64,000 bases of DNA, taken from Clostridium sp. 1001275B_160808_H3 (GTDB lineage Bacteria > Bacillota > Clostridia > Clostridiales > Clostridiaceae). Under the pieces are notes generated by a model. The model was given only the letters and a program-made list of their open reading frames with translations, was not told the origin of the DNA and ran no database searches. Location: contig NZ_JADNAT010000008.1 of the NCBI RefSeq assembly GCF_015550425.1, positions 1 through 64,000 of the forward strand, in the 5' to 3' direction. The translations under genes were made by a program, and so were the position numbers. Shown here piece after piece: positions 1-64,000 of this stretch; positions within the stretch are counted from its first letter, which is position 1, and every line of letters starts with the position of its first letter.

Positions 1-14
1 ATTTATTTAATTAT

Positions 15-70
15 ATAAAAAATACCTATAGCCATAAACCCTTTTATTTAAGTGTCTAGTCTATAGGTAT
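15..70 (-). terminator. Probable terminator of the SIR2 gene
   Basis: A perfect 10-bp inverted repeat (22-31 with 61-70, ATACCTATAG) encloses a 29-nt loop. On the minus strand it is followed by a T-rich tail (positions 15-22). It lies just past the stop of the SIR2 gene. The loop is long for a simple terminator, so the call is tentative. Confidence 0.5.
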
Positions 71-144
71 CAGTTTAAAACGCGAGCCCCTTTATATAAA
101 TAAGATATTAACCTTTTTAATGTAATAAAGCTTACTTCTTTCAT

Positions 145-1641
145 TTAATTCTCTCTAATTCTATCTATTATATCCGAGATTTCATCATAACTTTCTACCC
201 ATATAATATTTATTCCTAATTGTTCAAAAGCTGCTTCATGAAGCTCATTGTTTATATTATTAAAAGATTTAAGGATATTTTCATTTATACTAAAATCCTC
301 CATTGATAATCTAAAGTCCTTTTTTCTCATAATTGCATAATGTTTTCTAAGTTTATTCTTTCTGTTACTTATAGATAGAAGTCTTCTTAAATTTGGATCT
401 GTTAATGATAATCCAATCATTAATGTAGTATTTTCCCTTAGAAAATTTAGTTGAGTTATATTAGTCCAAGAATATGGATCATTATATAGACTATGGTATC
501 TATCTTCAGAAAATACTAATAACCCTTCTGATAATCGTTCATATTTATCAGGATTCCGTGGTAAAAATCCATGAACATGATAAATTCCTAGTTTATCAGA
601 AGTTGAGTAATCTAATTCACTATATAAAGAGTTATATTTTATACCATATTTATTGAAGTTATCCTCTAGTAAGTCATCAAAATTATATGTAACAATAGCT
701 TTAATTCCAGTTCCATTATTTCCTTCTAAACATAATTTTGAAATACTATTTAATAAACTTGAATTTCCATTACCATTATTAATATTCTTATATAATAATT
801 GTGCTAAACTTTCTTCAAAGGAATCTCCCAATGCTGATTTTATAAGTGCCGATTGCAATAGAGGCGATTTATTATTTGTTTCTTTCATTTTCCTTATAAT
901 AAACTCTTTTTCCTCGGAAGTTATACTAATATTTTTCTCTTCTAACTCCTTCATTATCATAAGTATTAATAAATCAGACATTAAATCATCCCAATCTCCT
1001 ATACCAGCCTCCTTAGATACACCTGCCCCCAAGAATAAAACTAATTCATCTCTACTGTATATCTTTTTAAGTTCATTTATTCGTTCTTCTCGTATTTTCT
1101 TCCATCCATCGTCACTTTGATTTAAAGCTTCACTTACTAAGTTGCTTAATAAAAACTCAACTATCTTTGAAAAATCCCCATTTCTAAAATTATTAAACTT
1201 ATTGTCAATTTTACATAATTCATCTAACCCCCATACTTTGACCTTATAATCTATTTTTTCTCCATATATCTTCTCTAACGTAGACACTTCTTCTTGTGTA
1301 AATTCACTTCCAAATACAAACAATATACTTTTTATAGATAATTTTGAACTTTTTATTGAATTTTTTAACTTTTCAATAAGTTCCTTATCTACTCTAAAGT
1401 AATCCTTTCTATTTTTATGCAATATTACTTCTATAATCGTCTCTCCACTTAGTCCATCTATACCCTCGGGTATAATTGCATTAATAGCCGAAAACTTTCC
1501 TACTTTAATATTTTTATTTAAAGATAATTTATTTTCCTCTTTTAATTTCTTATTTATAGAATTTAAAACTAATGATTCAAAATAATACATAATATTAATT
1601 AAAGTTTTATTACTGGTAGCATTCTTGTTTTCGCTATACAT
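145..1641 (-). CDS. SIR2-family (SIR2_2-like) protein with nuclease-like N-terminus, putative defence effector
   Basis: The 498-aa protein has a sirtuin-type NAD-binding domain from about residue 195. The visible motifs are GAGVS (205-209), TYNFDD (318-323), HVHG (355-358) and GLSLTDPN (410-417). This is the arrangement of the SIR2_2 family, whose members in phage-defence systems degrade NAD+. The first ~150 residues look like a restriction-endonuclease-type fold (FES near 21, GID at 60-62, then IIEV near 69-72), but the expected E-x-K triad reads E-V-I, so nuclease activity may be lost. No signal peptide or membrane segment is seen, so it should be cytosolic. It is a single gene with its own terminators, facing the same way as pepA but separated from it by a strong terminator. 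The defence role is inferred from the family. A partner such as HerA could lie beyond the left edge. Confidence 0.8.
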   Translation of the reverse strand: MYSENKNATSNKTLINIMYYFESLVLNSINKKLKEENKLSLNKNIKVGKFSAINAIIPEGIDGLSGETIIEVILHKNRKDYFRVDKELIEKLKNSIKSSKLSIKSILFVFGSEFTQEEVSTLEKIYGEKIDYKVKVWGLDELCKIDNKFNNFRNGDFSKIVEFLLSNLVSEALNQSDDGWKKIREERINELKKIYSRDELVLFLGAGVSKEAGIGDWDDLMSDLLILMIMKELEEKNISITSEEKEFIIRKMKETNNKSPLLQSALIKSALGDSFEESLAQLLYKNINNGNGNSSLLNSISKLCLEGNNGTGIKAIVTYNFDDLLEDNFNKYGIKYNSLYSELDYSTSDKLGIYHVHGFLPRNPDKYERLSEGLLVFSEDRYHSLYNDPYSWTNITQLNFLRENTTLMIGLSLTDPNLRRLLSISNRKNKLRKHYAIMRKKDFRLSMEDFSINENILKSFNNINNELHEAAFEQLGINIIWVESYDEISDIIDRIREN

Positions 1642-1699
1642 ACTCGAGCACTTTCTTTCTTCATAACTTTATTTATATTGTATCTTATTCTTTAGTTTA

Positions 1700-1750
1700 T
1701 TATAAAAAAATCCTATAAAGTACTACTAAAAAAGTATACTTTATAGGATT
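1700..1750 (-). terminator. Rho-independent terminator of pepA
   Basis: A 14-bp perfect stem (1709-1722 with 1737-1750) is followed on the minus strand by a T run (1700-1708). It isolates pepA from the SIR2 gene. Confidence 0.85.
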
Positions 1751-1789
1751 AGTCAAGATTATAAAAATCTATATTTTATCTTATTGTGA

Positions 1790-3265
1790 TTATTTACTTC
1801 TTCTCTTTGCTAATTCATATAATGTGTGAACTGGAGCACCTGTTCCACCCTTTACACATAAGTCACTATTACCTGAAGCCCAAGCTGTTCCAGCTATGTC
1901 TAAATGTAACCAAGGCTTATCTTGTACGAATGCTTCAATAAATAATCCAGCAGTTATTGTACCTGCAAATCTTCCACCACTATTTTTTAAATCTGCTATG
2001 TCAGATTTAATTAATTTCTTATAATCATCAAATGCAGGTAATTGCCACATCTTTTCTCCAGTATATTCTGAAGCTGATTTTAATTCATCAAAGAACTTAT
2101 CATTATTTGTAACTACAGCTGTTGTAGTTTCTCCTAGTGCAACTAAAGCTGCTCCTGTTAATGTAGCTAAATCTATAACTTCATTAACCTTTTCTTCAGT
2201 TATTATATAATGAACAGCATCTACTAAAGTTAATCTTCCTTCAGCATCTGTATTAACAACTTCTATAGTCTTACCAGCCATAGATCCAATTACTTCACCT
2301 GGTTTATACGCATCTCCAGATATTAAGTTTTCACAAGCTGCTACTACTGCTACTACATTAAGCTTTAAACCTCTTTTTGCAATAATTGACATAGCTCCAA
2401 TTACAGACGCTGCTCCACCCATATCTGATTTCATATCTAGCATACCATCAGTTGGCTTTATTGAATATCCACCTGAATCATAAGTTAAGCCTTTTCCTAC
2501 TAAACCAAGAACATTATCTTTATTATCCTTATCTCCAAAGTATCTCATAACTATAAGCTTAGGTTCCTTTGAAGATCCCTTAGCTACATTATAGAAAGCT
2601 TCCATGTTTAATTCTTTAATTTTTTCTACTCCATGAACTTCAACTTCAAATCCACTTTCTGCTCCAACTTCAACAGCTTTATTAGCCAAAGTTTCTGGAT
2701 AAATTACATTTGATGGTTCATTTACTAAATTTCTAGCAACTATAATACCATTTGCTATTTCTCTGCCCTCTTCAATTGCAGATAATATTTCTGGAGTTGC
2801 TTCCTTAATTCCGCATCTTCCAATTGATACTTCTAATTCATTTTCTTCTTTTACATCAGACTTATATTTGTTGAATGTATATTCTGATAAAAATGCTGCA
2901 ATTTCTGCATTTTTAATTAATTCTTCAATTTCTATTGTTTCAGTCTTTGGAAGTCTTAAGAACACTGAGTTCACTTTTAATTCCTTAGCTTTTTTAATGG
3001 CTTTTGCAGTTGCTTTTCTAACTACATCAACAGTAAATTCTTCCTCTTTTCCTAAACCTACTAGTATAATTGTTTGAATTGAATCATTAGAATCTATTGT
3101 AAATGTATATAATTCTCCTTCTTTACCATTAAATAAATTTCTACTTTGTGCTAAAACAACGTGTTTATTTATCTCTTCTTTTGGTAAGTTAATATTGTTC
3201 TCAAATAAATAAAATACTTTTACATCTCCTTGAGAGCATGTAAAGCCCCTATATGATACCTTCAT
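1790..3265 (-). CDS. pepA: Leucyl aminopeptidase (M17 family)
   Basis: Cytosolic di-metal aminopeptidase that releases N-terminal residues from peptides. The 491-aa length is normal for the family. The metal-binding and catalytic signatures are present: GKGLTYDSGG (257-266), MKSDMGGAA (278-286) and the M17 signature NTDAEGR (338-344). The N-terminal ~150 residues form the usual macro-like domain. The start is supported by a GAGGTG ribosome binding site at 3270-3276. It is transcribed alone, with a strong terminator downstream and a divergent intergenic region upstream. It probably recycles peptides, consistent with the opp importer and the two aminopeptidases P elsewhere in the window. Confidence 0.95.
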   Translation of the reverse strand: MKVSYRGFTCSQGDVKVFYLFENNINLPKEEINKHVVLAQSRNLFNGKEGELYTFTIDSNDSIQTIILVGLGKEEEFTVDVVRKATAKAIKKAKELKVNSVFLRLPKTETIEIEELIKNAEIAAFLSEYTFNKYKSDVKEENELEVSIGRCGIKEATPEILSAIEEGREIANGIIVARNLVNEPSNVIYPETLANKAVEVGAESGFEVEVHGVEKIKELNMEAFYNVAKGSSKEPKLIVMRYFGDKDNKDNVLGLVGKGLTYDSGGYSIKPTDGMLDMKSDMGGAASVIGAMSIIAKRGLKLNVVAVVAACENLISGDAYKPGEVIGSMAGKTIEVVNTDAEGRLTLVDAVHYIITEEKVNEVIDLATLTGAALVALGETTTAVVTNNDKFFDELKSASEYTGEKMWQLPAFDDYKKLIKSDIADLKNSGGRFAGTITAGLFIEAFVQDKPWLHLDIAGTAWASGNSDLCVKGGTGAPVHTLYELAKRRSK

Positions 3266-3410
3266 TTAATCACCTCGTCTAAAACTATCTTTTAATCATA
3301 ATACCACTATTATAAAAGCTATTCAATGGATAATAATTATTATTTGTTTGAAAAAATATTTTATTTAAATAATTTTTTATTTTATTGTATAAAAATTTTA
3401 TTTCTGTAAA

Positions 3411-3491
3411 TAATACTAATGTAGATACAAAACCTGTTTAATACAGGTCCCATCCCCCATTTATTTATAAAGCGCTTCGGCGCTTTTTTAT
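3411..3491 (+). ncRNA. Candidate small RNA with C-rich single-stranded stretch
   Basis: In the 471-bp gap between divergent pepA and the PBP gene, a plus-strand terminator (AAGCGC-UUCG-GCGCTT, then TTTTTTATTTT, 3470-3491) has no ORF in front of it. It is preceded by a small hairpin (ACCTGT 3432-3437 with ACAGGT 3443-3448) and a C-rich stretch, CCCATCCCCCA (3449-3459), which is unusual in this AT-rich DNA. A terminator facing away from the nearest coding region implies a short independent transcript. The promoter is weak: TTGTAT (3385) and TAATAC (3411) are 20 bp apart. C-rich single-stranded stretches in Gram-positive small RNAs often pair with Shine-Dalgarno sequences. The 5' end is a guess. 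Confidence 0.45.
3466..3491 (+). terminator. Rho-independent terminator (UUCG tetraloop)
   Basis: Stem AAGCGC/GCGCTT with a UUCG loop, followed by a T run on the plus strand. It has no upstream plus-strand ORF. Confidence 0.85.
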
Positions 3492-3736
3492 TTTATAAAT
3501 TATCTTAAGAGTTCAAATATCTTATAATATAGACCGCCTTCCTAAAGTATTTTACTATAATAATTTCTTTTCTTAATAGATTACTCTTTTTTGCAACTTA
3601 CTGTTAAATCCAATAAGGTTATGAGCTAAACATATCATTAATTTATTCATATAAAATATACAAAATTATGTAAACCTATTAATTTAAATGATATAATTAA
3701 TAGTAAATATAATAATTTATGAAGGTAGATGAGAAT

Positions 3737-5752
3737 ATGAAAATTAAGAGGATAATCATAATTCCTACAATATTATTGTCATTTATACTATTAATCAGTG
3801 GATGTTCAAAAATGGATAAAGCTCAAAAGGCTTATGATAACTACACTGAAAAATGGATTCAAAGTGACTATGTAGGTATGTATCAAATGCTAACAAATGA
3901 TTCAAAATCAACTATATCAGAAGAAGATTTTACTACACGATATTCTAATATATTTTCTGCAATAAATGCTAATAATTTATCCTTAGAGGTTTCTGGTGAT
4001 AAAGAAAAAGCTGATAATCAAATTATTGTTCCCTTTAAATTAAGTATGAATACTATAGCAGGTGATGTTACTCTTGCAGATTATAAATTAACATTAGTTA
4101 AGGAAGATAAAGAATATAAAGTAAAATGGGATGAAAGCTTAATTTTCCCTCAAATGACTAAGGATGATAAAATAAGAGTAAGTACTATTCCATCTAAAAG
4201 AGGAAGTATATTTGATAAAGATGGTAATCCATTAGCGCAAGACGGGACTATTGATACTATAGGCTTATATCCTGCTAAGTTTAATTTGTCAGATATAGAT
4301 TCTAAAATCGCTGAAATAGCTAGTATTCTTGATATTAGTGAAGAAAACATAAAAACAAAACTTGAAGCAAACACTAATCCTGAGCAATTTATTCCATTGG
4401 TTGATATATTACAAAATGACTCTAAAGTTCCAAGGTTAGCTAATAGAAAAGGAGAAGGAATTCTAATTCAACCTAAACCTGGTAGAGTATATGTCGGTGG
4501 TGAAGCTTTTGGAAGATTAATAGGTTATATAGGAAGTATAACAGCTGAGGAACTTGAAGCTAATAAAGATAAAGACTATCATGATACAAGCCTTATAGGT
4601 AAAGCTGGCTTAGAACAAGTTTATGAAGATACATTGAGGAGTAGAGATTCAGCTGAAATATATATCGAACGTGGGGAAGAAAAAATAACTATTGCAAAAA
4701 AAGATGGCGAAGATGGAAAGAATATAAAAATATCTATAGACTCTGAACTACAAAGTAAGATATATAGTGAAATGACTGGTGAAAAGGGAGCTGCTACTGC
4801 TGTTAATCCTAAAACCGGTGAGGTACTAGCTATGGTGAGTGCCCCTTCATTTGACTCAAATGTGTTTACAACTTATGTAACTAAAACTCAAAAAGCAAAA
4901 TGGGAAGAAACAAATAATGCTGATGAAATAAATAGATTTAACAAAACATATTCTCCTGGATCAACTATGAAGCTTTTAACTTCTGCAATAGGGTTACAAA
5001 ATGGTGTTATAGATCCTAATGCAACAAGAGATATTAGCGGCTTAGGTTGGCAAAAAGATAGTTCTTGGGGAGATTTTAAAATAACTAGAGTAACTGATCC
5101 AGGAAAAGCTGTAAATCTAAAAGATGCAGTTAATCATTCAGATAATATTTACTTCGGACAAGTGGCCCTAGAACTAGGTAGTGAGAAGTTTATAAATGGA
5201 ATTAAAAATTTCGGAATCGGAGAAGAGTTAAACTTTGAGTATCCTATGCAAGAATCTCAAATTTCTAATGATGGAAATCTAAACAGGGAAATTCTACTAG
5301 CAGATACCGGATATGGACAAGGTGAACTTATGGTTACTCCATTAAATGTAGCTTTATCTTATAGTGCCTTAGCAAATGGCGGAAATATAATGCAGCCAAG
5401 ATTAGTAATAAGTGAAAATACTGATGCAAAGGTTTGGAAACAAGGTGCTATAGCACAAGAATACTTACCAACATTAATAGATTCTTTTACTGCATTAATC
5501 AATGATTCTGGTTCAACTATTCCAGATGGAGCTGTCCCTGGCTTTAGAGTTGCAGGTAAAACAGGTTCTGCTGAAATTAAGAAGACCCAAGATGATACTA
5601 CTGGAACCGAAAATGGCTGGTTTGTATCTGTAGATCCAGATACAGCTAAAATTTCTTTAGTTATGATTGTAGAAGATGTTAAAGGTAGAGGTAGTAGTCA
5701 TGTTACTGTACCTAAGGTAAGAAATGTTATGGAATACTACCTTAGTAAATAG
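3737..5752 (+). CDS. Class B penicillin-binding protein, MecA-like N-terminal domain, lipoprotein
   Basis: Peptidoglycan transpeptidase anchored outside the membrane. Domains in order: lipoprotein signal with lipobox LISGC (Cys at ~23), an NTF2-like MecA N-terminal domain (~25-140), a PBP dimer domain (~155-310), and a transpeptidase domain (~350-671). Active-site motifs are STMK (~409-412, the acylated serine), SDN (~468-470) and KTG (~607-609). I chose ATG 3737 over ATG 3719 because GAAGGT at 3721-3726 is a correctly spaced ribosome binding site and the protein then begins directly with the signal peptide MKIKR. It is monocistronic. MecA/PBP3-type N-domains occur in low-affinity PBPs, so reduced beta-lactam sensitivity is possible but not shown by sequence. 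Confidence 0.92.
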   Translation: MKIKRIIIIPTILLSFILLISGCSKMDKAQKAYDNYTEKWIQSDYVGMYQMLTNDSKSTISEEDFTTRYSNIFSAINANNLSLEVSGDKEKADNQIIVPFKLSMNTIAGDVTLADYKLTLVKEDKEYKVKWDESLIFPQMTKDDKIRVSTIPSKRGSIFDKDGNPLAQDGTIDTIGLYPAKFNLSDIDSKIAEIASILDISEENIKTKLEANTNPEQFIPLVDILQNDSKVPRLANRKGEGILIQPKPGRVYVGGEAFGRLIGYIGSITAEELEANKDKDYHDTSLIGKAGLEQVYEDTLRSRDSAEIYIERGEEKITIAKKDGEDGKNIKISIDSELQSKIYSEMTGEKGAATAVNPKTGEVLAMVSAPSFDSNVFTTYVTKTQKAKWEETNNADEINRFNKTYSPGSTMKLLTSAIGLQNGVIDPNATRDISGLGWQKDSSWGDFKITRVTDPGKAVNLKDAVNHSDNIYFGQVALELGSEKFINGIKNFGIGEELNFEYPMQESQISNDGNLNREILLADTGYGQGELMVTPLNVALSYSALANGGNIMQPRLVISENTDAKVWKQGAIAQEYLPTLIDSFTALINDSGSTIPDGAVPGFRVAGKTGSAEIKKTQDDTTGTENGWFVSVDPDTAKISLVMIVEDVKGRGSSHVTVPKVRNVMEYYLSK

Positions 5753-5788
5753 TGAAAAATGAAAGAGTAAAAAATTATAGAATTATAG

Positions 5789-5822
5789 TGGAATCTCAAG
5801 CATTTGCTTGAGATTCTTTCCT
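5789..5822 (+). terminator. Terminator of the PBP gene
   Basis: Stem GAATCTCAAGCA (5791-5802) with its complement (5805-5816), followed by TTTCCTTT. Confidence 0.8.
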
Positions 5823-5835
5823 TTATATAAATAAT

Positions 5836-5862
5836 AGAAACTCAACATAGGTTGAGTTTCTT
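5836..5862 (-). terminator. Hairpin, probable xpt terminator
   Basis: Stem GAAACTCAAC (5837-5846) with GTTGAGTTTC (5851-5860). It lies between the convergent PBP and xpt genes and has T-rich sequence on the minus-strand side. Confidence 0.6.
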
Positions 5863-5900
5863 CACTAATTCTTTCATTCTTTAATTTCTTAATTTTTTAA

Positions 5901-6473
5901 TTATCTAAATACTACCTTATTATCTTCAAATTTATCAATTATAGCTAATGACTCGACTCTAGCTCCCATACTTTCTAAAATACTTCTGCCTTCTTGGAAT
6001 CCTTTTTCTATAACTATTCCCACTCCAACTAAATTAGCACCTGATTGTTTAACTATATCAATCATTCCCTTAGCTGCACAACCCATTGCTAAAAAGTCAT
6101 CTATAATTAATATGTTTTCGCCTTCATTTAAAAACTGTTTTCCAACTCTAACTTTGTATGTCTTTTTCTTAGTAAATGAATGCACTTCTGATTCATATAC
6201 ATCTTTATCAAGATTTAAGCTTTCTGTTTTCTTTGCAAAAACTACTGGAGCATAATTAAAATATTGAGAAGCTATAGCTGCTATCCCAATTCCTGATGCT
6301 TCAATTGTAAGTATTTTATCTATTCTTTCACCATTAAATCTTTCTCTGAAAGCTTCTCCTACTTCATTTAAAAACTTTATATCCATTTGATGATTCAAAA
6401 AACAATCAACCTTTAATATATTTCCTTCTCTTACTTTTCCTTCAGTAATTATTTTTTCTTTTAACTTTTCCAT
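5901..6473 (-). CDS. xpt: Xanthine phosphoribosyltransferase
   Basis: Cytosolic purine salvage enzyme that joins xanthine and PRPP to give XMP. The 190-aa length is typical. The PRPP-binding signature [11 protein letters not shown] (121-131) is intact, and [10 protein letters not shown] (59-68) matches the family's phosphate-binding loop. The gene lies directly behind a guanine-type purine riboswitch (6582-6651), the classical arrangement for xpt. It is transcribed alone and no xanthine permease follows. The ribosome binding site AAAGGGGAT sits just upstream. Confidence 0.95.
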
Positions 6474-6581
6474 ATAACTATCCCCTTTATTACTTTTCTA
6501 TAGTATTCTTAAAAAGCTTGTCTTCTTTTTTTTTATAATTCAAGTAATAAGGCCAAAGCAAATTACATGGCGATAATCGAA

Positions 6582-6651
6582 TCTTCGTAGTTAGGATATT
6601 TACGGTTTCCTAGTAGAGACACTTGAACCATATCTTCAAGCATATACGAAT
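6582..6651 (-). promoter_or_regulatory. Guanine (purine) riboswitch aptamer upstream of xpt
   Basis: Read on the minus strand, it has P1 (TTCGTA / TACGAA), P2 CTTGAA-GATATGG-TTCAAG with the conserved loop GATATGG, the core GTCTCTACTAGG, P3 with loop ACCGTAAATA, and the 3' core AACTACGAA. The nucleotide equivalent to position 74 is C (AACTA), which specifies guanine rather than adenine. It should switch xpt off when guanine is abundant. The next ~100 nt contain no convincing terminator, only a weak AAAAAG/CTTTTT pairing around 6503-6525, so the expression platform is not resolved. Confidence 0.93.
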
Positions 6652-6856
6652 ACTATATGTATATTTTTTTTATTTATTATAACACTATTGTTGTATTTTG
6701 CGAAGCAATTTATTTAGTGAAAATTTAAGCGTGAAAGAGTGAAATGTTAATGTTGTTTTATTCTGCAAGATTAAAAACAATAAGTGCAAAGCATCTTTTA
6801 TACAAAATCCGTAAGTTTTTTTCCTCAACTCTTTAACTTAGTATTATAAATTATAA

Positions 6857-7076
6857 ATATAAATTGGCGAAGATAAATAGAATATGAGAAATAAGCTTAT
6901 AGCGAGCGATTAGAAGTACTTGGTGAAGGAGAAGCTACTATGCCTTAGTGTTGTTGGTTTGTTTGAGCATAGCGAGTTAACCAAAACTCTTGGCATAGTA
7001 GTTTTTCTGAACCTAGTACTTCTTTGCGCAACTATTAGCTTATGGAACATATCTATTTACCTTCGCCTTTATATTC
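6857..7076. repeat. Long imperfect hairpin, ~220 bp (MITE-like or structured RNA)
   Basis: The two halves of this stretch are imperfect reverse complements along nearly their whole length. The outer arms AATATAAATTGGCGAAG (from 6857) and CTTCGCC..TATATT (to 7076) pair. The inner arms share AAGTACT, CTACTATGCC and ATAAGCTTATAG-like blocks with mismatches, and the apex is TTGGTT (6955-6960) against AACCAA (6979-6984). It contains no ORF. It lies between nrdG and the xpt riboswitch. The shape fits a miniature inverted-repeat element or a long-hairpin RNA. No clear target-site duplication was seen. Confidence 0.7.
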
Positions 7077-7087
7077 GCAAAATATAA

Positions 7088-7597
7088 CTAATACTCTAAT
7101 TCACATATTTTTTTTTCTTGCAAAGTTCTTTTTACATCTATTATCCTTTGATTGGTTGACCCTCTGAATCTCAAACCATCCTTCATCTTATTTTTATCAA
7201 ATTTACCATCTACTAAAACATCTATATTACTAATCAATTCTCGCCAACCATTTCTTTTATCTAAATTAATTAATATTTCTTCAAAAGTATATCCTGTATA
7301 ACTCCATACATTTAATTTATTTTCTTTAAAACTTTTTGCCATATATGCAAACTCTTCTGCTCTTTCAAAAGGATCTCCTCCACTAAAAGTAACTCCTTTA
7401 ATCATAGGATTTTTTACTACATCTTTAATTAGTTCATCTATATTACGTTCTTCTCCACCATTAAAATCATGTGTATCCGGATTAAAACATCCTTCGCAGT
7501 TATGTTTGCATCCTTGAGAAAAAAATACTCTTCTTATTCCTGGACCATTAACTAAACTTTCATAAGCTATCCCTGAAAGTCTTATAGTATCTTTCAT
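7088..7597 (-). CDS. nrdG: Anaerobic ribonucleotide reductase activating enzyme (radical SAM)
   Basis: It uses an iron-sulfur cluster and S-adenosylmethionine to create the glycyl radical on NrdD, making the class III reductase competent to form deoxynucleotides without oxygen. The cluster motif CKHNCEGC (C30, C34, C37) follows FFSQG, and TFSGGDP (~95) is the SAM-binding GGE-like loop. The length (169 aa) is normal. Its partner nrdD is about 5 kb upstream on the same strand, separated by capA-like, aconitase and citrate synthase genes, instead of being adjacent as in many genomes. Confidence 0.95.
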   Translation of the reverse strand: MKDTIRLSGIAYESLVNGPGIRRVFFSQGCKHNCEGCFNPDTHDFNGGEERNIDELIKDVVKNPMIKGVTFSGGDPFERAEEFAYMAKSFKENKLNVWSYTGYTFEEILINLDKRNGWRELISNIDVLVDGKFDKNKMKDGLRFRGSTNQRIIDVKRTLQEKKICELEY

Positions 7598-7643
7598 CTA
7601 TGACTACATCCCCTTTTATTTTTAAATTACTCCTTTATTTAAA

Positions 7644-8936
7644 TTAATCTCTTATTTTAATTTTATCATTATATTTTTCTATTATTCCTTTAGTTCTATT
7701 TAATGACTCAATCAATCTACCTTTTCCTTCTTCAGTTAAGTAATCTGCATCATTAATAGTAGCAGGAACAACTTCATAAAATAATTTTTCGTCCTTTTCA
7801 TACCAATTAACCCAAGTCGGTATATATGTTGGATACTCAACTTCAATCTCATTTGTATTGATGTTCTTTTTTAATTTTACTGATACAATAATTCCATCTT
7901 CTGTATATGGATTTTGTATTCTCTCAGTTCTTTGACTTGATAAAAAATTACCCATTGAATAAATTACAGCTGTTTCGTTAAGCCCATCTTCTGATTTAAT
8001 AATATCTATAGGTTGTAATGAATGTGGATGTGTCCCAAATATTATATCTACATTTTGATTTGCTAGAAATTTAGCCATATTTATCTGTGTGCTATTTGGT
8101 TCTAATTCATATTCTTCTCCCCAATGCATATAAAAAATAATAACTTCCGCTCCATTATTTCTCATATCAAGTATCTGCTCTTTCATTTCTTGAAGATCTA
8201 AATCTAATGTATCTTCTCTAAATGTATTCATTAATGGATAAAGTTCTTCTGGTATAGTTGTACCATTTAATCCCCTTGCTCCACCTTCAGCAGTCATTGA
8301 ATAACTATATGATATTATACCAACCTTAATTCCATTAACATCCTTTATTACATACCTATTATCATTCGTACTCTCTCTTGTTCCTATTATATCAAAATTT
8401 TTTTCTTTAAGAATACTTCTAGTTCTATTAAACCCTCGTACATCTCTATCTAAAGAATGATTATTCATATTATTAACAACATCTACTCCAGCCCACTTCA
8501 TAGCATCTGCTAATTCATCTGGAGCATTAAAGCTTGGATACCCTGAATATCCATAATTCTCTATACCAGAAAGTGTTCCTTCTAAATTCGCAATAGTTAA
8601 GTCTGCACTATTTAAATAATCTTTTACATATTGAATAGTATTTTTGAAATCATATGTATTATTTTCTTCATTATATTGAGTTTCCAGTATCTCCTTATGT
8701 ATTAAAAAATCCCCTGTAGCAACTATTTCTATGGTTTTTATATCATTATCTTTTACTTCTATATTTTCTATATCTTCATTTAAATATTCATCAGGGCTTA
8801 TATTGTCAGTATCCTCTACAGCTTTGTTATTAAAGTTATTTAATAACACTTCAACTCTAGGAATAAAAAATACCCCTACTGTCACTATAATAACCATAGC
8901 CATTAATAAAATGATTCTTTTTCCCTTACTTTTCAT
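7644..8936 (-). CDS. CapA-family (PGA_cap) metallophosphatase-like membrane protein
   Basis: The ~430-aa protein has one N-terminal membrane segment (~8-30) and an extracellular PGA_cap domain of the calcineurin-like phosphatase superfamily. Conserved positions seen include ATGDFLIHKE, ANLEGTLS, NMNNHSLDRD and FGTHPHSLQ, which carry the metal-binding Asp, Asn and His residues. Relatives take part in poly-gamma-glutamate capsule synthesis or unknown cell-surface work. No capB/capC neighbours exist here, so a capsule role is not supported. I prefer ATG 8936 over 8957 because it follows a GGGGG ribosome binding site and starts directly before the charged, hydrophobic N-terminus. nrdG follows 46 bp after its stop. 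Confidence 0.85.
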   Translation of the reverse strand: MKSKGKRIILLMAMVIIVTVGVFFIPRVEVLLNNFNNKAVEDTDNISPDEYLNEDIENIEVKDNDIKTIEIVATGDFLIHKEILETQYNEENNTYDFKNTIQYVKDYLNSADLTIANLEGTLSGIENYGYSGYPSFNAPDELADAMKWAGVDVVNNMNNHSLDRDVRGFNRTRSILKEKNFDIIGTRESTNDNRYVIKDVNGIKVGIISYSYSMTAEGGARGLNGTTIPEELYPLMNTFREDTLDLDLQEMKEQILDMRNNGAEVIIFYMHWGEEYELEPNSTQINMAKFLANQNVDIIFGTHPHSLQPIDIIKSEDGLNETAVIYSMGNFLSSQRTERIQNPYTEDGIIVSVKLKKNINTNEIEVEYPTYIPTWVNWYEKDEKLFYEVVPATINDADYLTEEGKGRLIESLNRTKGIIEKYNDKIKIRD

Positions 8937-8984
8937 AATTCCCCCTATGTTATACACTTTTACCTTTATTATATCCTATTAAAT

Positions 8985-9028
8985 ATAAAAAATGGCATAC
9001 AAAACAATTAAATTTTGCATGCCATTCA
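8985..9028 (-). terminator. Terminator of the aconitase operon
   Basis: Stem AATGGCATACAAAA (8991-9004) with TTTTGCATGCCATT (9013-9026), followed on the minus strand by TTTTTATATTT. Confidence 0.85.
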
Positions 9029-9055
9029 TTTTATTATTGTCTATTCATTTTATTA

Positions 9056-10978
9056 TTATCCATTTATCTTAACATAATTTAACCTTCCGCCAGCCTTTAT
9101 TACATCAATCTCCTTTTTAGTTAAGTTAATATATACATTAAAGCTAGTTCCATTGGTTATATCCTTTATTCTAGCTTTACCATCAACTAAAGCTCTTTTA
9201 ATATCACTTATTAAAAGCTCATCTAAAATTCCTACCTTATCATAATCTACTTCTGCTTCAAATTCCATTGGTATAATTCCATTATTTATAAGGTTTGCCT
9301 TATGAATTCTTGCAAAAGATTTAGCAATTACAGCTTTTACTCCTAAATATAAAGGTGCCAATGCTGCATGTTCTCTACTTGAGCCTTGTCCATAATTATT
9401 ACCAGCAACTATTATTCCACCATTGTTTTCTTTAGCCCTCTTTGGAAATTCTTCATCAACTGTATTGAAACAATACTCTGATAGATAAGGTATATTAGAT
9501 CTAAATGGTAATAATTTTGAATTAGATGGCATTATATGGTCAGTTGTGATATTATCTTCAACCTTAATTAACACTTTTCCTTCAACCTTATCGCCTAACT
9601 CTTTATTTACAGGAAAAGGCTTTATATTAGGTCCTCTTACAACTTCTACTTTATCTCCCTCTTCCTCAGGAGCTATAATCATAGAATCATCTATTAGGAA
9701 TTCTTTTGGCATTTCTATATTAATATCTACATCAATTTCTCTCGGATCTGTAAGAACTCCATTTATCGCTGAAACTGCAGCTGTTTCAGGGCTTACTAAA
9801 TATACTTTAGCAGATAGTGTTCCACTTCTTCCATAAAAGTTCCTATTAAAGGTTCTTAATGATACTCCATCCGTTCCAGGAGCTTGCCCCATTCCTATGC
9901 ATGGTCCACAAGAATTTTCTAATATTCTTGCTCCTGCACTTATTATATCTCCTAAAGCTCCATTTCTAGCTATCATCTCCATAACTTGTCTAGAACCAGG
10001 TGCTATAACTAAACTTACATCTTTATGCACCTTTTTCCCCTTTAATATTCTAGCTACCTTCATTAAATCTTCATAAGAGGAATTTGTACAACTTCCAATA
10101 GCAACTTGATCTATTTTTATTTTTCCGATTGACTCTACTTCTTCAACATTATCTGGACTATGTGGCTTAGCTGCTAAAGGCTTTAAATCACTTAAATTTA
10201 TTGTAATTTCCTCATCATATACAGCGTCTTCATCTGGTTTAAACTCTATCCAATCCTCTTCTCTCCCTTGTGCTTTAAAGTATTCTAGTGTTTTTTCATC
10301 GCTAGGGAATATAGATGTAGTTGCTCCAAGTTCAGCTCCCATATTAGTAATTGTAGCTCTTTGAGGAACTGAAAGTGTTTTTACTCCATCTCCGCAATAT
10401 TCAAATATTCTAGAAACACCACCTTTAACTGTTATCATCCTAAGAACTTCAAGTATTATATCCTTAGCTGTAACCTTTGGTTTTAATGAACCAATTAAAT
10501 TAATTTTACATACCTTAGGGGTAGTTATATAATAAGCTCCTCCCCCCATGGCTAATGCTACATCTAATCCACCTGCTCCCATAGCAAGCATTCCAACTCC
10601 ACCAGCTGTAGGAGTATGACTGTCAGATCCTATAAGAGTATCTCCAGGAACTGAAAATCTTTCCAAAAATACTTGATGGCATATTCCATTACCTGGCTTT
10701 GAAAAATAAACACCATATTTTGATGCCACCGTTTGTATGAATTTATGGTCATCAGCATTTTCAAATCCTTGTTGAAGCATATTATGGTCTATAAATGCTA
10801 CAGACTTCTTTGTTTTAACTCTATCTATTCCCATTGCTTCTAGTTGCAAATACGCCATTGTTCCTGTAGAGTCTTGTGTTAATGTTCTATCTATTTTAAT
10901 TCCTATTTCCCTGCCAACTCCTACGCTACCTTCAATCAAGTGATTTTTTAGTATCTTGTAAACTAAGTTGTCCCCCAT
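9056..10978 (-). CDS. Aconitate hydratase
   Basis: [4Fe-4S] dehydratase that interconverts citrate and isocitrate. At 640 aa it belongs to the shorter clostridial and mitochondrial-like class. Cluster ligands are C297 (SCTNSS), C357 and C360 (SCGPCIGMG). The HTPTAGGVG (121-129) and swivel-domain NNYGQGSSREHA motifs are present. The gene starts 21 bp after the citrate/homocitrate synthase stop, so the two form an operon ending at the terminator at 8985. A homoaconitase role would follow if the upstream enzyme makes homocitrate. The intact aconitase motifs and general clostridial practice favour citrate. No isocitrate dehydrogenase gene accompanies it. Confidence 0.9.
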   Translation of the reverse strand: MGDNLVYKILKNHLIEGSVGVGREIGIKIDRTLTQDSTGTMAYLQLEAMGIDRVKTKKSVAFIDHNMLQQGFENADDHKFIQTVASKYGVYFSKPGNGICHQVFLERFSVPGDTLIGSDSHTPTAGGVGMLAMGAGGLDVALAMGGGAYYITTPKVCKINLIGSLKPKVTAKDIILEVLRMITVKGGVSRIFEYCGDGVKTLSVPQRATITNMGAELGATTSIFPSDEKTLEYFKAQGREEDWIEFKPDEDAVYDEEITINLSDLKPLAAKPHSPDNVEEVESIGKIKIDQVAIGSCTNSSYEDLMKVARILKGKKVHKDVSLVIAPGSRQVMEMIARNGALGDIISAGARILENSCGPCIGMGQAPGTDGVSLRTFNRNFYGRSGTLSAKVYLVSPETAAVSAINGVLTDPREIDVDINIEMPKEFLIDDSMIIAPEEEGDKVEVVRGPNIKPFPVNKELGDKVEGKVLIKVEDNITTDHIMPSNSKLLPFRSNIPYLSEYCFNTVDEEFPKRAKENNGGIIVAGNNYGQGSSREHAALAPLYLGVKAVIAKSFARIHKANLINNGIIPMEFEAEVDYDKVGILDELLISDIKRALVDGKARIKDITNGTSFNVYINLTKKEIDVIKAGGRLNYVKING

Positions 10979-10999
10979 TAATTTATTGCCCCCTTTTAT

Positions 11000-12163
11000 T
11001 TAATTAACTTTCTCTTCATTTATCCTCAAGTACTCTTTATATATTTTAACAAGTTCTTTATCGAATAAACTTCTCTTTAATCTTACTGAAGTAGCTCGTA
11101 CCATTTCTAATATATCTTGTGCTGAATTAGTATCTAACTCTATTCCATACTCTCTAAATTTATTTATAATTCCAGCCTTACCAGAATGTTTTCCTATAAC
11201 TATTTGCCTTTCTAACCCAACTATTCCAGGATCAAAAGCTTCATAATTTTTAGGATTTTTTATTGCCCCATCCGCATGTATTCCTGACTCATGCGCAAAC
11301 ATGTTATCTCCTACAATAGCTTTCCATGACGGTAATATTCTACCTGATGCTCTGGATACATATTCTGAAACTTCCCTAAACATAGTAGTATTTATATTAC
11401 CTTCATAGTTATATACAAACATTAATGCCATTAAAACTTCTTCTAATGCGGCATTTCCTGCTCTTTCTCCTAAACCATTAACAGTCACCCCAACATGAGA
11501 TGCCCCGCCCATGATTCCTGCAATAGCATTTGCAGTTGCCATTCCAAAATCATTATGAGTATGCATTTCTATATCAAAATTTGTTTGAGAACATAGATAT
11601 TTTATATCTTCTTTGATTTTAAATGGCTCCATTATTCCTACTGTATCACAATATCTAAACCTATCTGCACCTGCTTGTTTTGCAGCTTCTATAAATTGAA
11701 TCAAAAATTCTCTATCAGCCCTTGAAGCATCTTCTCCATTTACAGATACATACAAACCATTTTTCTTTGCAAACTCTACGGATTTCACCATATTGTCTAA
11801 AACCCATTCCCTAGAAGTTTTAAGTTTATGCTGTATATGAATGTCAGAAACTGATATTGATATTGCCACTGCATCTACTCCACAATCTATTGACTCTTGT
11901 ATATCTCTTATAACTGCCCTATTCCAAGCCATAATACTTGATTTTTGATTTCTTTTTACAATTTGTTTTATGGCTTCTTTTTCATCTCCACCCATAGTAG
12001 GAATTCCTACTTCTAGTTGATCAACCCCAAGTTCACTTAGCATAGATGCTATTTCAATTTTTTCTTCATTTGCAAAAACCACTCCTGCTGTTTGCTCTCC
12101 GTCTCTTAAAGTAGTATCTACAATAAAGACTTCTTTGCCATTATTTAAATTTTTAACAGACAT
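11000..12163 (-). CDS. Re-citrate synthase / homocitrate synthase (NifV-like, HMGL family)
   Basis: Acetyl-CoA-dependent condensing enzyme of the isopropylmalate/homocitrate synthase family, 387 aa. It has the TIM-barrel metal and catalytic motifs TTLRDGEQT (17-25) and HTHNDFG (~199-205), plus the C-terminal GKHSGKAG segment. Family membership alone cannot separate homocitrate synthase (2-oxoglutarate substrate) from Re-citrate synthase (oxaloacetate substrate). The Clostridium kluyveri Re-citrate synthase belongs to this same family. Its operon with aconitase and the absence of any nif genes favour citrate synthesis for glutamate supply in an anaerobe. A length near 387 aa is closer to NifV than to the longer C. 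kluyveri enzyme, so the substrate is left open. Confidence 0.8.
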   Translation of the reverse strand: MSVKNLNNGKEVFIVDTTLRDGEQTAGVVFANEEKIEIASMLSELGVDQLEVGIPTMGGDEKEAIKQIVKRNQKSSIMAWNRAVIRDIQESIDCGVDAVAISISVSDIHIQHKLKTSREWVLDNMVKSVEFAKKNGLYVSVNGEDASRADREFLIQFIEAAKQAGADRFRYCDTVGIMEPFKIKEDIKYLCSQTNFDIEMHTHNDFGMATANAIAGIMGGASHVGVTVNGLGERAGNAALEEVLMALMFVYNYEGNINTTMFREVSEYVSRASGRILPSWKAIVGDNMFAHESGIHADGAIKNPKNYEAFDPGIVGLERQIVIGKHSGKAGIINKFREYGIELDTNSAQDILEMVRATSVRLKRSLFDKELVKIYKEYLRINEEKVN

Positions 12164-12354
12164 AAGCTTCCCCCTTTAATTTTACTTATTACTTATTGCT
12201 AATTAATTAACCCCAACTTCAGATAATAATTCATAATTTTTTGAAAATTATTAATAATCATTTTATCATATCCACTAGCTTCAAACAAGTAAAACAAGGT
12301 TAATTATTATAAAAATTGCAAGTTTTAAGAAAATTATTTCAAATTTTATGCTCA

Positions 12355-12384
12355 TTATATTTTAATAGCCTAAATAAATACAAT
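12355..12384 (-). promoter_or_regulatory. Promoter of the citrate synthase-aconitase operon
   Basis: On the minus strand, TTGTAT (12379-12384) and TATAAT (12355-12360) are separated by 18 bp. The surrounding 317-bp gap (12164-12480) also contains several TTGCA repeats (near 12317, 12389 and 12412) that could be operator elements. Nothing else is seen there except the nrdD terminator. Confidence 0.6.
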
Positions 12385-12430
12385 AAATTGCAATAAAAAT
12401 AAAAAATCTTGCATTTATTTAAAACATAAA

Positions 12431-12466
12431 AAAAAATAGGGTTATTTAAAAACCCTACTTTTTTTA
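12431..12466 (-). terminator. Terminator of nrdD
   Basis: Stem TAGGGTT / AACCCTA (12437-12457) flanked by A runs and T runs. It can work in both directions. Confidence 0.8.
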
Positions 12467-12480
12467 ATAATTATAAACTT

Positions 12481-14598
12481 CTATAAAACTCTATAATTAT
12501 TTTTTTTACTTCCAGAATGAGATATCCTATCTGCTCTTTCTTCAAACTTACCAGGTCCAAACCTTTCATCAAGACTTAAATATCCAGTCACTCTTGAAAC
12601 CCCTTGAATATCCTCACTTCCGCAATCTGGACACTTTCTCTCACTACTATTTAAATAATTTCCGCAACTCTTACAATATCTTATATGAAAGTTTATTCCT
12701 AAGTAACTTATATTTGTGCACTTATATGCATAATTTAATATATCCATTATTGATTCTCCTGATGGAGTATCATCTACTTCTATATAACTTATATGTCCAG
12801 CGTTACATAGCTTATGATAAGGAGCTTCAATGTCAATTTTATCTTTTATTGATATAGGATATTTAACTGGTATATGGAAACTATTAGTATAATAATCTTT
12901 ATCAGTTACACCTTTAATAATTCCAAATGATTTTTTATCTTTCTTTATAAATTTTCCAGAAAGTCCTTCTGCTGGTGTAGCATAACAACTCCAATTTAAT
13001 TTTGTTTCTTCTGTTGCTCTATCAATGAAACTTCTTATATGACTAACAATCTTAAATCCTAACTTTCTAGCTTCATCATCTTCTCCATGATGATGGCCAG
13101 TTAATGCAATTAAAGTTTCTGCAAGCCCAATAAATCCTATCCCCCAAGTTCCTTGCTTTAATATAGGTTCTATAGAATCCTCTTGAGATAGACCTTCAGA
13201 CCCCTTAAGTAAGCCTTGCCCTGCAACAAAAGGTAAATCCTTAACCTTAAGTTTCTTTAATACGTCATATCTATAAAGTAATGATTCCTTTGCTAACTCT
13301 AATCTTTTATCTAAGATATCAAAGAAATCATTAATATTTCCTTTTGCTTGAATTCCTATTCTAGGTAAATTCATTGTCACTGGAGCAATATTACCTCTTC
13401 CCTTGCATCCTGGTTCTCCATTAATATTTTTCATTAAATAAGTTCTACACCCCATAGTTGCTGGCATATATCCCATATCATAATATTCCTTGTTAAAATC
13501 AGCATCTATATTCATAAATGTAGGATTCATCCTCTTAGCTGCAACTCTGCATGCTAATTGATATAAATAATGATATTTATCTTCTGGCTCTCTATTTATT
13601 CCCTCTTTAACTCTAAATATTATATTAGGGAATATTGGTTGTTCACCCTTGCCTAATCCCTTCTCATATTCTAATAAGAATATCTCACATATTAATGCTG
13701 CATCCTCTGAATTTGGTATCCCTAGATTTATAGAACTAAAAGGAACCTGTGAGCCTGCCCTAGAATGCATTGTATTCAAATTATAAACAACACCTTGCAT
13801 TGCTTGATGTATCTTCTTTTTTAATCTTTCTTCTGCTAATTTTTCTATCTTATCCTTATCTAATCCAAGCTCTTCTAATTCTAACTTTATTTCTTTTCTT
13901 GTAAGATCAACAAATACAGCCATATCATTATCAAAGTCAGGATGTGACTGCCCTCCAAACATATCATTTTGACTTGATTGAAGTAATATACAAGAAAGTT
14001 CCGCCGCTGTTTCTATCCTTTTAGGGACTTTAATAGTTCCATAACCTGTATTAAATCCTCGTTCTAATATTTCTTTTGTCGGTATGTGTAAACAATTAAT
14101 GGTTAGATTATAGCTATCTAAATCATGATAATATAAATCTCCATTTTCATGTGCTTTTGCTAGATGTTTTGGCATCATAGCTAAGTTATGCCACTTATTA
14201 GACTCTGATGCTATTCTTAATAATTTAGAACTAAAATTATTTCCAACATTAGCATTATCCCTATCAGTTTCTATACCTATCTGTTCAATAGCCCTCATTA
14301 AATCTGATTTTATTTCTCTAACCTTAGTTCTCTCTTTTCTATAGCTCGAATATGCAATTTTTATATTTCTATAATTACTATCAATTAAAGATTTTTCAAC
14401 TAAGTTCTGAATTTCTTCAACTGTTATCTTTTCATTGCCTGTTTCTTCAATATAATTTATTACCTTTTTTACAATATCTAATAATTCAACTTCCTTAAGC
14501 TTTTCCCCTATTTCATCCCCTGCTTTTCTTATTGCCGTAGCTATTTTCACTGAATTGAAGGAAACTTCTCTCCCATCTCTTTTTACTACATATAGCAC
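12481..14598 (-). CDS. nrdD: Anaerobic (class III) ribonucleoside-triphosphate reductase
   Basis: Reduces ribonucleotides to deoxyribonucleotides with a glycyl radical under anoxic conditions. The 705-aa protein has an N-terminal ATP-cone allosteric domain (~1-90), the ten-stranded barrel catalytic domain, a C-terminal zinc ribbon (CKSC and CPDC pairs), and the glycyl-radical motif RVTGYL near the end, where G carries the radical. The start is GTG (14596-14598), preceded by GGGGGT at good spacing. It has its own consensus promoter and an NrdR-type box. NrdG, its activase, lies downstream on the same strand but not adjacent. Confidence 0.95.
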   Translation of the reverse strand: MLYVVKRDGREVSFNSVKIATAIRKAGDEIGEKLKEVELLDIVKKVINYIEETGNEKITVEEIQNLVEKSLIDSNYRNIKIAYSSYRKERTKVREIKSDLMRAIEQIGIETDRDNANVGNNFSSKLLRIASESNKWHNLAMMPKHLAKAHENGDLYYHDLDSYNLTINCLHIPTKEILERGFNTGYGTIKVPKRIETAAELSCILLQSSQNDMFGGQSHPDFDNDMAVFVDLTRKEIKLELEELGLDKDKIEKLAEERLKKKIHQAMQGVVYNLNTMHSRAGSQVPFSSINLGIPNSEDAALICEIFLLEYEKGLGKGEQPIFPNIIFRVKEGINREPEDKYHYLYQLACRVAAKRMNPTFMNIDADFNKEYYDMGYMPATMGCRTYLMKNINGEPGCKGRGNIAPVTMNLPRIGIQAKGNINDFFDILDKRLELAKESLLYRYDVLKKLKVKDLPFVAGQGLLKGSEGLSQEDSIEPILKQGTWGIGFIGLAETLIALTGHHHGEDDEARKLGFKIVSHIRSFIDRATEETKLNWSCYATPAEGLSGKFIKKDKKSFGIIKGVTDKDYYTNSFHIPVKYPISIKDKIDIEAPYHKLCNAGHISYIEVDDTPSGESIMDILNYAYKCTNISYLGINFHIRYCKSCGNYLNSSERKCPDCGSEDIQGVSRVTGYLSLDERFGPGKFEERADRISHSGSKKNNYRVL

Positions 14599-14614
14599 TT
14601 AAACTACCCCCGTT

Positions 14615-14630
14615 ACACAATATATTGTAT
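14615..14630 (-). promoter_or_regulatory. NrdR box upstream of nrdD
   Basis: ACACAATATATTGTAT matches the NrdR consensus ACACwATATATwGTGT at all but one position of the dyad. It lies between the nrdD promoter and start codon, placing it over the early transcribed region. A second box, usual for NrdR sites at about three helical turns, is not clear. Repression when dATP is high is the expected logic from the family. Confidence 0.75.
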
Positions 14631-14644
14631 TTATTATAGTATTC

Positions 14645-14673
14645 ATTATACGCTCTAAAAATATTCATTTCAA
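14645..14673 (-). promoter_or_regulatory. Sigma-A promoter of nrdD
   Basis: TTGAAA (14668-14673) and TATAAT (14645-14650) on the minus strand with a 17-bp spacer. The predicted start is near 14638, just ahead of the NrdR box. Confidence 0.8.
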
Positions 14674-14791
14674 ATTATAATATAACTAGATTTCAATAGA
14701 TATACTTCCAATACGTGGTATTTTCTTCTATATTTACTTCTTTTTATACTTATCTAAAGTTGACAAATAAAAATTTCTCTTAACAAAACTA

Positions 14792-14852
14792 TATCAATAG
14801 TGATATAGTTTTTAATTATCAGTATTGATATATACATTTGCTATGATATAAT
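14792..14852 (+). promoter_or_regulatory. Paired palindromic operators and promoter of degV-padR
   Basis: Two copies of the palindrome TATCA-N4-TGATA occur at 14792-14805 and 14817-14830, 25 bp apart. The second covers the -35 of a promoter, TTGATA (14825-14830), 16 bp, TATAAT (14847-14852), which serves the degV-padR operon. The first is embedded in a longer hairpin-like dyad (AAACTATATC..GATATAGTTT). Their position makes them good candidates for autoregulation by the PadR protein. The protein-site pairing is inferred. Confidence 0.65.
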
Positions 14853-14924
14853 AAAAATGTATAGATTTTGAAGATTTTGAGATGATAGAATTATATTAAA
14901 TGATTTGATATTAGGAGGATTTTT

Positions 14925-15770
14925 ATGCAAAAAATAGCATTAATAGTTGATAGCGCGTGTGATTTATCTCTTGAGACACTTAAAGAAAAAAATATTCATT
15001 TACTTCCACTTAGAATTGCTTATTCTCATAAAGAATATAGAGATAAGATAGATATATCTGCTGACGAAATTTACAATAACTTAGAAAAAGAAGTTCCTAA
15101 AACCTCTTTACCTAGTGCAGAAAATATGGAAGAAATTTTAGTTTCATTAGAAAATGAAGGATATACCCATGTTATTGCTGTAACTATTTCTAGCGGCCTA
15201 TCAGGAACTTTTAACTCAATAAGATTAGCACTAGAGGATCATCCTAAGCTAACATCTTATGTATTTGATACAAAAATTTTAGCTATGCCTGAGGGTATTG
15301 TTGCATTAGAAGTAGCTAATTTAATTAATGACGGAAAAACATTTGAAGAAATAGTATCTGAAATTCCAAAAATAAGAAAACGTATTACTGGATACTTTAC
15401 GATAAATACATTAGAATACTTAAAAAGAGGCGGAAGAATAGGAAAGATATCTGGTACAATAGGAGAAATGTTGAATTTAAAACCTATTGTAACTGTTGAT
15501 GAAGAAGGTATCTACTATACTGTATGTAAAGCTAGAGGAAGAAAACAATCAATATTAAAGCTTACAAATATATTAAAGGATGAACTTGCTTTAGGACCTT
15601 GTAAAGTTTGGGTACTTCAAGGTGGAGCTCTAGAAGAAGCCAAAAATTTCATGGAATCTCTAAAGGGCTTAGAAAACATAGTTAGTCTTGATATCTCTCA
15701 AATAAGCCCTGCTTTAGGAGTACATGGAGGACCAGGGTTACTTGGACTAGCAATTCAAAAGGTTAATTAA
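14925..15770 (+). CDS. DegV family fatty-acid-binding protein
   Basis: 281-aa DegV-fold protein. In Gram-positives this fold binds a fatty acid and hands it to the fatty acid kinase (FakB-like role) for membrane phospholipid synthesis. The N-terminal ALIVDSACDL, the TSLPSAENM segment (~58-66), the TISSGLSGTF loop (~85-94) and the second-domain RGGRIGK are the typical DegV positions. A strong AGGAGG site precedes ATG 14925. The padR gene begins one base after its stop, so the pair is one translational unit. No fatty acid kinase gene is in the window. Confidence 0.9.
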   Translation: MQKIALIVDSACDLSLETLKEKNIHLLPLRIAYSHKEYRDKIDISADEIYNNLEKEVPKTSLPSAENMEEILVSLENEGYTHVIAVTISSGLSGTFNSIRLALEDHPKLTSYVFDTKILAMPEGIVALEVANLINDGKTFEEIVSEIPKIRKRITGYFTINTLEYLKRGGRIGKISGTIGEMLNLKPIVTVDEEGIYYTVCKARGRKQSILKLTNILKDELALGPCKVWVLQGGALEEAKNFMESLKGLENIVSLDISQISPALGVHGGPGLLGLAIQKVN

Positions 15771-15771
15771 T

Positions 15772-16233
15772 ATGGATAATTACAACCTTCACCTAAGCAG
15801 TATAGAAGATATAAAAGAGGAAGAAAAAAGACTCCATGAAGAATACAAAAGAAAACTTTCAGAATTAAAAAAAATTCAAAAGGAAAAGGAATCCGTTGGT
15901 CAAGTATTTACTAAAGGACTATTACCTATATATGTTCTTCATATACTTAGCATTGGTCCTTCAAATGGAAATGACATTGCAAATAAGATAGGTGAGCGTA
16001 CAAACGGACTTTGGCTTCCTAGTACTGGTGGTATTTATCCTTTACTAAAAAAACTAGAAAAAGATGAATATGTAATTGGTGAATGGGATGATCCTAAAAA
16101 GAAATTTCAAAAAGTTTATTCCTTAACTCAAAAGGGAAAAGAAGAATATGAATCTAGGAAGAACCTTTTAAAACCTAAGATAGAAGAAGCATTAAAGGTA
16201 TTTAAAATAATTTATAAGGACCTTTATAAATAG
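15772..16233 (+). CDS. PadR-family transcriptional regulator
   Basis: 153-aa repressor-type protein. The N-terminal ~45 residues are a charged helix, followed by a PadR winged helix (~50-130) with the core ILSIGPSNGNDIA and the wing GGIYPLLKKLEK, and a short C-terminal helix. PadR proteins usually repress their own operon and answer to a small hydrophobic or phenolic ligand. The ligand is unknown, but coupling to a fatty-acid-binding DegV protein suggests a lipid-related signal (inference). It starts 1 bp after degV, with its ribosome binding site inside the degV end. Confidence 0.88.
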   Translation: MDNYNLHLSSIEDIKEEEKRLHEEYKRKLSELKKIQKEKESVGQVFTKGLLPIYVLHILSIGPSNGNDIANKIGERTNGLWLPSTGGIYPLLKKLEKDEYVIGEWDDPKKKFQKVYSLTQKGKEEYESRKNLLKPKIEEALKVFKIIYKDLYK

Positions 16234-16301
16234 TTTACTTCTTGTATTATATTCTTTGATTTTGCACAAAATAACATTATTAATATTTAGGTGGTGTTAT
16301 T

Positions 16302-16502
16302 TTGAAAGGTAAAATTATTGACTATAATTATTTTGAAGCTTTTGTGGCTTTAGATGATGATACTGTTGTTAAAGTTCCACTTACTCAAGTAAGTGATTAT
16401 TTAAGTGTTGGTGCAATAGTTAATATTGATTCTAATAACTTGAGCTGTAGCACTAGTAATAAGCCTAAAATGACTCAAGATAAAATAGTAGATTTTTTTT
16501 AA
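16302..16502 (+). CDS. Conserved small hypothetical protein (66 aa)
   Basis: No recognised function. The TTG start (16302) is supported by AGGTGGTG at 16290-16297. The sequence is rich in beta-strand residues (KGKIIDYNYFEAFVALDDDTVVKV) and reads like a small SH3/S1-like barrel followed by a disordered Ser/Asn tail and a final IVDFF. The same layout is common among clostridial single-gene small proteins. A perfect bidirectional terminator follows at once. Confidence 0.7.
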   Translation: MKGKIIDYNYFEAFVALDDDTVVKVPLTQVSDYLSVGAIVNIDSNNLSCSTSNKPKMTQDKIVDFF

Positions 16503-16506
16503 TAAT

Positions 16507-16536
16507 AAAAAGATGCTTGATATCAAGCATCTTTTT
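16507..16536. terminator. Bidirectional terminator
   Basis: A perfect 30-bp palindrome centred on 16521/16522 (AAAAAGATGCTTGAT and its complement) separates two convergent genes. Confidence 0.9.
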
Positions 16537-16537
16537 A

Positions 16538-16726
16538 TTATGATACGCTTATTGCATTTACTGGACAACTAGCTTCTGCATCCTTAGCTTCATCTTCTAA
16601 TTCACTAGGAACATCAGGATTTTTAGCTACAGCCTTCCCATCATCATCCATTTCAAAAATTGATTCACAAATTGATGTACATAATCCACATCCAATACAA
16701 GTATCTTTATCTACATGAGCTTCCAT
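16538..16726 (-). CDS. Single-cluster [4Fe-4S] ferredoxin
   Basis: 62-aa acidic electron carrier. Ligands are C15, C18, C21 of CIGCGLC plus a fourth Cys in ASCPVNAI near residue 54, so one [4Fe-4S] cluster is expected instead of the two of typical clostridial ferredoxins. The middle is acidic and linker-like. It lies 71 bp after the Mrp-type gene on the same strand. The partner enzymes are not indicated by context. Confidence 0.93.
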   Translation of the reverse strand: MEAHVDKDTCIGCGLCTSICESIFEMDDDGKAVAKNPDVPSELEDEAKDAEASCPVNAISVS

Positions 16727-16797
16727 ACTATAATCTTCCTTTCTATATTAATATCAATAATATTTTACCCATCAATATATATTTTATGTATTTCCTA

Positions 16798-17640
16798 CTA
16801 ATACAAACCTTCAAAAATTAATGAATATAAATCATTATTTATTACATATTCCTCTGCTATTCCTTGCTCTAAAGCTTCAGTTAAATCTACATTTATAGGA
16901 AGTTCTCCAATTAAAGGCACCCCTAAATATTCAGCATGTTCCTCTGCTGACTTCTTACTAAATACTCTCATTTTAGTATCACAACCTGGACAATTTATAT
17001 AAGACATATTCTCCACAACACCTCTTATTGGTAAAGGCATCTTATTTGCCATTGTTATTACCTTTTTAACTATCATAGATACCATGTCTTGTGGTGTTGA
17101 AACAATAATAAGCTCTGTAATAGGGAAGCTTTGCATTACTGTTAAAGTTATATCTGATGTTCCTGGCGGCATGTCTATTAATAAGTAATCCAGTTCTCCC
17201 CAAACCGTATCAGTAAATAATTGAGTTAGAACGCTTGTAACTATAGGACCTCTCCAAACAACAGGATCATCTTCTTTTGGTATTAGTAGATTCATTGATA
17301 GTACCTTTACTCCACCTTTTGATTCTACTGGATTATATTTAAAATTATTTTCATCAATAGGCTCAATAACCGCTCTTTTATTACTTATACCAAAGAATCT
17401 TGGCATTGAAGGACCTGTTATATCAGCATCTAAAACGCCTACCTTATATCCTTTTTTTCTTAATGTACTTGCTAGTATTCCAGTAACTGTAGATTTACCA
17501 ACTCCACCTTTACCACTTATTATTCCAATTACATTTTTTATTTCACCATACTTCGGTAATAACTTACCACAACCTTGTGCTCCAACAGTATCCTTTGAGC
17601 TACATTTATTTTGACTTGGACAAGTTGAACAACCTGACAT
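16798..17640 (-). CDS. Mrp/NBP35-family iron-sulfur cluster carrier ATPase
   Basis: Cytosolic P-loop ATPase that binds and delivers [4Fe-4S] clusters. The 280-aa protein has a Cys-rich N-terminal extension (C4, C7, C13 and C24), the deviant Walker A GKGGVGKST (43-51), Switch I DADITGPS, LIDMPPGTSD, and the C-terminal bridging pair NCPGC (~215). The N-terminal cysteines resemble the NBP35-type extra cluster. It starts 12 bp after the upstream lipoprotein gene, and a ferredoxin follows, consistent with Fe-S metabolism. Confidence 0.93.
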   Translation of the reverse strand: MSGCSTCPSQNKCSSKDTVGAQGCGKLLPKYGEIKNVIGIISGKGGVGKSTVTGILASTLRKKGYKVGVLDADITGPSMPRFFGISNKRAVIEPIDENNFKYNPVESKGGVKVLSMNLLIPKEDDPVVWRGPIVTSVLTQLFTDTVWGELDYLLIDMPPGTSDITLTVMQSFPITELIIVSTPQDMVSMIVKKVITMANKMPLPIRGVVENMSYINCPGCDTKMRVFSKKSAEEHAEYLGVPLIGELPINVDLTEALEQGIAEEYVINNDLYSLIFEGLY

Positions 17641-17652
17641 ATCACTTACCTC

Positions 17653-18492
17653 CTACCAATTTTTCTCTATTTCCTTTGGAATATTATCCTTTGTATAAAT
17701 CGAAATATTCCATTCCTTAAATTCATTTTCCCCAACTACATAATAATAATACTCTATGTTATTTTTCTTATCTTGCACCGTTATATTACTCTTATAATTA
17801 GTTGAATTATGACCTCTATTTTTGATGTTTATAACAATATCAAAATCATTTTGATTATTATTTACCATCTCTACATTAGGTGTAATCTTTCTAGCTCTCG
17901 TAAGAAAATCTTCTATATCTGAAGAAAATATATATTTTAAACAATCTACATCTTCTTGTATATCAATTCCAATCTTATTATTCTCATTATTAAGAGCTTC
18001 TTTTTGCAAATTCATAACATCTAATATAGGATTATAATATATGTATTCAAAATCCCTAGGCTTCCTAATTATTGATAAATTTTGAAGAATCCCTTCATCT
18101 AATCTTTTAGAAACTGTAAAACTTATATCATCGTTATAAAAGTTTCCATCATAAGCTCCAACTACATAATTAAAAGTTTTAACTTCATCACCAATTTTCA
18201 CTTCAAAAATATAGTCTGGCTGTAAATCAGATTTTTTTTCACTTACCTTTGCTTTTGATAAAAGGTTATACATGTTTAATATAGCTTTATCATCTGTTAC
18301 AAGAAATTTGAATGACTTATCCCTAACACTTTGAATACTTATAACGTCTACTTTTCCACTTCCTAAGTAATCAAAATAACCATTGTCACTTCTAAATTTA
18401 TTTTTTATATTATCTATCATCCCGCAAGATGTTAAGTTAAACGACAGTATTATTACTAATATAGTGATTATATTCTTTATTGGCTTTTTCAA
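17653..18492 (-). CDS. Uncharacterised lipoprotein
   Basis: Not recognised. The 279-aa protein has a lipoprotein signal (MKKPIKNII..LTSCG, Cys at ~23) and is probably attached to the outer leaflet. The mature part is Asp/Asn/Lys rich, with alternating beta strands and no cysteine cluster. The start is TTG (18490-18492) behind GGGGGAAGGA. It overlaps no gene and is tightly followed (12 bp) by the Mrp-type ATPase gene, which may only reflect shared transcription. The perfect hairpin at 18549-18580 lies upstream. Confidence 0.7.
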   Translation of the reverse strand: MKKPIKNIITILVIILSFNLTSCGMIDNIKNKFRSDNGYFDYLGSGKVDVISIQSVRDKSFKFLVTDDKAILNMYNLLSKAKVSEKKSDLQPDYIFEVKIGDEVKTFNYVVGAYDGNFYNDDISFTVSKRLDEGILQNLSIIRKPRDFEYIYYNPILDVMNLQKEALNNENNKIGIDIQEDVDCLKYIFSSDIEDFLTRARKITPNVEMVNNNQNDFDIVINIKNRGHNSTNYKSNITVQDKKNNIEYYYYVVGENEFKEWNISIYTKDNIPKEIEKNW

Positions 18493-18548
18493 TTATATCC
18501 TTCCCCCTCTATTAAAAAGTCAATAGTATCCCTACAATAACTTATAGT

Positions 18549-18580
18549 TAATTAGGAGAAGCATTAGCTTCTCCTAATTA
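18549..18580. repeat. Perfect hairpin, 14-bp stem
   Basis: TAATTAGGAGAAGC (18549-18562) pairs with 18567-18580 around an ATTA loop. It lies between the 167-aa and 279-aa genes. No T run follows on either strand, so it is not a standard terminator. It may be a processing or attenuation hairpin. Confidence 0.6.
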
Positions 18581-18630
18581 TAAATAAATTATAATACTTT
18601 AATTCTTTAATAGCAAATCTTATTAAATGA

Positions 18631-19134
18631 TTATTGAAAACTCTTTGATATACTATCAAAGACAACATTTATGCTATTTTTTTCGTTCCCTTTTATATAG
18701 GAATATTTAATCATAAGAACTTTTCCCTCTGAGTAATCTCTAAGATAATATTTATTTATAGTATTGTCTTTTTCCTTATTTATAATATGCCAAGTACTAT
18801 CATCTTCTACTATTTTTATATCATCTTTATTTATAGCTATATCATTACAAATAGTTTCAATATCACCATTTGTTATAGATATATTTCCATAAATATCATT
18901 CCCATCATTGAAATTAATATTTATATAACTATTAGAATTATCATCTATTTCCCACCCTACTGGTAGTGAAACTTTATATTTTCCCTCTCTCAACAAATAA
19001 ACATCAAATTTTTCTATATTATTATTTGAAATTGCAACTTTCCTTATATCATTTATAAATAGATTTTTCATACAGACTATAAGAAACATCAGGAATACCA
19101 TTAGGGTTATTACATAGATTTTTTTCTTATTCAT
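18631..19134 (-). CDS. Uncharacterised single-pass membrane/secreted protein
   Basis: Not recognised. The 167-aa protein has an N-terminal hydrophobic segment (~5-25) with no lipobox, then an extracytoplasmic part rich in Asn, Asp and Ile. The segment YKVSLPVGWEIDD (~52-64) resembles the opening of PsbP-like or DUF-type surface domains in which a Gly-Trp follows a beta strand, but I do not assign a family. There is no good ribosome binding site. It follows the 483-aa gene by 45 bp on the same strand and is likely translated from the same message. Confidence 0.6.
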   Translation of the reverse strand: MNKKKIYVITLMVFLMFLIVCMKNLFINDIRKVAISNNNIEKFDVYLLREGKYKVSLPVGWEIDDNSNSYININFNDGNDIYGNISITNGDIETICNDIAINKDDIKIVEDDSTWHIINKEKDNTINKYYLRDYSEGKVLMIKYSYIKGNEKNSINVVFDSISKSFQ

Positions 19135-19179
19135 TTAATATACTCATTAGGATTTATAAGTACACCTTATTATAGTACT

Positions 19180-20631
19180 CTATTGCATAGGTACTACAAC
19201 AGTTGAATTTCTGAAATCGTAGAACATTAACCAACATCCCATTCCATCCCTAGTTTCATTACTAATCCAAGTTACAAATCCAGTTTTTCCTTCATAAGGT
19301 TGCTCATCCCTATTTTTCTTTCCTGGAATACCATAAACTATATATCTTAGATTTCCATCCTTATCACACTTATATCCAAGCATAAAATGTCCATACTTTC
19401 TTATATATGGATAATAATTAAGCATTGGATAATATGCTACTGTATATCTATTATAATTTGACATATTGCACATTTCATGCAAATCATGAACCGGAATTTT
19501 ATACCACTTACAGTATTTTATTTCTTGATATTCTCCTCTGCAGTGTTCAAATCCATTAGCAATTCCCTCGAAGTATTCTCCGACACTTCCCCTTATTGTA
19601 AATACCTTTGGATCCTCTTCCACCATTTCCTCTACTTTTTCTTCTATCTTTTCTTCGTATTCATCAAATTTATTTCTATTATTGCCCCTATTTGATGAAT
19701 CCATTCCATAATAATTAATGCCTTCAGCTTTATTTTCAAATTGATTTTCTTCAATATCTTTATCAACAAATGGATTATCTTTATTGATAGTTTCTTCTTC
19801 ATCAATATTACTCTTATCGCTATCTCTATTTAATGAATTCATTCCATAATAGTTAAGATCCCCAGTTTTATTATCAAATGGATTTTCTGCAATCTTTTGA
19901 TCAATAAACGGATTATCTTCGCTAATAATCCCTTCTAAATCAGTAGGTTCTTCTGCAATTTCCTTTTCTTCTTTCGCTTCTTCTAAATATTCTTCATCTT
20001 CTACATTTATAGGATCAATATTATCAATTTCCTCTATAATAGGTCTTTCACTTCTAATATCTTCTTCTCTATGTTCATCACAGATCTTTTCTTCTTTCTT
20101 CTCTTCATGATGTTTATTTTCGTGATGTTTATTTTCTTCCTTTTTCTTCTTTTCATCTTTCTTAATGTATTCAATCTTATCCTTTATTTTTTCATGAGCA
20201 GATTTTACTATCTTGTAATTCTTCCAACTTTCACTTGGTTGTTCTCCATTTATAAATCCACACATTATTATAATTGGAATTCCATCCTTCACCTTAGCTA
20301 TTGCCGCTCCTGATATCTTATCATAAGATAATCCTAATCCTGCTATATCATCAACAGAATATTCCTTTGTTATTTCTGCTTTGCCACCATCTGAAATAGT
20401 GATCTTGCCTAAGTCTACTATTTTCTTAGTATCTTTCTTATTGCATATAGCCATAATGCAATAATCATCATCATTCCTTAGATTTTGAGCATAAAAAGAA
20501 ATTTTGCATGTATCTCCCCTTGCCTCTATCTTTGAATATCCTGATAAGGTTTTGTCATTAGAATTAGAGTAACCTCTTTCATCTTCTTGTAAAATAATAA
20601 AATTTCTATACAACTTATTTAATTGTGACAA
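19180..20631 (-). CDS. Uncharacterised protein with acidic linker containing tandem repeats
   Basis: Not recognised as a named family. The 483-aa protein has three parts. The N-terminal domain (~1-150, beta rich, with GYSKIEARGDTCKISF) looks like a compact ligand or structural domain. A very acidic, Lys/Glu-rich linker (~155-325) includes two copies of a ~46-residue repeat (NPF.D..I.EN.F.NK...NYYGM). The C-terminal domain (~340-483) is Tyr/Trp rich (YYPYIRKYGHFMLGYKCD, VYGIPGKK, GFVTWIS, GCWLMFYDF). No signal peptide is present. The start is TTG (20629-20631) with GGAGG upstream. It is the first gene of the group running to the ferredoxin. Such proteins appear in spore-forming clostridia (from memory), so a spore or surface role is possible but unproven. 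Confidence 0.7.
   Translation of the reverse strand: MSQLNKLYRNFIILQEDERGYSNSNDKTLSGYSKIEARGDTCKISFYAQNLRNDDDYCIMAICNKKDTKKIVDLGKITISDGGKAEITKEYSVDDIAGLGLSYDKISGAAIAKVKDGIPIIIMCGFINGEQPSESWKNYKIVKSAHEKIKDKIEYIKKDEKKKKEENKHHENKHHEEKKEEKICDEHREEDIRSERPIIEEIDNIDPINVEDEEYLEEAKEEKEIAEEPTDLEGIISEDNPFIDQKIAENPFDNKTGDLNYYGMNSLNRDSDKSNIDEEETINKDNPFVDKDIEENQFENKAEGINYYGMDSSNRGNNRNKFDEYEEKIEEKVEEMVEEDPKVFTIRGSVGEYFEGIANGFEHCRGEYQEIKYCKWYKIPVHDLHEMCNMSNYNRYTVAYYPMLNYYPYIRKYGHFMLGYKCDKDGNLRYIVYGIPGKKNRDEQPYEGKTGFVTWISNETRDGMGCWLMFYDFRNSTVVVPMQ
19700..19930 (-). repeat. Tandem repeat inside the 483-aa gene
   Basis: Two diverged copies of a ~138-bp unit (approximately 19700-19790 and 19838-19928 show the best matching stretch) encode NPFVDKDIEEN-type and NYYGM-type blocks. 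Codon differences between the copies show the duplication is not recent. Confidence 0.75.
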
Positions 20632-20699
20632 ACCTCTAGAACCTCCACTTTACATTAATTCAATACATTATATGCATTGCATATCTAAATATGTTAAAA

Positions 20700-20750
20700 A
20701 TAAAACTCGTGAGATTATTTGATATTACACCAAATTTCTCACGAGCCTTA
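20700..20750 (-). terminator. Terminator of rsmA
   Basis: Stem CTCGTGAGA (20706-20714) with TCTCACGAG (20737-20745), followed on the minus strand by TTTTATTTTT. Confidence 0.85.
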
Positions 20751-20798
20751 TTTAAGCTATAAAATAATTTTATAAATTCAAATTAAGAATTAAAAATA

Positions 20799-21641
20799 CT
20801 ACATTTTTTCATATATTCTATCTGACAAAGTTGCAAACTCTTCTATAGTTAAAGTTTCCCCTCTTCTTTTTGGATCAATTCCAGCTTCATTAAATGCTAA
20901 CTCTAAATTTTCTTTACTTAATCCAATATTTTTCACACCATTCCAAAGAGTTTTTCTTCTCATATTAAAAGAATTCCTAATTATATCAAAAAATAATTTT
21001 TCATTTTGAACCTTAACTTTCGGTTCACTTAATTTATCTAATCTTATAACTATAGAATCAACTTTTGGCCTTGGTATGAAGCATTGAGGCGGTACTCTTC
21101 TAACTATTTTAGTATTACAGTAATATTGAACTAATAATGAAAGAGATCCATAATCTTTATTCCCAGGATCTGCATTCATTCTTTCTGCAACTTCCTTTTG
21201 TATCATTATAGTTAATGATTTAAATTTATAACCTTCCTTTAATAACTTAACAATTATAGGTGTGGTAACATAATAAGGTAAATTAGCAACAAGTTTTACA
21301 CTTTTTTCTTCTCCGATTATATCATTAAAGTTAACCTTTAAAGCATCATTATGTATTAATGTAAATTTAGGATTATCTCCTATTTCTTGATTTAAAATAG
21401 GTATAAGATCATTATCCAATTCTATGGCTACTACTTTTTTAGCCTTATTTAATAATTGAGCTGTTAGCGTACCAACTCCTGGTCCTATCTCTATTACTAA
21501 ATCATTTTCATCTACTTCAGCTCCAGCTACTATATCTCTTGGAACTGAATCATCTATTAAAAAGTTTTGACCTAAACTCTTAGAAAACTTAAAATTATAT
21601 TTTTTAACTAACTCAGCCGTTTTTACATCTTGTATCTCCAT
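20799..21641 (-). CDS. rsmA: 16S rRNA dimethyladenosine transferase
   Basis: KsgA/RsmA methylates two adjacent adenosines near the 3' end of 16S rRNA during 30S maturation. The 280-aa length is typical. SAM-binding motifs SLGQNFLID (~22-30), [12 protein letters not shown] (~50-61) and the catalytic NLPYYVTTP (~121-129) are intact. The start overlaps the rnmV stop by one base (TAATG), so translation is coupled. The order tatD-yabE-rnmV-rsmA is the conserved Firmicute arrangement. Confidence 0.97.
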
Positions 21642-22195
21642 TACTTTTTCACCCCTAAATTTTCTTCTATTTTCTCTATTGCTGCAATAAATTCTTCTTT
21701 TGTTATAGAATATTTATTTAATCTACTTAGCATTTGGTTTGCATTACCATACCCTATTCCTAACTCTTTTCCTAAGATTATTCTTCTTCTTTTTGAGTCA
21801 ACATAGCCCGTAAGTTTAAAATGAAACATATCTTCTGAAGTATATATTTCGTTAACTACTTCTTCTGATATTTTTGCTCTATTTAATGCCTCTATGATAA
21901 CCTCAGGAGTTGCATTTTCTACACCTATATCGTCACCTTTTATTCCATCTTCTTGAGCTATATATGCATGCTTTATTCCTTTTACTCTTTTTGCTATTAT
22001 GCTTCTAATCTTTTCTCCTGCAAAATCAGGATCTGTTAAAACTATTACACCTTTTCTTTTTTGAGCCTCTTTTATTCTTTCTATTACTCTAGCATTTATT
22101 CCAAATCCACCAACGGCTATAACTTCAGCATCAACAGCTTGTTTAACAGCAGTTATATCATCTCTACCTTCAACAACAATAACCTCTTTTATCAA
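21641..22195 (-). CDS. rnmV: Ribonuclease M5
   Basis: Endonuclease that matures 5S rRNA. The 184-aa protein has the N-terminal TOPRIM domain with [11 protein letters not shown] (7-17) and [13 protein letters not shown] (~52-64), then a C-terminal 5S-binding extension ([23 protein letters not shown]). The start is TTG (22193-22195) with GGAAAG upstream. It overlaps rsmA by one base. The genome position and size agree with the family. Confidence 0.95.
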
Positions 22196-22296
22196 AATAT
22201 TTACTTCCTTTCCGTAAATAAAGATATACTTTATTTATTACATCTAAATAATAATTTATCCTTATATTCTTATTATGTCAAATTAATTAGAAAATA

Positions 22297-22325
22297 AAAG
22301 GGTGCTCTAACTTTAGAGCACCCTC
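22297..22325 (-). terminator. Terminator after yabE
   Basis: Stem GGGTGCTCTAA (22300-22310) with TTAGAGCACCC (22313-22323), with TTTTATTTTC beyond on the minus strand. Confidence 0.85.
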
Positions 22326-22330
22326 TTATT

Positions 22331-23383
22331 TTACCATTCTCCTGGATAAGCTAAAATATAAACAGGAACGTTATACTTCCTTCCCCAGTCGGTATATGCT
22401 TCTGCTTCAGAATTTACATATACATCTATGATATTTCCTTTAATAGCACCACCAGTATCTGCCGCTACAGCCTTTCCATATCCCTCTACATAAACTAAAC
22501 TTCCTAGAGGAATAACCCTTGGGTCAACCGCTATAGTACTTATGCCATTTGGATCTCTAACAGGTACACTTCCTGTTGCTGTAATCCCACCTCCACTATA
22601 TGCAGTAGACTCACAATATATTACGCTCTTATAATTTAATAGCTGACCATCTCTACTTGCAAAAGCTTTTCTTGTTCCTTGTGCAATTACTTTATTAACT
22701 GGCTCTGCTAATACCTTGGAACTTTTTACAGATCTAGAAAATTCAGCACCATTTTTGTAAACTATTTCATAAGTGACTTCCTTTTCTCCTGAAGCTCCAT
22801 CTTGTCTCACTTCTTCTAGTCCACTATCAAGGTTTTCGTCTGACTCAACTACTACATCAAAATCAATAGCCTCTTTGGCTAACTCTTTTTTAACTTCAAC
22901 CTTAACAAGGTTAATTTTTAAATCCGATGTAATTTTCGTACTTAATGCAGGAGCTATCTCGTCCAAATTTTCATTAAATTCAATTCCTTGATTCTTAAGT
23001 TCTTCTTTTTCTACTTCTAGCATTTCTTCAATAGTATCTTCTGCAGTATCAATTTTTACTTGTTTATCTCCTACAGTCAGTTCTACTGAAACAGCTCTCT
23101 TAATAGATATTGTATCTCCTTCAGATACCTTACCATTTAAAGCTGGTTGAACCTTATCTTTAGGGTTAACTTCTACCCCTTTCGTATCCAACACATCTTT
23201 AACAGTCCCCTTATATGTGACAAACGTTTCTTCTTTACCGTCTATTTTCATTGTTACTGTCTTTCTCATGTTTATGAACGTCACTGATAAAACAATAGCA
23301 GCTAGTACTACACCTATCAGTATTTTTGCCTTTGGACCGTTAGAAAAGTTGTTTTTCATGTATTCCTTACATTTTTCTACCAT
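22331..23383 (-). CDS. yabE: YabE-like protein: DUF348/G5 domains plus C-terminal 3D domain
   Basis: Cell-wall-associated protein, 350 aa, related to resuscitation-promoting-factor-like YabE. One N-terminal membrane segment (~19-38) is followed by repeated DUF348 modules (~40-170), a G5 domain (~175-260) with the KEVTYEIVYKNGAE strand, and a C-terminal 3D domain holding AYSGGGITATG, the AVDPRVIPLGS core and AADTGGAIKGNIIDVY, where the three conserved Asp residues sit. The 3D domain is thought to be a muralytic transglycosylase-type fold. The start is supported by AAAGGAGGT. It has its own consensus promoter. Confidence 0.92.
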   Translation of the reverse strand: MVEKCKEYMKNNFSNGPKAKILIGVVLAAIVLSVTFINMRKTVTMKIDGKEETFVTYKGTVKDVLDTKGVEVNPKDKVQPALNGKVSEGDTISIKRAVSVELTVGDKQVKIDTAEDTIEEMLEVEKEELKNQGIEFNENLDEIAPALSTKITSDLKINLVKVEVKKELAKEAIDFDVVVESDENLDSGLEEVRQDGASGEKEVTYEIVYKNGAEFSRSVKSSKVLAEPVNKVIAQGTRKAFASRDGQLLNYKSVIYCESTAYSGGGITATGSVPVRDPNGISTIAVDPRVIPLGSLVYVEGYGKAVAADTGGAIKGNIIDVYVNSEAEAYTDWGRKYNVPVYILAYPGEW

Positions 23384-23417
23384 CTACTTTACCTCCTTTG
23401 GCAAGAGCGTCTTTTGC

Positions 23418-23446
23418 ATTATAATTGAATTAAGCGCTTTTGTCAA
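23418..23446 (-). promoter_or_regulatory. Consensus promoter of yabE
   Basis: TTGACA (23441-23446) and TATAAT (23418-23423) with exactly 17 bp between them, on the minus strand, 35 bp ahead of the yabE start. It is a near-perfect vegetative promoter. Confidence 0.9.
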
Positions 23447-23638
23447 ATTAAGACCTCCTGCATTAATAAAACTGCGGATAAATGCATCATATGCATACTC
23501 AAAATATAAATTATAAATTATAGCAACTTTGCAGCCTTTCATAAAAAGTAGACTTAAGTTTTCTACAATTTCAACATTATGTAATAACAAAACATCAAAA
23601 TTGTTAAATTTTTGAAATTATTACTTTTTTATTTTACT

Positions 23639-24424
23639 TTATAAACTATTTCCAATCAACCTCTTAAAATTATCATTTACGGCCAAATTAACTTCTTTAG
23701 GCTCTAATTCTTTTATTATAGCTATTTGTTCTATTATATAAGCAATATAGTCCGATTTATTCCTTTTTCCTCTATTTGGTACTGGAGCCATATATGGACA
23801 ATCTGTTTCGACCAATAATTTTTCTAGTGGGACATGCTTAACTACCTCAACTATTTTTTTTGCATTCTTAAAAGTAACTACGCCTGTTATTCCAATATAG
23901 TATCCAAGTTTTATACATTCCATAGCAAATTCAGTACTACCTGAAAAACAGTGCACTATTCCATTTACTTTAGGAAATTCCTTCATAATTTCCAATGTAT
24001 CTCCGTGCGCTTCTCTATCATGTATTACAACAGGAAGGTTTAACTTTTCTGCAAGCTTCATTTGTTGCCTAAAAACTTTCTTTTGTATATCTTTTGATGG
24101 ATTCTCATCCCAGTAATAATCTAATCCAATTTCCCCAACAGCAATTATCTTTCTATTCTTTTCAATTAAATCTAAAATCTCTTCTTCTACATCATCATTG
24201 AATTCATTTGCATTTTCTGGATGTATTCCCAAAGCTCCATAGATAAAATCATTTTCTAAAGTCAATTTATTTGTTTTTGATATACTTTCATAACTAGATG
24301 CACAATTTAATATCCCTATAACTCCATTTTCCTTAATTTGCTTAAATACACTTTCTCTATCTTCATCAAAAGCTTCATCATCATAATGAGCATGTGTATC
24401 AAATATTACATATTTATTTTCCAT
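23639..24424 (-). CDS. tatD: TatD-family metal-dependent hydrolase/deoxyribonuclease
   Basis: 261-aa TIM-barrel enzyme with the metal-binding FDTHAHYDD (8-16), a Glu in GEIGLDYY (~97-104), VIHDREA (~132-138), HCFSG (~158-162) and the C-terminal ETDCPYMAP. TatD enzymes act as DNA or RNA exonucleases in repair. The cellular substrate of this copy is not evident. It lies directly upstream of yabE in the conserved tatD-yabE-rnmV-rsmA group. Confidence 0.93.
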   Translation of the reverse strand: MENKYVIFDTHAHYDDEAFDEDRESVFKQIKENGVIGILNCASSYESISKTNKLTLENDFIYGALGIHPENANEFNDDVEEEILDLIEKNRKIIAVGEIGLDYYWDENPSKDIQKKVFRQQMKLAEKLNLPVVIHDREAHGDTLEIMKEFPKVNGIVHCFSGSTEFAMECIKLGYYIGITGVVTFKNAKKIVEVVKHVPLEKLLVETDCPYMAPVPNRGKRNKSDYIAYIIEQIAIIKELEPKEVNLAVNDNFKRLIGNSL

Positions 24425-24539
24425 ATCTATTCCTCCAATTCCCTTCTGAAATTATTATAAATATTATTATATTACAAAAAGCGATATAATACACATTTTA
24501 TCTTTATCTAATATATATTAGACTTTATAACTAAAAATA

Positions 24540-24573
24540 GAAAGAGTCTGCTAAAAAATTAAGCAGACTCTCT
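24540..24573 (-). terminator. Terminator of the Na/Pi cotransporter gene
   Basis: Stem AGAGTCTGCT (24543-24552) with AGCAGACTCT (24562-24571), followed by TTCTATTTTTAG on the minus strand. Confidence 0.85.
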
Positions 24574-24591
24574 TATATTGTTTATATACTA

Positions 24592-26208
24592 TTATAAATT
24601 ATGCTTTTTCCCTGCATTTCCAATGTTATTGGCATGATCTCCAATTCTCTCTAGATTACTTATTAAATCTAAGAATATAACGCTAGATGCTGCAGAACAT
24701 GATTTTTCATTTAATCTCTTTATATTATTCTCTCTAAACTTTTTCTCTAATTTATCTATTTCATTTTCTATTTGCTCTATTTCCTTTGGAGCTGTTGAAT
24801 TTTTACTATTATAACTTCCAATAGCAATCTCAATAGCCTTAATAGTTCTATCAAATATTAAAGATAATTCCTCTTTAGCATTATCTCCAAGATGAATGTT
24901 CTTGTTCATTTTTTCTAAGGCTAAATCTGCTATATTTTCTGCATGATCGCCAATTCTTTCTATATCATTAATTACGTGATATGTTGAACTAAATAATTTT
25001 ATGTCTTCTTCTGGTAAATCCAGTTGTGAAAGCTCAACTAAGTAATCAGTTATATCCTTTTCTAATGCATTTATTATTTTTTCATTTTTATATACCTTCT
25101 CGGCTGATTCTGTACTATTTTCTGTGAGTGCTTTCATAGCTAACTCTAAATTCTCTTTTGCTTTATTTGCCATTCTTATTGTTTCTTTAAATACTTGTCC
25201 ATTCGCTACGATAGGAGTTTCTAATAAATTTTTGTCTAAATAAATAGCTCCTTCTTTTTCTATTTCAGAATCACCTGGAAGAATCATGTTAACTATTCTA
25301 ACTAAATATGCTGATAACGGTAATAATAACACAGTAACAGTAATATTAAATATAGTATGCGCATTAGCAACTTGTCTTGCTACATTTGTTGGATCAGTTG
25401 ATTCTACCAATCTTATAAATGGATTTATAAATGGTAGGAAAATTAATGCTCCTAATGAGTTAAATAGTAAGTGTATTAATGCAGCTTTTTTTGCAGTTCT
25501 ATTTGCTCCTAATGATGCTAATATTGCTGTTACACAAGTTCCTATATTACAACCTAATATTACAGGAAATGCCAAGTGCATATCTATTGCACCAGTTGTC
25601 GCTAAAGCAACTAGAATACCAGTTGTTGCTGATGAACTTTGCACAACAGCTGTCATACCAAGCCCTGCCATTAGACCTAAAATACTATTGTCTGCAACTA
25701 CAACTACAAAATCTTTAAACCAACTTGCTTCAGCAATTGGTTTCATAGCATCAGCCATTACGCCCATACCCATGAATAAAATCCCAAATCCTAAAGCTAT
25801 ACTTGCTATATCTCTAACTCTTTTCTTCTTTGCTATTAGCATTATTATAGCACCTGCGCCTATGAATAATGGTGCAATTGCATCTAAATCAAAAGATACC
25901 ATTTGAGCTGTAATAGTTGTTCCTATATTAGCTCCCATTATTACTCCTGCCGCTTGAAATAAGTTCATTAATCCAGCATTTACAAAGCTTACAACCATAA
26001 CTGTCGTTGCACTGGAACTTTGTATTATCGCAGTAACTAGTGCCCCTACTAAAACTCCTATGTACTTATTGCTCGTTAACTTTTCTAGTATTGATTTAAG
26101 GCCCTCACCTGCAGCATTTTCTAGACCATCTCCCATAAGCTTCATGCCATATAAAAATAAGCCTAATCCACCTATTAAACCTGTTAAAATAGCGAACTTG
26201 TCCATCAA
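24592..26208 (-). CDS. Na+/phosphate cotransporter with C-terminal PhoU domain
   Basis: 538-aa NptA/YjbB-type transporter. The first ~310 residues form the repeated hydrophobic Na/Pi_cotrans domain with the duplicated QSSSATT motif (~64-70 and ~190-196), which marks the substrate-binding hairpins. The last ~200 residues are two PhoU-like helical modules with the E(x)IGDHAENI and ERIGDHANNI repeats. It would move phosphate across the membrane with Na+, and the PhoU part likely senses or limits flux. Direct repeats of a Pho-type box lie 32 bp upstream. Single gene with terminator. Confidence 0.92.
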   Translation of the reverse strand: MMDKFAILTGLIGGLGLFLYGMKLMGDGLENAAGEGLKSILEKLTSNKYIGVLVGALVTAIIQSSSATTVMVVSFVNAGLMNLFQAAGVIMGANIGTTITAQMVSFDLDAIAPLFIGAGAIIMLIAKKKRVRDIASIALGFGILFMGMGVMADAMKPIAEASWFKDFVVVVADNSILGLMAGLGMTAVVQSSSATTGILVALATTGAIDMHLAFPVILGCNIGTCVTAILASLGANRTAKKAALIHLLFNSLGALIFLPFINPFIRLVESTDPTNVARQVANAHTIFNITVTVLLLPLSAYLVRIVNMILPGDSEIEKEGAIYLDKNLLETPIVANGQVFKETIRMANKAKENLELAMKALTENSTESAEKVYKNEKIINALEKDITDYLVELSQLDLPEEDIKLFSSTYHVINDIERIGDHAENIADLALEKMNKNIHLGDNAKEELSLIFDRTIKAIEIAIGSYNSKNSTAPKEIEQIENEIDKLEKKFRENNIKRLNEKSCSAASSVIFLDLISNLERIGDHANNIGNAGKKHNL

Positions 26209-26239
26209 TTATTCTCCTTATAATTTAAATAATTTCAAC

Positions 26240-26269
26240 TGTTAACATAAAATTAATATTTTGTTAACA
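26240..26269 (-). promoter_or_regulatory. Candidate PhoP box upstream of the Na/Pi transporter
   Basis: On the minus strand three hexamers, TTAACA (26262-26267), TTAATT (26251-26256) and TTAACA (26240-26245), repeat at exact 11-bp intervals, matching the TTAACA-N5 pattern of Gram-positive PhoP boxes. A candidate promoter TTTACA (26298-26303), 17 bp, TATAGT (26275-26280) lies just upstream, so the box would cover the transcript start; that geometry could mean repression. AT-rich composition makes chance matches possible. Confidence 0.5.
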
Positions 26270-26396
26270 AAATTACTATACAACTAATAGCTAAAATTGT
26301 AAATATTAAATAGCATGTAAAGTTATCCTTATTTTGAAATTTATCTAGTTATTTTAAGAAGAATATTTATATTGTATTCACAGTTTATTTATTTTT

Positions 26397-26433
26397 TTGT
26401 CACACTATTGTCATATTATTAATGTATTATAAT
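26397..26433 (+). promoter_or_regulatory. Candidate Pho-activated promoter of a small RNA
   Basis: TTGTCAC-ACTA-TTGTCAT (26397-26414) is a two-unit repeat with 11-bp period that resembles the Pho box, with a weaker third unit TTAATG at 26419. It ends close to a good -10, TATAAT (26428-26433), and the -35 is weak (CTATTG), as in activator-dependent promoters. It points away from the transporter, toward the terminator at 26486-26530. Confidence 0.5.
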
Positions 26434-26439
26434 AACTGT

Positions 26440-26530
26440 AAAGTAGTTAAAGCATTATTATTTACCCCTAAAACCATCTAATGGTCCCTAGATTAAATTA
26501 TTCCCCAAAGTGATTTAATCTAGGGTTTTT
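26440..26530 (+). ncRNA. Candidate phosphate-linked small RNA with C-rich motifs
   Basis: A ~90-nt transcript is implied by the TATAAT promoter at 26428 and a plus-strand terminator (stem 26486-26498 with 26513-26525, then TTTTT). No plus-strand ORF of useful size lies inside, and both flanking genes run the other way. It carries two C-rich unpaired motifs: TTACCCCTAAAACCA beside a small hairpin (ACCAT/ATGGT, 26473-26485) and TTCCCCAAAG in the terminator loop. Both recur in the 3' UTR of the BFD-like gene (46535-46605). C-rich loops suggest pairing with ribosome binding sites (inference). Confidence 0.55.
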
Positions 26531-26542
26531 CTATAATTAATA

Positions 26543-28171
26543 TTAAAACTTCTCTTCTTTTAGTCTTTTAACTTCTTCAGAAGCCCTTTTTTTATCAAGT
26601 TTTTTAAATAATATTTCTAAATTTAAAATTTCTCCACTCTGCTTTTCTACATAGCTCCATATAGGCTCTTCTAAACTTAAAGATTCTCTTATCTTGTTGC
26701 AAGTATAAGGTATAAAAGGTTCTAATAAGTTGGATAAATTTACAACTGACTGTATGCACTCATAAACCTTATTTTTAATTTCTTTGTTACTCTTTTCTGA
26801 TCTTGTCTTTAATAATTCATTTTCAATATATTTATTCATTTTTTTCACATAAGACATAATATCTAAAATTGCATTTTTAAACTTTCCTTCTTCTATATTA
26901 TCTCCTACATCAAAATATAAATTTAGTATTTCATTTTTGAAATCATTTGATATATTTCCATCAGGTATCTTCGAATCATAATTTTCATTTATATAATCAA
27001 TTGTTTTATTAACAAAATTACTTAATGAACTAACCAAATCTCTATTTACTACATTTATAAAATCTCTCCAAGTAAAATCAGTATCCTTTACTTCTGGAGA
27101 ATTCAATGCTAAGTAATATCTAAATTCATCAACATCATAATTATCAACTATATAGTCACCCCATATAGCCCAATTTTTAACTGACGAAAAATTTTTTCCT
27201 TCTAATTTCATATATTCGCTTGATATAACTCTCAAATTAGGATTTTTTATTCCAATTCCCGCTAATATAGCTGGAAATATTACAGTATGGAAAGGAATAT
27301 TATCTTTACCATGAACAAAGTAAACCCTTGAGTCCTCTCCCTGCCAATATTCTCTCCAATCTTCATTTCTTTCTTCTAAGCACTTCATACTAGCTGTTAA
27401 ATACCCCATTACAGCTTCAATCCAAACGAATATTTTTTTATCATCATATCCTTCTAAAGGAACATCTACTCCCCAATTAAAATCTCTTGTAACCGCTCTA
27501 TCTCTTAATCCTTCATCTAAATATCTCTTTACTATTTTTTGAGCATTTTCTCTCCACCCCTTTTGCCTAATTAAAAGTCTTCTAACGTCATTCTCAAAAC
27601 TTGAAAGTGAGAAAAATAAATGTTTTGTTTCTTTTAATATTGTTTCATTTCCGCAAAGCTTACATCTTCTATCTAAAAGTTCTTCTGAATCTATTACCTT
27701 CAAGCAGTTTTCACATTGATCTCCTGAGGCAATCTCTCCACAATGTGGACACTTTCCTTCTATATACCTGTCTGATAAAAATTCATTGCAATTTTCACAA
27801 TACGTTTGCTCAATTTCCTTTTCATATATATACTCCTTATTATATAATTCAAGGATAAATGCCTTAACCTTTTCTTCGTGATAATCAGAATGAGTCTTCT
27901 CAAACACATCGAAAGAGAATCCTAAACTATCAAAACATCTCTTAAACTCATCATGATATTTAATAGTTGCTTCTAATGGTGTTATCCCCTCTTCCTTTGC
28001 TTTCATAGTTACTGGAGTACCATGACAATCTGTTCCTGATAAAAATACAACTTCATCTCCCATAAGTCTATGATATCTGGCAATTATATCACCTGGAAGT
28101 AATACTGCAATTCTTCCTAAATGTAATGGACCATTTGCATAAGGCCATGCGTTTCCAACAATTATATTCAT
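26543..28171 (-). CDS. Methionyl-tRNA synthetase paralog with altered catalytic motifs
   Basis: The 542-aa protein has the class I MetRS body: Rossmann domain, a connective insert with two zinc knuckles (CENC..CPHC and CENC..CKLC, ~120-180), and an anticodon-binding helical domain. The adenylate-forming motif reads HLGR (~17-20) instead of HIGH/HLGH, and the KMSKS region reads KNFSSVKN. No C-terminal tRBD is present. Start ATG 28171 is chosen because GGGGG precedes it and MNIIVGNAWPYANG is the family N-terminus. It follows the canonical metG on the same strand. It may be a second MetRS, an inhibitor-tolerant form, or a repurposed ligase. Confidence 0.8.
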   Translation of the reverse strand: MNIIVGNAWPYANGPLHLGRIAVLLPGDIIARYHRLMGDEVVFLSGTDCHGTPVTMKAKEEGITPLEATIKYHDEFKRCFDSLGFSFDVFEKTHSDYHEEKVKAFILELYNKEYIYEKEIEQTYCENCNEFLSDRYIEGKCPHCGEIASGDQCENCLKVIDSEELLDRRCKLCGNETILKETKHLFFSLSSFENDVRRLLIRQKGWRENAQKIVKRYLDEGLRDRAVTRDFNWGVDVPLEGYDDKKIFVWIEAVMGYLTASMKCLEERNEDWREYWQGEDSRVYFVHGKDNIPFHTVIFPAILAGIGIKNPNLRVISSEYMKLEGKNFSSVKNWAIWGDYIVDNYDVDEFRYYLALNSPEVKDTDFTWRDFINVVNRDLVSSLSNFVNKTIDYINENYDSKIPDGNISNDFKNEILNLYFDVGDNIEEGKFKNAILDIMSYVKKMNKYIENELLKTRSEKSNKEIKNKVYECIQSVVNLSNLLEPFIPYTCNKIRESLSLEEPIWSYVEKQSGEILNLEILFKKLDKKRASEEVKRLKEEKF

Positions 28172-28225
28172 AAAAACCCCCTTATATTTAATTGACAATT
28201 TATAATGCACAATTGATAATTATGG

Positions 28226-28298
28226 AGAAAACTCAGCTAATAGCTGAGTTTTTGTAATAAATATATTATTAGAAATTTCTCCTTTTGGAGAAATTTCA
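28226..28298. terminator. Two consecutive hairpins between metG and its paralog
   Basis: Hairpin 1: AAAACTCAGCTA (28228-28239) with TAGCTGAGTTTT (28241-28252). Hairpin 2: AAATTTCTCC (28273-28282), loop TTTT, GGAGAAATTT (28287-28296). They probably limit read-through from metG. The flanks carry AATTGTCCATTGTCAATTATCC-like words similar to a dispersed clostridial intergenic repeat. Confidence 0.65.
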
Positions 28299-28341
28299 TC
28301 CAAAATTGTCCATTGTCAATTATCCATTATTCATTCTTTAA

Positions 28342-30285
28342 TTATCTAACTACGCTTCCTGTTGGTAGTTCTCCTGGATTTACTAATTTTAGTAAGCTAT
28401 CATCATCTGTTGATGCTGCTAATATCATACCTTGTGATAATTCTCCTCTTAATGTTACAGGTTTTAGGTTTGCTACTAATACTACATATTTACCAACTAA
28501 GTCTTCTGGTTTGTAGTATTGTGCTATTCCTGAAACTACCTGTCTTTCTTCTCCATTTAAATCTACTTTTAGTTTTAATAACTTTTTAGCTTTCTTTATA
28601 GGCTCACATTCTAATACTTTTACTACTCTTAAGTCTATTTTTTCGAAGTCTTCTATAGTTATTTCTTCTTTAATTGGAGTTATTTCTCTCTTTTCTTCCT
28701 TTTTATTAGCTGCTAATTGTGCTTCTCTTAATGCTTCTAACTCTGCTATTTTTTTATCTACGTCTATTCTTGGGAATAAAGCTTCACCTTTTTGAACCTT
28801 AGTTCCAACTATTGTTCCATTAAAATCATTTAATGATTCAAATGTAATATTGCTTGCATTTATTTGCTCATTAATTTTCTTACTTGTATCTGGTAAGAAT
28901 GCAGATAATAAAACTGATGAGAATCTTAAGCTTTCTATTAAGTTATATAAAACTGTTCCAAGTCTTTCTTTCTTATCTTCGTCCTTAGCTAATATCCAAG
29001 GAGTTGTTTCATCTATATACTTGTTTGCTCTACCTATTAATTCAAATATATTTTCTAATGCTTCTGGAATTCTTAAGTCATCTATAGCCTTATTAACTTT
29101 CTTTGGAGTTTCTAATGCTAAGCTTATTAATTCATCATCTATAGCTTCTTTTACATTATTGTTTGGGATTACTCCATCAAAATATTTTTCAATCATAGCT
29201 ACAGTTCTTGATAATAAGTTTCCTAAGTCATTACATAGATCTGAATTTATCTTCTTTATAAATATCTCATTATTAAATAATCCATCTGATCCAAACGGTA
29301 TTTCTCTTAATAGATAATATCTAACTGCATCAACACCAAAGTTTTCAACTAATGTTACTGGATCAACTACATTACCTTTAGATTTAGACATCTTTCCCCC
29401 ATCAACAAGTAACCATCCATGACCGAATACTTGCTTTGGCAATGGTAAATCTAATGCCATTAACATAATTGGCCAATAAATAGTATGGAATCTTAAAATA
29501 TCCTTACCAATTAAATGTACATCAGCAGGCCAATATTTATCGTATAAATCTTTGTTATCACTACCATATCCTAAGGCAGTTATATAGTTTGAAAGTGCAT
29601 CTATCCAAACATATACAACATGGTTTTCATCAAATGTTACAGGAACTCCCCAGTTAAAGCTAGTTCTTGAAACACAAAGATCTTGTAATCCTGGCTTTAA
29701 GAAATTATTAACCATTTCATTTTTTCTTGATTCTGGTTGTATAAAATCTGGATGAGTTTCAATATACTCCATTAACTTATCAGCATAATTACTCATCTTA
29801 AAGAAGTAAGCTTCTTCCTTTGATTTTTCTACTGGTCTACCACAATCAGGACAATTTCCATTAACTAATTGAGTTTCTGTCCAGAAAGATTCACATGGAG
29901 TACAATATAAACCTTCATATGATGATTTATAAATATCTCCCTTGTCATATAATTTTTTAAATATATCTTGAACAGCTTTTATATGATAATCATCAGTTGT
30001 TCTGATAAACTTATCATAGCTAATATTCATCATCTTCCATAAATCTTTTATTCCTGATACTATTTCATCTACGTGCTCTTTTGGTGTTATTCCCTTTTCT
30101 TCTGCTATCCTTTGTATCTTTTGACCATGTTCATCTGTTCCAGTCAAAAACATTACATCATATCCAGTTAATCTCTTATATCTTGCAAGAGCATCTGCTG
30201 CTACAGTTGTATAAGTGTTTCCAATATGAAGTTTAGTTGATGGATAATAAATTGGTGTAGTTATATAATATGTCTTTTTACACAT
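28342..30285 (-). CDS. metG: Methionyl-tRNA synthetase
   Basis: Charges tRNA-Met for translation. The ~647-aa protein has the class I signature HIGN within PSTKLHIGNTYTT, a single zinc knuckle (CTPC..CPDC), the KMSKSKGNV loop (~290), an anticodon-binding domain and a C-terminal tRNA-binding (tRBD/EMAP) domain starting near 545 (FEKIDLRVVKV). I place the start at ATG 30285 since GGGAGGAG (30292-30299) is its ribosome binding site. A Met-specific T-box leader precedes it. Confidence 0.96.
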   Translation of the reverse strand: MCKKTYYITTPIYYPSTKLHIGNTYTTVAADALARYKRLTGYDVMFLTGTDEHGQKIQRIAEEKGITPKEHVDEIVSGIKDLWKMMNISYDKFIRTTDDYHIKAVQDIFKKLYDKGDIYKSSYEGLYCTPCESFWTETQLVNGNCPDCGRPVEKSKEEAYFFKMSNYADKLMEYIETHPDFIQPESRKNEMVNNFLKPGLQDLCVSRTSFNWGVPVTFDENHVVYVWIDALSNYITALGYGSDNKDLYDKYWPADVHLIGKDILRFHTIYWPIMLMALDLPLPKQVFGHGWLLVDGGKMSKSKGNVVDPVTLVENFGVDAVRYYLLREIPFGSDGLFNNEIFIKKINSDLCNDLGNLLSRTVAMIEKYFDGVIPNNNVKEAIDDELISLALETPKKVNKAIDDLRIPEALENIFELIGRANKYIDETTPWILAKDEDKKERLGTVLYNLIESLRFSSVLLSAFLPDTSKKINEQINASNITFESLNDFNGTIVGTKVQKGEALFPRIDVDKKIAELEALREAQLAANKKEEKREITPIKEEITIEDFEKIDLRVVKVLECEPIKKAKKLLKLKVDLNGEERQVVSGIAQYYKPEDLVGKYVVLVANLKPVTLRGELSQGMILAASTDDDSLLKLVNPGELPTGSVVR

Positions 30286-30315
30286 ACCATTTCTCCTCCC
30301 TAACATTGTTATCTT

Positions 30316-30592
30316 CTTTATAATAAAAAAATCTCTATATAGGTATATTAAGACCTATATAGAGACGTATTATACGTGTTACCACTCTAATTCATACTTA
30401 TTTCACAATAAATATCTCAATAGGTGAATTTAATCACCCTGCAATATAACGGTTGCTCCCGTATTTCTCTAACATTTATAGCTCAAGAAATATGCTCCAA
30501 GTCCATCTTCATAAAGATTCTTGTCGCTAGCTTTCACCTTACCTAGCTCTCTTTAAGACATTCTTTCTTTACTACTCTTCTTTTCATCGCAT
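30316..30592 (-). promoter_or_regulatory. T-box leader (Met) of metG
   Basis: On the minus strand, Stem I begins with GAGAGCTAG and GGTGAAAGCTAGC and carries specifier ATG within GAAGATGGACTTGGAG (codon 30504-30506). The T-box sequence AGAGTGGTAACACG is at 30375-30388, and the terminator stem TCTCTATATAGGT/ACCTATATAGAGA with a T run ends at ~30321. Uncharged tRNA-Met should favour antitermination and raise metG. Confidence 0.93.
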
Positions 30593-30653
30593 TTTTTATT
30601 TATTATTATGATATTCTATATTAAAAATACTGTCAATTCTTTTTAATACATCA

Positions 30654-30992
30654 TTATTTATCAAATTTCTTTTTTATTAGCTTATCTATCATTGTCCTTG
30701 ATAATAAGACCATAAATAAACTAAATAGCAATATAAATGTAAAAGTGTTTTCACCAATTATAAATAATAATATTGCATTAAAAATAAATACCCCTGTACC
30801 TACAGCTCCATATATTTTAGCTGCTAATTTATTTGAATACTCCCATGAATATTTATCCTTTAATGAATACTTATTTTTATATCCAATTTTCGTATCTGGA
30901 TATTTAGTAGAACTCGCTTCAAATAGTCCCCCTAAAATAAACATCCCTAATGGAATTATTTCTACTATTAATAAATAAAGCCAAAAACTCAT
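30654..30992 (-). CDS. SdpI/YhfL-like small membrane protein
   Basis: 112-aa protein with three hydrophobic segments (~4-22, ~58-78, ~82-100). The loop GYKNKYSLKDKYSWEYSN (~37-54) has the G-Y/F-(R/K) and W-x(2)-(A/S)N pattern of the SdpI family, in which Bacillus SdpI gives immunity to the SdpC toxin. No toxin gene is nearby, so an immunity role is not supported. It stands alone, divergent from the FUSC-like pair. The family call is moderate. Confidence 0.6.
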   Translation of the reverse strand: MSFWLYLLIVEIIPLGMFILGGLFEASSTKYPDTKIGYKNKYSLKDKYSWEYSNKLAAKIYGAVGTGVFIFNAILLFIIGENTFTFILLFSLFMVLLSRTMIDKLIKKKFDK

Positions 30993-31062
30993 ATAATCAA
31001 TCCTTATTAAACATATTTGTAATATTTATATTTTATAATATCAATAACTGCATCTGCAATAT

Positions 31063-31122
31063 ATATTTATAAGTATGTGGTTACTATTTATTTCTATTTA
31101 GTAACTACATACTTATAAATAT
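31063..31122. repeat. 24-bp inverted repeat in a divergent promoter region
   Basis: ATATTTATAAGTATGT.. (31063-31086) pairs with 31099-31122 with one G-T position and a 12-nt loop. It sits between divergently transcribed genes and has no T run on either side, so it is not a terminator. It could be an operator or a cruciform-forming dyad. Confidence 0.6.
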
Positions 31123-31249
31123 AATTGTTACTCTAAAGGCACTTACACTTTTTTACATAATCCCATCAACCTAAGTTATATTTCCATGCTAATTTTGTAT
31201 AATCTATATGATATAATATGTATAAGGGATTGGGATTGGAGTTGATGCT

Positions 31250-31762
31250 ATGGAAAAATTTGAATTACCTCATCTAGGTTCTAGAAATATTAAAACAGGA
31301 CTTTCAGTTTTAATTTGCCTTATATTTTGGCCAAATTCTCTTTTTGCCGCAATAGCAGCTGTAATCTGTATGCAAGATACAGTAGAAAATTCAGTTAAAA
31401 TTGGCCTTAATAGATTGATAGGTACTTTACTTGGTGGTACATTAGGAGTTTTATTACTTTTCACAATTAACAAATTAAATTTAACATCATTTGCAACAGT
31501 AATAACTGCTTTAGGTGTATCACTAATAATTTATATTTGTAATATTATAAAAAAGCCTGCTGCGTGTTCTATTGCTTCTATTGTATTGATTGGGATACTT
31601 ATTTCTCATAGATATGATGATCCATTAATGTATTCTATTAGAAGAACTGTAGAAACAGCATTTGGAATAATAATTGCTCTAATTATTAACAAATATATTC
31701 ATCCACCAAAAAGTAAAAAACAAAAGACAAATGAAAAATTAGAAAATGTAAATAATAAATAA
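31250..31762 (+). CDS. FUSC/aromatic acid exporter-like membrane protein, copy 1
   Basis: 170-aa membrane protein with about four hydrophobic segments. The conserved start GSRNIKTGLSVLICLIFWPNS and QDTVENSVKIGLNRLIGT matches the N-terminal membrane half of FUSC/YccS/ArAE-type exporters, without a cytoplasmic C-terminal domain. Half-size proteins of this kind may act as dimers. A second, related gene follows 37 bp later. A -10 (TATAAT near 31214) precedes it. Substrate unknown. Confidence 0.75.
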   Translation: MEKFELPHLGSRNIKTGLSVLICLIFWPNSLFAAIAAVICMQDTVENSVKIGLNRLIGTLLGGTLGVLLLFTINKLNLTSFATVITALGVSLIIYICNIIKKPAACSIASIVLIGILISHRYDDPLMYSIRRTVETAFGIIIALIINKYIHPPKSKKQKTNEKLENVNNK

Positions 31763-31799
31763 AATAAATATATTTACAAAAGATTAAGGAGAAAATAAT

Positions 31800-32291
31800 A
31801 TGAATTTCATGATTCCTAAAGTTGGACTTAGAACCATAAAAACTGCAGTTTCAGTATTTCTGTGCTTATTACTATTTCCTAATGAGCCTTTCTTCGCTTG
31901 TTTAACTGCTGTTATCTGTGTACAAGATACAGTTGCAAACTCAGTTAAAATGGCAATAAACAGAGGCCTTGGAACAATAGTTGGAGCAATTATAGGATTA
32001 TTATTTTTAATTATTTGTAGATACTTCAAATTTAATATTGAATTCATGACTTTAAGTAAGATATTAATTTATATATCTATATCTATCGGTATCATAGTAG
32101 TTATCTATTCTTGTAACTTACTAAAAAAGCCTGGAGCAATTAATGTATCATGCATTGCATTTCTTGGAGTAACTACTATTCACGCTTTCACAGACCCATT
32201 CTATTATGCAGTTAATAGAATAATAGAAACTCTTTTTGGTATTTTAATAGCATTACTTGTTAATAAATTTATTTTACCACCTAAGGAGTAA
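31800..32291 (+). CDS. FUSC/aromatic acid exporter-like membrane protein, copy 2
   Basis: 163-aa paralog of the preceding gene with the same layout (GLRTIKTAVSVFLCL, QDTVANSVKMAINRGLGT, KKPGAINVSCIAFLGV, NRIIETLFGILIALLVNKF). AAGGAG precedes ATG 31800. The two copies differ enough to be an old duplication, and their pairing suggests a heteromeric exporter (inference). A hairpin terminator follows at 32343. Confidence 0.75.
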   Translation: MNFMIPKVGLRTIKTAVSVFLCLLLFPNEPFFACLTAVICVQDTVANSVKMAINRGLGTIVGAIIGLLFLIICRYFKFNIEFMTLSKILIYISISIGIIVVIYSCNLLKKPGAINVSCIAFLGVTTIHAFTDPFYYAVNRIIETLFGILIALLVNKFILPPKE

Positions 32292-32342
32292 CTTCTTATG
32301 ATAAGAAAACTTGGTTGTAGCAAAATAAATTTTGATATTAAC

Positions 32343-32380
32343 CAGTAAAAATGGAAGTTCTAATTCGAGCCTCCATTTTG
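32343..32380 (+). terminator. Terminator of the FUSC-like pair
   Basis: Stem AAAATGGA (32347-32354) with TCCATTTT (32372-32379). Confidence 0.55.
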
Positions 32381-32499
32381 CGCATATATAATATACACCA
32401 AAATTTCTATTTAAATTTAAAAACATCTTTAATTAAGTAAAATTAACGGTTTAAAAAAGGCTCTCGTTTCGTAATCCACTTTATAAAAAGTTAATATGC

Positions 32500-32536
32500 A
32501 AGTATAAAGGGAGTCGCGAAACGCGACCGCCCTTTC
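32500..32536. repeat. GC-rich hairpin in a convergent gap
   Basis: AAAGGG..GTCGCG-AAA-CGCGAC..CCCTTT forms a strong hairpin, far more GC-rich than its surroundings. No T run follows on either strand. The 352-bp gap (32292-32643) otherwise holds only the terminator at 32343 and AT-rich sequence. Confidence 0.6.
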
Positions 32537-32643
32537 ATAAAATAAAAAATTCACTTTTTCAAGATACTAAAGCTTACTTGAAATTTAATAAATTAAATCT
32601 TAAATTAAATAGATTTATAAGACTGTACCTTTTTCATTAATAA

Positions 32644-34410
32644 CTATATCTCTCTTGTTTGAATTTTTAGGAATTCCTTTTCTTCATCATTCAGATATGG
32701 ATTTAACTTTTCAAATACAGTTTTATGATAGTTATTTAACCAATCCTTTTCTTCGTTTGTAAGCATTTCTACAATTACTCCATTTAAGTCTATTGGACAG
32801 TATGATATCGTCTTAAATCTATAGAACTCTCCAAACTCTTTAGAATTTATATCTTCTACCACTAAAAGAGTATTTTCTATTCTTATTCCATGCTTACCTT
32901 CCTTGTACACACCAGGCTCATTAGTTATTATCATTCCTGGTTCTAATACTGTTAAATTTCCTTCTGGTCTTATTCCCTGTGGTCCCTCATGGACATTCAA
33001 GAAGTATCCAACACCATGACCTGTTCCACACTTATAATCTATTCCATAATTCCATAATGGCCTTCTAGCTAATATATCTAAATTCATTCCTGTAGTACCT
33101 TTTAAGAATTTTGCTGTTGATAAAGCTATATGTCCTTTTAGTACAAGGGTAAAATCTCTCTTTTCTTCTTCAGTTACATTTCCTAAAATAAAAGTTCTAG
33201 TTATATCTGTTGTTCCATCAAGATATTGCCCACCAGAATCTACAAGAAACAGCCCTTCTTCTTTTAACTCATAGTCAGTTACTTCCGTCGCTGAATAATG
33301 CATCATAGCTGCATGATCTTTATAACCTGCTATAGTCCCAAAGCTGTCACCCTTGTAGTTCTCTCCTTTAGATCTAAATTCAGTTAACTTTTTACTTGCT
33401 GATATTTCTGTTACCTTTTCTTTTCCTAGAGTATCATTTAACCATTTTATAAATTTAACCATAGCAATACCATCTCTAACTTGAGATTTTTCAGTATTTG
33501 CTATTTCAACTTCATTTTTTATAGCCTTTAATTTTGTAGTAATATTCATTTCATTTATCACTTTTATATCACCACTTAAGCATGAATATATCTTAGCATT
33601 TACTTTATTTAGATCCAACATAGTCGTACCCTTTATTAATTTCACATGCTCTTCTATTTCATCATATTCATATATTTCAAAGCCTTCATTTTTCAGCTTC
33701 TCTCTTGTATAATTATCTACCTTATCATTATTTATATATAAGTTTGCATGACTTTCATTTATAAGAACATAAGAAAGTGCTACGGGATTAAATTTAACAT
33801 CATTTCCTCTAATATTACAAAGCCATGCTATATCATCTAAAGAAGATATTATATAATTTTTAGCACCTTTTTCTTTCATATATTTTCTAACTTGCTGTAA
33901 TTTTTCTGAAGCATATTTACCAGAATAAACTTCATCATGTATAAATATTTTACCTTTTGGTAATTCAGGCCTTGTTATCCAAATATCTTTTAATAAATCG
34001 TACTCCATGCTAATACTAAAATTATTTTCTTTAGCAATGTCTAAAAATACTTTGTATTGATTAACTGAAAATAATCTTCCATCAAACCCCAAAGTTTTTT
34101 CAGATTTAATATTTTCCTTTATCCATTCTTCAATAGTTGGATATCCAGGAGTTCTCATTTTCATAAGCAAAATTCCGCTTCCATCAAGTTCTCTTTCTGC
34201 CTGAATAAAATATCTACCATCAGTCCATAAAAATGCTTCTTTTAACCCAACCAAGAGTACTCCTGCTGAACCTGTAAATCCTGATATAAATTCTCTTCCC
34301 TTAAAATACTCAGCAACATATTCGCTTTGATGTGAATCGCTACTTGGAATAATATAATAATCTATTTTCCCTTTTTTCATAAATTCTCTAAGCTTTTCTA
34401 AATTATTCAT
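32644..34410 (-). CDS. Aminopeptidase P (long, three-domain M24B)
   Basis: ~588-aa metallopeptidase that removes N-terminal residues ahead of proline. Two creatinase-like N-terminal domains (~1-300) precede the M24 pita-bread domain, in which the metal-binding positions appear in VDSGGQYLDGTTDITRT, GTGHGVGYFLNVHEGP and ITNEPGVY, with Glu in HGIRIENTL. This long form is the type known from eukaryotes and some bacteria. Start ATG 34410 is preferred over 34425 because AAAGGAG precedes it. A second, shorter aminopeptidase P is at 37285. Confidence 0.93.
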   Translation of the reverse strand: MNNLEKLREFMKKGKIDYYIIPSSDSHQSEYVAEYFKGREFISGFTGSAGVLLVGLKEAFLWTDGRYFIQAERELDGSGILLMKMRTPGYPTIEEWIKENIKSEKTLGFDGRLFSVNQYKVFLDIAKENNFSISMEYDLLKDIWITRPELPKGKIFIHDEVYSGKYASEKLQQVRKYMKEKGAKNYIISSLDDIAWLCNIRGNDVKFNPVALSYVLINESHANLYINNDKVDNYTREKLKNEGFEIYEYDEIEEHVKLIKGTTMLDLNKVNAKIYSCLSGDIKVINEMNITTKLKAIKNEVEIANTEKSQVRDGIAMVKFIKWLNDTLGKEKVTEISASKKLTEFRSKGENYKGDSFGTIAGYKDHAAMMHYSATEVTDYELKEEGLFLVDSGGQYLDGTTDITRTFILGNVTEEEKRDFTLVLKGHIALSTAKFLKGTTGMNLDILARRPLWNYGIDYKCGTGHGVGYFLNVHEGPQGIRPEGNLTVLEPGMIITNEPGVYKEGKHGIRIENTLLVVEDINSKEFGEFYRFKTISYCPIDLNGVIVEMLTNEEKDWLNNYHKTVFEKLNPYLNDEEKEFLKIQTREI

Positions 34411-34584
34411 ATTTTCTCCTTTCATAATCTTATATATTTTTTATAAATAATATTATATCTATATATTTCATGATAATCTATACATTCATTTCACCCTAAA
34501 TATAGTATATTTTTACAAAAATTGTTGATTTAGTTATAGTTTTTTTATATAATTTATTTGTTGTATAAAAAGGGGGAGACTTAT

Positions 34585-35040
34585 ATGGGAGACTTATCTA
34601 AATTTAAAGATTTTATTGTAGAAGCTAAGAAAAACACTTATGCTTCTGGAGCTAAGAAAGAAAAATCATCTAGACCAAACTCAAAAGACTACGCTTATAA
34701 AAAATATAATTATTATTACCTTGATAGTCATGTTGGAGATAAGGAATTCATAGGCGAGGAATTAGTTTGGCTTAATGAAAAGGTTTGCTGGGGGATGAAT
34801 TATAAAGGACAAGTTCTTCTTAATGAAACACCATCTGGATTTAACAAGTTTTTAAAAAAAGCTTTAAAAAATGTATCCGAAGATTCTCCATTCAGAGGCC
34901 CAAAATATTTTGAAGATGAAGATTTTATTTATGAATGTAAGTGGGATGGAGATTTATCCTTATTTAATGGAGTTGAATCAATATCTCATAAAGGAAATGA
35001 AGTATTCAGACTTTATTTCCATGGTGGAAACCTTAAATAA
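34585..35040 (+). CDS. DUF5680-type protein
   Basis: 151-aa protein with the features of the DUF5680 family: FKDFIVEAKKNTYASG at the start, then DYAYKKYNYYYLDSHVGDKEFIGEELVW and NPCWGMNYKG-like (here VCWGMNYKG) strands. Function unknown; the domain sometimes follows an HTH in other genomes, but none is present here. Start ATG 34585 is preferred because GGGGGAG precedes it. Single gene with terminator. Confidence 0.8.
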   Translation: MGDLSKFKDFIVEAKKNTYASGAKKEKSSRPNSKDYAYKKYNYYYLDSHVGDKEFIGEELVWLNEKVCWGMNYKGQVLLNETPSGFNKFLKKALKNVSEDSPFRGPKYFEDEDFIYECKWDGDLSLFNGVESISHKGNEVFRLYFHGGNLK

Positions 35041-35055
35041 ATATTTCCAACTTAG

Positions 35056-35093
35056 AATGAAGCTCTACAAATAAACATCTTGTAGAGCTTCAT
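35056..35093 (+). terminator. Terminator of the DUF5680 gene
   Basis: Stem GAAGCTCTACAA (35059-35070) with TTGTAGAGCTTC (35080-35091) and a short T-rich tail. Confidence 0.8.
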
Positions 35094-35176
35094 TTACTAT
35101 ATATGGTATTTCAAATCTTTAATATAACTAGACTATAATACTAGTTAATTATTATTCCAAGTTAATTTATCATTTT

Positions 35177-36904
35177 TTACTTTACTTCTTCAACCTTCTT
35201 ACCTAATATTTGTACTCCTAAGAACACTGCTATTATTGATATCGGGAGAACTACATACCACTGTAATCCAAAACCTGCTGGTATATATCCAAATATAATT
35301 GTTATGGATGCTATAAATAAAGCATACCACATTTGAGTATTTACGTGTGCTATATGATTGCATCCAGCTCCCATTGATGAAAGAATAGTAGTATCTGATA
35401 TCGGTGAACAATGATCACCAAAAATAGCTCCTGTTAATACTGCACTTGTACTAACAATTACATAACTCATATCAGGATTCATCGAATATGACAATGGTAT
35501 TGCAAGCGGCATCAATATTCCCATAGTTCCATAAGCAGTTCCTGTTGCAAATGAAATAATTGCACCTAGTACAAATATAAGGCTTGGTAATAAGAAATTA
35601 GGTAATGATCCTGAAAGTAATGAAACAAGATATTTTGCTGTTCCTAAATCTTTTATTACAGAACTAAGTGACCACGCTAATAATAATATTACTCCTGTTA
35701 TTAATAAAGGTTTCATACCGTCTATCCATGTATCTATAGCTTCTGAAATTGTAAATATTTTTTTAGCTACTCCCATTATTATAGATACTATACTTGCTAC
35801 TAATGCTGATTGGAATAACGCAACAGATGCATCTGATGCACTAAAAGCTTCTTGTATAGCTTTAAATGATAATGGTGAATTAGTAATTATTTGTTGAAGT
35901 GAAACGTCATCTCCTCCCATTATTGCAGAGTAACCACTAAAATAGAAACAAAGTAATGCCGTCACAACTAGTACACCGATTGGAATTATGGCATTCCATA
36001 TACTTAGCTTTATTCCTTCTTTTGGTTCAAGTTCAGCATGATCCATATTGGACTCTACTGCAACTTCTTCATATTTAGAATTTAATCCCCTTCTCCTTGC
36101 TTCTATTTCTGCCTTATACATAGGTCCAAACTCTTTTAATAATATTGAAGTAATAAATACAAAAAATAGTATCAGTATATTATAAAATCTATAAGGTATA
36201 GTTTGTAAGAAAACCCCAAAGGCATCAACTTCTTGACCTATACCATTAATAAAGGCATCATTTATTAAACCAACCTCTAATCCTATCCATGTCGATACAA
36301 TGGCTAATCCAGCTATTGGTGCTGCTGTTGCATCTATAATAAATGCTAATCTTTCTCTTGATATCTTCATTTTATCTGATACTGGTTTCATGATAGGTCC
36401 AACTATTAATGAATTAGCATAGTCATCAAAAAACACAGCTAATCCTAATAAAAGAGTAACTACTTGAGTACTTTTGGCAGTTTTAGCTTTTCTTGCTAGT
36501 GCTTCTGCAACAGCCTTAGCTCCCCCCATCTTAGCAACTAAATGTATAACTCCTCCTATAACTAATACCTGAAGAATTATACCAGCATTCCAAGGATCAG
36601 CTAATGAGTTTAAAACTCTAGATACAAAATCCAAAAACGAATTTATAATAGCGTTAAAAAGTGAATTGTCCACTAGTTGTACTAAGAAAGTTCCTGATAA
36701 TGTTCCAATAAATAAAGATATAATTACATTCTTCGTTAAAAAAGCTAATACTATTGCAATAACAGGTGGTATTAAAGTTAATAACCCATAATGATTTGCA
36801 TTAGATGTAGCTATATCTACCTCTTCTGCAAAGACTATTGATGTTGATAGTAATATCATCATAATAGTCAATAATGCTACTTTTAAACTTTTTTTATTAT
36901 TCAT
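35177..36904 (-). CDS. lysW: NhaC-family transporter under lysine riboswitch (LysW-type lysine transporter)
   Basis: 575-aa polytopic transporter of the NhaC Na+:H+ antiporter superfamily with about 11-13 membrane segments. It has an N-terminal hydrophobic signal-like segment, then PPVIAIVLAFLTKNVIISLFIG and the conserved GDHCSPISDTTILSSMG near the end. Sequence alone would suggest Na+/H+ exchange. The lysine riboswitch directly upstream matches the LysW group, an NhaC-like lysine transporter predicted from L-box genomics, so lysine transport is the better call. It is monocistronic. Confidence 0.8.
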   Translation of the reverse strand: MNNKKSLKVALLTIMMILLSTSIVFAEEVDIATSNANHYGLLTLIPPVIAIVLAFLTKNVIISLFIGTLSGTFLVQLVDNSLFNAIINSFLDFVSRVLNSLADPWNAGIILQVLVIGGVIHLVAKMGGAKAVAEALARKAKTAKSTQVVTLLLGLAVFFDDYANSLIVGPIMKPVSDKMKISRERLAFIIDATAAPIAGLAIVSTWIGLEVGLINDAFINGIGQEVDAFGVFLQTIPYRFYNILILFFVFITSILLKEFGPMYKAEIEARRRGLNSKYEEVAVESNMDHAELEPKEGIKLSIWNAIIPIGVLVVTALLCFYFSGYSAIMGGDDVSLQQIITNSPLSFKAIQEAFSASDASVALFQSALVASIVSIIMGVAKKIFTISEAIDTWIDGMKPLLITGVILLLAWSLSSVIKDLGTAKYLVSLLSGSLPNFLLPSLIFVLGAIISFATGTAYGTMGILMPLAIPLSYSMNPDMSYVIVSTSAVLTGAIFGDHCSPISDTTILSSMGAGCNHIAHVNTQMWYALFIASITIIFGYIPAGFGLQWYVVLPISIIAVFLGVQILGKKVEEVK

Positions 36905-36952
36905 ATTTAATCCCCCTTAATGTAATTTTGTAAATAATTAAAGGGCAGAAAT

Positions 36953-37197
36953 TAAAAAGAGCCTTGAGTTTTCACTCAAGGCTCTAAATATACTTTAAAC
37001 TATAATAGAAAAAGTAAAATTCCTCAAGCGATAGCTCACCACAAAGCAAGTTTGTGACAGTGTTACATATATTTTATGCAACCCCAGCCATATGATTTTA
37101 AAGCATCAATCATACGCTTCGGCGATAATTCCTTTCCTATTAAATCACTGTGCTTACCTCATTAATAGTACTCTTAAGTATCGCTCCTCTACCCTTG
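36953..37197 (-). promoter_or_regulatory. Lysine riboswitch (L-box)
   Basis: Read on the minus strand, the aptamer has AGAGGAGCGATACTTAAGAG, GGAAAGGAATTATCGCCGAAG, TATGGCTGGGGTTGCAT, AACACTGTCAC and GGTGAGCTATCGC, matching the five-helix lysine aptamer core. The terminator stem AGAGCCTTGAGT (36958-36969) / (36974-36985) with a T run follows, just ahead of the NhaC-type gene. Lysine binding should terminate transcription of the transporter. Confidence 0.95.
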
Positions 37198-37284
37198 TCG
37201 TTATTCACATTTAATTTATACCTATATTATACAGATATTAACTTGTCAAATCAACTATAACGTAAATATTAATTTCTAATAATC

Positions 37285-38517
37285 TTATTTATCCGCCATA
37301 AATTCTTCTATTTCCTCTACTGTTTTAATCATTTCTTTTGTTAATACTTCATTTCCTTCTTCGGTAATTAAAACATCATCTTCTATTCTAATTCCAATTC
37401 CTTCATTCTCGATATATATTCCAGGCTCAACAGTATATATCATTCCAGGCTCAAATGTAACATCTCTATTTTCTAATTCTATATCATGTGTATCCATTCC
37501 TAAACTATGTCCTATACTATGGTAATAGAATTTTGAAACATCATCTTTTTCTGTCATTAATCCAAGAGAAATACATTCTTCTGAAATCCAATCCTTTGCC
37601 TTTTTATTTAAATCAAGAAATTTAACTCCTGGCTTCATTTCCTTAATAACTTTTTCATTCACTCTAAGAACAGCATTATAAACCTCTTTCTGCCTTTCAG
37701 TAAATTTACCATTAATAGGGAAGGTTCTTGATATATCACCATTATAGTATTTATATTGAGCACCTAAATCAAATAATATTAAGTCTCCATCATTTAATTT
37801 TGAATCATTCGTTACATAATGTAGTACTGTAGCATTTTTACCTGCTGCTGCAATAGTTTTAAAAGCAAAATCTTTTACTCCATTTTTCTTGCATATAAAA
37901 TCAAAATATGCTTCTAGTTCATATTCCTTAATACCAGGCTTGGAATTTTTCATTAACTCTTTTACGCCTTCTATTGTAATTTCTATTGCTTTTCTTATTG
38001 TATTAACTTCTTCCTCAGTCTTAATAAGTCTTAAATCCCCTATAATTTTAAAAGCATTCTTAATATTTATATTATAATATTTATTGTTAACTTCATTCGC
38101 ATATTTATATGACGCATTACCTTTTTCTAGATCAATATATATATTTAATTCTTTTTTATTAAGAACTAATTTCTCTATAAAATTATCAAACTCCCCAAGG
38201 TATTTAATATCCTCTATTCCACAAATTTCAGGAACCTCTTCTTTTCTAATAGTTTTTCCTTCCCACTTTTCTGCAATAGGATCAACTTCTTTTATAAATA
38301 AATATTCATTGACCTTACCATTAATCTTAGATAAAACTAAAATATGATTTTCTTCATCAACTCCAGTTAAGTAATAAAAATTTCTATTTGGCGTAAAATG
38401 ATAATTTTCATCAGCAGTTTTCTTTGGTGCATTTCCTGCAAATAAAATTAGTAAAGAATTATCTTCAATACATTCTAACACCTTAGCTCTATTATTCTTA
38501 TAGAATTCCTTATTCAT
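37285..38517 (-). CDS. Xaa-Pro aminopeptidase (PepP-like M24B)
   Basis: 410-aa enzyme that cleaves X-Pro N-terminal bonds. An aminopeptidase P N-terminal domain (~1-150, with NAPKKTADENYHFTPNRNFYYLTG) precedes the M24 domain, which shows FDLGAQYKYYNGDISRTFP (two metal Asp), SIGHSLGMDTHD (His), VEPGIY and GIRIEDDV (Glu). The start is ATG behind AGAGGGAG. It forms an operon-like pair with the ACT protein gene, which ends 18 bp upstream. Confidence 0.93.
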   Translation of the reverse strand: MNKEFYKNNRAKVLECIEDNSLLILFAGNAPKKTADENYHFTPNRNFYYLTGVDEENHILVLSKINGKVNEYLFIKEVDPIAEKWEGKTIRKEEVPEICGIEDIKYLGEFDNFIEKLVLNKKELNIYIDLEKGNASYKYANEVNNKYYNINIKNAFKIIGDLRLIKTEEEVNTIRKAIEITIEGVKELMKNSKPGIKEYELEAYFDFICKKNGVKDFAFKTIAAAGKNATVLHYVTNDSKLNDGDLILFDLGAQYKYYNGDISRTFPINGKFTERQKEVYNAVLRVNEKVIKEMKPGVKFLDLNKKAKDWISEECISLGLMTEKDDVSKFYYHSIGHSLGMDTHDIELENRDVTFEPGMIYTVEPGIYIENEGIGIRIEDDVLITEEGNEVLTKEMIKTVEEIEEFMADK

Positions 38518-38535
38518 AAATTCACTCCCTCTTTT

Positions 38536-38976
38536 TTACTCCATAGCTAATACCTTAACACTAACAACATTAGGTAATGCTCTTAAAGTATTAACTAAGT
38601 GTTTTAAATCTTTTTTCATATTAGATATATCTAATGTTATAGTTACATTTGCAGCCATATTTATAGGTATATCTTGATTTATCGTTAATATATTTCCCTT
38701 ATTAAAAGCAATACAATCTAAAACCTTAGATAAAGTTCCAGTTTCGTGAGATAGTAGTACAACTAAGGTTATCTTTTTACTATTTATCCCCTCTGACATA
38801 GGAAAAACATAATCCTTATATTTATAAAATGTACTTCTGCTTATTCCTGTTTGTTTTACAGCTTCACTTATATCTTTTGCCTTTCCCGTAAAAAGACTTT
38901 CTTTAACGTCTAAAACCTTTTTAAAAACTTCCGGCAACACTTTACTACTAATAATATAAAACTTTTCTGAAGCCAT
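38536..38976 (-). CDS. ACT domain protein (PheB/UPF0735 family)
   Basis: 146-aa protein. An N-terminal helical region with TGISRSTFYKYKDYVFP (~45-61) resembles a DNA-binding helix-turn-helix. A C-terminal ACT domain (~70-146, ITLVVLLSHETGTLSKVLDCIA) usually senses an amino acid. The family is widespread in Firmicutes and poorly understood. A regulatory role in aromatic amino acid metabolism has been suggested for PheB relatives. It lies 18 bp upstream of the Xaa-Pro aminopeptidase gene and is probably co-transcribed. Confidence 0.85.
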   Translation of the reverse strand: MASEKFYIISSKVLPEVFKKVLDVKESLFTGKAKDISEAVKQTGISRSTFYKYKDYVFPMSEGINSKKITLVVLLSHETGTLSKVLDCIAFNKGNILTINQDIPINMAANVTITLDISNMKKDLKHLVNTLRALPNVVSVKVLAME

Positions 38977-39003
38977 AACATCACCTGCCCCTATATGAAA
39001 ATT

Positions 39004-39043
39004 AAATAAGCTATATAATTAATAATTATATAGCTTATTTAAA
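39004..39043. terminator. Hairpin terminator
   Basis: Stem AAATAAGCTATATAATTA (39004-39021) with its complement (39023-39040), with AATTTTCAT on the minus-strand exit. It probably ends the 70-aa gene. Confidence 0.65.
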
Positions 39044-39086
39044 AGAAAATACATATTATTCGTAATGTTTATTTTTTTCATTGTAT

Positions 39087-39299
39087 TTATATATGAATCT
39101 TATTTGATTTCTTAACTCTTCCTATAAAAATTTTTATAAGTGAAATCAAAATAGATATAACTCCCCCTAAAGCAAAGCAAAGTTGTATGTTTCCAACAAA
39201 TAGACCAACTAATACTCCTAATCCTACTCCATACGCTAAAAATATAGCTAAAATTTTTATTTCTTCATCTGACAAAAATAATCTGTCATTCCACTCCAT
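39087..39299 (-). CDS. Small membrane protein (70 aa)
   Basis: Not recognised. It has two hydrophobic segments (~17-37 and ~40-58), joined by a short Gly/Asn turn, and ends in the basic tail GRVKKSNKIHI. The N-terminus is charged (EWNDRLFLSDEE). A ribosome binding site GGGAAGTG is present upstream. It lies between spmB and the ACT gene with a terminator after it. Confidence 0.65.
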   Translation of the reverse strand: MEWNDRLFLSDEEIKILAIFLAYGVGLGVLVGLFVGNIQLCFALGGVISILISLIKIFIGRVKKSNKIHI

Positions 39300-39421
39300 C
39301 TCTTAAACACTTCCCTCCTTTATTTATATAATTTATTATAGAATATTTTGCTTATTAACTAGTTACAAAATTATTACGTATTACTTAAAAGTTATTAATT
39401 ATTCTGTACACCTTTTTCTAT

Positions 39422-39946
39422 TTATAATAAAAGTCTACTTACTAGAAAAACCGCAGTTATTATTGCAGTTATATCAGCTAATACTGCCGCCCACAATGTA
39501 TGTCTAATTTTTTTAATTTGCACAGCACCAAAATAAACTGTTATTGTATAAAATATAGTTTCAGTTGTCCCCATAATTACTGAAGATATTAATCCTATAG
39601 TAGTATCTGGTCCATAAGTCTTTAGAATGTCTGTTAAGATTCCAACAGCACCACTACCTGACAAAGGCTTGACTAATACTAATGGGATAACTTCTTTAGG
39701 TAGTCCAATTACCCCACCTATTGGAGCTATCATATTATTTAATATATCTAATAACTTTGCCTCTCTAAATATGTTTACAGCTATAATCATAGCTAATAAG
39801 TATGGAAATATATTCAAACAAACTTTTAATCCATCCTTGGCTCCCTCTATAAACCATTCATAAACTTTTCTCCCCTTAAACATTCCATAAGTAATAATTA
39901 TTATAACTATTATTGGAATTATGCTTTTCGTTAAATATTGAAACAC
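39422..39946 (-). CDS. spmB: Spore maturation protein B
   Basis: 174-aa integral membrane protein needed with SpmA for spore core dehydration and heat resistance. It contains a nucleoside-recognition (Gate) domain with GLKVCLNIFPYLLAMIIAV, GLPKEVIPLVLVKPLSGSGAVG and the GTTETIFYTITVYFG motif near the end. The start is GTG (39944-39946) behind GGGGGA. It begins 17 bp after spmA, which confirms an spmAB operon and a sporulating host. Confidence 0.95.
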   Translation of the reverse strand: MFQYLTKSIIPIIVIIIITYGMFKGRKVYEWFIEGAKDGLKVCLNIFPYLLAMIIAVNIFREAKLLDILNNMIAPIGGVIGLPKEVIPLVLVKPLSGSGAVGILTDILKTYGPDTTIGLISSVIMGTTETIFYTITVYFGAVQIKKIRHTLWAAVLADITAIITAVFLVSRLLL

Positions 39947-39963
39947 CTTAAAAATCCCCCCTT

Positions 39964-40539
39964 TTAAAAATACCGTTGTAGTATTTTACAAAAAACAACT
40001 CCCATAACTGCTGCAATAGTGCTTGCCAACACAGCTGGCATTATTATTGCTCCTGGATTACTTGATCCACAAGCTGCCCTTATTGAAATTACTGTAGATG
40101 GAACCAGCTGTATGCAAGCTGCATTCAAAACTAGAAAAAGAGACATATCATTTGAAGCTGTTCCTTTTTCCTTATTTAATCTATCCATTTCTTGCATAGC
40201 CTTAATTCCAAATGGAGTTGCTGCATTTCCAAGCCCCATCATATTAGCAGTTATATTCATTACTATTGCACCTAAAGCTCTTTCATCTTTTGCTGCTTCT
40301 TTAAATATTAATTTTAAAATTGGCCTTAAAACTTTTGCTAATTTGCTAGTAAAACCACTTTTTTCTGCTACTTTCATTACTCCGCACCAAAAACACATAA
40401 GACCAACCAATCCTATAATAAGAGAAACTGTTGAATCAGCTGAAGATATTATAGCCTTAGATATTACCTCTCCATTTCCTGTGAGCAACCCAATTAGCAC
40501 TCCTAAAAATATCATTCCAAACCAAATATAATTTATCAA
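39964..40539 (-). CDS. spmA: Spore maturation protein A
   Basis: 191-aa polytopic membrane protein, partner of SpmB. The Gate-domain motifs ISSADSTVSLIIGLVGLMCFWCG, ANMMGLGNAATPFGIKAM and TVISIRAACGSSNP are characteristic. The start is TTG (40537-40539) with GAGGTGAG immediately upstream. Expression is expected in the mother cell or forespore during sporulation, from knowledge of the family. No clear sporulation promoter was identified. Confidence 0.95.
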   Translation of the reverse strand: MINYIWFGMIFLGVLIGLLTGNGEVISKAIISSADSTVSLIIGLVGLMCFWCGVMKVAEKSGFTSKLAKVLRPILKLIFKEAAKDERALGAIVMNITANMMGLGNAATPFGIKAMQEMDRLNKEKGTASNDMSLFLVLNAACIQLVPSTVISIRAACGSSNPGAIIMPAVLASTIAAVMGVVFCKILQRYF

Positions 40540-40654
40540 AATCTCACCTCTTATGAATTACTTATACAATATATGCCTTGCATCTAATATTTATTAGTGA
40601 TAGGATAAATATATGTAATATTAATTATGTTTATATACATAAAGGAGACGAATT

Positions 40655-40840
40655 ATGAAGGAATCTAACTTAAAAATAGCCCAAAAAGATATTGATGACG
40701 CCTTAAAAACAGTAGAAGATATAGTAAGTGTTCTAGATGACACTGATCTTCCTAGAAATGTATTAAAAGAAAAATTTGTTACATTAACAGAAAAAGTTCA
40801 AGAATTAGAAAACATATTAAAAACTGAAGGAATTCTTTAA
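40655..40840 (+). CDS. Small helical hypothetical protein (61 aa)
   Basis: Not recognised. It is wholly helical and charged, with a heptad-like Leu/Ile/Val pattern (IAQKDIDDALKTVEDIVSVLDD, LTEKVQELENIL), so a short coiled coil is likely. AAAGGAG precedes ATG 40655, and a strong terminator follows at 40857, so it appears to be a real single gene convergent with ccpA. Confidence 0.7.
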   Translation: MKESNLKIAQKDIDDALKTVEDIVSVLDDTDLPRNVLKEKFVTLTEKVQELENILKTEGIL

Positions 40841-40856
40841 ATTTATAATAAAACAA

Positions 40857-40889
40857 AAAAACAACTTCATTTTCTGAAGTTGTTTTTTT
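40857..40889 (+). terminator. Terminator of the 61-aa gene
   Basis: Stem AAAAACAACTTCA (40857-40869) with TGAAGTTGTTTTT (40875-40887), with a T run. Confidence 0.85.
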
Positions 40890-41053
40890 GTAACCCATAA
40901 CTCACATTTTCTAATTGATTAGATAACCCACTTCTAATCAGACCATACACTATCATACTTTCTCATACACATAGTTGAAACTGAAAACGTTTAATAATAT
41001 ATTAACATAATTATATCATGCTTTCTATTTTGTGGCAATACATAAAATGTAAA

Positions 41054-41094
41054 AAAGTAGGAATACTGAATATATTATTCAGTATTCCTACTTA
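41054..41094 (-). terminator. Terminator of ccpA
   Basis: 18-bp stem AAGTAGGAATACTGAATA (41055-41072) with its complement (41076-41093), with TTTTTTACAT on the minus-strand exit. Confidence 0.85.
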
Positions 41095-41099
41095 AAACT

Positions 41100-42098
41100 T
41101 TACTTACAGCTTTCTCTCTCTACAAGCTGATAGTCAAGAACATATTGTGATTCTTCTAATTCCTTTTTATTTAACATCTTTATAAGCATTCTCATAGCCA
41201 CTGATCCCATATCATAACTTGGTTGCTTTATTGTTGTTATCTTAGGATAGAAAACTGAAGAAACTGCATTATCATTAAATCCTATAACGCTTACATCTTC
41301 TGGAACTTTTTTACCACGCTCTCTTAATGCATTTATTACTCCCATAGCAATTTCATCTGAAGCACATACTACAGCTTCATAATTCTTCTTACTATTTTCA
41401 AAGTACTCAACTGCCTCATATCCAGTCTTAACTTTTAATCCTTTAGTATAAACTAAATCTTCATCTACATTAAGGCCTTTTTCTTTTAAGGCGTTTTCAT
41501 ATCCTATGTATCTGTCTCCCCAAGCATTCATACTATCTTTTTTAGCACCTACATATGCTATGTTATTTAATCCTTTATTTAATAGATAATTAGTAGCTTC
41601 CTCTGAAGCCTTTATATTATCTATTATTACACTTGGTAAACTTTCTTCTTTATCTTTGGATTCAACTAATACTGTAGTTAAATCTAATTCATTTATAATA
41701 TTTAAAGTTTCTTCTTGTAATGATGAACTCATATATATAACTCCATCAACCATTTTTTCTTTAAGTACTCTTAAATATTCCTTTTCCTTTTCGTCATCAA
41801 AATCAGAGTTACACAATATCACGTTATAATCGTATATATTAGCAACATCCTCCGCTCCTCTAACTATTTCAGGATAAAAACCACTTGAAATATCAGGAAC
41901 TAAAATACCGACTGTTTTTGTCTTTTGCGTCTTTAAGCTTCTTGCTACTATATTAGGTCTATATCCAAGTTTTTTTATAGCGTCTAAAACCTTCTTTTTT
42001 GTATCTTCATTTACAACATCTATATCATTTAAAACTCTGGAAACAGTAGCAATTGAAACGCCCGCTTCTCTAGCAACATCTTTTATAGAAGTAGCCAT
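41100..42098 (-). CDS. ccpA: Catabolite control protein A (LacI/GalR family)
   Basis: 332-aa regulator. An N-terminal LacI helix-turn-helix (SIKDVAREAGVSIATVSRVLN, 4-24), a hinge helix (NIVARSLKT) and a periplasmic-binding-protein-like effector domain are all present. In Firmicutes CcpA, with Ser-phosphorylated HPr, represses or activates carbon genes at cre sites. The assignment rests on overall similarity to clostridial CcpA and on the single-gene setting without sugar genes. Other LacI-type regulators cannot be fully excluded. A strong promoter with an embedded palindrome lies upstream. Confidence 0.85.
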   Translation of the reverse strand: MATSIKDVAREAGVSIATVSRVLNDIDVVNEDTKKKVLDAIKKLGYRPNIVARSLKTQKTKTVGILVPDISSGFYPEIVRGAEDVANIYDYNVILCNSDFDDEKEKEYLRVLKEKMVDGVIYMSSSLQEETLNIINELDLTTVLVESKDKEESLPSVIIDNIKASEEATNYLLNKGLNNIAYVGAKKDSMNAWGDRYIGYENALKEKGLNVDEDLVYTKGLKVKTGYEAVEYFENSKKNYEAVVCASDEIAMGVINALRERGKKVPEDVSVIGFNDNAVSSVFYPKITTIKQPSYDMGSVAMRMLIKMLNKKELEESQYVLDYQLVERESCK

Positions 42099-42150
42099 AC
42101 CAACATCACTCCATTTTTCTTTATAATCTTTTATCCTATTCTAACTATAT

Positions 42151-42179
42151 ATTATACTATTTGCAAATAGTTAATACAA
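42151..42179 (-). promoter_or_regulatory. ccpA promoter with embedded 16-bp palindrome
   Basis: TTGTAT (42174-42179), 17 bp, TATAAT (42151-42156) on the minus strand. The spacer contains ACTATTTGCAAATAGT (42156-42171), a perfect palindrome and a plausible operator. It is not a cre match. The rest of the 362-bp gap (42180-42400) is plain AT-rich DNA. Confidence 0.75.
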
Positions 42180-42408
42180 TATTCAAGGTCTCTCTTTATA
42201 ATAATTCACTATATATTCGCAATAAAGATGTCACTTTTAACCAAAATATTCCATAACATCATGATTTTCATATAATTCTTGAATCGTTAAATTTACCTAA
42301 AAATTAAATAGAATTTTTTTTAAAATTTATCACTACTAAATAGCCCTCTTTCACTATTTAACTAACTACATATTAATTATCTAGCAATTGAAAAACTATA
42401 TTAGAGTT

Positions 42409-42443
42409 AAAAAGTTAGAAGTTTAATAAAACCTCTAACTTTA
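42409..42443 (-). terminator. Terminator of ileS
   Basis: Stem AAAGTTAGA (42411-42419) with TCTAACTTT (42434-42442), with T-rich sequence after it on the minus strand. Confidence 0.75.
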
Positions 42444-42460
42444 TTAACTTATTTTTTAAT

Positions 42461-45400
42461 TTAGTTAATTACTTCAACTGTCATATTTAGCTTTTCACCA
42501 TTTATAACAATTTCAGTATACTCTACTTTTTCATTAATAACAATTTCTTGAGTTAGTGTTTCTCTCTTTATTACATCAGAGTACTTATTAACAACACCTA
42601 TAAGCATATCATTATCTGCAACAAATAACTTAATCTTATCTGCTACCTCAAAGCCTCTTTCTTTTCTCATGTTTTGTATCTTTGATATTATTTCTCTTAG
42701 GTGACCTTCTTCTTTTAATTCCTCTGTAATAGTTGTATCTAAAACAACACCTATTTCACCTTCACCTGCAAAAGCATATCCTTCTAATCCTTGCATTGTT
42801 ACTAAAACACTCTCACTATTTAAAACTATTTCTGTTCCATCTACTGATATAGTTTCAGTTCCTCCACTTTGAAGCTTTTGTGCTAATTCCATTTGATTTC
42901 TTGAAGCTATTTCTCTTCTTATTCCCGGAATTAATTTACCATACGCTCTACCTAATACAGGTAAGTTAGGCTTAATTTCAAAATTAACATATTGTGATAA
43001 ATCAGCACCAAACTCTACTAATTTTATATTAAGCTCATCCTTTATGATATCTCCATAGTATCCTGGTATTGCATCTGTTGATAATAACATTTTTGAAAGT
43101 GGCTGTCTATTCTTTATATTAGCACCATTTCTAGCACTTCTTCCAAGTTTAACTATTGTGTAAGCTAAATCCATTTCTTTCTCTAGTTCTTCATCAATAG
43201 CACTTTCATCTACAACTGGCCATGAACATAAGTGTACACTCTCTGTAGAAGATTTATCTAATCCAACAACTAGATTTTGATAAATTTCTTCTGTTATAAA
43301 TGGTACAAAAGGAGCAGCTACTTTAACTAAAGTAGTTAAAACTCTATATAAAGTTACATAAGCACCAATCTTATCTTCTGTCAAATCTTCTGACCAATAT
43401 CTTGCTCTATTTCTTCTTACATACCAATTTGATAACTCATCTGTAAACTCTTCAATGATTAATGCAGCTTGAGTTATTTGATATGAATTTAAATTGTTAT
43501 CTACATCTTTAATTAGAGTATTAAGTTTTGACATTATCCACTTATCCATTACATTTTCTGATTTGAAATCTTTATAATCTAATGGATTGAAATTGTCTAA
43601 TTCTGCATATAACACATAGAATGAATATACATTCCAGAAAGTGCTTAAGAACTTTCTTTGAGCTTCTGCTACATCATCAATAGAGAATCTTGTTGGAAGC
43701 CATGGTGCACTTGCAGTATAGAAGTGCCATCTTGTTGCATCAGCACCTTGTGCATCTAAAACTTCAAATGGATCCACAACATTTCCTTTTGATTTTGACA
43801 TCTTTAATCCCTTTTTATCTAATACGTGTCCTAAAACTATACAGTTTTCAAATGGATTAGTATCAAATATTGCTGTTGAAATAGCTAATAATGTATAGAA
43901 CCAACCTCTAGTTTGGTCAACAGCTTCTGATATAAATTGAGCTGGGAAGTTCTTTTCAAATAGCTCTTTATTTTCAAAAGGATAGTGTAATTGTGCAAAT
44001 GGCATTGAACCTGAATCAAACCAACAGTCAATAACTTCAGCTGTTCTTGTCATCTCTTTATTACACTTAGTACAATTTAAGTGAATATTATCTATATATG
44101 GCTTATGAAGCTCTATATCATCTGGAACATTAATTCCTTTTTCCTTTAACTCTGCTATACTTCCTATACATTCTTTGTGGCCACATTCACATTCCCAAAT
44201 AGGAAGTGGAGTACCCCAATATCTATCTCTTGATATACCCCAGTCGATAACATTTTCTAAGAACTTACCAAATCTACCTGTTCTAATGTTATCTGGATAC
44301 CAATTAATTTTATTATTATTTTCTAAAAGCTTATCTCTAAGCTTAGTCATTGCAACAAACCAGCTTTCTCTTGGATAATAAAGAAGTGGTGTGTCACATC
44401 TCCAACAATGTGGATATGAGTGCAGATGTTTTTCAGATTTAAATAACTTGTTGTTTTCATCTAAATACTTAACTATGCTTTCATCACACTTCTTAACAAA
44501 CTTTCCTGCCCAAGGAGTTACTTCTTCTACGAAATTACCACTAGCATCTACTAAGTTTATAAAACCTATTCCATTTTGCTTTGCAACAAAACTATCATCT
44601 TCACCATATGCAGGTGCTATATGAACTATACCAGTACCATCTGATAAAGTTACATAGTCCCCATGTATAACTTCAAAAGCTTTTCCTTCAACTTCACCAA
44701 AAGGAAGTAATCTTTCATATTTAGTTCCTAATAATTCAGTTCCTTTAAACTCCTTAACTACTTCGTAGTCTTCACCTAAAACTTTTGAAGCTAAATCTTT
44801 AGCAATTATTAATATTTCATCTCCAACTTTAGCTTCAATATAGTCATATGCTTTGTTTACGCATAACGCTAAGTTTGATGGCAATGTCCATGGAGTTGTT
44901 GTCCATGCTAGTATATATTTATTTTCTTCTCCTTCAACCTTAAACTTAACTATAGCAGTTAAATCCTTAACATCTTTATATCCTTGTGAAACTTCATGAG
45001 AAGATAGTCCTGTTCCACATCTTGGACAGTAAGGCATTACCTTATGACCTTTATATAAAAGACCTTTATCCCACATTTGACTTAATGCCCACCAAACAGA
45101 TTCTATATATGAATTATGATATGTAACGTAAGGTTTCTCCATATCTACCCAATAACCTATTTGATTAGTCATCTTTTCCCACATGTTAACATAAGTAAAA
45201 ACTGATTCTTTACATTCAGTAACAAATTTTTCAACTCCATAGCTTTCAATTTGCTCCTTACCTGAAATACCTAATTTCTTTTCAATTTCAAGTTCAACAG
45301 GTAATCCATGAGTATCCCAACCAGCTTTTCTTATAACCTTATATCCCTTCATTACCTTATATCTTGGGATAATGTCCTTCATAACTCTTGTTAAAACGTG

Positions 45401-45571
45401 TCCTACGTGTGGTCTTCCATTTGCTGTTGGAGGTCCATCATAAAATGTAAAATATTCACCATCTTGATTCATATCAAAATTCTTTTTGATAACATTATTT
45501 TCTTTCCAAAGGTCAGCTACTTCTTTTTCCATACCAACAAAACCCTTTGGTAATTCAACCTTTTTGTACAT
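42461..45571 (-). CDS. ileS: Isoleucyl-tRNA synthetase
   Basis: Charges tRNA-Ile. The 1036-aa size is that of the longer, eukaryote-like IleRS2 group, whose members are often less sensitive to mupirocin, compared with ~920 aa for IleRS1. Signatures: HVGH within [14 protein letters not shown] (~50-62), editing-domain [10 protein letters not shown] (~228-237), [12 protein letters not shown] (~590), and two zinc sites (CPRC.. and [12 protein letters not shown]). The C-terminal tail is long. An Ile T-box leader precedes it, and the start follows AGAAGGGAG. Confidence 0.96.
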
Positions 45572-45745
45572 ATCTTAACTCCCTTCTGTTAATTACTTCA
45601 TAATAAAAGCTAATTGCTTTAAGGATATACTTATTACTAATTATTAATCTTAAATCTATATTTTACATTATTAACTATAGTTTAGTAATTATTCATTAGC
45701 TAACATCAACTATAAAATAATAAATATATAGATTCAAATAAAAAA

Positions 45746-46015
45746 AACTCCGCCCAATAGGACGAAGATTATTCGCTATACCACCTAAGGTTAGAAGTTC
45801 CCCATAAATAAATATGAAAAACTATTTGAATTCGAGTACAAACATACTCTATCCCTTAACGCAGGATAACGTGAAAAACTTAATCAGTAATTATAAACCT
45901 TTCAGCCTCAAACTCCTAGGTGATTTTCCTTAATATTCTCTATGACTTTTCACCAACCAGTCACTCTCTTAAAGTATCCAACTAAGTACTTTTCCTAATC
46001 ACAGTCTTTAACTAA
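45746..46015 (-). promoter_or_regulatory. T-box leader (Ile) of ileS
   Basis: On the minus strand, Stem I includes GAGAGTGACTGG and TTGGTGAAAAGTCA, with specifier ATC in GAAAATCACCTAGGAG (codon 45922-45924). The T-box TTAGGTGGTATAGCGAA lies near 45774-45790, and a GC-rich terminator CTTCGTCC-TATT-GGGCGGAG with a T run ends at ~45741. The remainder of the gap (45572-45740) is AT-rich and without features. Confidence 0.93.
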
Positions 46016-46199
46016 TTATAATGAAATAATATTAATACATCATTATATTAATAATAACTATATTCTACTACAAAGTAAAATAATATAAAAGATTATATTT
46101 AAGAATATTTAAGAATATTTAAATATATTTTTGGCAAAATATATTTATAATGTGTATTATTAATACTAAAAATTAACTAATAATTTTTATCAATTAGTA

Positions 46200-46228
46200 T
46201 TGACTTTCTTTATTGCTAAATATATAAT
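46200..46228 (+). promoter_or_regulatory. Consensus promoter of the BFD-like gene
   Basis: TTGACT (46200-46205), 17-bp spacer, TATAAT (46223-46228), 85 bp ahead of the ATG. The long 5' UTR is AT-rich. No Fur box was recognised. Confidence 0.8.
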
Positions 46229-46312
46229 ATAAACATAAAGAATAAACATTAAATTTATTTTTTATCCCCTTTATTTTCCTTAGTCGATTTCTTAATATAG
46301 GAGGAAAACTAA

Positions 46313-46531
46313 ATGGAAAATAACTTAAACGAACAAGTCCTTGATAAGATTACTAAAGTTTGTACTTGCAAGGCAATACCAAGATCCAAAATTAAAGATG
46401 CAATCAAAGCCGGAGCCCACACTGTAGCAGAAGTTTCTAAGGCAACAGGAGCTTGTACAGGTGGATGCAGAGGCTACAGATGTACCCCTACAATCCAAAA
46501 TTTGATTGATAAACATCTGGAAAATAACTAA
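46313..46531 (+). CDS. BFD-like [2Fe-2S]-binding protein
   Basis: 72-aa protein of the bacterioferritin-associated ferredoxin type. Four cysteines bind a [2Fe-2S] cluster: C18 and C20 (VCTCK) and the C-terminal CTGGCRGYRC group, with a helix-turn-helix-like fold between. Stand-alone clostridial copies may shuttle electrons or sense iron; the partner is not known. TAGGAGG precedes ATG. Immediately after the stop, a C-rich 3' UTR and a strong terminator follow. Confidence 0.9.
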   Translation: MENNLNEQVLDKITKVCTCKAIPRSKIKDAIKAGAHTVAEVSKATGACTGGCRGYRCTPTIQNLIDKHLENN

Positions 46532-46610
46532 TATAGTTCCCCCAAACTATATTAGCATATAGATTATATCTCCCCTAAAACCACCTGTTATGGAAACAGG
46601 TGGTTTTTTT
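46528..46610 (+). ncRNA. C-rich 3' UTR hairpin and terminator (possible 3'-derived small RNA)
   Basis: The stem CTAATATAGTT (46528-46538) / (46545-46555) carries an exposed CCCCCA loop. Downstream comes an open TCTCCCCTAAAACCA stretch, then the terminator AACCACCTGTT (46579-46589) / (46595-46605) with a T run. The loop motif (TTCCCCCAAA) and CCCCTAAAACCA recur in the candidate RNA at 26440-26530. The stop codon overlaps the first stem. Whether a separate small RNA is released by processing is unknown. Confidence 0.5.
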
Positions 46611-46612
46611 AT

Positions 46613-46795
46613 TTAAAAGATTCTGATGGATAATCCAAAATTTTTAAATGTATCTTTTGTCATATCAATATGTTCTAAATCCTTATTTTCAACCTTATCT
46701 TTTGTTATACTTTCACAAGTTAATTCATCAATTTTATTCTCCACGTATCTTCTAATTCTTCTTGGAGTTGGTATAACAATCGCCTTAAATATCAT
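46613..46795 (-). CDS. Small uncharacterised protein (60 aa)
   Basis: Not recognised. Start ATG 46795 is chosen over 46861 because GGGGAG precedes it and the upstream extension is Lys/Tyr rich without a site. The sequence MIFKAIVIPTPRRIRRYVENKIDEL is basic and amphipathic, followed by an acidic, variable tail. It is convergent with the BFD-like gene and follows the opp group's downstream gene direction. Confidence 0.5.
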   Translation of the reverse strand: MIFKAIVIPTPRRIRRYVENKIDELTCESITKDKVENKDLEHIDMTKDTFKNFGLSIRIF

Positions 46796-46867
46796 ATATA
46801 TCTCCCCAAATAATTGCTTTATACTATAATTATATTTACATTTATATTTAATATTCATCAAAATAAA

Positions 46868-46906
46868 TAAAATCCCAAACTCCTTAAAGAATGGGATTTA
46901 TAATTA
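46868..46906 (-). terminator. Terminator of the 120-aa membrane gene
   Basis: AAATCCCA (46870-46877 region) pairs with TGGGATTT (46889-46897) around a loop, with TTTTATTTATTTTG following on the minus strand. It closes the opp transcription unit. Confidence 0.65.
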
Positions 46907-46924
46907 AATTTAACACAAAATAAT

Positions 46925-47287
46925 TCAGTTCATTATGCTAGAATTCACTATAATCCAATCTATAATTCCTCCATACAAAATGATAATTAAACTAACTGTT
47001 ATTAAAACTATTTTATATGAAAATACTCTATACCTTTTTTTCCACTGGTCAATAAATAATAATTCCTTCTCATCTCTTTTCTTTAGTATTAAAAGGGCCC
47101 CCAAAATCATTCCTAATGGTCCAATTATAAGCAATGCACTTCTTACAATATTTAATGACTGTTGCCAATTAAACTTTGATATTAATAAAGAAATTACCCC
47201 CAAACCAAAAATAATTGCTAAAGATATAAAACTTCCAACAAGCACGCATTTAGCAAAATCATTTATTATTCCATTCAAACTTTTCAT
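46925..47287 (-). CDS. Uncharacterised membrane protein (120 aa)
   Basis: Not recognised. It has about three hydrophobic segments (~13-35, ~48-67 and ~91-115) and a basic loop (KKRDEKELLFIDQWKKRYR). It starts 22 bp after oppF on the same strand and is followed by the unit's terminator, so it belongs to the opp operon. A role in peptide transport is possible only by association. Confidence 0.65.
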   Translation of the reverse strand: MKSLNGIINDFAKCVLVGSFISLAIIFGLGVISLLISKFNWQQSLNIVRSALLIIGPLGMILGALLILKKRDEKELLFIDQWKKRYRVFSYKIVLITVSLIIILYGGIIDWIIVNSSIMN

Positions 47288-47309
47288 GTGTTTATCTCCT
47301 AAAATTTAA

Positions 47310-48275
47310 TTAATATAAATGACAAGCGACAAAATGCCCTTTCTCTACTTCTTTAAATTCCGGGTATTCATTTTTACATATATCCATACATTTGCTACAT
47401 CTACCTTGGAACTTACATCCTTTTGGAGTATTAATTGGGCTAGGAACATCTCCATCTAACATAATTCTTTCCCTATTTTCTTCTATATCAGGATCTGCTA
47501 TTGGAATTGCTGACATTAAGGCTTCTGTATATGGATGTTTAGCATTATTAAATAATTCTTCCGATTCAGCCAATTCAACCATACTACCTAAGTACATAAC
47601 TGCTACTCTATCTGAAATATGCTTGACCATAGATAGATCATGGGCAATAAATAAATATGTTAATCCTAATTCCTTCTGTAAATTAATTAATAAGTTAGCA
47701 ATTTGTGCTTGAATTGATACATCTAGAGCAGAAATAGGTTCATCACATAAAATGAATTTAGGTTCAACAGCTAAAGCTCTAGCTATACCTATTCTCTGTC
47801 TTTGTCCACCCGAAAACTCATGTACAAATCTATTTGCATGCTCTTTGTTTAATCCTACATACTCTAATAGTTCATAAACCCTTTTATCCCTATCCTCTTT
47901 TGATTTAGCTATACCATGAATATCTATTCCTTCTGATATTATATCAGCAACAGTCATTCTTGGATTTAACGATGCATAAGGATCTTGAAATATAATTTGA
48001 ACTTCCTTATTAAATTGTTTTTTTTCTTTACCTTTTAATTCATCTATTGATTTACCCCTATAAAGAACTTCCCCAGAAGTTTTATTATACAATCCTATAG
48101 CAGTTCTTCCACAAGTTGTCTTTCCGCATCCTGACTCTCCAACTAATCCTAAAGTCTCTCCTTCTTTTATGGCAAATGAAACATCATCTACTGCTTTTAA
48201 AATATCTTTATTCCCAATTTTAAAATACTTTTTTAAGTTTTTTACTTCTAAAATTATATTTGATTCATTAGCCAT
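47310..48275 (-). CDS. oppF: Oligopeptide ABC transporter ATP-binding protein OppF
   Basis: ~321-aa ATPase subunit on the cytoplasmic face. Walker A GESGCGKTT, the Q-loop (IFQDPYASLNPR), signature SGGQRQR, Walker B FILCDEP and the C-terminal oligopeptide-transporter domain with a Cys cluster (CKFQGRCSKCMDIC) are all visible. I place the start at ATG 48275 because AGGAGG is then correctly spaced. The upstream TTG at 48293 would place the ribosome site inside the gene. It overlaps the end of oppD by 8 nt. Confidence 0.95.
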   Translation of the reverse strand: MANESNIILEVKNLKKYFKIGNKDILKAVDDVSFAIKEGETLGLVGESGCGKTTCGRTAIGLYNKTSGEVLYRGKSIDELKGKEKKQFNKEVQIIFQDPYASLNPRMTVADIISEGIDIHGIAKSKEDRDKRVYELLEYVGLNKEHANRFVHEFSGGQRQRIGIARALAVEPKFILCDEPISALDVSIQAQIANLLINLQKELGLTYLFIAHDLSMVKHISDRVAVMYLGSMVELAESEELFNNAKHPYTEALMSAIPIADPDIEENRERIMLDGDVPSPINTPKGCKFQGRCSKCMDICKNEYPEFKEVEKGHFVACHLY

Positions 48276-49314
48276 TTCTTCTTTCCTCCTCAATTTTCTT
48301 TAAAATTTCCTCAGGAATCTCTTCACTGTATAACCAGCATTTAGCCTTATGTGTATTTCCAAATGAATACTCCTTTGGTTCCATTTCTAAGCATATATTC
48401 ATACAATATTTACAACGAGCTGCAAATGCGCATCCTTCTGGTGGTGCAATTAAATCAGGGGGTGTTCCTTTTATTGTGTCTAGTAACTGCTTCCCTTTCC
48501 ATCCAAGCTTAGGAACTGAGTTTAAAAGTGCCCAAGTATATGGATGTTTAGGCTCATAGAATATCTCTCTCTTTTCTCCCTGTTCTATAATTTGTCCAGC
48601 ATACATTACAGCAATTTTATCTGCCATTCCCGCAACTACTCCAAAATCATGAGTTATTAATATTACCGCTGTATTAAGCTTATCTTTTAATTCATTAATA
48701 AGTTCAAGTATTTGTGCCTGAATTGTAACATCAAGAGCTGTTGTAGGCTCATCTGCTATTAAAATTTTAGGATTACAAGCAACTGCTATTGCAATCATAA
48801 CCCTTTGTCTCATTCCACCTGAAAATTCGTGTGGATACTGATCAACTCTCTTTTCAGCATTTGGTATTCCTACAGATTCAAGTATCTTTATAGCTTCTTC
48901 TCGTGCAGACTTTTTATCCATATTTCTATGTGCTACTAAATTCTCTATTATTTGCTTACCAACCTTCATAGTTGGATTAAGAGACGTTAATGCGTCTTGG
49001 AATATCATTGCACATTCGCCACCTCTGAACTCTCTAACCTTCTTTTTATCATAAGTTAATATATCTTCTCCATTATAAAATATCTTACTGTCTGCTTTAA
49101 TTTCTCCCTGTGGAGCTTGTATTAATGCCATAATTGATCTAGCTGTAACGCTTTTTCCGCATCCCGATTCTCCTACTATAGCTAATACCTCGCCTCTATC
49201 AACCTCAAAAGACACCCCTCTAACAGATTGTACCTCTCCTGCATAAGTATGATAAGATACTCTTAGATTTTTAACATCTAGAATTGATTCATTTATTTTC
49301 ACTAACTTTTCCAT
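48268..49314 (-). CDS. oppD: Oligopeptide ABC transporter ATP-binding protein OppD
   Basis: 348-aa ATPase subunit. Walker A GESGCGKSV, MIFQDALTSLNP Q-loop, SGGMRQR signature, LIADEPTTALDV Walker B and H-loop ITHDFGVV are intact, as is the C-terminal Cys-rich domain (CAFAARCKYCMNIC). A GGAGG site precedes ATG 49314. It lies between oppC and oppF with minimal spacing. Confidence 0.95.
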   Translation of the reverse strand: MEKLVKINESILDVKNLRVSYHTYAGEVQSVRGVSFEVDRGEVLAIVGESGCGKSVTARSIMALIQAPQGEIKADSKIFYNGEDILTYDKKKVREFRGGECAMIFQDALTSLNPTMKVGKQIIENLVAHRNMDKKSAREEAIKILESVGIPNAEKRVDQYPHEFSGGMRQRVMIAIAVACNPKILIADEPTTALDVTIQAQILELINELKDKLNTAVILITHDFGVVAGMADKIAVMYAGQIIEQGEKREIFYEPKHPYTWALLNSVPKLGWKGKQLLDTIKGTPPDLIAPPEGCAFAARCKYCMNICLEMEPKEYSFGNTHKAKCWLYSEEIPEEILKKIEEERRNG

Positions 49315-49328
49315 ACCTTATATACCTC

Positions 49329-50252
49329 CTATTGTCTTAATTTTGGATCTAGAGCATCTCTTAAGCCATCACCTAAAACGTTAAATGATAATATTAATAA
49401 ACATAAAACTATCGTAGGGAATAGCAATTGATAAGGATAAAATGCCATGGCTTGTTGTCCTGCTGATAATAACGAACCTAAACTAAATACTGGAATATTT
49501 AATCCTAAGCCTAAAAATGACAATATTGTTTCAGAAACTATTACACTTGGAATTGTTGATGCAACATCTAATATTATTAATCCAATTGTGTTAGGTAATA
49601 AATGCTTTAAAATTATTCTCATTGGAGATGCACCTAAAGCTTCCGCTGCTAAAACATATTCACTTTCTCTTAATTGAAGAATTTGTCCCCGTATCATTCT
49701 TGCTGTACCAGTCCATGCTGTTAAACACAAAGCTAACATTAACTGAAAATATCCATTTCCTAAAACAACTAAAATCAGTAAGGTAATTATTAAGTATGGA
49801 ATACTATTTAATACTTCAACTATTCTCATCATTATTTCATCTACTATTCCACCTAAATATGCAGCTATGCCTCCATATAAACATCCAACTACTATATCTA
49901 TTACAGTAGCAATCAATGCTACGCTTATTGATATTCTTGTTCCTATCCACACTCTTGTAAATAAATCTCTTCCCATAGCATCTGTTCCCCACCAGAACTC
50001 ACTACTAGGAGATAAATTCTTTTTTTCTGTTACAACAGTTTGATAATCCATATTTCTTATTATTGGAGCAAAAATTGCCATTAGCACAATAGCAACTAAT
50101 ACAAATAAGGCACCCATAGCAACTGGATTCTTTTTAAGCCTTCTCCAAGCATCTTGCCAATAACTAATATTGGGCCTTACAACTAAATCGCCATCTAATG
50201 TAGATGAGTCTACAAGTTCAAATCTTTTATCTTTTACCTCTAATTTATTCAT
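49329..50252 (-). CDS. oppC: Oligopeptide ABC transporter permease OppC
   Basis: 307-aa permease with six membrane helices. The N-terminal region includes NPVAMGALFVLVAIVLMAIF, and the cytoplasmic EAA-type loop AAEALGASPMRIILKHLLPN marks contact with the ATPases. It follows oppB by 16 bp and precedes oppD by 14 bp. Partner of OppB in the channel. Confidence 0.95.
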   Translation of the reverse strand: MNKLEVKDKRFELVDSSTLDGDLVVRPNISYWQDAWRRLKKNPVAMGALFVLVAIVLMAIFAPIIRNMDYQTVVTEKKNLSPSSEFWWGTDAMGRDLFTRVWIGTRISISVALIATVIDIVVGCLYGGIAAYLGGIVDEIMMRIVEVLNSIPYLIITLLILVVLGNGYFQLMLALCLTAWTGTARMIRGQILQLRESEYVLAAEALGASPMRIILKHLLPNTIGLIILDVASTIPSVIVSETILSFLGLGLNIPVFSLGSLLSAGQQAMAFYPYQLLFPTIVLCLLILSFNVLGDGLRDALDPKLRQ

Positions 50253-50268
50253 AAAGTTACACTCCTAT

Positions 50269-51222
50269 CTACTTAACTAATCTTATACGCGGATCTACAA
50301 CTGTATAAAGTATGTCAGTTATAAATATTGCTATAAGATAAATTAATGCATACAATAATGTTAATCCCATAAGTATTGGAATGTCTCTATCATTTGCTGC
50401 TTGAATAAAATATTGTCCTGCTCCTGGAATAGCGAAAACCCTTTCTATAAAGAAAGATCCAGAAATTACTCCTGATATCGCTACTGGTAATACTGTAATT
50501 ATTGGAATAAATGAATTTCTAAGAACGTGCCTTCTAACTATCTCCACTTCTGATAATCCTTTTGATCTAGCTGTAAGTGTATAATCTTGATTTATACTAT
50601 CCAACATGCTTGTCTTCATCAATCTTGCATAATAAGCTAAATATGTTCCTGCACCCGCTAATGTAGGTAAAAGTGTGTACTTCCACCCTCCAAGCCAAAT
50701 ATCTGTCCCCTTCGGCCATCCTATTATAGGTAAATTTAATAATGGACCCTTTGCTAAGTACTTTTGTAATAATAGTGATAATACTAGCGAAGGCACTGAA
50801 GCAAGTAGCATTACTCCTACTAAAATTACATAATCAATGATTTTACCTCTATTCATTGCAGCAACTATTCCTAAAAGAATACCTAGTGTTACTCCAACTG
50901 CTATCTGTTGTATTCCAAGCCTTGATGATACTGGCATCTTATTTTTAACTATGCTTGAAAGTGTATCACCTGCATGTACTAAAGACTCACCAAATTCACC
51001 CTTTACAATATAATTTTTTATTGTTATAAAATACCTCTCTACTACAGGCTTATCATAACCATACTTAGCTATAACAATTTGTTTTGTTTGCTCTGGCAAC
51101 TTTTGAATCTTCTTATCTATAGCTGTTCCTGGAATTGCAGCTAAAAGAAAAAAAGTAGCTGTTCCAATTAAATAAAGTGTAATAACCATTTCAAAAAATC
51201 TTCTTACAACATACTTTGCCAT
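50269..51222 (-). CDS. oppB: Oligopeptide ABC transporter permease OppB
   Basis: 317-aa permease of the DppB/OppB type. The N-terminal domain AKYVVRRFFEMVITLYLIG and the EAA loop TARSKGLSEVEIVRRHVLRN are typical. It is second in the operon; a strong hairpin at 51249-51276 separates it from oppA. Confidence 0.95.
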   Translation of the reverse strand: MAKYVVRRFFEMVITLYLIGTATFFLLAAIPGTAIDKKIQKLPEQTKQIVIAKYGYDKPVVERYFITIKNYIVKGEFGESLVHAGDTLSSIVKNKMPVSSRLGIQQIAVGVTLGILLGIVAAMNRGKIIDYVILVGVMLLASVPSLVLSLLLQKYLAKGPLLNLPIIGWPKGTDIWLGGWKYTLLPTLAGAGTYLAYYARLMKTSMLDSINQDYTLTARSKGLSEVEIVRRHVLRNSFIPIITVLPVAISGVISGSFFIERVFAIPGAGQYFIQAANDRDIPILMGLTLLYALIYLIAIFITDILYTVVDPRIRLVK

Positions 51223-51248
51223 ATTCCCACCCTTTCTATATTGAATTA

Positions 51249-51276
51249 ATGCACATCAACAATAGTTGATGTGCAT
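51249..51276 (-). terminator. Intercistronic hairpin between oppA and oppB
   Basis: The stem ATGCACATCAAC (51249-51260) with GTTGATGTGCAT (51265-51276) has no T run. It probably acts as an RNA-stabilising or partial-termination hairpin that raises oppA over the membrane subunits. Confidence 0.6.
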
Positions 51277-51303
51277 CCTACTAATTTTATATGATAACTT
51301 TAA

Positions 51304-53016
51304 TTAGTTTTTCCCTTGTATATATGCATGTTTAAATTCATACACTGCACCAAATGAAGTAAATTGAATGCTCTTAACATAGTTTTGATAGAATGTATAT
51401 TTATCAGTATAGTAGAACGGTGACATAACAACATCTTCATTAACTAATTTATTTTCTAGCTTTTTATAAATGTCTGTTACTTTAGCTTGATCTGTTTCTT
51501 TATATACAGACGCTAATAATTCATCATATTCAGTATTAGCATAACCAGTATGATTATTTCCACCATTTGATACCCATATATCTAAGAAAGTCATTGGATC
51601 ATTATAATCTGCTGACCATCCAGCCATTGTAAAATCATATTCTAACTTTTCTAATATATCATTATACAATCCCCAGTCACCTTGAGTTTCAACATTAATC
51701 TTAATTCCTAAATTTCCATTAATTTGTTGTGCCATCCATTCAGCTCTTTGTTTTTGTAATTCTGAACTTCCTTGAGATAAATAAGTTAATTCATATTGAC
51801 TTAAATCATCTGTTTGAAGTCCTAATTCTTTTAATCCTTCTTTAAATAGTTCTTGAAGTTTTTCCTTATTATTTACATAAGTCTTTGCATCACTTTCTAA
51901 AGGTCCTTCTACTTTATCTCTATATTTTTCATCTCCGACATTTATAGCTGTTGGAATTACTCCATATGCTGATTGATATCTACCAACTAAATCTTTTGTA
52001 TAAACATCTCTATCCACAGCTAGTCCAATAGCTTTTCTTATTTTAGCATTTTTTAATATTCCATTAGCTGATTCACTCTTTTGATTGAAATATAAATAAA
52101 ATGATCCTGGATCCGATCCTGTTAGCTTTTGGAATTCACCTGCATCAGCTCTTTCAGTCCATTTGTCTATATAATCTGTTTGAGCTCCTGATATATCTAA
52201 TTCTTGTGCTTCAAATAATTGAGCTTGAGTAGCAAATTCTTTAATATTTGTCATGTTAACCTTTTGAAGATGTACATTATCTGCATCCCAGTAGGTATCA
52301 TTTTTTACTAATACCATTGAATTTCCATTGTCCCAGCTTTCTACTTTAAAAGGTCCATTATATACTCTATCTGCAATATTGCTAGCATATTGGTCACCTA
52401 ATTTTTCTATAATATCTAATCTAATTGGATGGAATACTGCATAGGATACCTTTGATACAAAGTAAGGTACTGAATGTTTTAACTTAAATTCTAAGGTATA
52501 ATCATCAGTAGCTTTTATTCCTACAGAATCTAGTGAACCTTTACCTGTATTGTATTCTTCTGCTCCTTCTATATCATAAGCTAAGAAAGAGTAAGCAAAA
52601 CCATTATCTGGATTTAATATTCTTTTGAAAGAATCAACATAGTGTTTTGCCACTACAGGTTCTCCATCCGACCAATTCATTTTTCTTAAATGGAATGTCC
52701 ATGTTAATCCATCCTCTGATGCTTCCCATTTTTCTGCCCCAGCTGGTACTATTTCATCGCCTTTTCCACTATTTTCAATTCTTACTAATCCTTCTTCTAC
52801 TGCACTAAGAATAGATGAGCTTTGATTATCTGTACAATCATTTGCATCTAATGTAACCACCTCAAAATAAATAGTATTTAGAACTTGTTCACTATCCATT
52901 TGTACACTACCAGACTCTCCATTCTGTGATTGTTCAGGACCCTTGTTTCCACAACCTCCAAGTACCATCATGCAAGTTAAGCCTATCGCTAGTAAAGAAA
53001 TAAACCTTTTTTTCAT
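51304..53016 (-). CDS. oppA: Oligopeptide-binding lipoprotein OppA
   Basis: ~570-aa extracellular peptide-binding protein (SBP_bac_5 family) anchored by a lipobox (VLGGC, Cys ~22). The start is ATG 53016, chosen because the GGGGG site lies just upstream and the protein then begins with MKKRFISLLAIG. Family segments include LNTIYFEVVTLDANDC, LRKMNWSDGEPVVA and GWSADYNDPMTFLD. It is the first gene of the operon, separated from oppB by a hairpin that may let oppA be made in excess. The 356-bp gap upstream (53017-53372) is AT-rich and shows no riboswitch. Confidence 0.95.
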   Translation of the reverse strand: MKKRFISLLAIGLTCMMVLGGCGNKGPEQSQNGESGSVQMDSEQVLNTIYFEVVTLDANDCTDNQSSSILSAVEEGLVRIENSGKGDEIVPAGAEKWEASEDGLTWTFHLRKMNWSDGEPVVAKHYVDSFKRILNPDNGFAYSFLAYDIEGAEEYNTGKGSLDSVGIKATDDYTLEFKLKHSVPYFVSKVSYAVFHPIRLDIIEKLGDQYASNIADRVYNGPFKVESWDNGNSMVLVKNDTYWDADNVHLQKVNMTNIKEFATQAQLFEAQELDISGAQTDYIDKWTERADAGEFQKLTGSDPGSFYLYFNQKSESANGILKNAKIRKAIGLAVDRDVYTKDLVGRYQSAYGVIPTAINVGDEKYRDKVEGPLESDAKTYVNNKEKLQELFKEGLKELGLQTDDLSQYELTYLSQGSSELQKQRAEWMAQQINGNLGIKINVETQGDWGLYNDILEKLEYDFTMAGWSADYNDPMTFLDIWVSNGGNNHTGYANTEYDELLASVYKETDQAKVTDIYKKLENKLVNEDVVMSPFYYTDKYTFYQNYVKSIQFTSFGAVYEFKHAYIQGKN

Positions 53017-53372
53017 AATTTGCCCCCTTTTTATTATTAGTATAATAAATATGCACATTAATATATTTATCTATTCAAAATAGATATAAACAAATTCTAT
53101 TTAATTGAATAAATAGTTAAATATATACATTATTACATTTTATTACATTTAGTTTATTGTTAATATTATAGCACTTATTTTATTAAAGTCAATTTATTTA
53201 CACATTATTTTTTAATAATTTATTTATATTTTATTGATTTATTTTTCAGTTTTACATATTTATTATTAAATACAAATAATTTTATTATTAACCTATATTA
53301 TTCAAGTTTAATATTTATTTTGTTATAGTTATGATATAATCTTATAAGATTAATTTAGGAAGGAGCTATAAT

Positions 53373-54548
53373 ATGGCAAGTAAATTTTATTTACATAAAG
53401 GAAAAAATAAAAGAGCTGAGCAAGGAAGACCTTGGATATATGTTGATGAAATAAATGAATATGATGGCGATTATGAAAACGGTGATATAGTTGAGGTATA
53501 TAATCATAAAGGATTCTTTATTGGAAAAGGCTACATAAATGATAGAAGTAAAATAACTATAAGAATAATGACAAATGATATCAATGAAGAAATAGATTAT
53601 GATTTCTTTAAAAAGAGATTTGCTAATGCATTTGAATATAGAAAAACAGTTATAGATACCTCTTCTTGTAGATTTATATTTGGTGAAGCTGACTTTTTAC
53701 CTGGACTTACTGTTGATAAATTTGAAGATTACTATGTAATTCAAATTTCTACTTTAGGAATGGATAAGTATAGGAATCTAATAGTAAAAGTTCTAGTTGA
53801 AGAATATGGTGCTAAGGGAGTCTATGAAAGAAGTGATATTAAGACACGAGAAATTGAAGGACTTGAACAAACTAAAGGTTTCTTAACAGAACCTTTTGAT
53901 ACAAATATTCAAATAATAGAAAATGGAGTCAAATACATAGTTGATTTAGAAAATGGTCAAAAAACTGGATTCTTCTTAGATCAAAAAGAAAATAGAGCTG
54001 CTATGCATAGAGTATGTAAAGATAAGGATGTATTAGACTGTTTTACTCATACAGGTTCATTTGCCTTAAATGCTGGTATAGCTGGTGCTAAATCAGTTCT
54101 TGGTATAGATGTATCCCAACATGCTATTGATTGTGCAAGAAGAAATGCTGAACTTAACAACTTACAAGATATAGTTAAATTCGAATGTCATAATGCATTT
54201 GATGTTCTTGGAGATTGGTCAAGAGAAGGTAAACAATTTGACGTTGTTATACTTGATCCACCAGCATTCACAAAGTCAAGAAATACTATCAAATCAGCAA
54301 TTAGAGGTTATAAAGAAATAAATCTTAGAGGCTTAAAAATGGTTAAGCCAGGCGGATACTTTGCTACTTGCTCTTGTTCACACTATATGAGTGAGGAGCA
54401 ATTAAAAAAGACAGTTCAAGAAGCTGCTCATGATGCTAGAAGAACATTAAGACAAGTAGAAATAAGAACCCAAAGTGCTGATCATCCAATTTTATGGAAT
54501 TCTGATGAATCATATTATTTAAAATTCTTTATTTTCCAAGTAGTCTAA
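53373..54548 (+). CDS. RlmI-type 23S rRNA (cytosine-C5) methyltransferase, PUA domain
   Basis: 391-aa SAM-dependent methyltransferase. A PUA RNA-binding domain (~1-75, KGKNKRAEQGRPWIYVDE) precedes a Rossmann domain with LDCFTHTGSFALNAG (motif I, ~228), LDPPAFTKSR and the catalytic CSCSHYMSEEQ. RlmI modifies cytosine in 23S rRNA; the exact site here is assumed from the family. AGGAGC precedes ATG 53373. Single gene with a terminator. Confidence 0.88.
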   Translation: MASKFYLHKGKNKRAEQGRPWIYVDEINEYDGDYENGDIVEVYNHKGFFIGKGYINDRSKITIRIMTNDINEEIDYDFFKKRFANAFEYRKTVIDTSSCRFIFGEADFLPGLTVDKFEDYYVIQISTLGMDKYRNLIVKVLVEEYGAKGVYERSDIKTREIEGLEQTKGFLTEPFDTNIQIIENGVKYIVDLENGQKTGFFLDQKENRAAMHRVCKDKDVLDCFTHTGSFALNAGIAGAKSVLGIDVSQHAIDCARRNAELNNLQDIVKFECHNAFDVLGDWSREGKQFDVVILDPPAFTKSRNTIKSAIRGYKEINLRGLKMVKPGGYFATCSCSHYMSEEQLKKTVQEAAHDARRTLRQVEIRTQSADHPILWNSDESYYLKFFIFQVV

Positions 54549-54576
54549 TACAATTAAATAAAAACTAATAAGAATA

Positions 54577-54611
54577 GTAAAAAGAGCTTCATAATATAAA
54601 GCTCTTTTTAC
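54577..54611 (+). terminator. Terminator of the rRNA methyltransferase gene
   Basis: Stem GTAAAAAGAGCTT (54577-54589) with AAGCTCTTTTTAC (54599-54611). Confidence 0.8.
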
Positions 54612-54693
54612 TATATCATTTTATTAATAAAGCACATTATAATATACATAATACATACTTTTAAAATCTATAGTGTCATTAAGGAGCATTTTT

Positions 54694-55151
54694 ATGAATA
54701 AACTAATTTATTATATTAAGAACCTAACCCTTTTAAATTCATTATTTTAGCATCAATAATATCATATCTTTCTACTATTCCATTCACTATTCTATCAATA
54801 TATAAAAATAAATCATATTCGCCTAATATAAGTATAAGCTTTATATTTATTATACTCTCTATATTTATAGTTCCAGTATTAGAATCAGGAATAATCTTAC
54901 TAATTGTTAATATAGTAAATAAATTTATTAAAAATAAATTTGCTATAACTATTATATCTTCAATTATTTTTAGTTGTAGACATTATTACTCACTCATATA
55001 TGTACTAGCTATTTCTATACCTTCTTTTATTTTTATTTATTCATATTTAATATATAAACCTAAGAATAGTAATTTAAAGCCAATAATAATTATGACATTA
55101 ATTCATATGCTTTATAATTTATATAATTTTATATTTAACTTTATATTTTAA
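54694..55151 (+). pseudogene. Frameshifted CPBP-like membrane protease remnant
   Basis: A start with AAGGAG and ATG (54694) opens MNKLIYYIK, then an in-frame stop follows within ~60 bp. Switching frame near 54720 restores a long reading frame to the stop at 55149. Its product is hydrophobic and resembles the CPBP (Abi) family: PVLESGIIL stands where the family has EExxxR, and later FSCRHYYSL and LIHMLYN resemble the conserved His helices. The changed Glu-Glu motif and the frameshift suggest a dead gene. It is the only gene remnant in the 849-bp gap. Frame and family assignments are from eye translation. Confidence 0.6.
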
Positions 55152-55397
55152 AATATTATTTATAATATTTTTCTGTTCTAATTATCAATTTACATAATTA
55201 ATACTATTAGTATATAACATCTAAAATAAATAGTATTTTTGACTTTTTTGAAAAATAATATATAATTTATTCTAGGTAAATATTTCTATATAAGTATTAT
55301 TTTAATAAATATATGTATTTTATTTATCTATTATATCCACGGCAATAATAATATGAATATTTTATATGGATTTTAAGTTTTGAAAGAAGGTTTTAAG

Positions 55398-55694
55398 GTG
55401 ACATCAAATATTGAAAATGTAAATAAAAACTTTGAGGAATCAAAAATATCAAATACTAATACTAGTACTACAAATTCTATATATGAATTCAATAATGTAG
55501 TCCTAGATTTCAAAAATATTGATGAAGCAGTTAAGATTATAGAAAAATACTCCTTTTGTGAGTCATTGACTATATCTAAAAGAAATAGAATAAACATAAA
55601 AATAAAGACCTCAAATTTACTACTACTATTTAATCAATTATCAAAGGATAATTTGTTTTATCTTTATATAGATATAGTGAAATGTGATATATAA
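55398..55694 (+). CDS. Hypothetical protein (98 aa)
   Basis: Not recognised. GTG 55398 is preferred over the TTG at 55380 because AGAAGG (55385-55390) is then well spaced. The N-terminal ~35 residues are Asn/Ser/Thr rich and probably disordered, and the rest alternates helix and strand (VLDFKNIDEAVKIIEKYSF, INIKIKTSNLLLLFNQLS). Base composition is extremely AT-rich. It lies between the CPBP remnant and the CAP gene. Confidence 0.5.
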   Translation: MTSNIENVNKNFEESKISNTNTSTTNSIYEFNNVVLDFKNIDEAVKIIEKYSFCESLTISKRNRINIKIKTSNLLLLFNQLSKDNLFYLYIDIVKCDI

Positions 55695-55777
55695 TATTTA
55701 ATATTTAAGTTTTATTTATACTAATAATACCTTTACTAAAATAATTACGTCACTCCTGTAATATCCTATATAAAATT

Positions 55778-55824
55778 AAAAGCTATTACTTTGCAAATCA
55801 TATTGCAAAATAATAGCTTTTATA
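55778..55824 (-). terminator. Terminator of the CAP-domain gene
   Basis: AAAAGCTATTA..TTTGCAA pairs with TTGCAAAA..TAATAGCTTTT over ~44 nt, with T-rich sequence beyond. Confidence 0.75.
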
Positions 55825-55878
55825 AGTTATATATAGGCTAGTAACTTAGTCTATCCAAGTTATCTTATATCTTTCATT

Positions 55879-56748
55879 CTATCTATAAAATTCTTGTGTT
55901 GCATAATATGTGTTTCCTATTTTGTAAACACCAATACCTATGCTACTGAAGTTTGATGATAGTATATTTGCTCTATGTCCTGATGAGTTCATCCAGTTGT
56001 CCATAAATTGTGTTGCTAAAGTCGCATTACCACTTACACCTTGTATGTATGCAATGTTTTCACCCCAAGCACTATATGATACTCCATCTGCCTTCATTTG
56101 TTCAGTAATTAACTTTCCTTGCGGATCTTTATGATCAAAATATCCTCTATCGCCCATATCCTTAGATTTAATTCTAGCATAGTGCTCCATTGTTCCATTA
56201 TAGCTTAACGCAGGGAGCCCAGCTGCTGCTCTTTCTTGATTTACTCTTTGGAATATGGCTTGTTCAATTTCAGCTATATAGCTGCTACTATCTGAAACAT
56301 TTGGTTTTTGATTTGATTCTTGCCCTGAATTAGAGTTAGAACCTTGTGATGGAGTAACCACCGGCTTTTGTTGTGGTGTGTATTGTCCATCAGTATAACA
56401 ATCTTCATTTGAATTTTTATTTTCTGTTTGTTGATCAGCTTGTACACCTGTTTCAGTCTTACTATTTGCAGTTTGTTTATTATTTAAAGATTCATTATTT
56501 TCATTAGTCTTAGATTCAGTTGAAACCTTATCTGCTGAAGCTACTGTATTTTTACTTGTTTCTACTACACTATTAGATTCATCAGTTTTTGTTTCCTTAT
56601 TTTCAGATGAAGTTTCACTGTTAGATTGAATCTTTGTAGCATCATTATTAGGTGCTTCAGTTTTTGAAGGCATAAAAAAGCTTCCTACTCCTAAGGCTAT
56701 TGTTAATCCTGTTGATGCTAATAACATCATTAATTTTGATTTAATCAT
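55879..56748 (-). CDS. Secreted CAP-domain (SCP/PR1) protein
   Basis: 289-aa exported protein. It has a signal segment (~1-26), a long Ser/Thr/Asn/Glu-rich linker (~30-150) typical of cell-wall spanning regions, and a C-terminal CAP domain (~158-289) with EQAIFQRVNQERAAAGLPALSY, HYARIKSKDMGDRGYFDHKDP, WGENIA and SGHRANIL, including the paired His residues of the CAP cavity. Related YkwD proteins are common in sporulating Firmicutes and their job is unclear. Single gene with terminator. A GGGGG site precedes ATG 56748. Confidence 0.92.
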   Translation of the reverse strand: MIKSKLMMLLASTGLTIALGVGSFFMPSKTEAPNNDATKIQSNSETSSENKETKTDESNSVVETSKNTVASADKVSTESKTNENNESLNNKQTANSKTETGVQADQQTENKNSNEDCYTDGQYTPQQKPVVTPSQGSNSNSGQESNQKPNVSDSSSYIAEIEQAIFQRVNQERAAAGLPALSYNGTMEHYARIKSKDMGDRGYFDHKDPQGKLITEQMKADGVSYSAWGENIAYIQGVSGNATLATQFMDNWMNSSGHRANILSSNFSSIGIGVYKIGNTYYATQEFYR

Positions 56749-57324
56749 TTGTAATTCCCCCTTCAGATTTGTTTGTTCATCTGTGCCATTATACTAACAT
56801 AATGTTTAGGGGGTCTAAATATGAGTTAGTTTCTAATTATTCAATATTATTCTATTAATGCCAATTTAATTTTTGATATTCATTTTTTACCATAAAAAAC
56901 ATCATATAAAACTCATAACATTTACATATATTTTTATTAATTTTTCATTCTTCCTTAGATTGCGTCATTCCAAAGTTTAAGTACATTAATTTTTATATAA
57001 AAATTAATAATCAAATATTTTTTTCATCAGCAAGTTGATATATTTACCATGATAAAATTACCAAAAAGTTTTTTTATATATTCTACATATTTTTGAACAA
57101 AAATAAAAGACGACTAAGCGTTGCTATTAGTCATCTTTTACTGAAATAAATTCTATAATTATAGGAGTTTAATTTATTTGTATATACTTCATATTATTAA
57201 AAGTGTGGAGCTTCTAATAATATTTTCTCTCTCTTTAACTGATATTGATTATCAATCTAATATTATGATATATTCTTTTTTTACCATTGTCAATAGAAAA
57301 ATTGCAATTAATTGAAATTTATTA
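56749..57324. other. Intergenic region with terminator only
   Basis: The 576-bp AT-rich gap between the CAP gene and comB holds the comB-side terminator at 57107-57140 and an imperfect repeat of TTAATTTTTATATAAAAATTAA (around 56985-57010). Nothing else is recognised. Confidence 0.5.
57105..57142 (-). terminator. Terminator downstream of comB
   Basis: AAAAGACGACTAAG pairs imperfectly with the ATTAGTCATCTTTT block over 57107-57140. It is followed on the minus strand by TTTTATTTTTG. It lies ~185 bp after the comB stop. Confidence 0.65.
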
Positions 57325-58056
57325 TCAGTCATTTATTAATGATATAATGCCTGTATTTTTATTTACTATTGGAACTATATCTAATATATCTTTTTTACAG
57401 CAATATTCAAGATCATCCTGTAAATTTAAATCTTTCAATATATTATAATGTCTTGCCTCTTTTATAAAGCTTACTATATTTTGATTATTTTCATATATAT
57501 ATTTAGCTGTTTTAGCTATATCAGATAAATTATAAATACCCTTTTTACATAATAAATTAATCATATACCCTGAGCATATAAAGTCATCCATAGAAAACTG
57601 ACCATTTGTACCTGAATTTATAAATACAACATCACTAGAATTTTCATTCAATCTATCTATAACAGCTTTAGCATTTATCATCGCACCTATTAGTATTTTA
57701 CTTGCTTTTAAACTTAAATTTATTGCTCTTGTTCCATTAGTGGTACTTAATATTATACTTTTTCCTTTTATTTTATCTCTCGTATACTCTAATGGTGAAT
57801 TAGTAAAGTCAAATCCTTCTATTTTTATAGCTCTTCGCTCTCCCCCTAACAATGTGGCTATTCCTTTTTCTGAAAGTTCTTTTTTCTTATTGAAGGCTTC
57901 CTCTACGGTTAGCATAGGAATAACTTCCCTTGCTCCATTTGCTAATGCTGTTGTAATAACCGATGTAGCTCTTAGCATATCTATTACTACTACGGTCTTA
58001 TCTTCTAGATATTCTTCTTTAATATGATCTGCAGATATAATTACATCTATATTCAT
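57325..58056 (-). CDS. 2-phosphosulfolactate phosphatase (ComB family)
   Basis: 243-aa enzyme that removes phosphate from 2-phosphosulfolactate, known from coenzyme M biosynthesis in methanogens and from bacterial sulfolactate formation. Family features visible are [16 protein letters not shown] (~20-35), the GGERRA segment, [11 protein letters not shown] (~100) and [19 protein letters not shown]. Start ATG 58056 is chosen since GGGGAGG precedes it. ComA and ComC partners are not in the window, so the pathway is not shown. Confidence 0.85.
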
Positions 58057-58138
58057 AAAAATACCTCCCCATATTTTAAATTGAAATTTGATCAATTATT
58101 AATTTTTATATTTTAATTCTTCATCTTTAATAATTAGA

Positions 58139-59062
58139 CTATTTAAAATTCTTTCCTTGCCATATATCATTATCCTCTAGTGCTTTATCTATGGCATTTA
58201 ATACTTCCCACTTTTTTAAGCTCCACATTGGTCCTATTAGCAATTCCCTTGGTGCATCTCCTGTTAATCTATGCACTACCATTTCTTCTGGAATCATAGA
58301 AACTCCCTTACAAACTAAATCTATGTATTGTTCCTGTGTTAATAGCTTTAGTTCACCACTTTCATATTGCTCAACCATTTTTGTCCCTTCCATTAGATGA
58401 AGCAGATGGAACTTTATACCCTTTGCCCCTGAGTGTGCTATATAATCTACTGTCTTTAACATATCCTCTTCTGTTTCACCTGGTAATCCAAAAATAGTAT
58501 GTACAACTACCTCAATGTTTCTTTCTAATAATCTTTTTAATGTATTATCAAATACTTCAAAGTCATATCCTCTATTAAAGTTTCTAGCACTTTCATCATT
58601 TATTGTTTGTAGTCCAAGCTCAACAATCAAATATGTTTTTTCATTTAATTCAGTCAAAAACTCTAAAACATCATCATCAATACAATCTGGTCTTGTTGCT
58701 ATCGATAAAGCTACTACATTTTTTTGCATTAATGCTTCTCTATATTTTCTTCTAAGTTCTTCTACTGGTGCATAAGTGTTGGTATAAGCTTGGAAATATG
58801 CAATTAGCTTTCCATCCTTCCACTTTTTCTCCATCATATCTTTTCTATCTTCAAATTGCTTTGTTATAGATAAGGTTCTACTTCCAGCAAAATCACCTGA
58901 TCCTCTAGCACTACAAAATGTGCAACCTCCTTTAGCAACTTTTCCATCTCTATTTGGACAAGTAAATCCTCCATCTAAGGATATCTTATATACTTTTTCA
59001 TTAAATTTATTTCTAAGATAATAGTTTAAACTATGATATCTCTTACCATTCCATTCTTTCAT
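58139..59062 (-). CDS. TIGR01212-type radical SAM protein (YtqA/YhcC-like)
   Basis: 307-aa radical SAM enzyme. The cluster motif is CPNRDGKVAKGGCTFC (C35, C47, C50), spacing C-x11-C-x2-C, which is characteristic of this family instead of the classical CxxxCxxC. ATRPDCIDDDVL, VELGLQTINDES and HTIFGLPGETEEDM follow. Members are suspected of tRNA or other modification. The substrate is unknown. It starts with ATG behind AGGAGG and has no close partner, only comB downstream. Confidence 0.88.
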   Translation of the reverse strand: MKEWNGKRYHSLNYYLRNKFNEKVYKISLDGGFTCPNRDGKVAKGGCTFCSARGSGDFAGSRTLSITKQFEDRKDMMEKKWKDGKLIAYFQAYTNTYAPVEELRRKYREALMQKNVVALSIATRPDCIDDDVLEFLTELNEKTYLIVELGLQTINDESARNFNRGYDFEVFDNTLKRLLERNIEVVVHTIFGLPGETEEDMLKTVDYIAHSGAKGIKFHLLHLMEGTKMVEQYESGELKLLTQEQYIDLVCKGVSMIPEEMVVHRLTGDAPRELLIGPMWSLKKWEVLNAIDKALEDNDIWQGKNFK

Positions 59063-59148
59063 TATTTCCTCCTAATAAAAAAATAAAAGTACCACTATAT
59101 TTAAGTTGTACTTTTATTCTACTACATTATTTTTATATGTTAAGTATT

Positions 59149-60255
59149 TTAAATATTTTTTTTAACTTCCTCTTCTTCCATATTTGCTTTATATCCACCA
59201 ATAACATCTATATTAATATCATTTCTACCTTCCTTACCACTTACCTCAACAGTAATTTCACTTTTATCAAAGCTCTTTAAATTTATATTATATTTATCTT
59301 CTGGAAACATTTCATTAAATTTTAACTTAACAAGTTCTCCATCAGCTGTTTTATATACATTTATTCTATTTAACCCACTAGCATTTAAATATTCTACGAT
59401 TAAATATCCCTCTTCTTTTGAAAACACCAAATTTTTCATTTTAACATTATCCAGTATATCTAAAGGTACAACTTTCTTAGCTATTGGTTTATCTACTAGC
59501 TCCTCTAAATCACTACTAATATTAGAATTTTGATTTGCACCTGCTGTTGCACTTTCTCCACCGCCTTGCCCTTGAGCCGCTTTACTTTCTTCTATATATG
59601 CAATTGATAAAAAAGCCTTATTATTTCCTATTGTGGAGATAGCTACTTTTTGTCCTTTATATCCTAATGATACTGGTCCAAATGCCTCAGATGGAGCTTT
59701 TTCCTTATATAACATTATTTTATTTTCACTTACATAAACATCCTTAGGTAAATTATTTAATGTTAGTATTAGATCACTTTTTCCCCCATCCTCTCCAATT
59801 ATTCTTAAGGATTTATTTCTTACAAAAACTTGCTTTTTATTCATTGATTTAACTTCATCAATTTTATATTCATCTCCAATTTTTAAAACCTTTATTGCAT
59901 AATTATCTAAATCACATTTTGGTTCTGATGCTGAATTTCTAATTACATTATATATCGCATAAACTGAACCCGAAGATTCTATCATGTTATCAGGCGCATA
60001 AGCTATTATTCTTGATGTTCCAGTAGAAATCTCCTTATTTTTACTTATCAATTGCTCTGTACATAGCTTATTTGCTTCTTCTATATTGTCATCCTTAACA
60101 TAGTTTAAATAACTTTCAGCAATTTTTGCTGCTTCCTTTGGATTAAATAAATCTATATTAGCTTTTTCATTATTTTCTTTTTTTGCACATGCAGATAATA
60201 AATAAAAACTCATAATTACTACTAAACAACATTTAAACAAATTCCTCTTTTTCAC
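59149..60255 (-). CDS. Uncharacterised lipoprotein
   Basis: Not recognised. The ~368-aa protein has a lipoprotein signal (VKKRNLFKCCLVVIMSFYLLSAC, lipobox LSAC) and a mature part rich in Lys, Asn and Ser. It includes a low-complexity AAQGQGGGESATAGANQN linker (~230-245 from the first Met) between two beta-rich halves, and the C-terminal half ends KANMEEEEVKKNI. I prefer GTG 60255 as the start because AAGGAGG precedes it. Single gene, divergent from the YkvI-like gene. Probably surface exposed. Confidence 0.7.
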   Translation of the reverse strand: MKKRNLFKCCLVVIMSFYLLSACAKKENNEKANIDLFNPKEAAKIAESYLNYVKDDNIEEANKLCTEQLISKNKEISTGTSRIIAYAPDNMIESSGSVYAIYNVIRNSASEPKCDLDNYAIKVLKIGDEYKIDEVKSMNKKQVFVRNKSLRIIGEDGGKSDLILTLNNLPKDVYVSENKIMLYKEKAPSEAFGPVSLGYKGQKVAISTIGNNKAFLSIAYIEESKAAQGQGGGESATAGANQNSNISSDLEELVDKPIAKKVVPLDILDNVKMKNLVFSKEEGYLIVEYLNASGLNRINVYKTADGELVKLKFNEMFPEDKYNINLKSFDKSEITVEVSGKEGRNDINIDVIGGYKANMEEEEVKKNI

Positions 60256-60386
60256 TTTAATTACCTCCTTATATATATTCCTCAAAGTTATTTTCCCTAA
60301 GAAAATATACCTTATTCATTTTTGAAGAATAAAAGTGCTTTTATAAATATATATTTGTTAATAGATAGTAAATAGGGGGATTAAAA

Positions 60387-61445
60387 ATGAAACGTGAATT
60401 TTCTAAAATTTTTCAAATAGCAGTTGTTTTTATTGGAACAATTGTTGGCGCTGGGTTAGCTTCTGGACAAGAAATCAAAGAATTTTTCACATCATATGGA
60501 GTATCAAGCTTTATAGGAATTATAGCTTGTGGTATATTTTATATAATTATGGGTTCTATAGTCTCTAAAATTAGTATTAAATATAAGTTAAACTCTTATG
60601 GTGATGTAATTAAGGTTGTAAGTCCAAATTTACTCGGCAAAATTACTGGTGTAATTACTACACTATACTTAATTTCTAGTGCGTCAATAATATTAGCTGG
60701 TAGTGGTGCATTAATAAATCAATTTTTTAATATTCCTAAGATAATTGGATCTTTAATAATGGTTGCTTTAGCAGTTTTCTTTCTTTTAAGAGATACAGAT
60801 GGTTTAATTGAAGTTAATTCATTTATTGTTCCAACTCTTGTTATTACTATAACAACAATAACCATACTATATTTTATGTTTTGTAAAGATATGATTTCTA
60901 TAGAATTTTTAACTAAATTTGAACCTAAAAAGACTGGTATCACATTATCTACAATACTATATGCTGGATATAATACTCTTTGTTGTCTTGGTGTATTAGT
61001 GCCTCTTAGTAATCAAATAAAAAAACCTAAAACTATGTTTTATGGAATTACACTTGGTGCAATAGGTTTAGCTTGTTTAAGTTTTGCTATAAACTTTTTG
61101 TTAATGATAAACCAACCATATATACATCAATATGAAATACCTTTATTATTTGTAGCACAACGCTTTGGCAATGTAATTCAAGCATTATTATTAGTTGTAA
61201 TTTGGTTAGAAATGTTTTCCACTGAGGTTTCTGATGTTTACTCCATAAGTAAAACATTAGATAATAGCTTTAATATAGACTTTAAGAAAGCAATCTTCAT
61301 AGTTCTAATTATTGCTCTTCCTATATCAAGAATAGGATTTTCAAAATTAATTGGATCATTATATCCTCTTTTTGGTATGCTTAGCTTGGTATTTATAGCA
61401 CAAACAATTTATTTTTATTTTAAACATAAAAAAGAATTAAATTAA
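60387..61445 (+). CDS. YkvI-family membrane transporter
   Basis: 352-aa polytopic protein with about ten membrane segments, opening FQIAVVFIGTIVGAGLASGQEIKEFF, the LeuT-like first helix typical of YkvI proteins. The fold belongs to the amino acid/polyamine transporter superfamily. The substrate is unknown. GGGGGGATT precedes ATG. It is convergent with the H-NOX chemoreceptor gene. Confidence 0.85.
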   Translation: MKREFSKIFQIAVVFIGTIVGAGLASGQEIKEFFTSYGVSSFIGIIACGIFYIIMGSIVSKISIKYKLNSYGDVIKVVSPNLLGKITGVITTLYLISSASIILAGSGALINQFFNIPKIIGSLIMVALAVFFLLRDTDGLIEVNSFIVPTLVITITTITILYFMFCKDMISIEFLTKFEPKKTGITLSTILYAGYNTLCCLGVLVPLSNQIKKPKTMFYGITLGAIGLACLSFAINFLLMINQPYIHQYEIPLLFVAQRFGNVIQALLLVVIWLEMFSTEVSDVYSISKTLDNSFNIDFKKAIFIVLIIALPISRIGFSKLIGSLYPLFGMLSLVFIAQTIYFYFKHKKELN

Positions 61446-61457
61446 TTCATAAAACAA

Positions 61458-61500
61458 AACACCCCAGCCTCAAAAATTGAGTCCATGGGGTGTAATTTTT
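61458..61500 (+). terminator. Terminator of the YkvI-like gene
   Basis: ACACCCCA (61459-61466) pairs with TGGGGTGT (61485-61492), with TTTTTT after. It also fits minus-strand exit of the next gene. Confidence 0.8.
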
Positions 61501-61503
61501 TAA

Positions 61504-63279
61504 TTATATATTTACATCATTTTCAAAGTTATCTCCAACATCCTTAATTTTTTGGAGAGTATCTATCATATCCTGAATATTTCTAGTAAACTCTTCTATA
61601 TCTTGGTTAACTTGTTGAGATGATGCTGCATTTTCTGCTGCAATAGAAGCTAGTGAATCAATAGTTTTAAACATTTCTTCTACTGATTTAACTTCATTAT
61701 TTAATTGGATTATTGATTTATTAGTTTCATTTGATACAACTTTAATCAACTCATTAGCTTCTAAGCTTATCTTTCTAACATTCTCTAAATTATCTGTTTC
61801 TAGCTCCAATATATTATATTGGCTTTCTATACTTGTTACTAATGAATTAATTTCTTCTGCAAAGAACGATAAATTACTATTTATATCCTTAACAGCTTGT
61901 TGTGATTGTTCTGCAAGCTTTCTTACCTCTTCCGCTACAACAGCAAATCCTCGTCCTTGCTCTCCAGCCCTTGCAGCTTCTATTGAAGCATTTAATGCTA
62001 AAAGATTAGTTTGAGACGAAATCCCTGCTACTAAAGATACTATATTAGTAATATCTTCTGCTTTTCTTTGAAGATTTTTCCCCTTTTCCTTTACATCCAT
62101 AAATGATTTTAATGATTCTTTTATAGCTTCACTTGACTTGTCCACATTTATATGACTTTGATTAATTTTTTCAACAGATTTATCTAATTCATTTTTATTT
62201 TTATCTTCGGTCTTTACAAGATCTTTTAAAGCTAAAATATTTTCATTTGTTTGCTTTACAAGAGTTTCAGTACTTAATTCTTGTTGCATTGCTAACTCTG
62301 AAACTTGTTCTGAATAACTAGATATTTCCTCTGTAGTTTTTCTCATTTTTTCTGTTGTATTATGCATCGCTTTGGTAAATGTTGATAATTCATTAGCCGC
62401 AAGACTAGCTGATGTTGAATCTTTACCAATATTATCTTTTAACCTTGATATTCCCTTATATATTTTTTCAAGCTTATCATTTGTAGAAATACTTCTATCT
62501 ATAGCCTCAAAATTATTATTTTCTATATTTTCTATTATGTCATTTAAAGGCTTTATTGTCATATAACATACAAATGCAGATACAATTCCAGAAATGACTC
62601 CAATAATTAATCCCTTTGACAATCCTGCAAGTAATATACTAATACAAGTAGTAATTATAAATATTGGAACTGCCATCTTTAATTCTAAACTCTTTAATCC
62701 TATTCTTGATAAACTATTACTGAATATGTACCTCTTACTATGTTGAATTGTATTTTCAAAATTAATATGTACTTTTAATTCTCCCTTTTTTCTTTCTACT
62801 TCTCTAATCTCTATAGTCTCACCAAAATGTTTAGCACTTCCATTTAACAAACCTAAGAAATAATCAAATAATTCTCTATCAGATTTATATGTAAGATATA
62901 TACTATTATTTGATATTGGCTCTAAATGCATCTTAGGTGGCCTAGAACCCCTTATCTTTTTCATTATTATTGAATGTATAAAGTTAAGTGAATCTAAAAA
63001 CTTATATAAGTTTACTCTTTTAAAGAATATAGGATAATCTTCTGAAAACTTCTGCAGATTATTTTCTCCAATGACTTGCCACAGCTCATTTACTGAAGTA
63101 CCTACATTATCTGCTATAGTCTGTATTAAATTAAATATCTGTGGATCATTTACATCTTCTAACGGTGTAAACACTATGTTTTCTGACCAATTTACTGATT
63201 TTAAACTTTTATTTATAACTTCATTTCCATATAAATCTCTACATGTCCTTAGCCATGTAGAAACAACTGTACCTTTCAT
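61504..63279 (-). CDS. H-NOX (heme NO/O2-binding) methyl-accepting chemotaxis protein
   Basis: 591-aa receptor. Residues 1-~180 form an H-NOX heme domain with proximal H102, the heme-propionate YxSxR motif (Y131, S133, R135), P115, and the distal O2-binding set W9, N74 and Y140, all at the numbering of the Caldanaerobacter protein. Two membrane segments follow (~200-242), then a long coiled coil and the MCP signalling hairpin ([22 protein letters not shown]). It is likely a cytoplasm-facing oxygen or NO sensor feeding CheA. AAGGGGGAC precedes ATG 63279. It is divergent or convergent with no chemotaxis gene in the window. Confidence 0.95.
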
Positions 63280-63378
63280 AACTGTCCCCCTTAATTTTAA
63301 ATATGTATCCGCTCTGTTGTAGGTAATAAAAAAACTTATATATTCATGTTCATTATATAACTATTTTTATGAAAAAAA

Positions 63379-63408
63379 TAGATGAATTGGAAATATTCCA
63401 ATTCATCT
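63379..63408 (-). terminator. Terminator of the peptidoglycan-binding gene
   Basis: GATGAATTGGAA (63381-63392) with TTCCAATTCATC (63396-63407), with T-rich ATTTTTTTC on the minus strand. Confidence 0.8.
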
Positions 63409-63413
63409 CCTTA

Positions 63414-64000
63414 TCATACCATATCATCCATGTAATCAAACTTAGGAATTGTAGGATCATAGTAGTTATCAAAAGACCTTGGAGGAACAAATATTCTTTG
63501 AACACTTCTTGCACTTCCCCTTAATTCTGCTATTCTTGTTACTCCTACATAAACATCTGATATTTTATACCAAGTTGCATAATCAACTACACCAGTTTTA
63601 GGTAAATTGAAAACTCCTTGGAAAACCCTAACTGCCTCTGCTGTATTAGCTCCATATATCCCATCTTGGGCAACCTTAGGAATTAGAGGATAGTTCTGGG
63701 ATATTCTGTTTAAAAATTCCTGTACAGTACTAACTTCTACTCCCGATGACCCTATTATTAAATCATATCCAGGATATGATTTTGGTACTCCTTTAACTTG
63801 CTCTGCAGTAACTAATTCAATATCACTTCCATAAAAGCTCGTTAATATTTCATATGGAGTTTTACCTTGATCGCCTAAATACTTACTTCCCCATTGCGTC
63901 ATCCAACCTGGACAAGATACATTTTTACCATCACAATATTGGGTTAATAGCGGTTGCTTTCTTCCCATCCTTCTTACATAAGTTGCAAATATATCATCTA
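63414..64000 (-). CDS. SpoIID/peptidoglycan-binding protein, 5' part outside window
   Basis: The reading frame stays open through the right edge (upstream residues read DDIFATYVRR before the first Met), so the gene is truncated here. The visible C-terminal part holds the Cys-rich QYCDGKNVSCPGWMTQWGS segment and a peptidoglycan-binding module (ISQNYPLIPKVAQDGIYGANTAEAVRVFQ, ~95-125 of the visible part). Related clostridial proteins have an N-terminal SpoIID-like domain and may act in spore cortex or wall. The full length is not seen. Confidence 0.8.
   Translation of the reverse strand, partial: DDIFATYVRRMGRKQPLLTQYCDGKNVSCPGWMTQWGSKYLGDQGKTPYEILTSFYGSDIELVTAEQVKGVPKSYPGYDLIIGSSGVEVSTVQEFLNRISQNYPLIPKVAQDGIYGANTAEAVRVFQGVFNLPKTGVVDYATWYKISDVYVGVTRIAELRGSARSVQRIFVPPRSFDNYYDPTIPKFDYMDDMV

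Follow-up and report, generated by a model that had tools for sequence, protein, structure and literature searches.

The csRNAs of streptococci are sibling small RNAs, many of them near 90 nt, that belong to the CiaR regulon together with htrA, the gene of a cell-surface protease for protein repair (PMC3091779, PMC12826053). Their promoters carry the direct repeat TTTAAG-N5-TTTAAG, also written NTTAAG-N5-TTTAAG, located 10 nt from the -10 region, a spacing by which csRNAs were sought (PMC3091779), and the RNAs contain stretches complementary to translation starts (PMC3091779, PMC12826053, PMC8186281). In other Firmicutes, CssRS and CiaRH drive htrA (PMC12826053), and in Bacillus subtilis CssRS drives htrA/htrB under secretion stress, with small RNA siblings unmentioned in the accessible part of that article (PMC12826053). 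The LhrC1-5 RNAs of Listeria are also multi-copy and placed under envelope-stress two-component control (LisRK), and their C-rich motifs, found in an unpaired stretch as well as in the loop of the terminator, bind mRNA (PMC4132741); the accessible part of this article presents no binding consensus as known for LisR. In FsrA, RsaE and other UCCC RNAs of low-GC Gram-positive bacteria, an exposed C-rich motif is thought to block the Shine-Dalgarno sequence (PMC4132741).

The window analysed here, i.e. the whole stretch of 64,000 nucleotides from a close relative of Clostridium tertium, contains at positions 26437-26530 a small RNA gene, as judged from sequence features that predict its transcription. 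Clostridia are medically and industrially important, and to our knowledge a regulon has been assigned to only a few of their small RNAs. A 2011 study reportedly predicted small RNAs across Clostridium. The open-licence literature yielded no paper describing the present small RNA family, and htrA and metG are absent from the accessible main text of the C. acetobutylicum small RNome paper (PMC3879012). The locus comprises the following features:

26395-26419, plus strand: response-regulator box, direct repeat TGTCAC-N5-TGTCAT with half-sites at 26398-26403 and 26409-26414 (position weight matrix, PWM, score 27.7)
26425-26433, plus strand: -10 region, TATTAT at 26425-26430 (10 nt past the box) overlapping TATAAT at 26428-26433
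26437-26530, plus strand: small RNA of ~93 nt
26437-26464, plus strand: near-invariant 5' segment TGTAAAGTAGTTAAAGCATTATTATTTA, with a possible weak hairpin GUAAA/UUUAC
26465-26473, plus strand: C-rich linker CCCCTAAAA, first exposed C-run, predicted to be single-stranded
26474-26484, plus strand: small hairpin CCATCTAATGG
26486-26530, plus strand: intrinsic terminator, 17-pair stem at 26486-26525, loop CCCCAA and U-tract TTTTT
26503-26508, plus strand: terminator loop CCCCAA, second exposed C-run
26543-28210, minus strand: metG (methionyl-tRNA ligase), lying convergent to the RNA and serving as conserved anchor of the core copy
24592-26208, minus strand: nptA (Na/Pi cotransporter), neighbour outside the system

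On balance, we consider it probable that this RNA is the core, metG-linked member of a sibling set, placed under a CssR/CiaR-type switch shared with htrA, responding to envelope stress and blocking Shine-Dalgarno sites through its C-runs.

The start of the RNA was placed from the -10 region and the onset of conservation, and its end from the terminator. Along the plus strand from 26395 to 26530, the box TTTTGTCACACTATTGTCATATTAT is followed by the -10 sequence TATTATAAT, then by TGTAAAGTAGTTAAAGCATTATTATTTACCCCTAAAACCATCTAATGG and the terminator. A previous sequence-only reading had described here a TATAAT promoter with an 11-bp-periodic TTGTCA repeat at 26397, no plus-strand gene and a strong plus-strand terminator, and all three were recovered: TTGTCA stands at 26397 and 26408, i.e. 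with an 11-bp period (the box being better described as TTTTGWCAYNNNNYTGWCAYA), no plausible plus-strand gene exists, metG and nptA both lying on the minus strand, and the 17-pair stem with its CCCCAA loop and TTTTT is present. The 89 nt from 26443 to 26531 fold with an energy of -23.7 kcal/mol (z = -5.0), a value equalled by none of 200 shuffles; this strong fold stems mostly from the terminator, and the fold of the 5' segment barely beats shuffles (mean z of -0.51). Comparison with the Rfam 15 covariance models gave no match to the small RNA at the gathering score, which leaves it without kinship to a known terminator-only family, and relaxing the threshold returned seven unrelated families far under that score. 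A mobile-element origin was considered and rejected, plasmid and phage collections being without match to 26390-26540.

A search model (R1) composed of the box and the 5' segment, with the linker contained in it, was built from 12 sequences. It matched 65 of the 68 genomes of the genus (E<=0.01), 92 of the 206 genomes of the taxonomic family (E<=0.001), leaving 114 without match at this threshold, and 83 of the 225 genomes of the order (E<=1e-5). Ten weak matches among the 92 family-level genomes (best E from 2.9e-5 to 8.4e-4) may be due to chance. One 6.5-Mb genome (G035) holds 23 matches, all with E<=1.2e-4, spread over one contig with close pairs among them; a box PWM score of at least 9 was obtained for 20 of the 23, and 20 carry a CCC linker. 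Other large genomes hold 14 matches each (G031 and G061) or 12 each (G016 and G017). Loci were fetched for 115 matches or clusters, mainly the best match of each genome, and a second tool recovered 120 matches (117 distinct) in 112 of these loci, the three others giving none. A terminator was called in 111 of the 117 distinct copies, and a -10-like hexamer lies 10 nt past the box in 78 of 115 copies. As for csRNAs, the RNA is stand-alone and ends in an intrinsic terminator, the intergenic position applying to the window copy.

In other lineages, variant copies, some of them in tandem (G197, G200 and G202), have a changed 5' segment but retain the box, together with an ACCCC linker and terminators with a C-loop. 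The earlier proposal of a stand-alone C-rich small RNA with two exposed C-runs, itself a member of a family, is supported, and from its sequence this RNA is one member of a large, apparently undescribed clostridial C-rich family. Elsewhere in the Clostridiaceae, we observed a tandem sub-family with the 5' segment GTAACGTAGCTAAAACACTAATTTAATTTTACCCC (L175, L176 and L178). At further loci (L312, L335 and L260), the box is followed by a divergent short RNA with C-runs kept in the linker or the terminator loop, which makes the family probably larger than R1 detects. Among 42 loci compared, a recurrent cluster of seven ORFs, the first of which appears by eye to be GH25-lysozyme-like, lies beside expanded copies (L144, L148, L150, L154, L204, L217 and L220).

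A CCC-type linker was found in 113 of the 117 distinct copies, a count obtained partly by selection because the search model contains the linker. The terminator loop lies outside the model; of the 111 copies with a called terminator, 90 have CCC in it, compared with 12 of the 1022 hairpin-plus-T sites taken from 30 control loci (an earlier, rougher tally, whose control included RNA-holding loci, stood at 47/91 against 2/163); some of the 21 loops without CCC look like wrong hairpins chosen by the script. The CCATCTAATGG hairpin is variable or missing in distant copies. The C-runs look selected at sequence level, and since the LhrC motifs located at the same two places bind mRNA, a block of translation at G-rich Shine-Dalgarno sites is, by analogy, a plausible role for them and the best mechanism at hand.

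The same features could also serve protein binding, the C-runs and the near-invariant 5' segment titrating an RNA-binding protein in the way of CsrB. A 28-nt block of the small RNA contains 27 invariant columns in 12 sequences, more than a pairing seed would explain, as such a seed usually needs less than 28 nt, and many siblings would raise dosage. However, each RNA offers only two C-runs, and their location in a linker and a loop fits the C-rich, Shine-Dalgarno-pairing RNAs of low-GC Gram-positive bacteria (PMC4132741), which makes titration unlikely in our view and favours the translational block.

For this block, the search for targets provided at most leads. Read as its reverse complement, the 5' segment gives AGGGG-9 nt-AUG, which resembles a ribosome-binding site; complementary-site pattern searches gave no excess over the reversed-pattern control in 10 genomes, nor over control in 4 genomes, so this resemblance is not relied on. 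Among 153 target-pattern matches tallied, 90 loci were read (42/42 in G005, 34/44 in G007, 7/33 in G003 and 7/34 in G001), yielding 18 sites with a start codon and an open frame, four of which are inside a longer frame. Membrane proteins recognised by eye among these 18 sites, namely BrnQ, a SpoVB-like flippase (two genomes), an ABC permease (two genomes) and a lipoprotein, are putative targets and a lead only, their share being without control; brnQ is also a csRNA target in S. pneumoniae (PMC8186281). The duplex energies of six candidate targets (-17.5 to -29.1) show no separation from a generic AGGAGG site (-17.9). At one locus of C. nigeriense (L414, genome G005), the Shine-Dalgarno sequence UUUAGGGGUGA of a gene that by eye encodes an OmpR-type response regulator is complementary to the linker, and this gene could be a feedback target.

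The 25-bp PWM of the box was built from 79 of the 120 small RNA matches, the 41 others failing the strict expression or the full 25-bp slice, and the sole other site above 9 bits in the window is one of 12.2 at 49512 on the minus strand. When 12 genomes were scanned with a box pattern, htrA-like genes came up in 4 of them, and a protein search found htrA in 19 of 19 genomes. Trained on small RNA promoters only, the PWM gave a score between 9.2 and 24.5 upstream of htrA in 15 of these 19 genomes; leaving out the three (G010, G011 and G013) whose box sites had originally revealed htrA, the count is 12 of 16. Over whole loci, the background amounted to four scores of at least 9 in 1,543,298 positions, none reaching 15, i.e. 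~0.015 expected in 19 x 300 nt. In the four genomes missed, the upstream region as seen by eye displays TGTCATATAATTGTAACA with a degenerate second half-site (two genomes), TTGTCATTAAATTGTCACA with both half-sites visible (one genome), or a transposase-like insertion between htrA and a box ~2 kb upstream (one genome). The htrA promoter of C. tertium (L295) carries four repeats in a row. No box was found upstream of a second htrA-like copy in G010, and the HtrA-like protein of G011 contains Pfam Trypsin_2 and PDZ domains and remains below the cut-offs of the NCBIfam HtrA models.

Across 8 genomes, the strict box pattern identified 2-9 sites each (2 in G006 and 3-9 in the other seven), the reversed control yielding 0-2. 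The sites common to the C. tertium group belong to the small RNA, htrA and a conserved lipoprotein gene that encodes a FIGEGEW motif and has no Pfam or NCBIfam match. The box of this last gene, read at six loci from six genomes (L327, L317, L313, L329, L331 and L333), is reverse-oriented and located upstream (~1501-1518), a seventh site being G004:C154, and the sequence makes the gene a possible third member of the regulon. Two sites of G011 precede the divergent C-run RNAs of L312 and L335. The other box sites, palindromes beside WYL/YafY-like regulators or inside a primosome gene (by eye), look unrelated. None of the box-site loci read stands before a two-component operon, and the regulator gene was not found among them. 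At sequence level, the small RNA shares a regulon with htrA as csRNAs do, and the recurrence of the box before htrA points to a CssR/CiaR-type response regulator of the OmpR family, likely an activator. Together, the box, its 10-nt spacing and its co-occurrence with htrA match the design of the CiaR csRNAs, which leads us to propose that the regulator resembles CssR/CiaR and that its signal is envelope or secretion stress.

The sequence-only reading had instead tied the RNA to phosphate. A PhoP-controlled small RNA of phosphate starvation would be in line with the E. coli Pho box, which resembles an 11-bp TGTCA repeat, and with nptA adjoining the RNA in the C. tertium group. The pstS promoters (8 loci of 7 genomes) speak against it, as they hold no box above 8 bits and display TTAACA-type repeats in its place, as does the presence of the same box before htrA; furthermore, nptA adjoins the RNA in only 10 of the 110 copy-bearing loci, against 69 for metG. 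Phosphate control is very unlikely on these grounds, and the link was abandoned in favour of the stress regulator shared with htrA. Upstream of nptA, 11-bp-periodic TTAACA/TTAATA/TTAACA repeats at 26242-26269 resemble those of pstS, and by sequence would be a likelier PhoP box than the repeat at 26397.

The presence of metG within the fetched flanks of 69 loci is a figure that reflects sampling, because mainly the best match per genome was fetched; set beside the ten loci with nptA, it designates the window copy as the core copy and nptA as a local neighbour. In metG-holding loci, every one of the 73 copies of the RNA is oriented convergently to metG, an arrangement that a cis-acting antisense RNA or a 3'-end element of metG would produce. 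Nevertheless, the distance to metG ranges from 4 to 692 nt, and 41 of the 110 loci have no metG match within the fetched flanks, those read retaining box, linker and terminator. A cis role on metG is likewise very unlikely, and the RNA is better read as a sibling acting on Shine-Dalgarno sites.

Conservation among relatives was examined with the neighbour NptA as query, the best 80 of 135 loci being taken; the closest among them was that of C. tertium DSM 2485 (96% protein identity), and the small RNA was found at E<=0.01 in seven (L001-L007) of these best 80 of 135. In the eight sequences formed by the window and these seven, which represent one species group, 61 of 62 positions are identical from 26437 to 26498. 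Identity falls to 25 of 42 positions across the box and promoter and to 10 of 15 upstream; immediately downstream, it is 1 of 10. Within the terminator stem, L007 shows a compensatory change from A-U to G-C that keeps the pairing (by eye). BLAST against 14 genomes indicated that distant species retain the box and the first ~30 nt, with the middle and the terminator stem rebuilt; these include C. celatum, C. gasigenes, C. jeddahtimonense (three copies), C. neonatale and C. weizhouense, while C. ihumii gave no match and C. cadaveris a chance-level one only (E 0.08). Absence of the RNA outside this strain had been named beforehand as a possible refutation, and the opposite was found, in these close relatives as in the genus-wide matches of R1. 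That ordinary terminator or promoter debris was conserved by chance among close relatives is scarcely credible, as the flanks diverge around a fixed RNA even within one species group, and distant genomes and siblings retain its plan.

The 3' UTR of a BFD gene (46528-46610, plus strand) had been presented as a relative of this RNA on the basis of common motifs. These are present: the 12-mer CCCCTAAAACCA has exactly two occurrences in the window, at 26465 and 46572 (0.00 expected in shuffles), and the BFD 3' UTR forms a hairpin whose loop contains CCCCC, the same 12-mer opening the terminator. Kinship was not borne out. Over the window, R1 found only the small RNA element, along with a chance-level match at 61165 (E 0.19), and the BFD region has neither a good PWM site nearby nor the 5' segment in its 3' UTR, so that the 12-mer common to both can be no more than a functional parallel. 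The BFD gene and its 3' end were matched in 8 of 12 genomes, G010 matching in the coding part only and three genomes being without match. In the window and the eight relatives, the hairpin loop contains CCCC and a UCCCCU linker is present, with compensatory changes in the hairpin of C. gasigenes (by eye), making this separately conserved element a candidate 3'-UTR small RNA in its own right. The proposed link of the BFD RNA to iron found no support, as the best Fur match reaches 10/13 positions of the 13-mer, a value attained by 14 of 126 background stretches. The BFD 5' UTR (46250-46312, plus strand) is itself strongly conserved (TTTATTTTTTATCCCCTTTATTTTCC...AGGAGGAAAA), and contains UUUUCCU, which might base-pair with the AGGAAAA of the gene's Shine-Dalgarno sequence; a further conserved block, TAATTTTTATYAATTAGTATTGAC, overlaps the BFD -35. 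Rfam also identified the following elements in the window:

37024-37199, minus strand: lysine riboswitch
30358-30596 and 45755-46011, minus strand: two T-box leaders
6568-6669, minus strand: purine riboswitch

In the preferred reading, secretion or envelope stress would activate a CssR/CiaR-type member of the OmpR family of response regulators; this regulator would bind the 11-bp direct repeat that sits shortly before the -10 region and switch the small RNA on, the same regulator also driving htrA. Either C-run would then start pairing with a G-rich Shine-Dalgarno sequence (AGGGG/GGGGG type), the A/U-rich flanks lengthening the RNA-mRNA duplex, and translation of the target mRNA would be blocked. 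The small RNA thus probably shuts off translation of selected mRNAs under envelope stress. Likely targets would be membrane or secreted proteins, the envelope load dropping while HtrA clears the damage. More tentatively, and with a confidence just short of even, the Clostridiaceae could possess an envelope-stress regulon of their own, in which one response regulator, htrA and greatly expanded C-rich siblings form a dosage-tuned translation brake on envelope proteins.

The closest analogues appear to be the CiaR-csRNA-HtrA regulon of streptococci and the LhrC RNAs of Listeria. As far as the accessible descriptions go, the clostridial RNAs and the csRNAs have in common siblings of ~90 nt, a hexamer-N5-hexamer box 10 nt before the -10 region and an htrA regulon. 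The clostridial box, TGWCAY-N5-TGWCAY, differs from the CiaR box in sequence while agreeing in geometry, and this box, the description of the RNA, the copy number (23 model matches in one genome against 2-6 csRNAs) and the absence of an Rfam match set it apart from the csRNAs. LhrC is likewise multi-copy, with C-runs in both an unpaired stretch and the loop of the terminator, but its accessible description includes a third UCCC site in another loop, whereas the window copy has no C-run in the loops of its 5' segment or of the CCATCTAATGG hairpin; LhrC also belongs to a different genus, and description and the lack of an Rfam match again separate the two. CssRS of B. subtilis offers a similar two-component control of htrA. 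FsrA, RsaE and other UCCC RNAs have promoters and signals of other kinds. As these RNAs are described in the accessible text, the clostridial RNA resembles FsrA and RsaE by its exposed C-rich motif and differs by having no Rfam match.

Two-component-driven sibling C-rich RNAs were already known; for the clostridial family, with its particular box and copy number, neither Rfam nor the open-licence literature searched gave a precedent. The wiring of a response regulator, htrA and sibling RNAs with the potential to pair with translation starts, known in streptococci, now appears in clostridia with different sequences, which suggests a convergent or deeply shared logic. A genome with ~20 siblings makes the reasons for the multiplication of small RNA genes in bacteria directly testable in tractable solventogenic strains. 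Reviewed sibling sets comprise 2-6 csRNAs and 4-5 Qrr in the accessible text (PMC4211561), and LhrC counts five; if our reading is true, the 23 model matches of a single clostridial genome exceed all of these and may represent the largest sibling set known.
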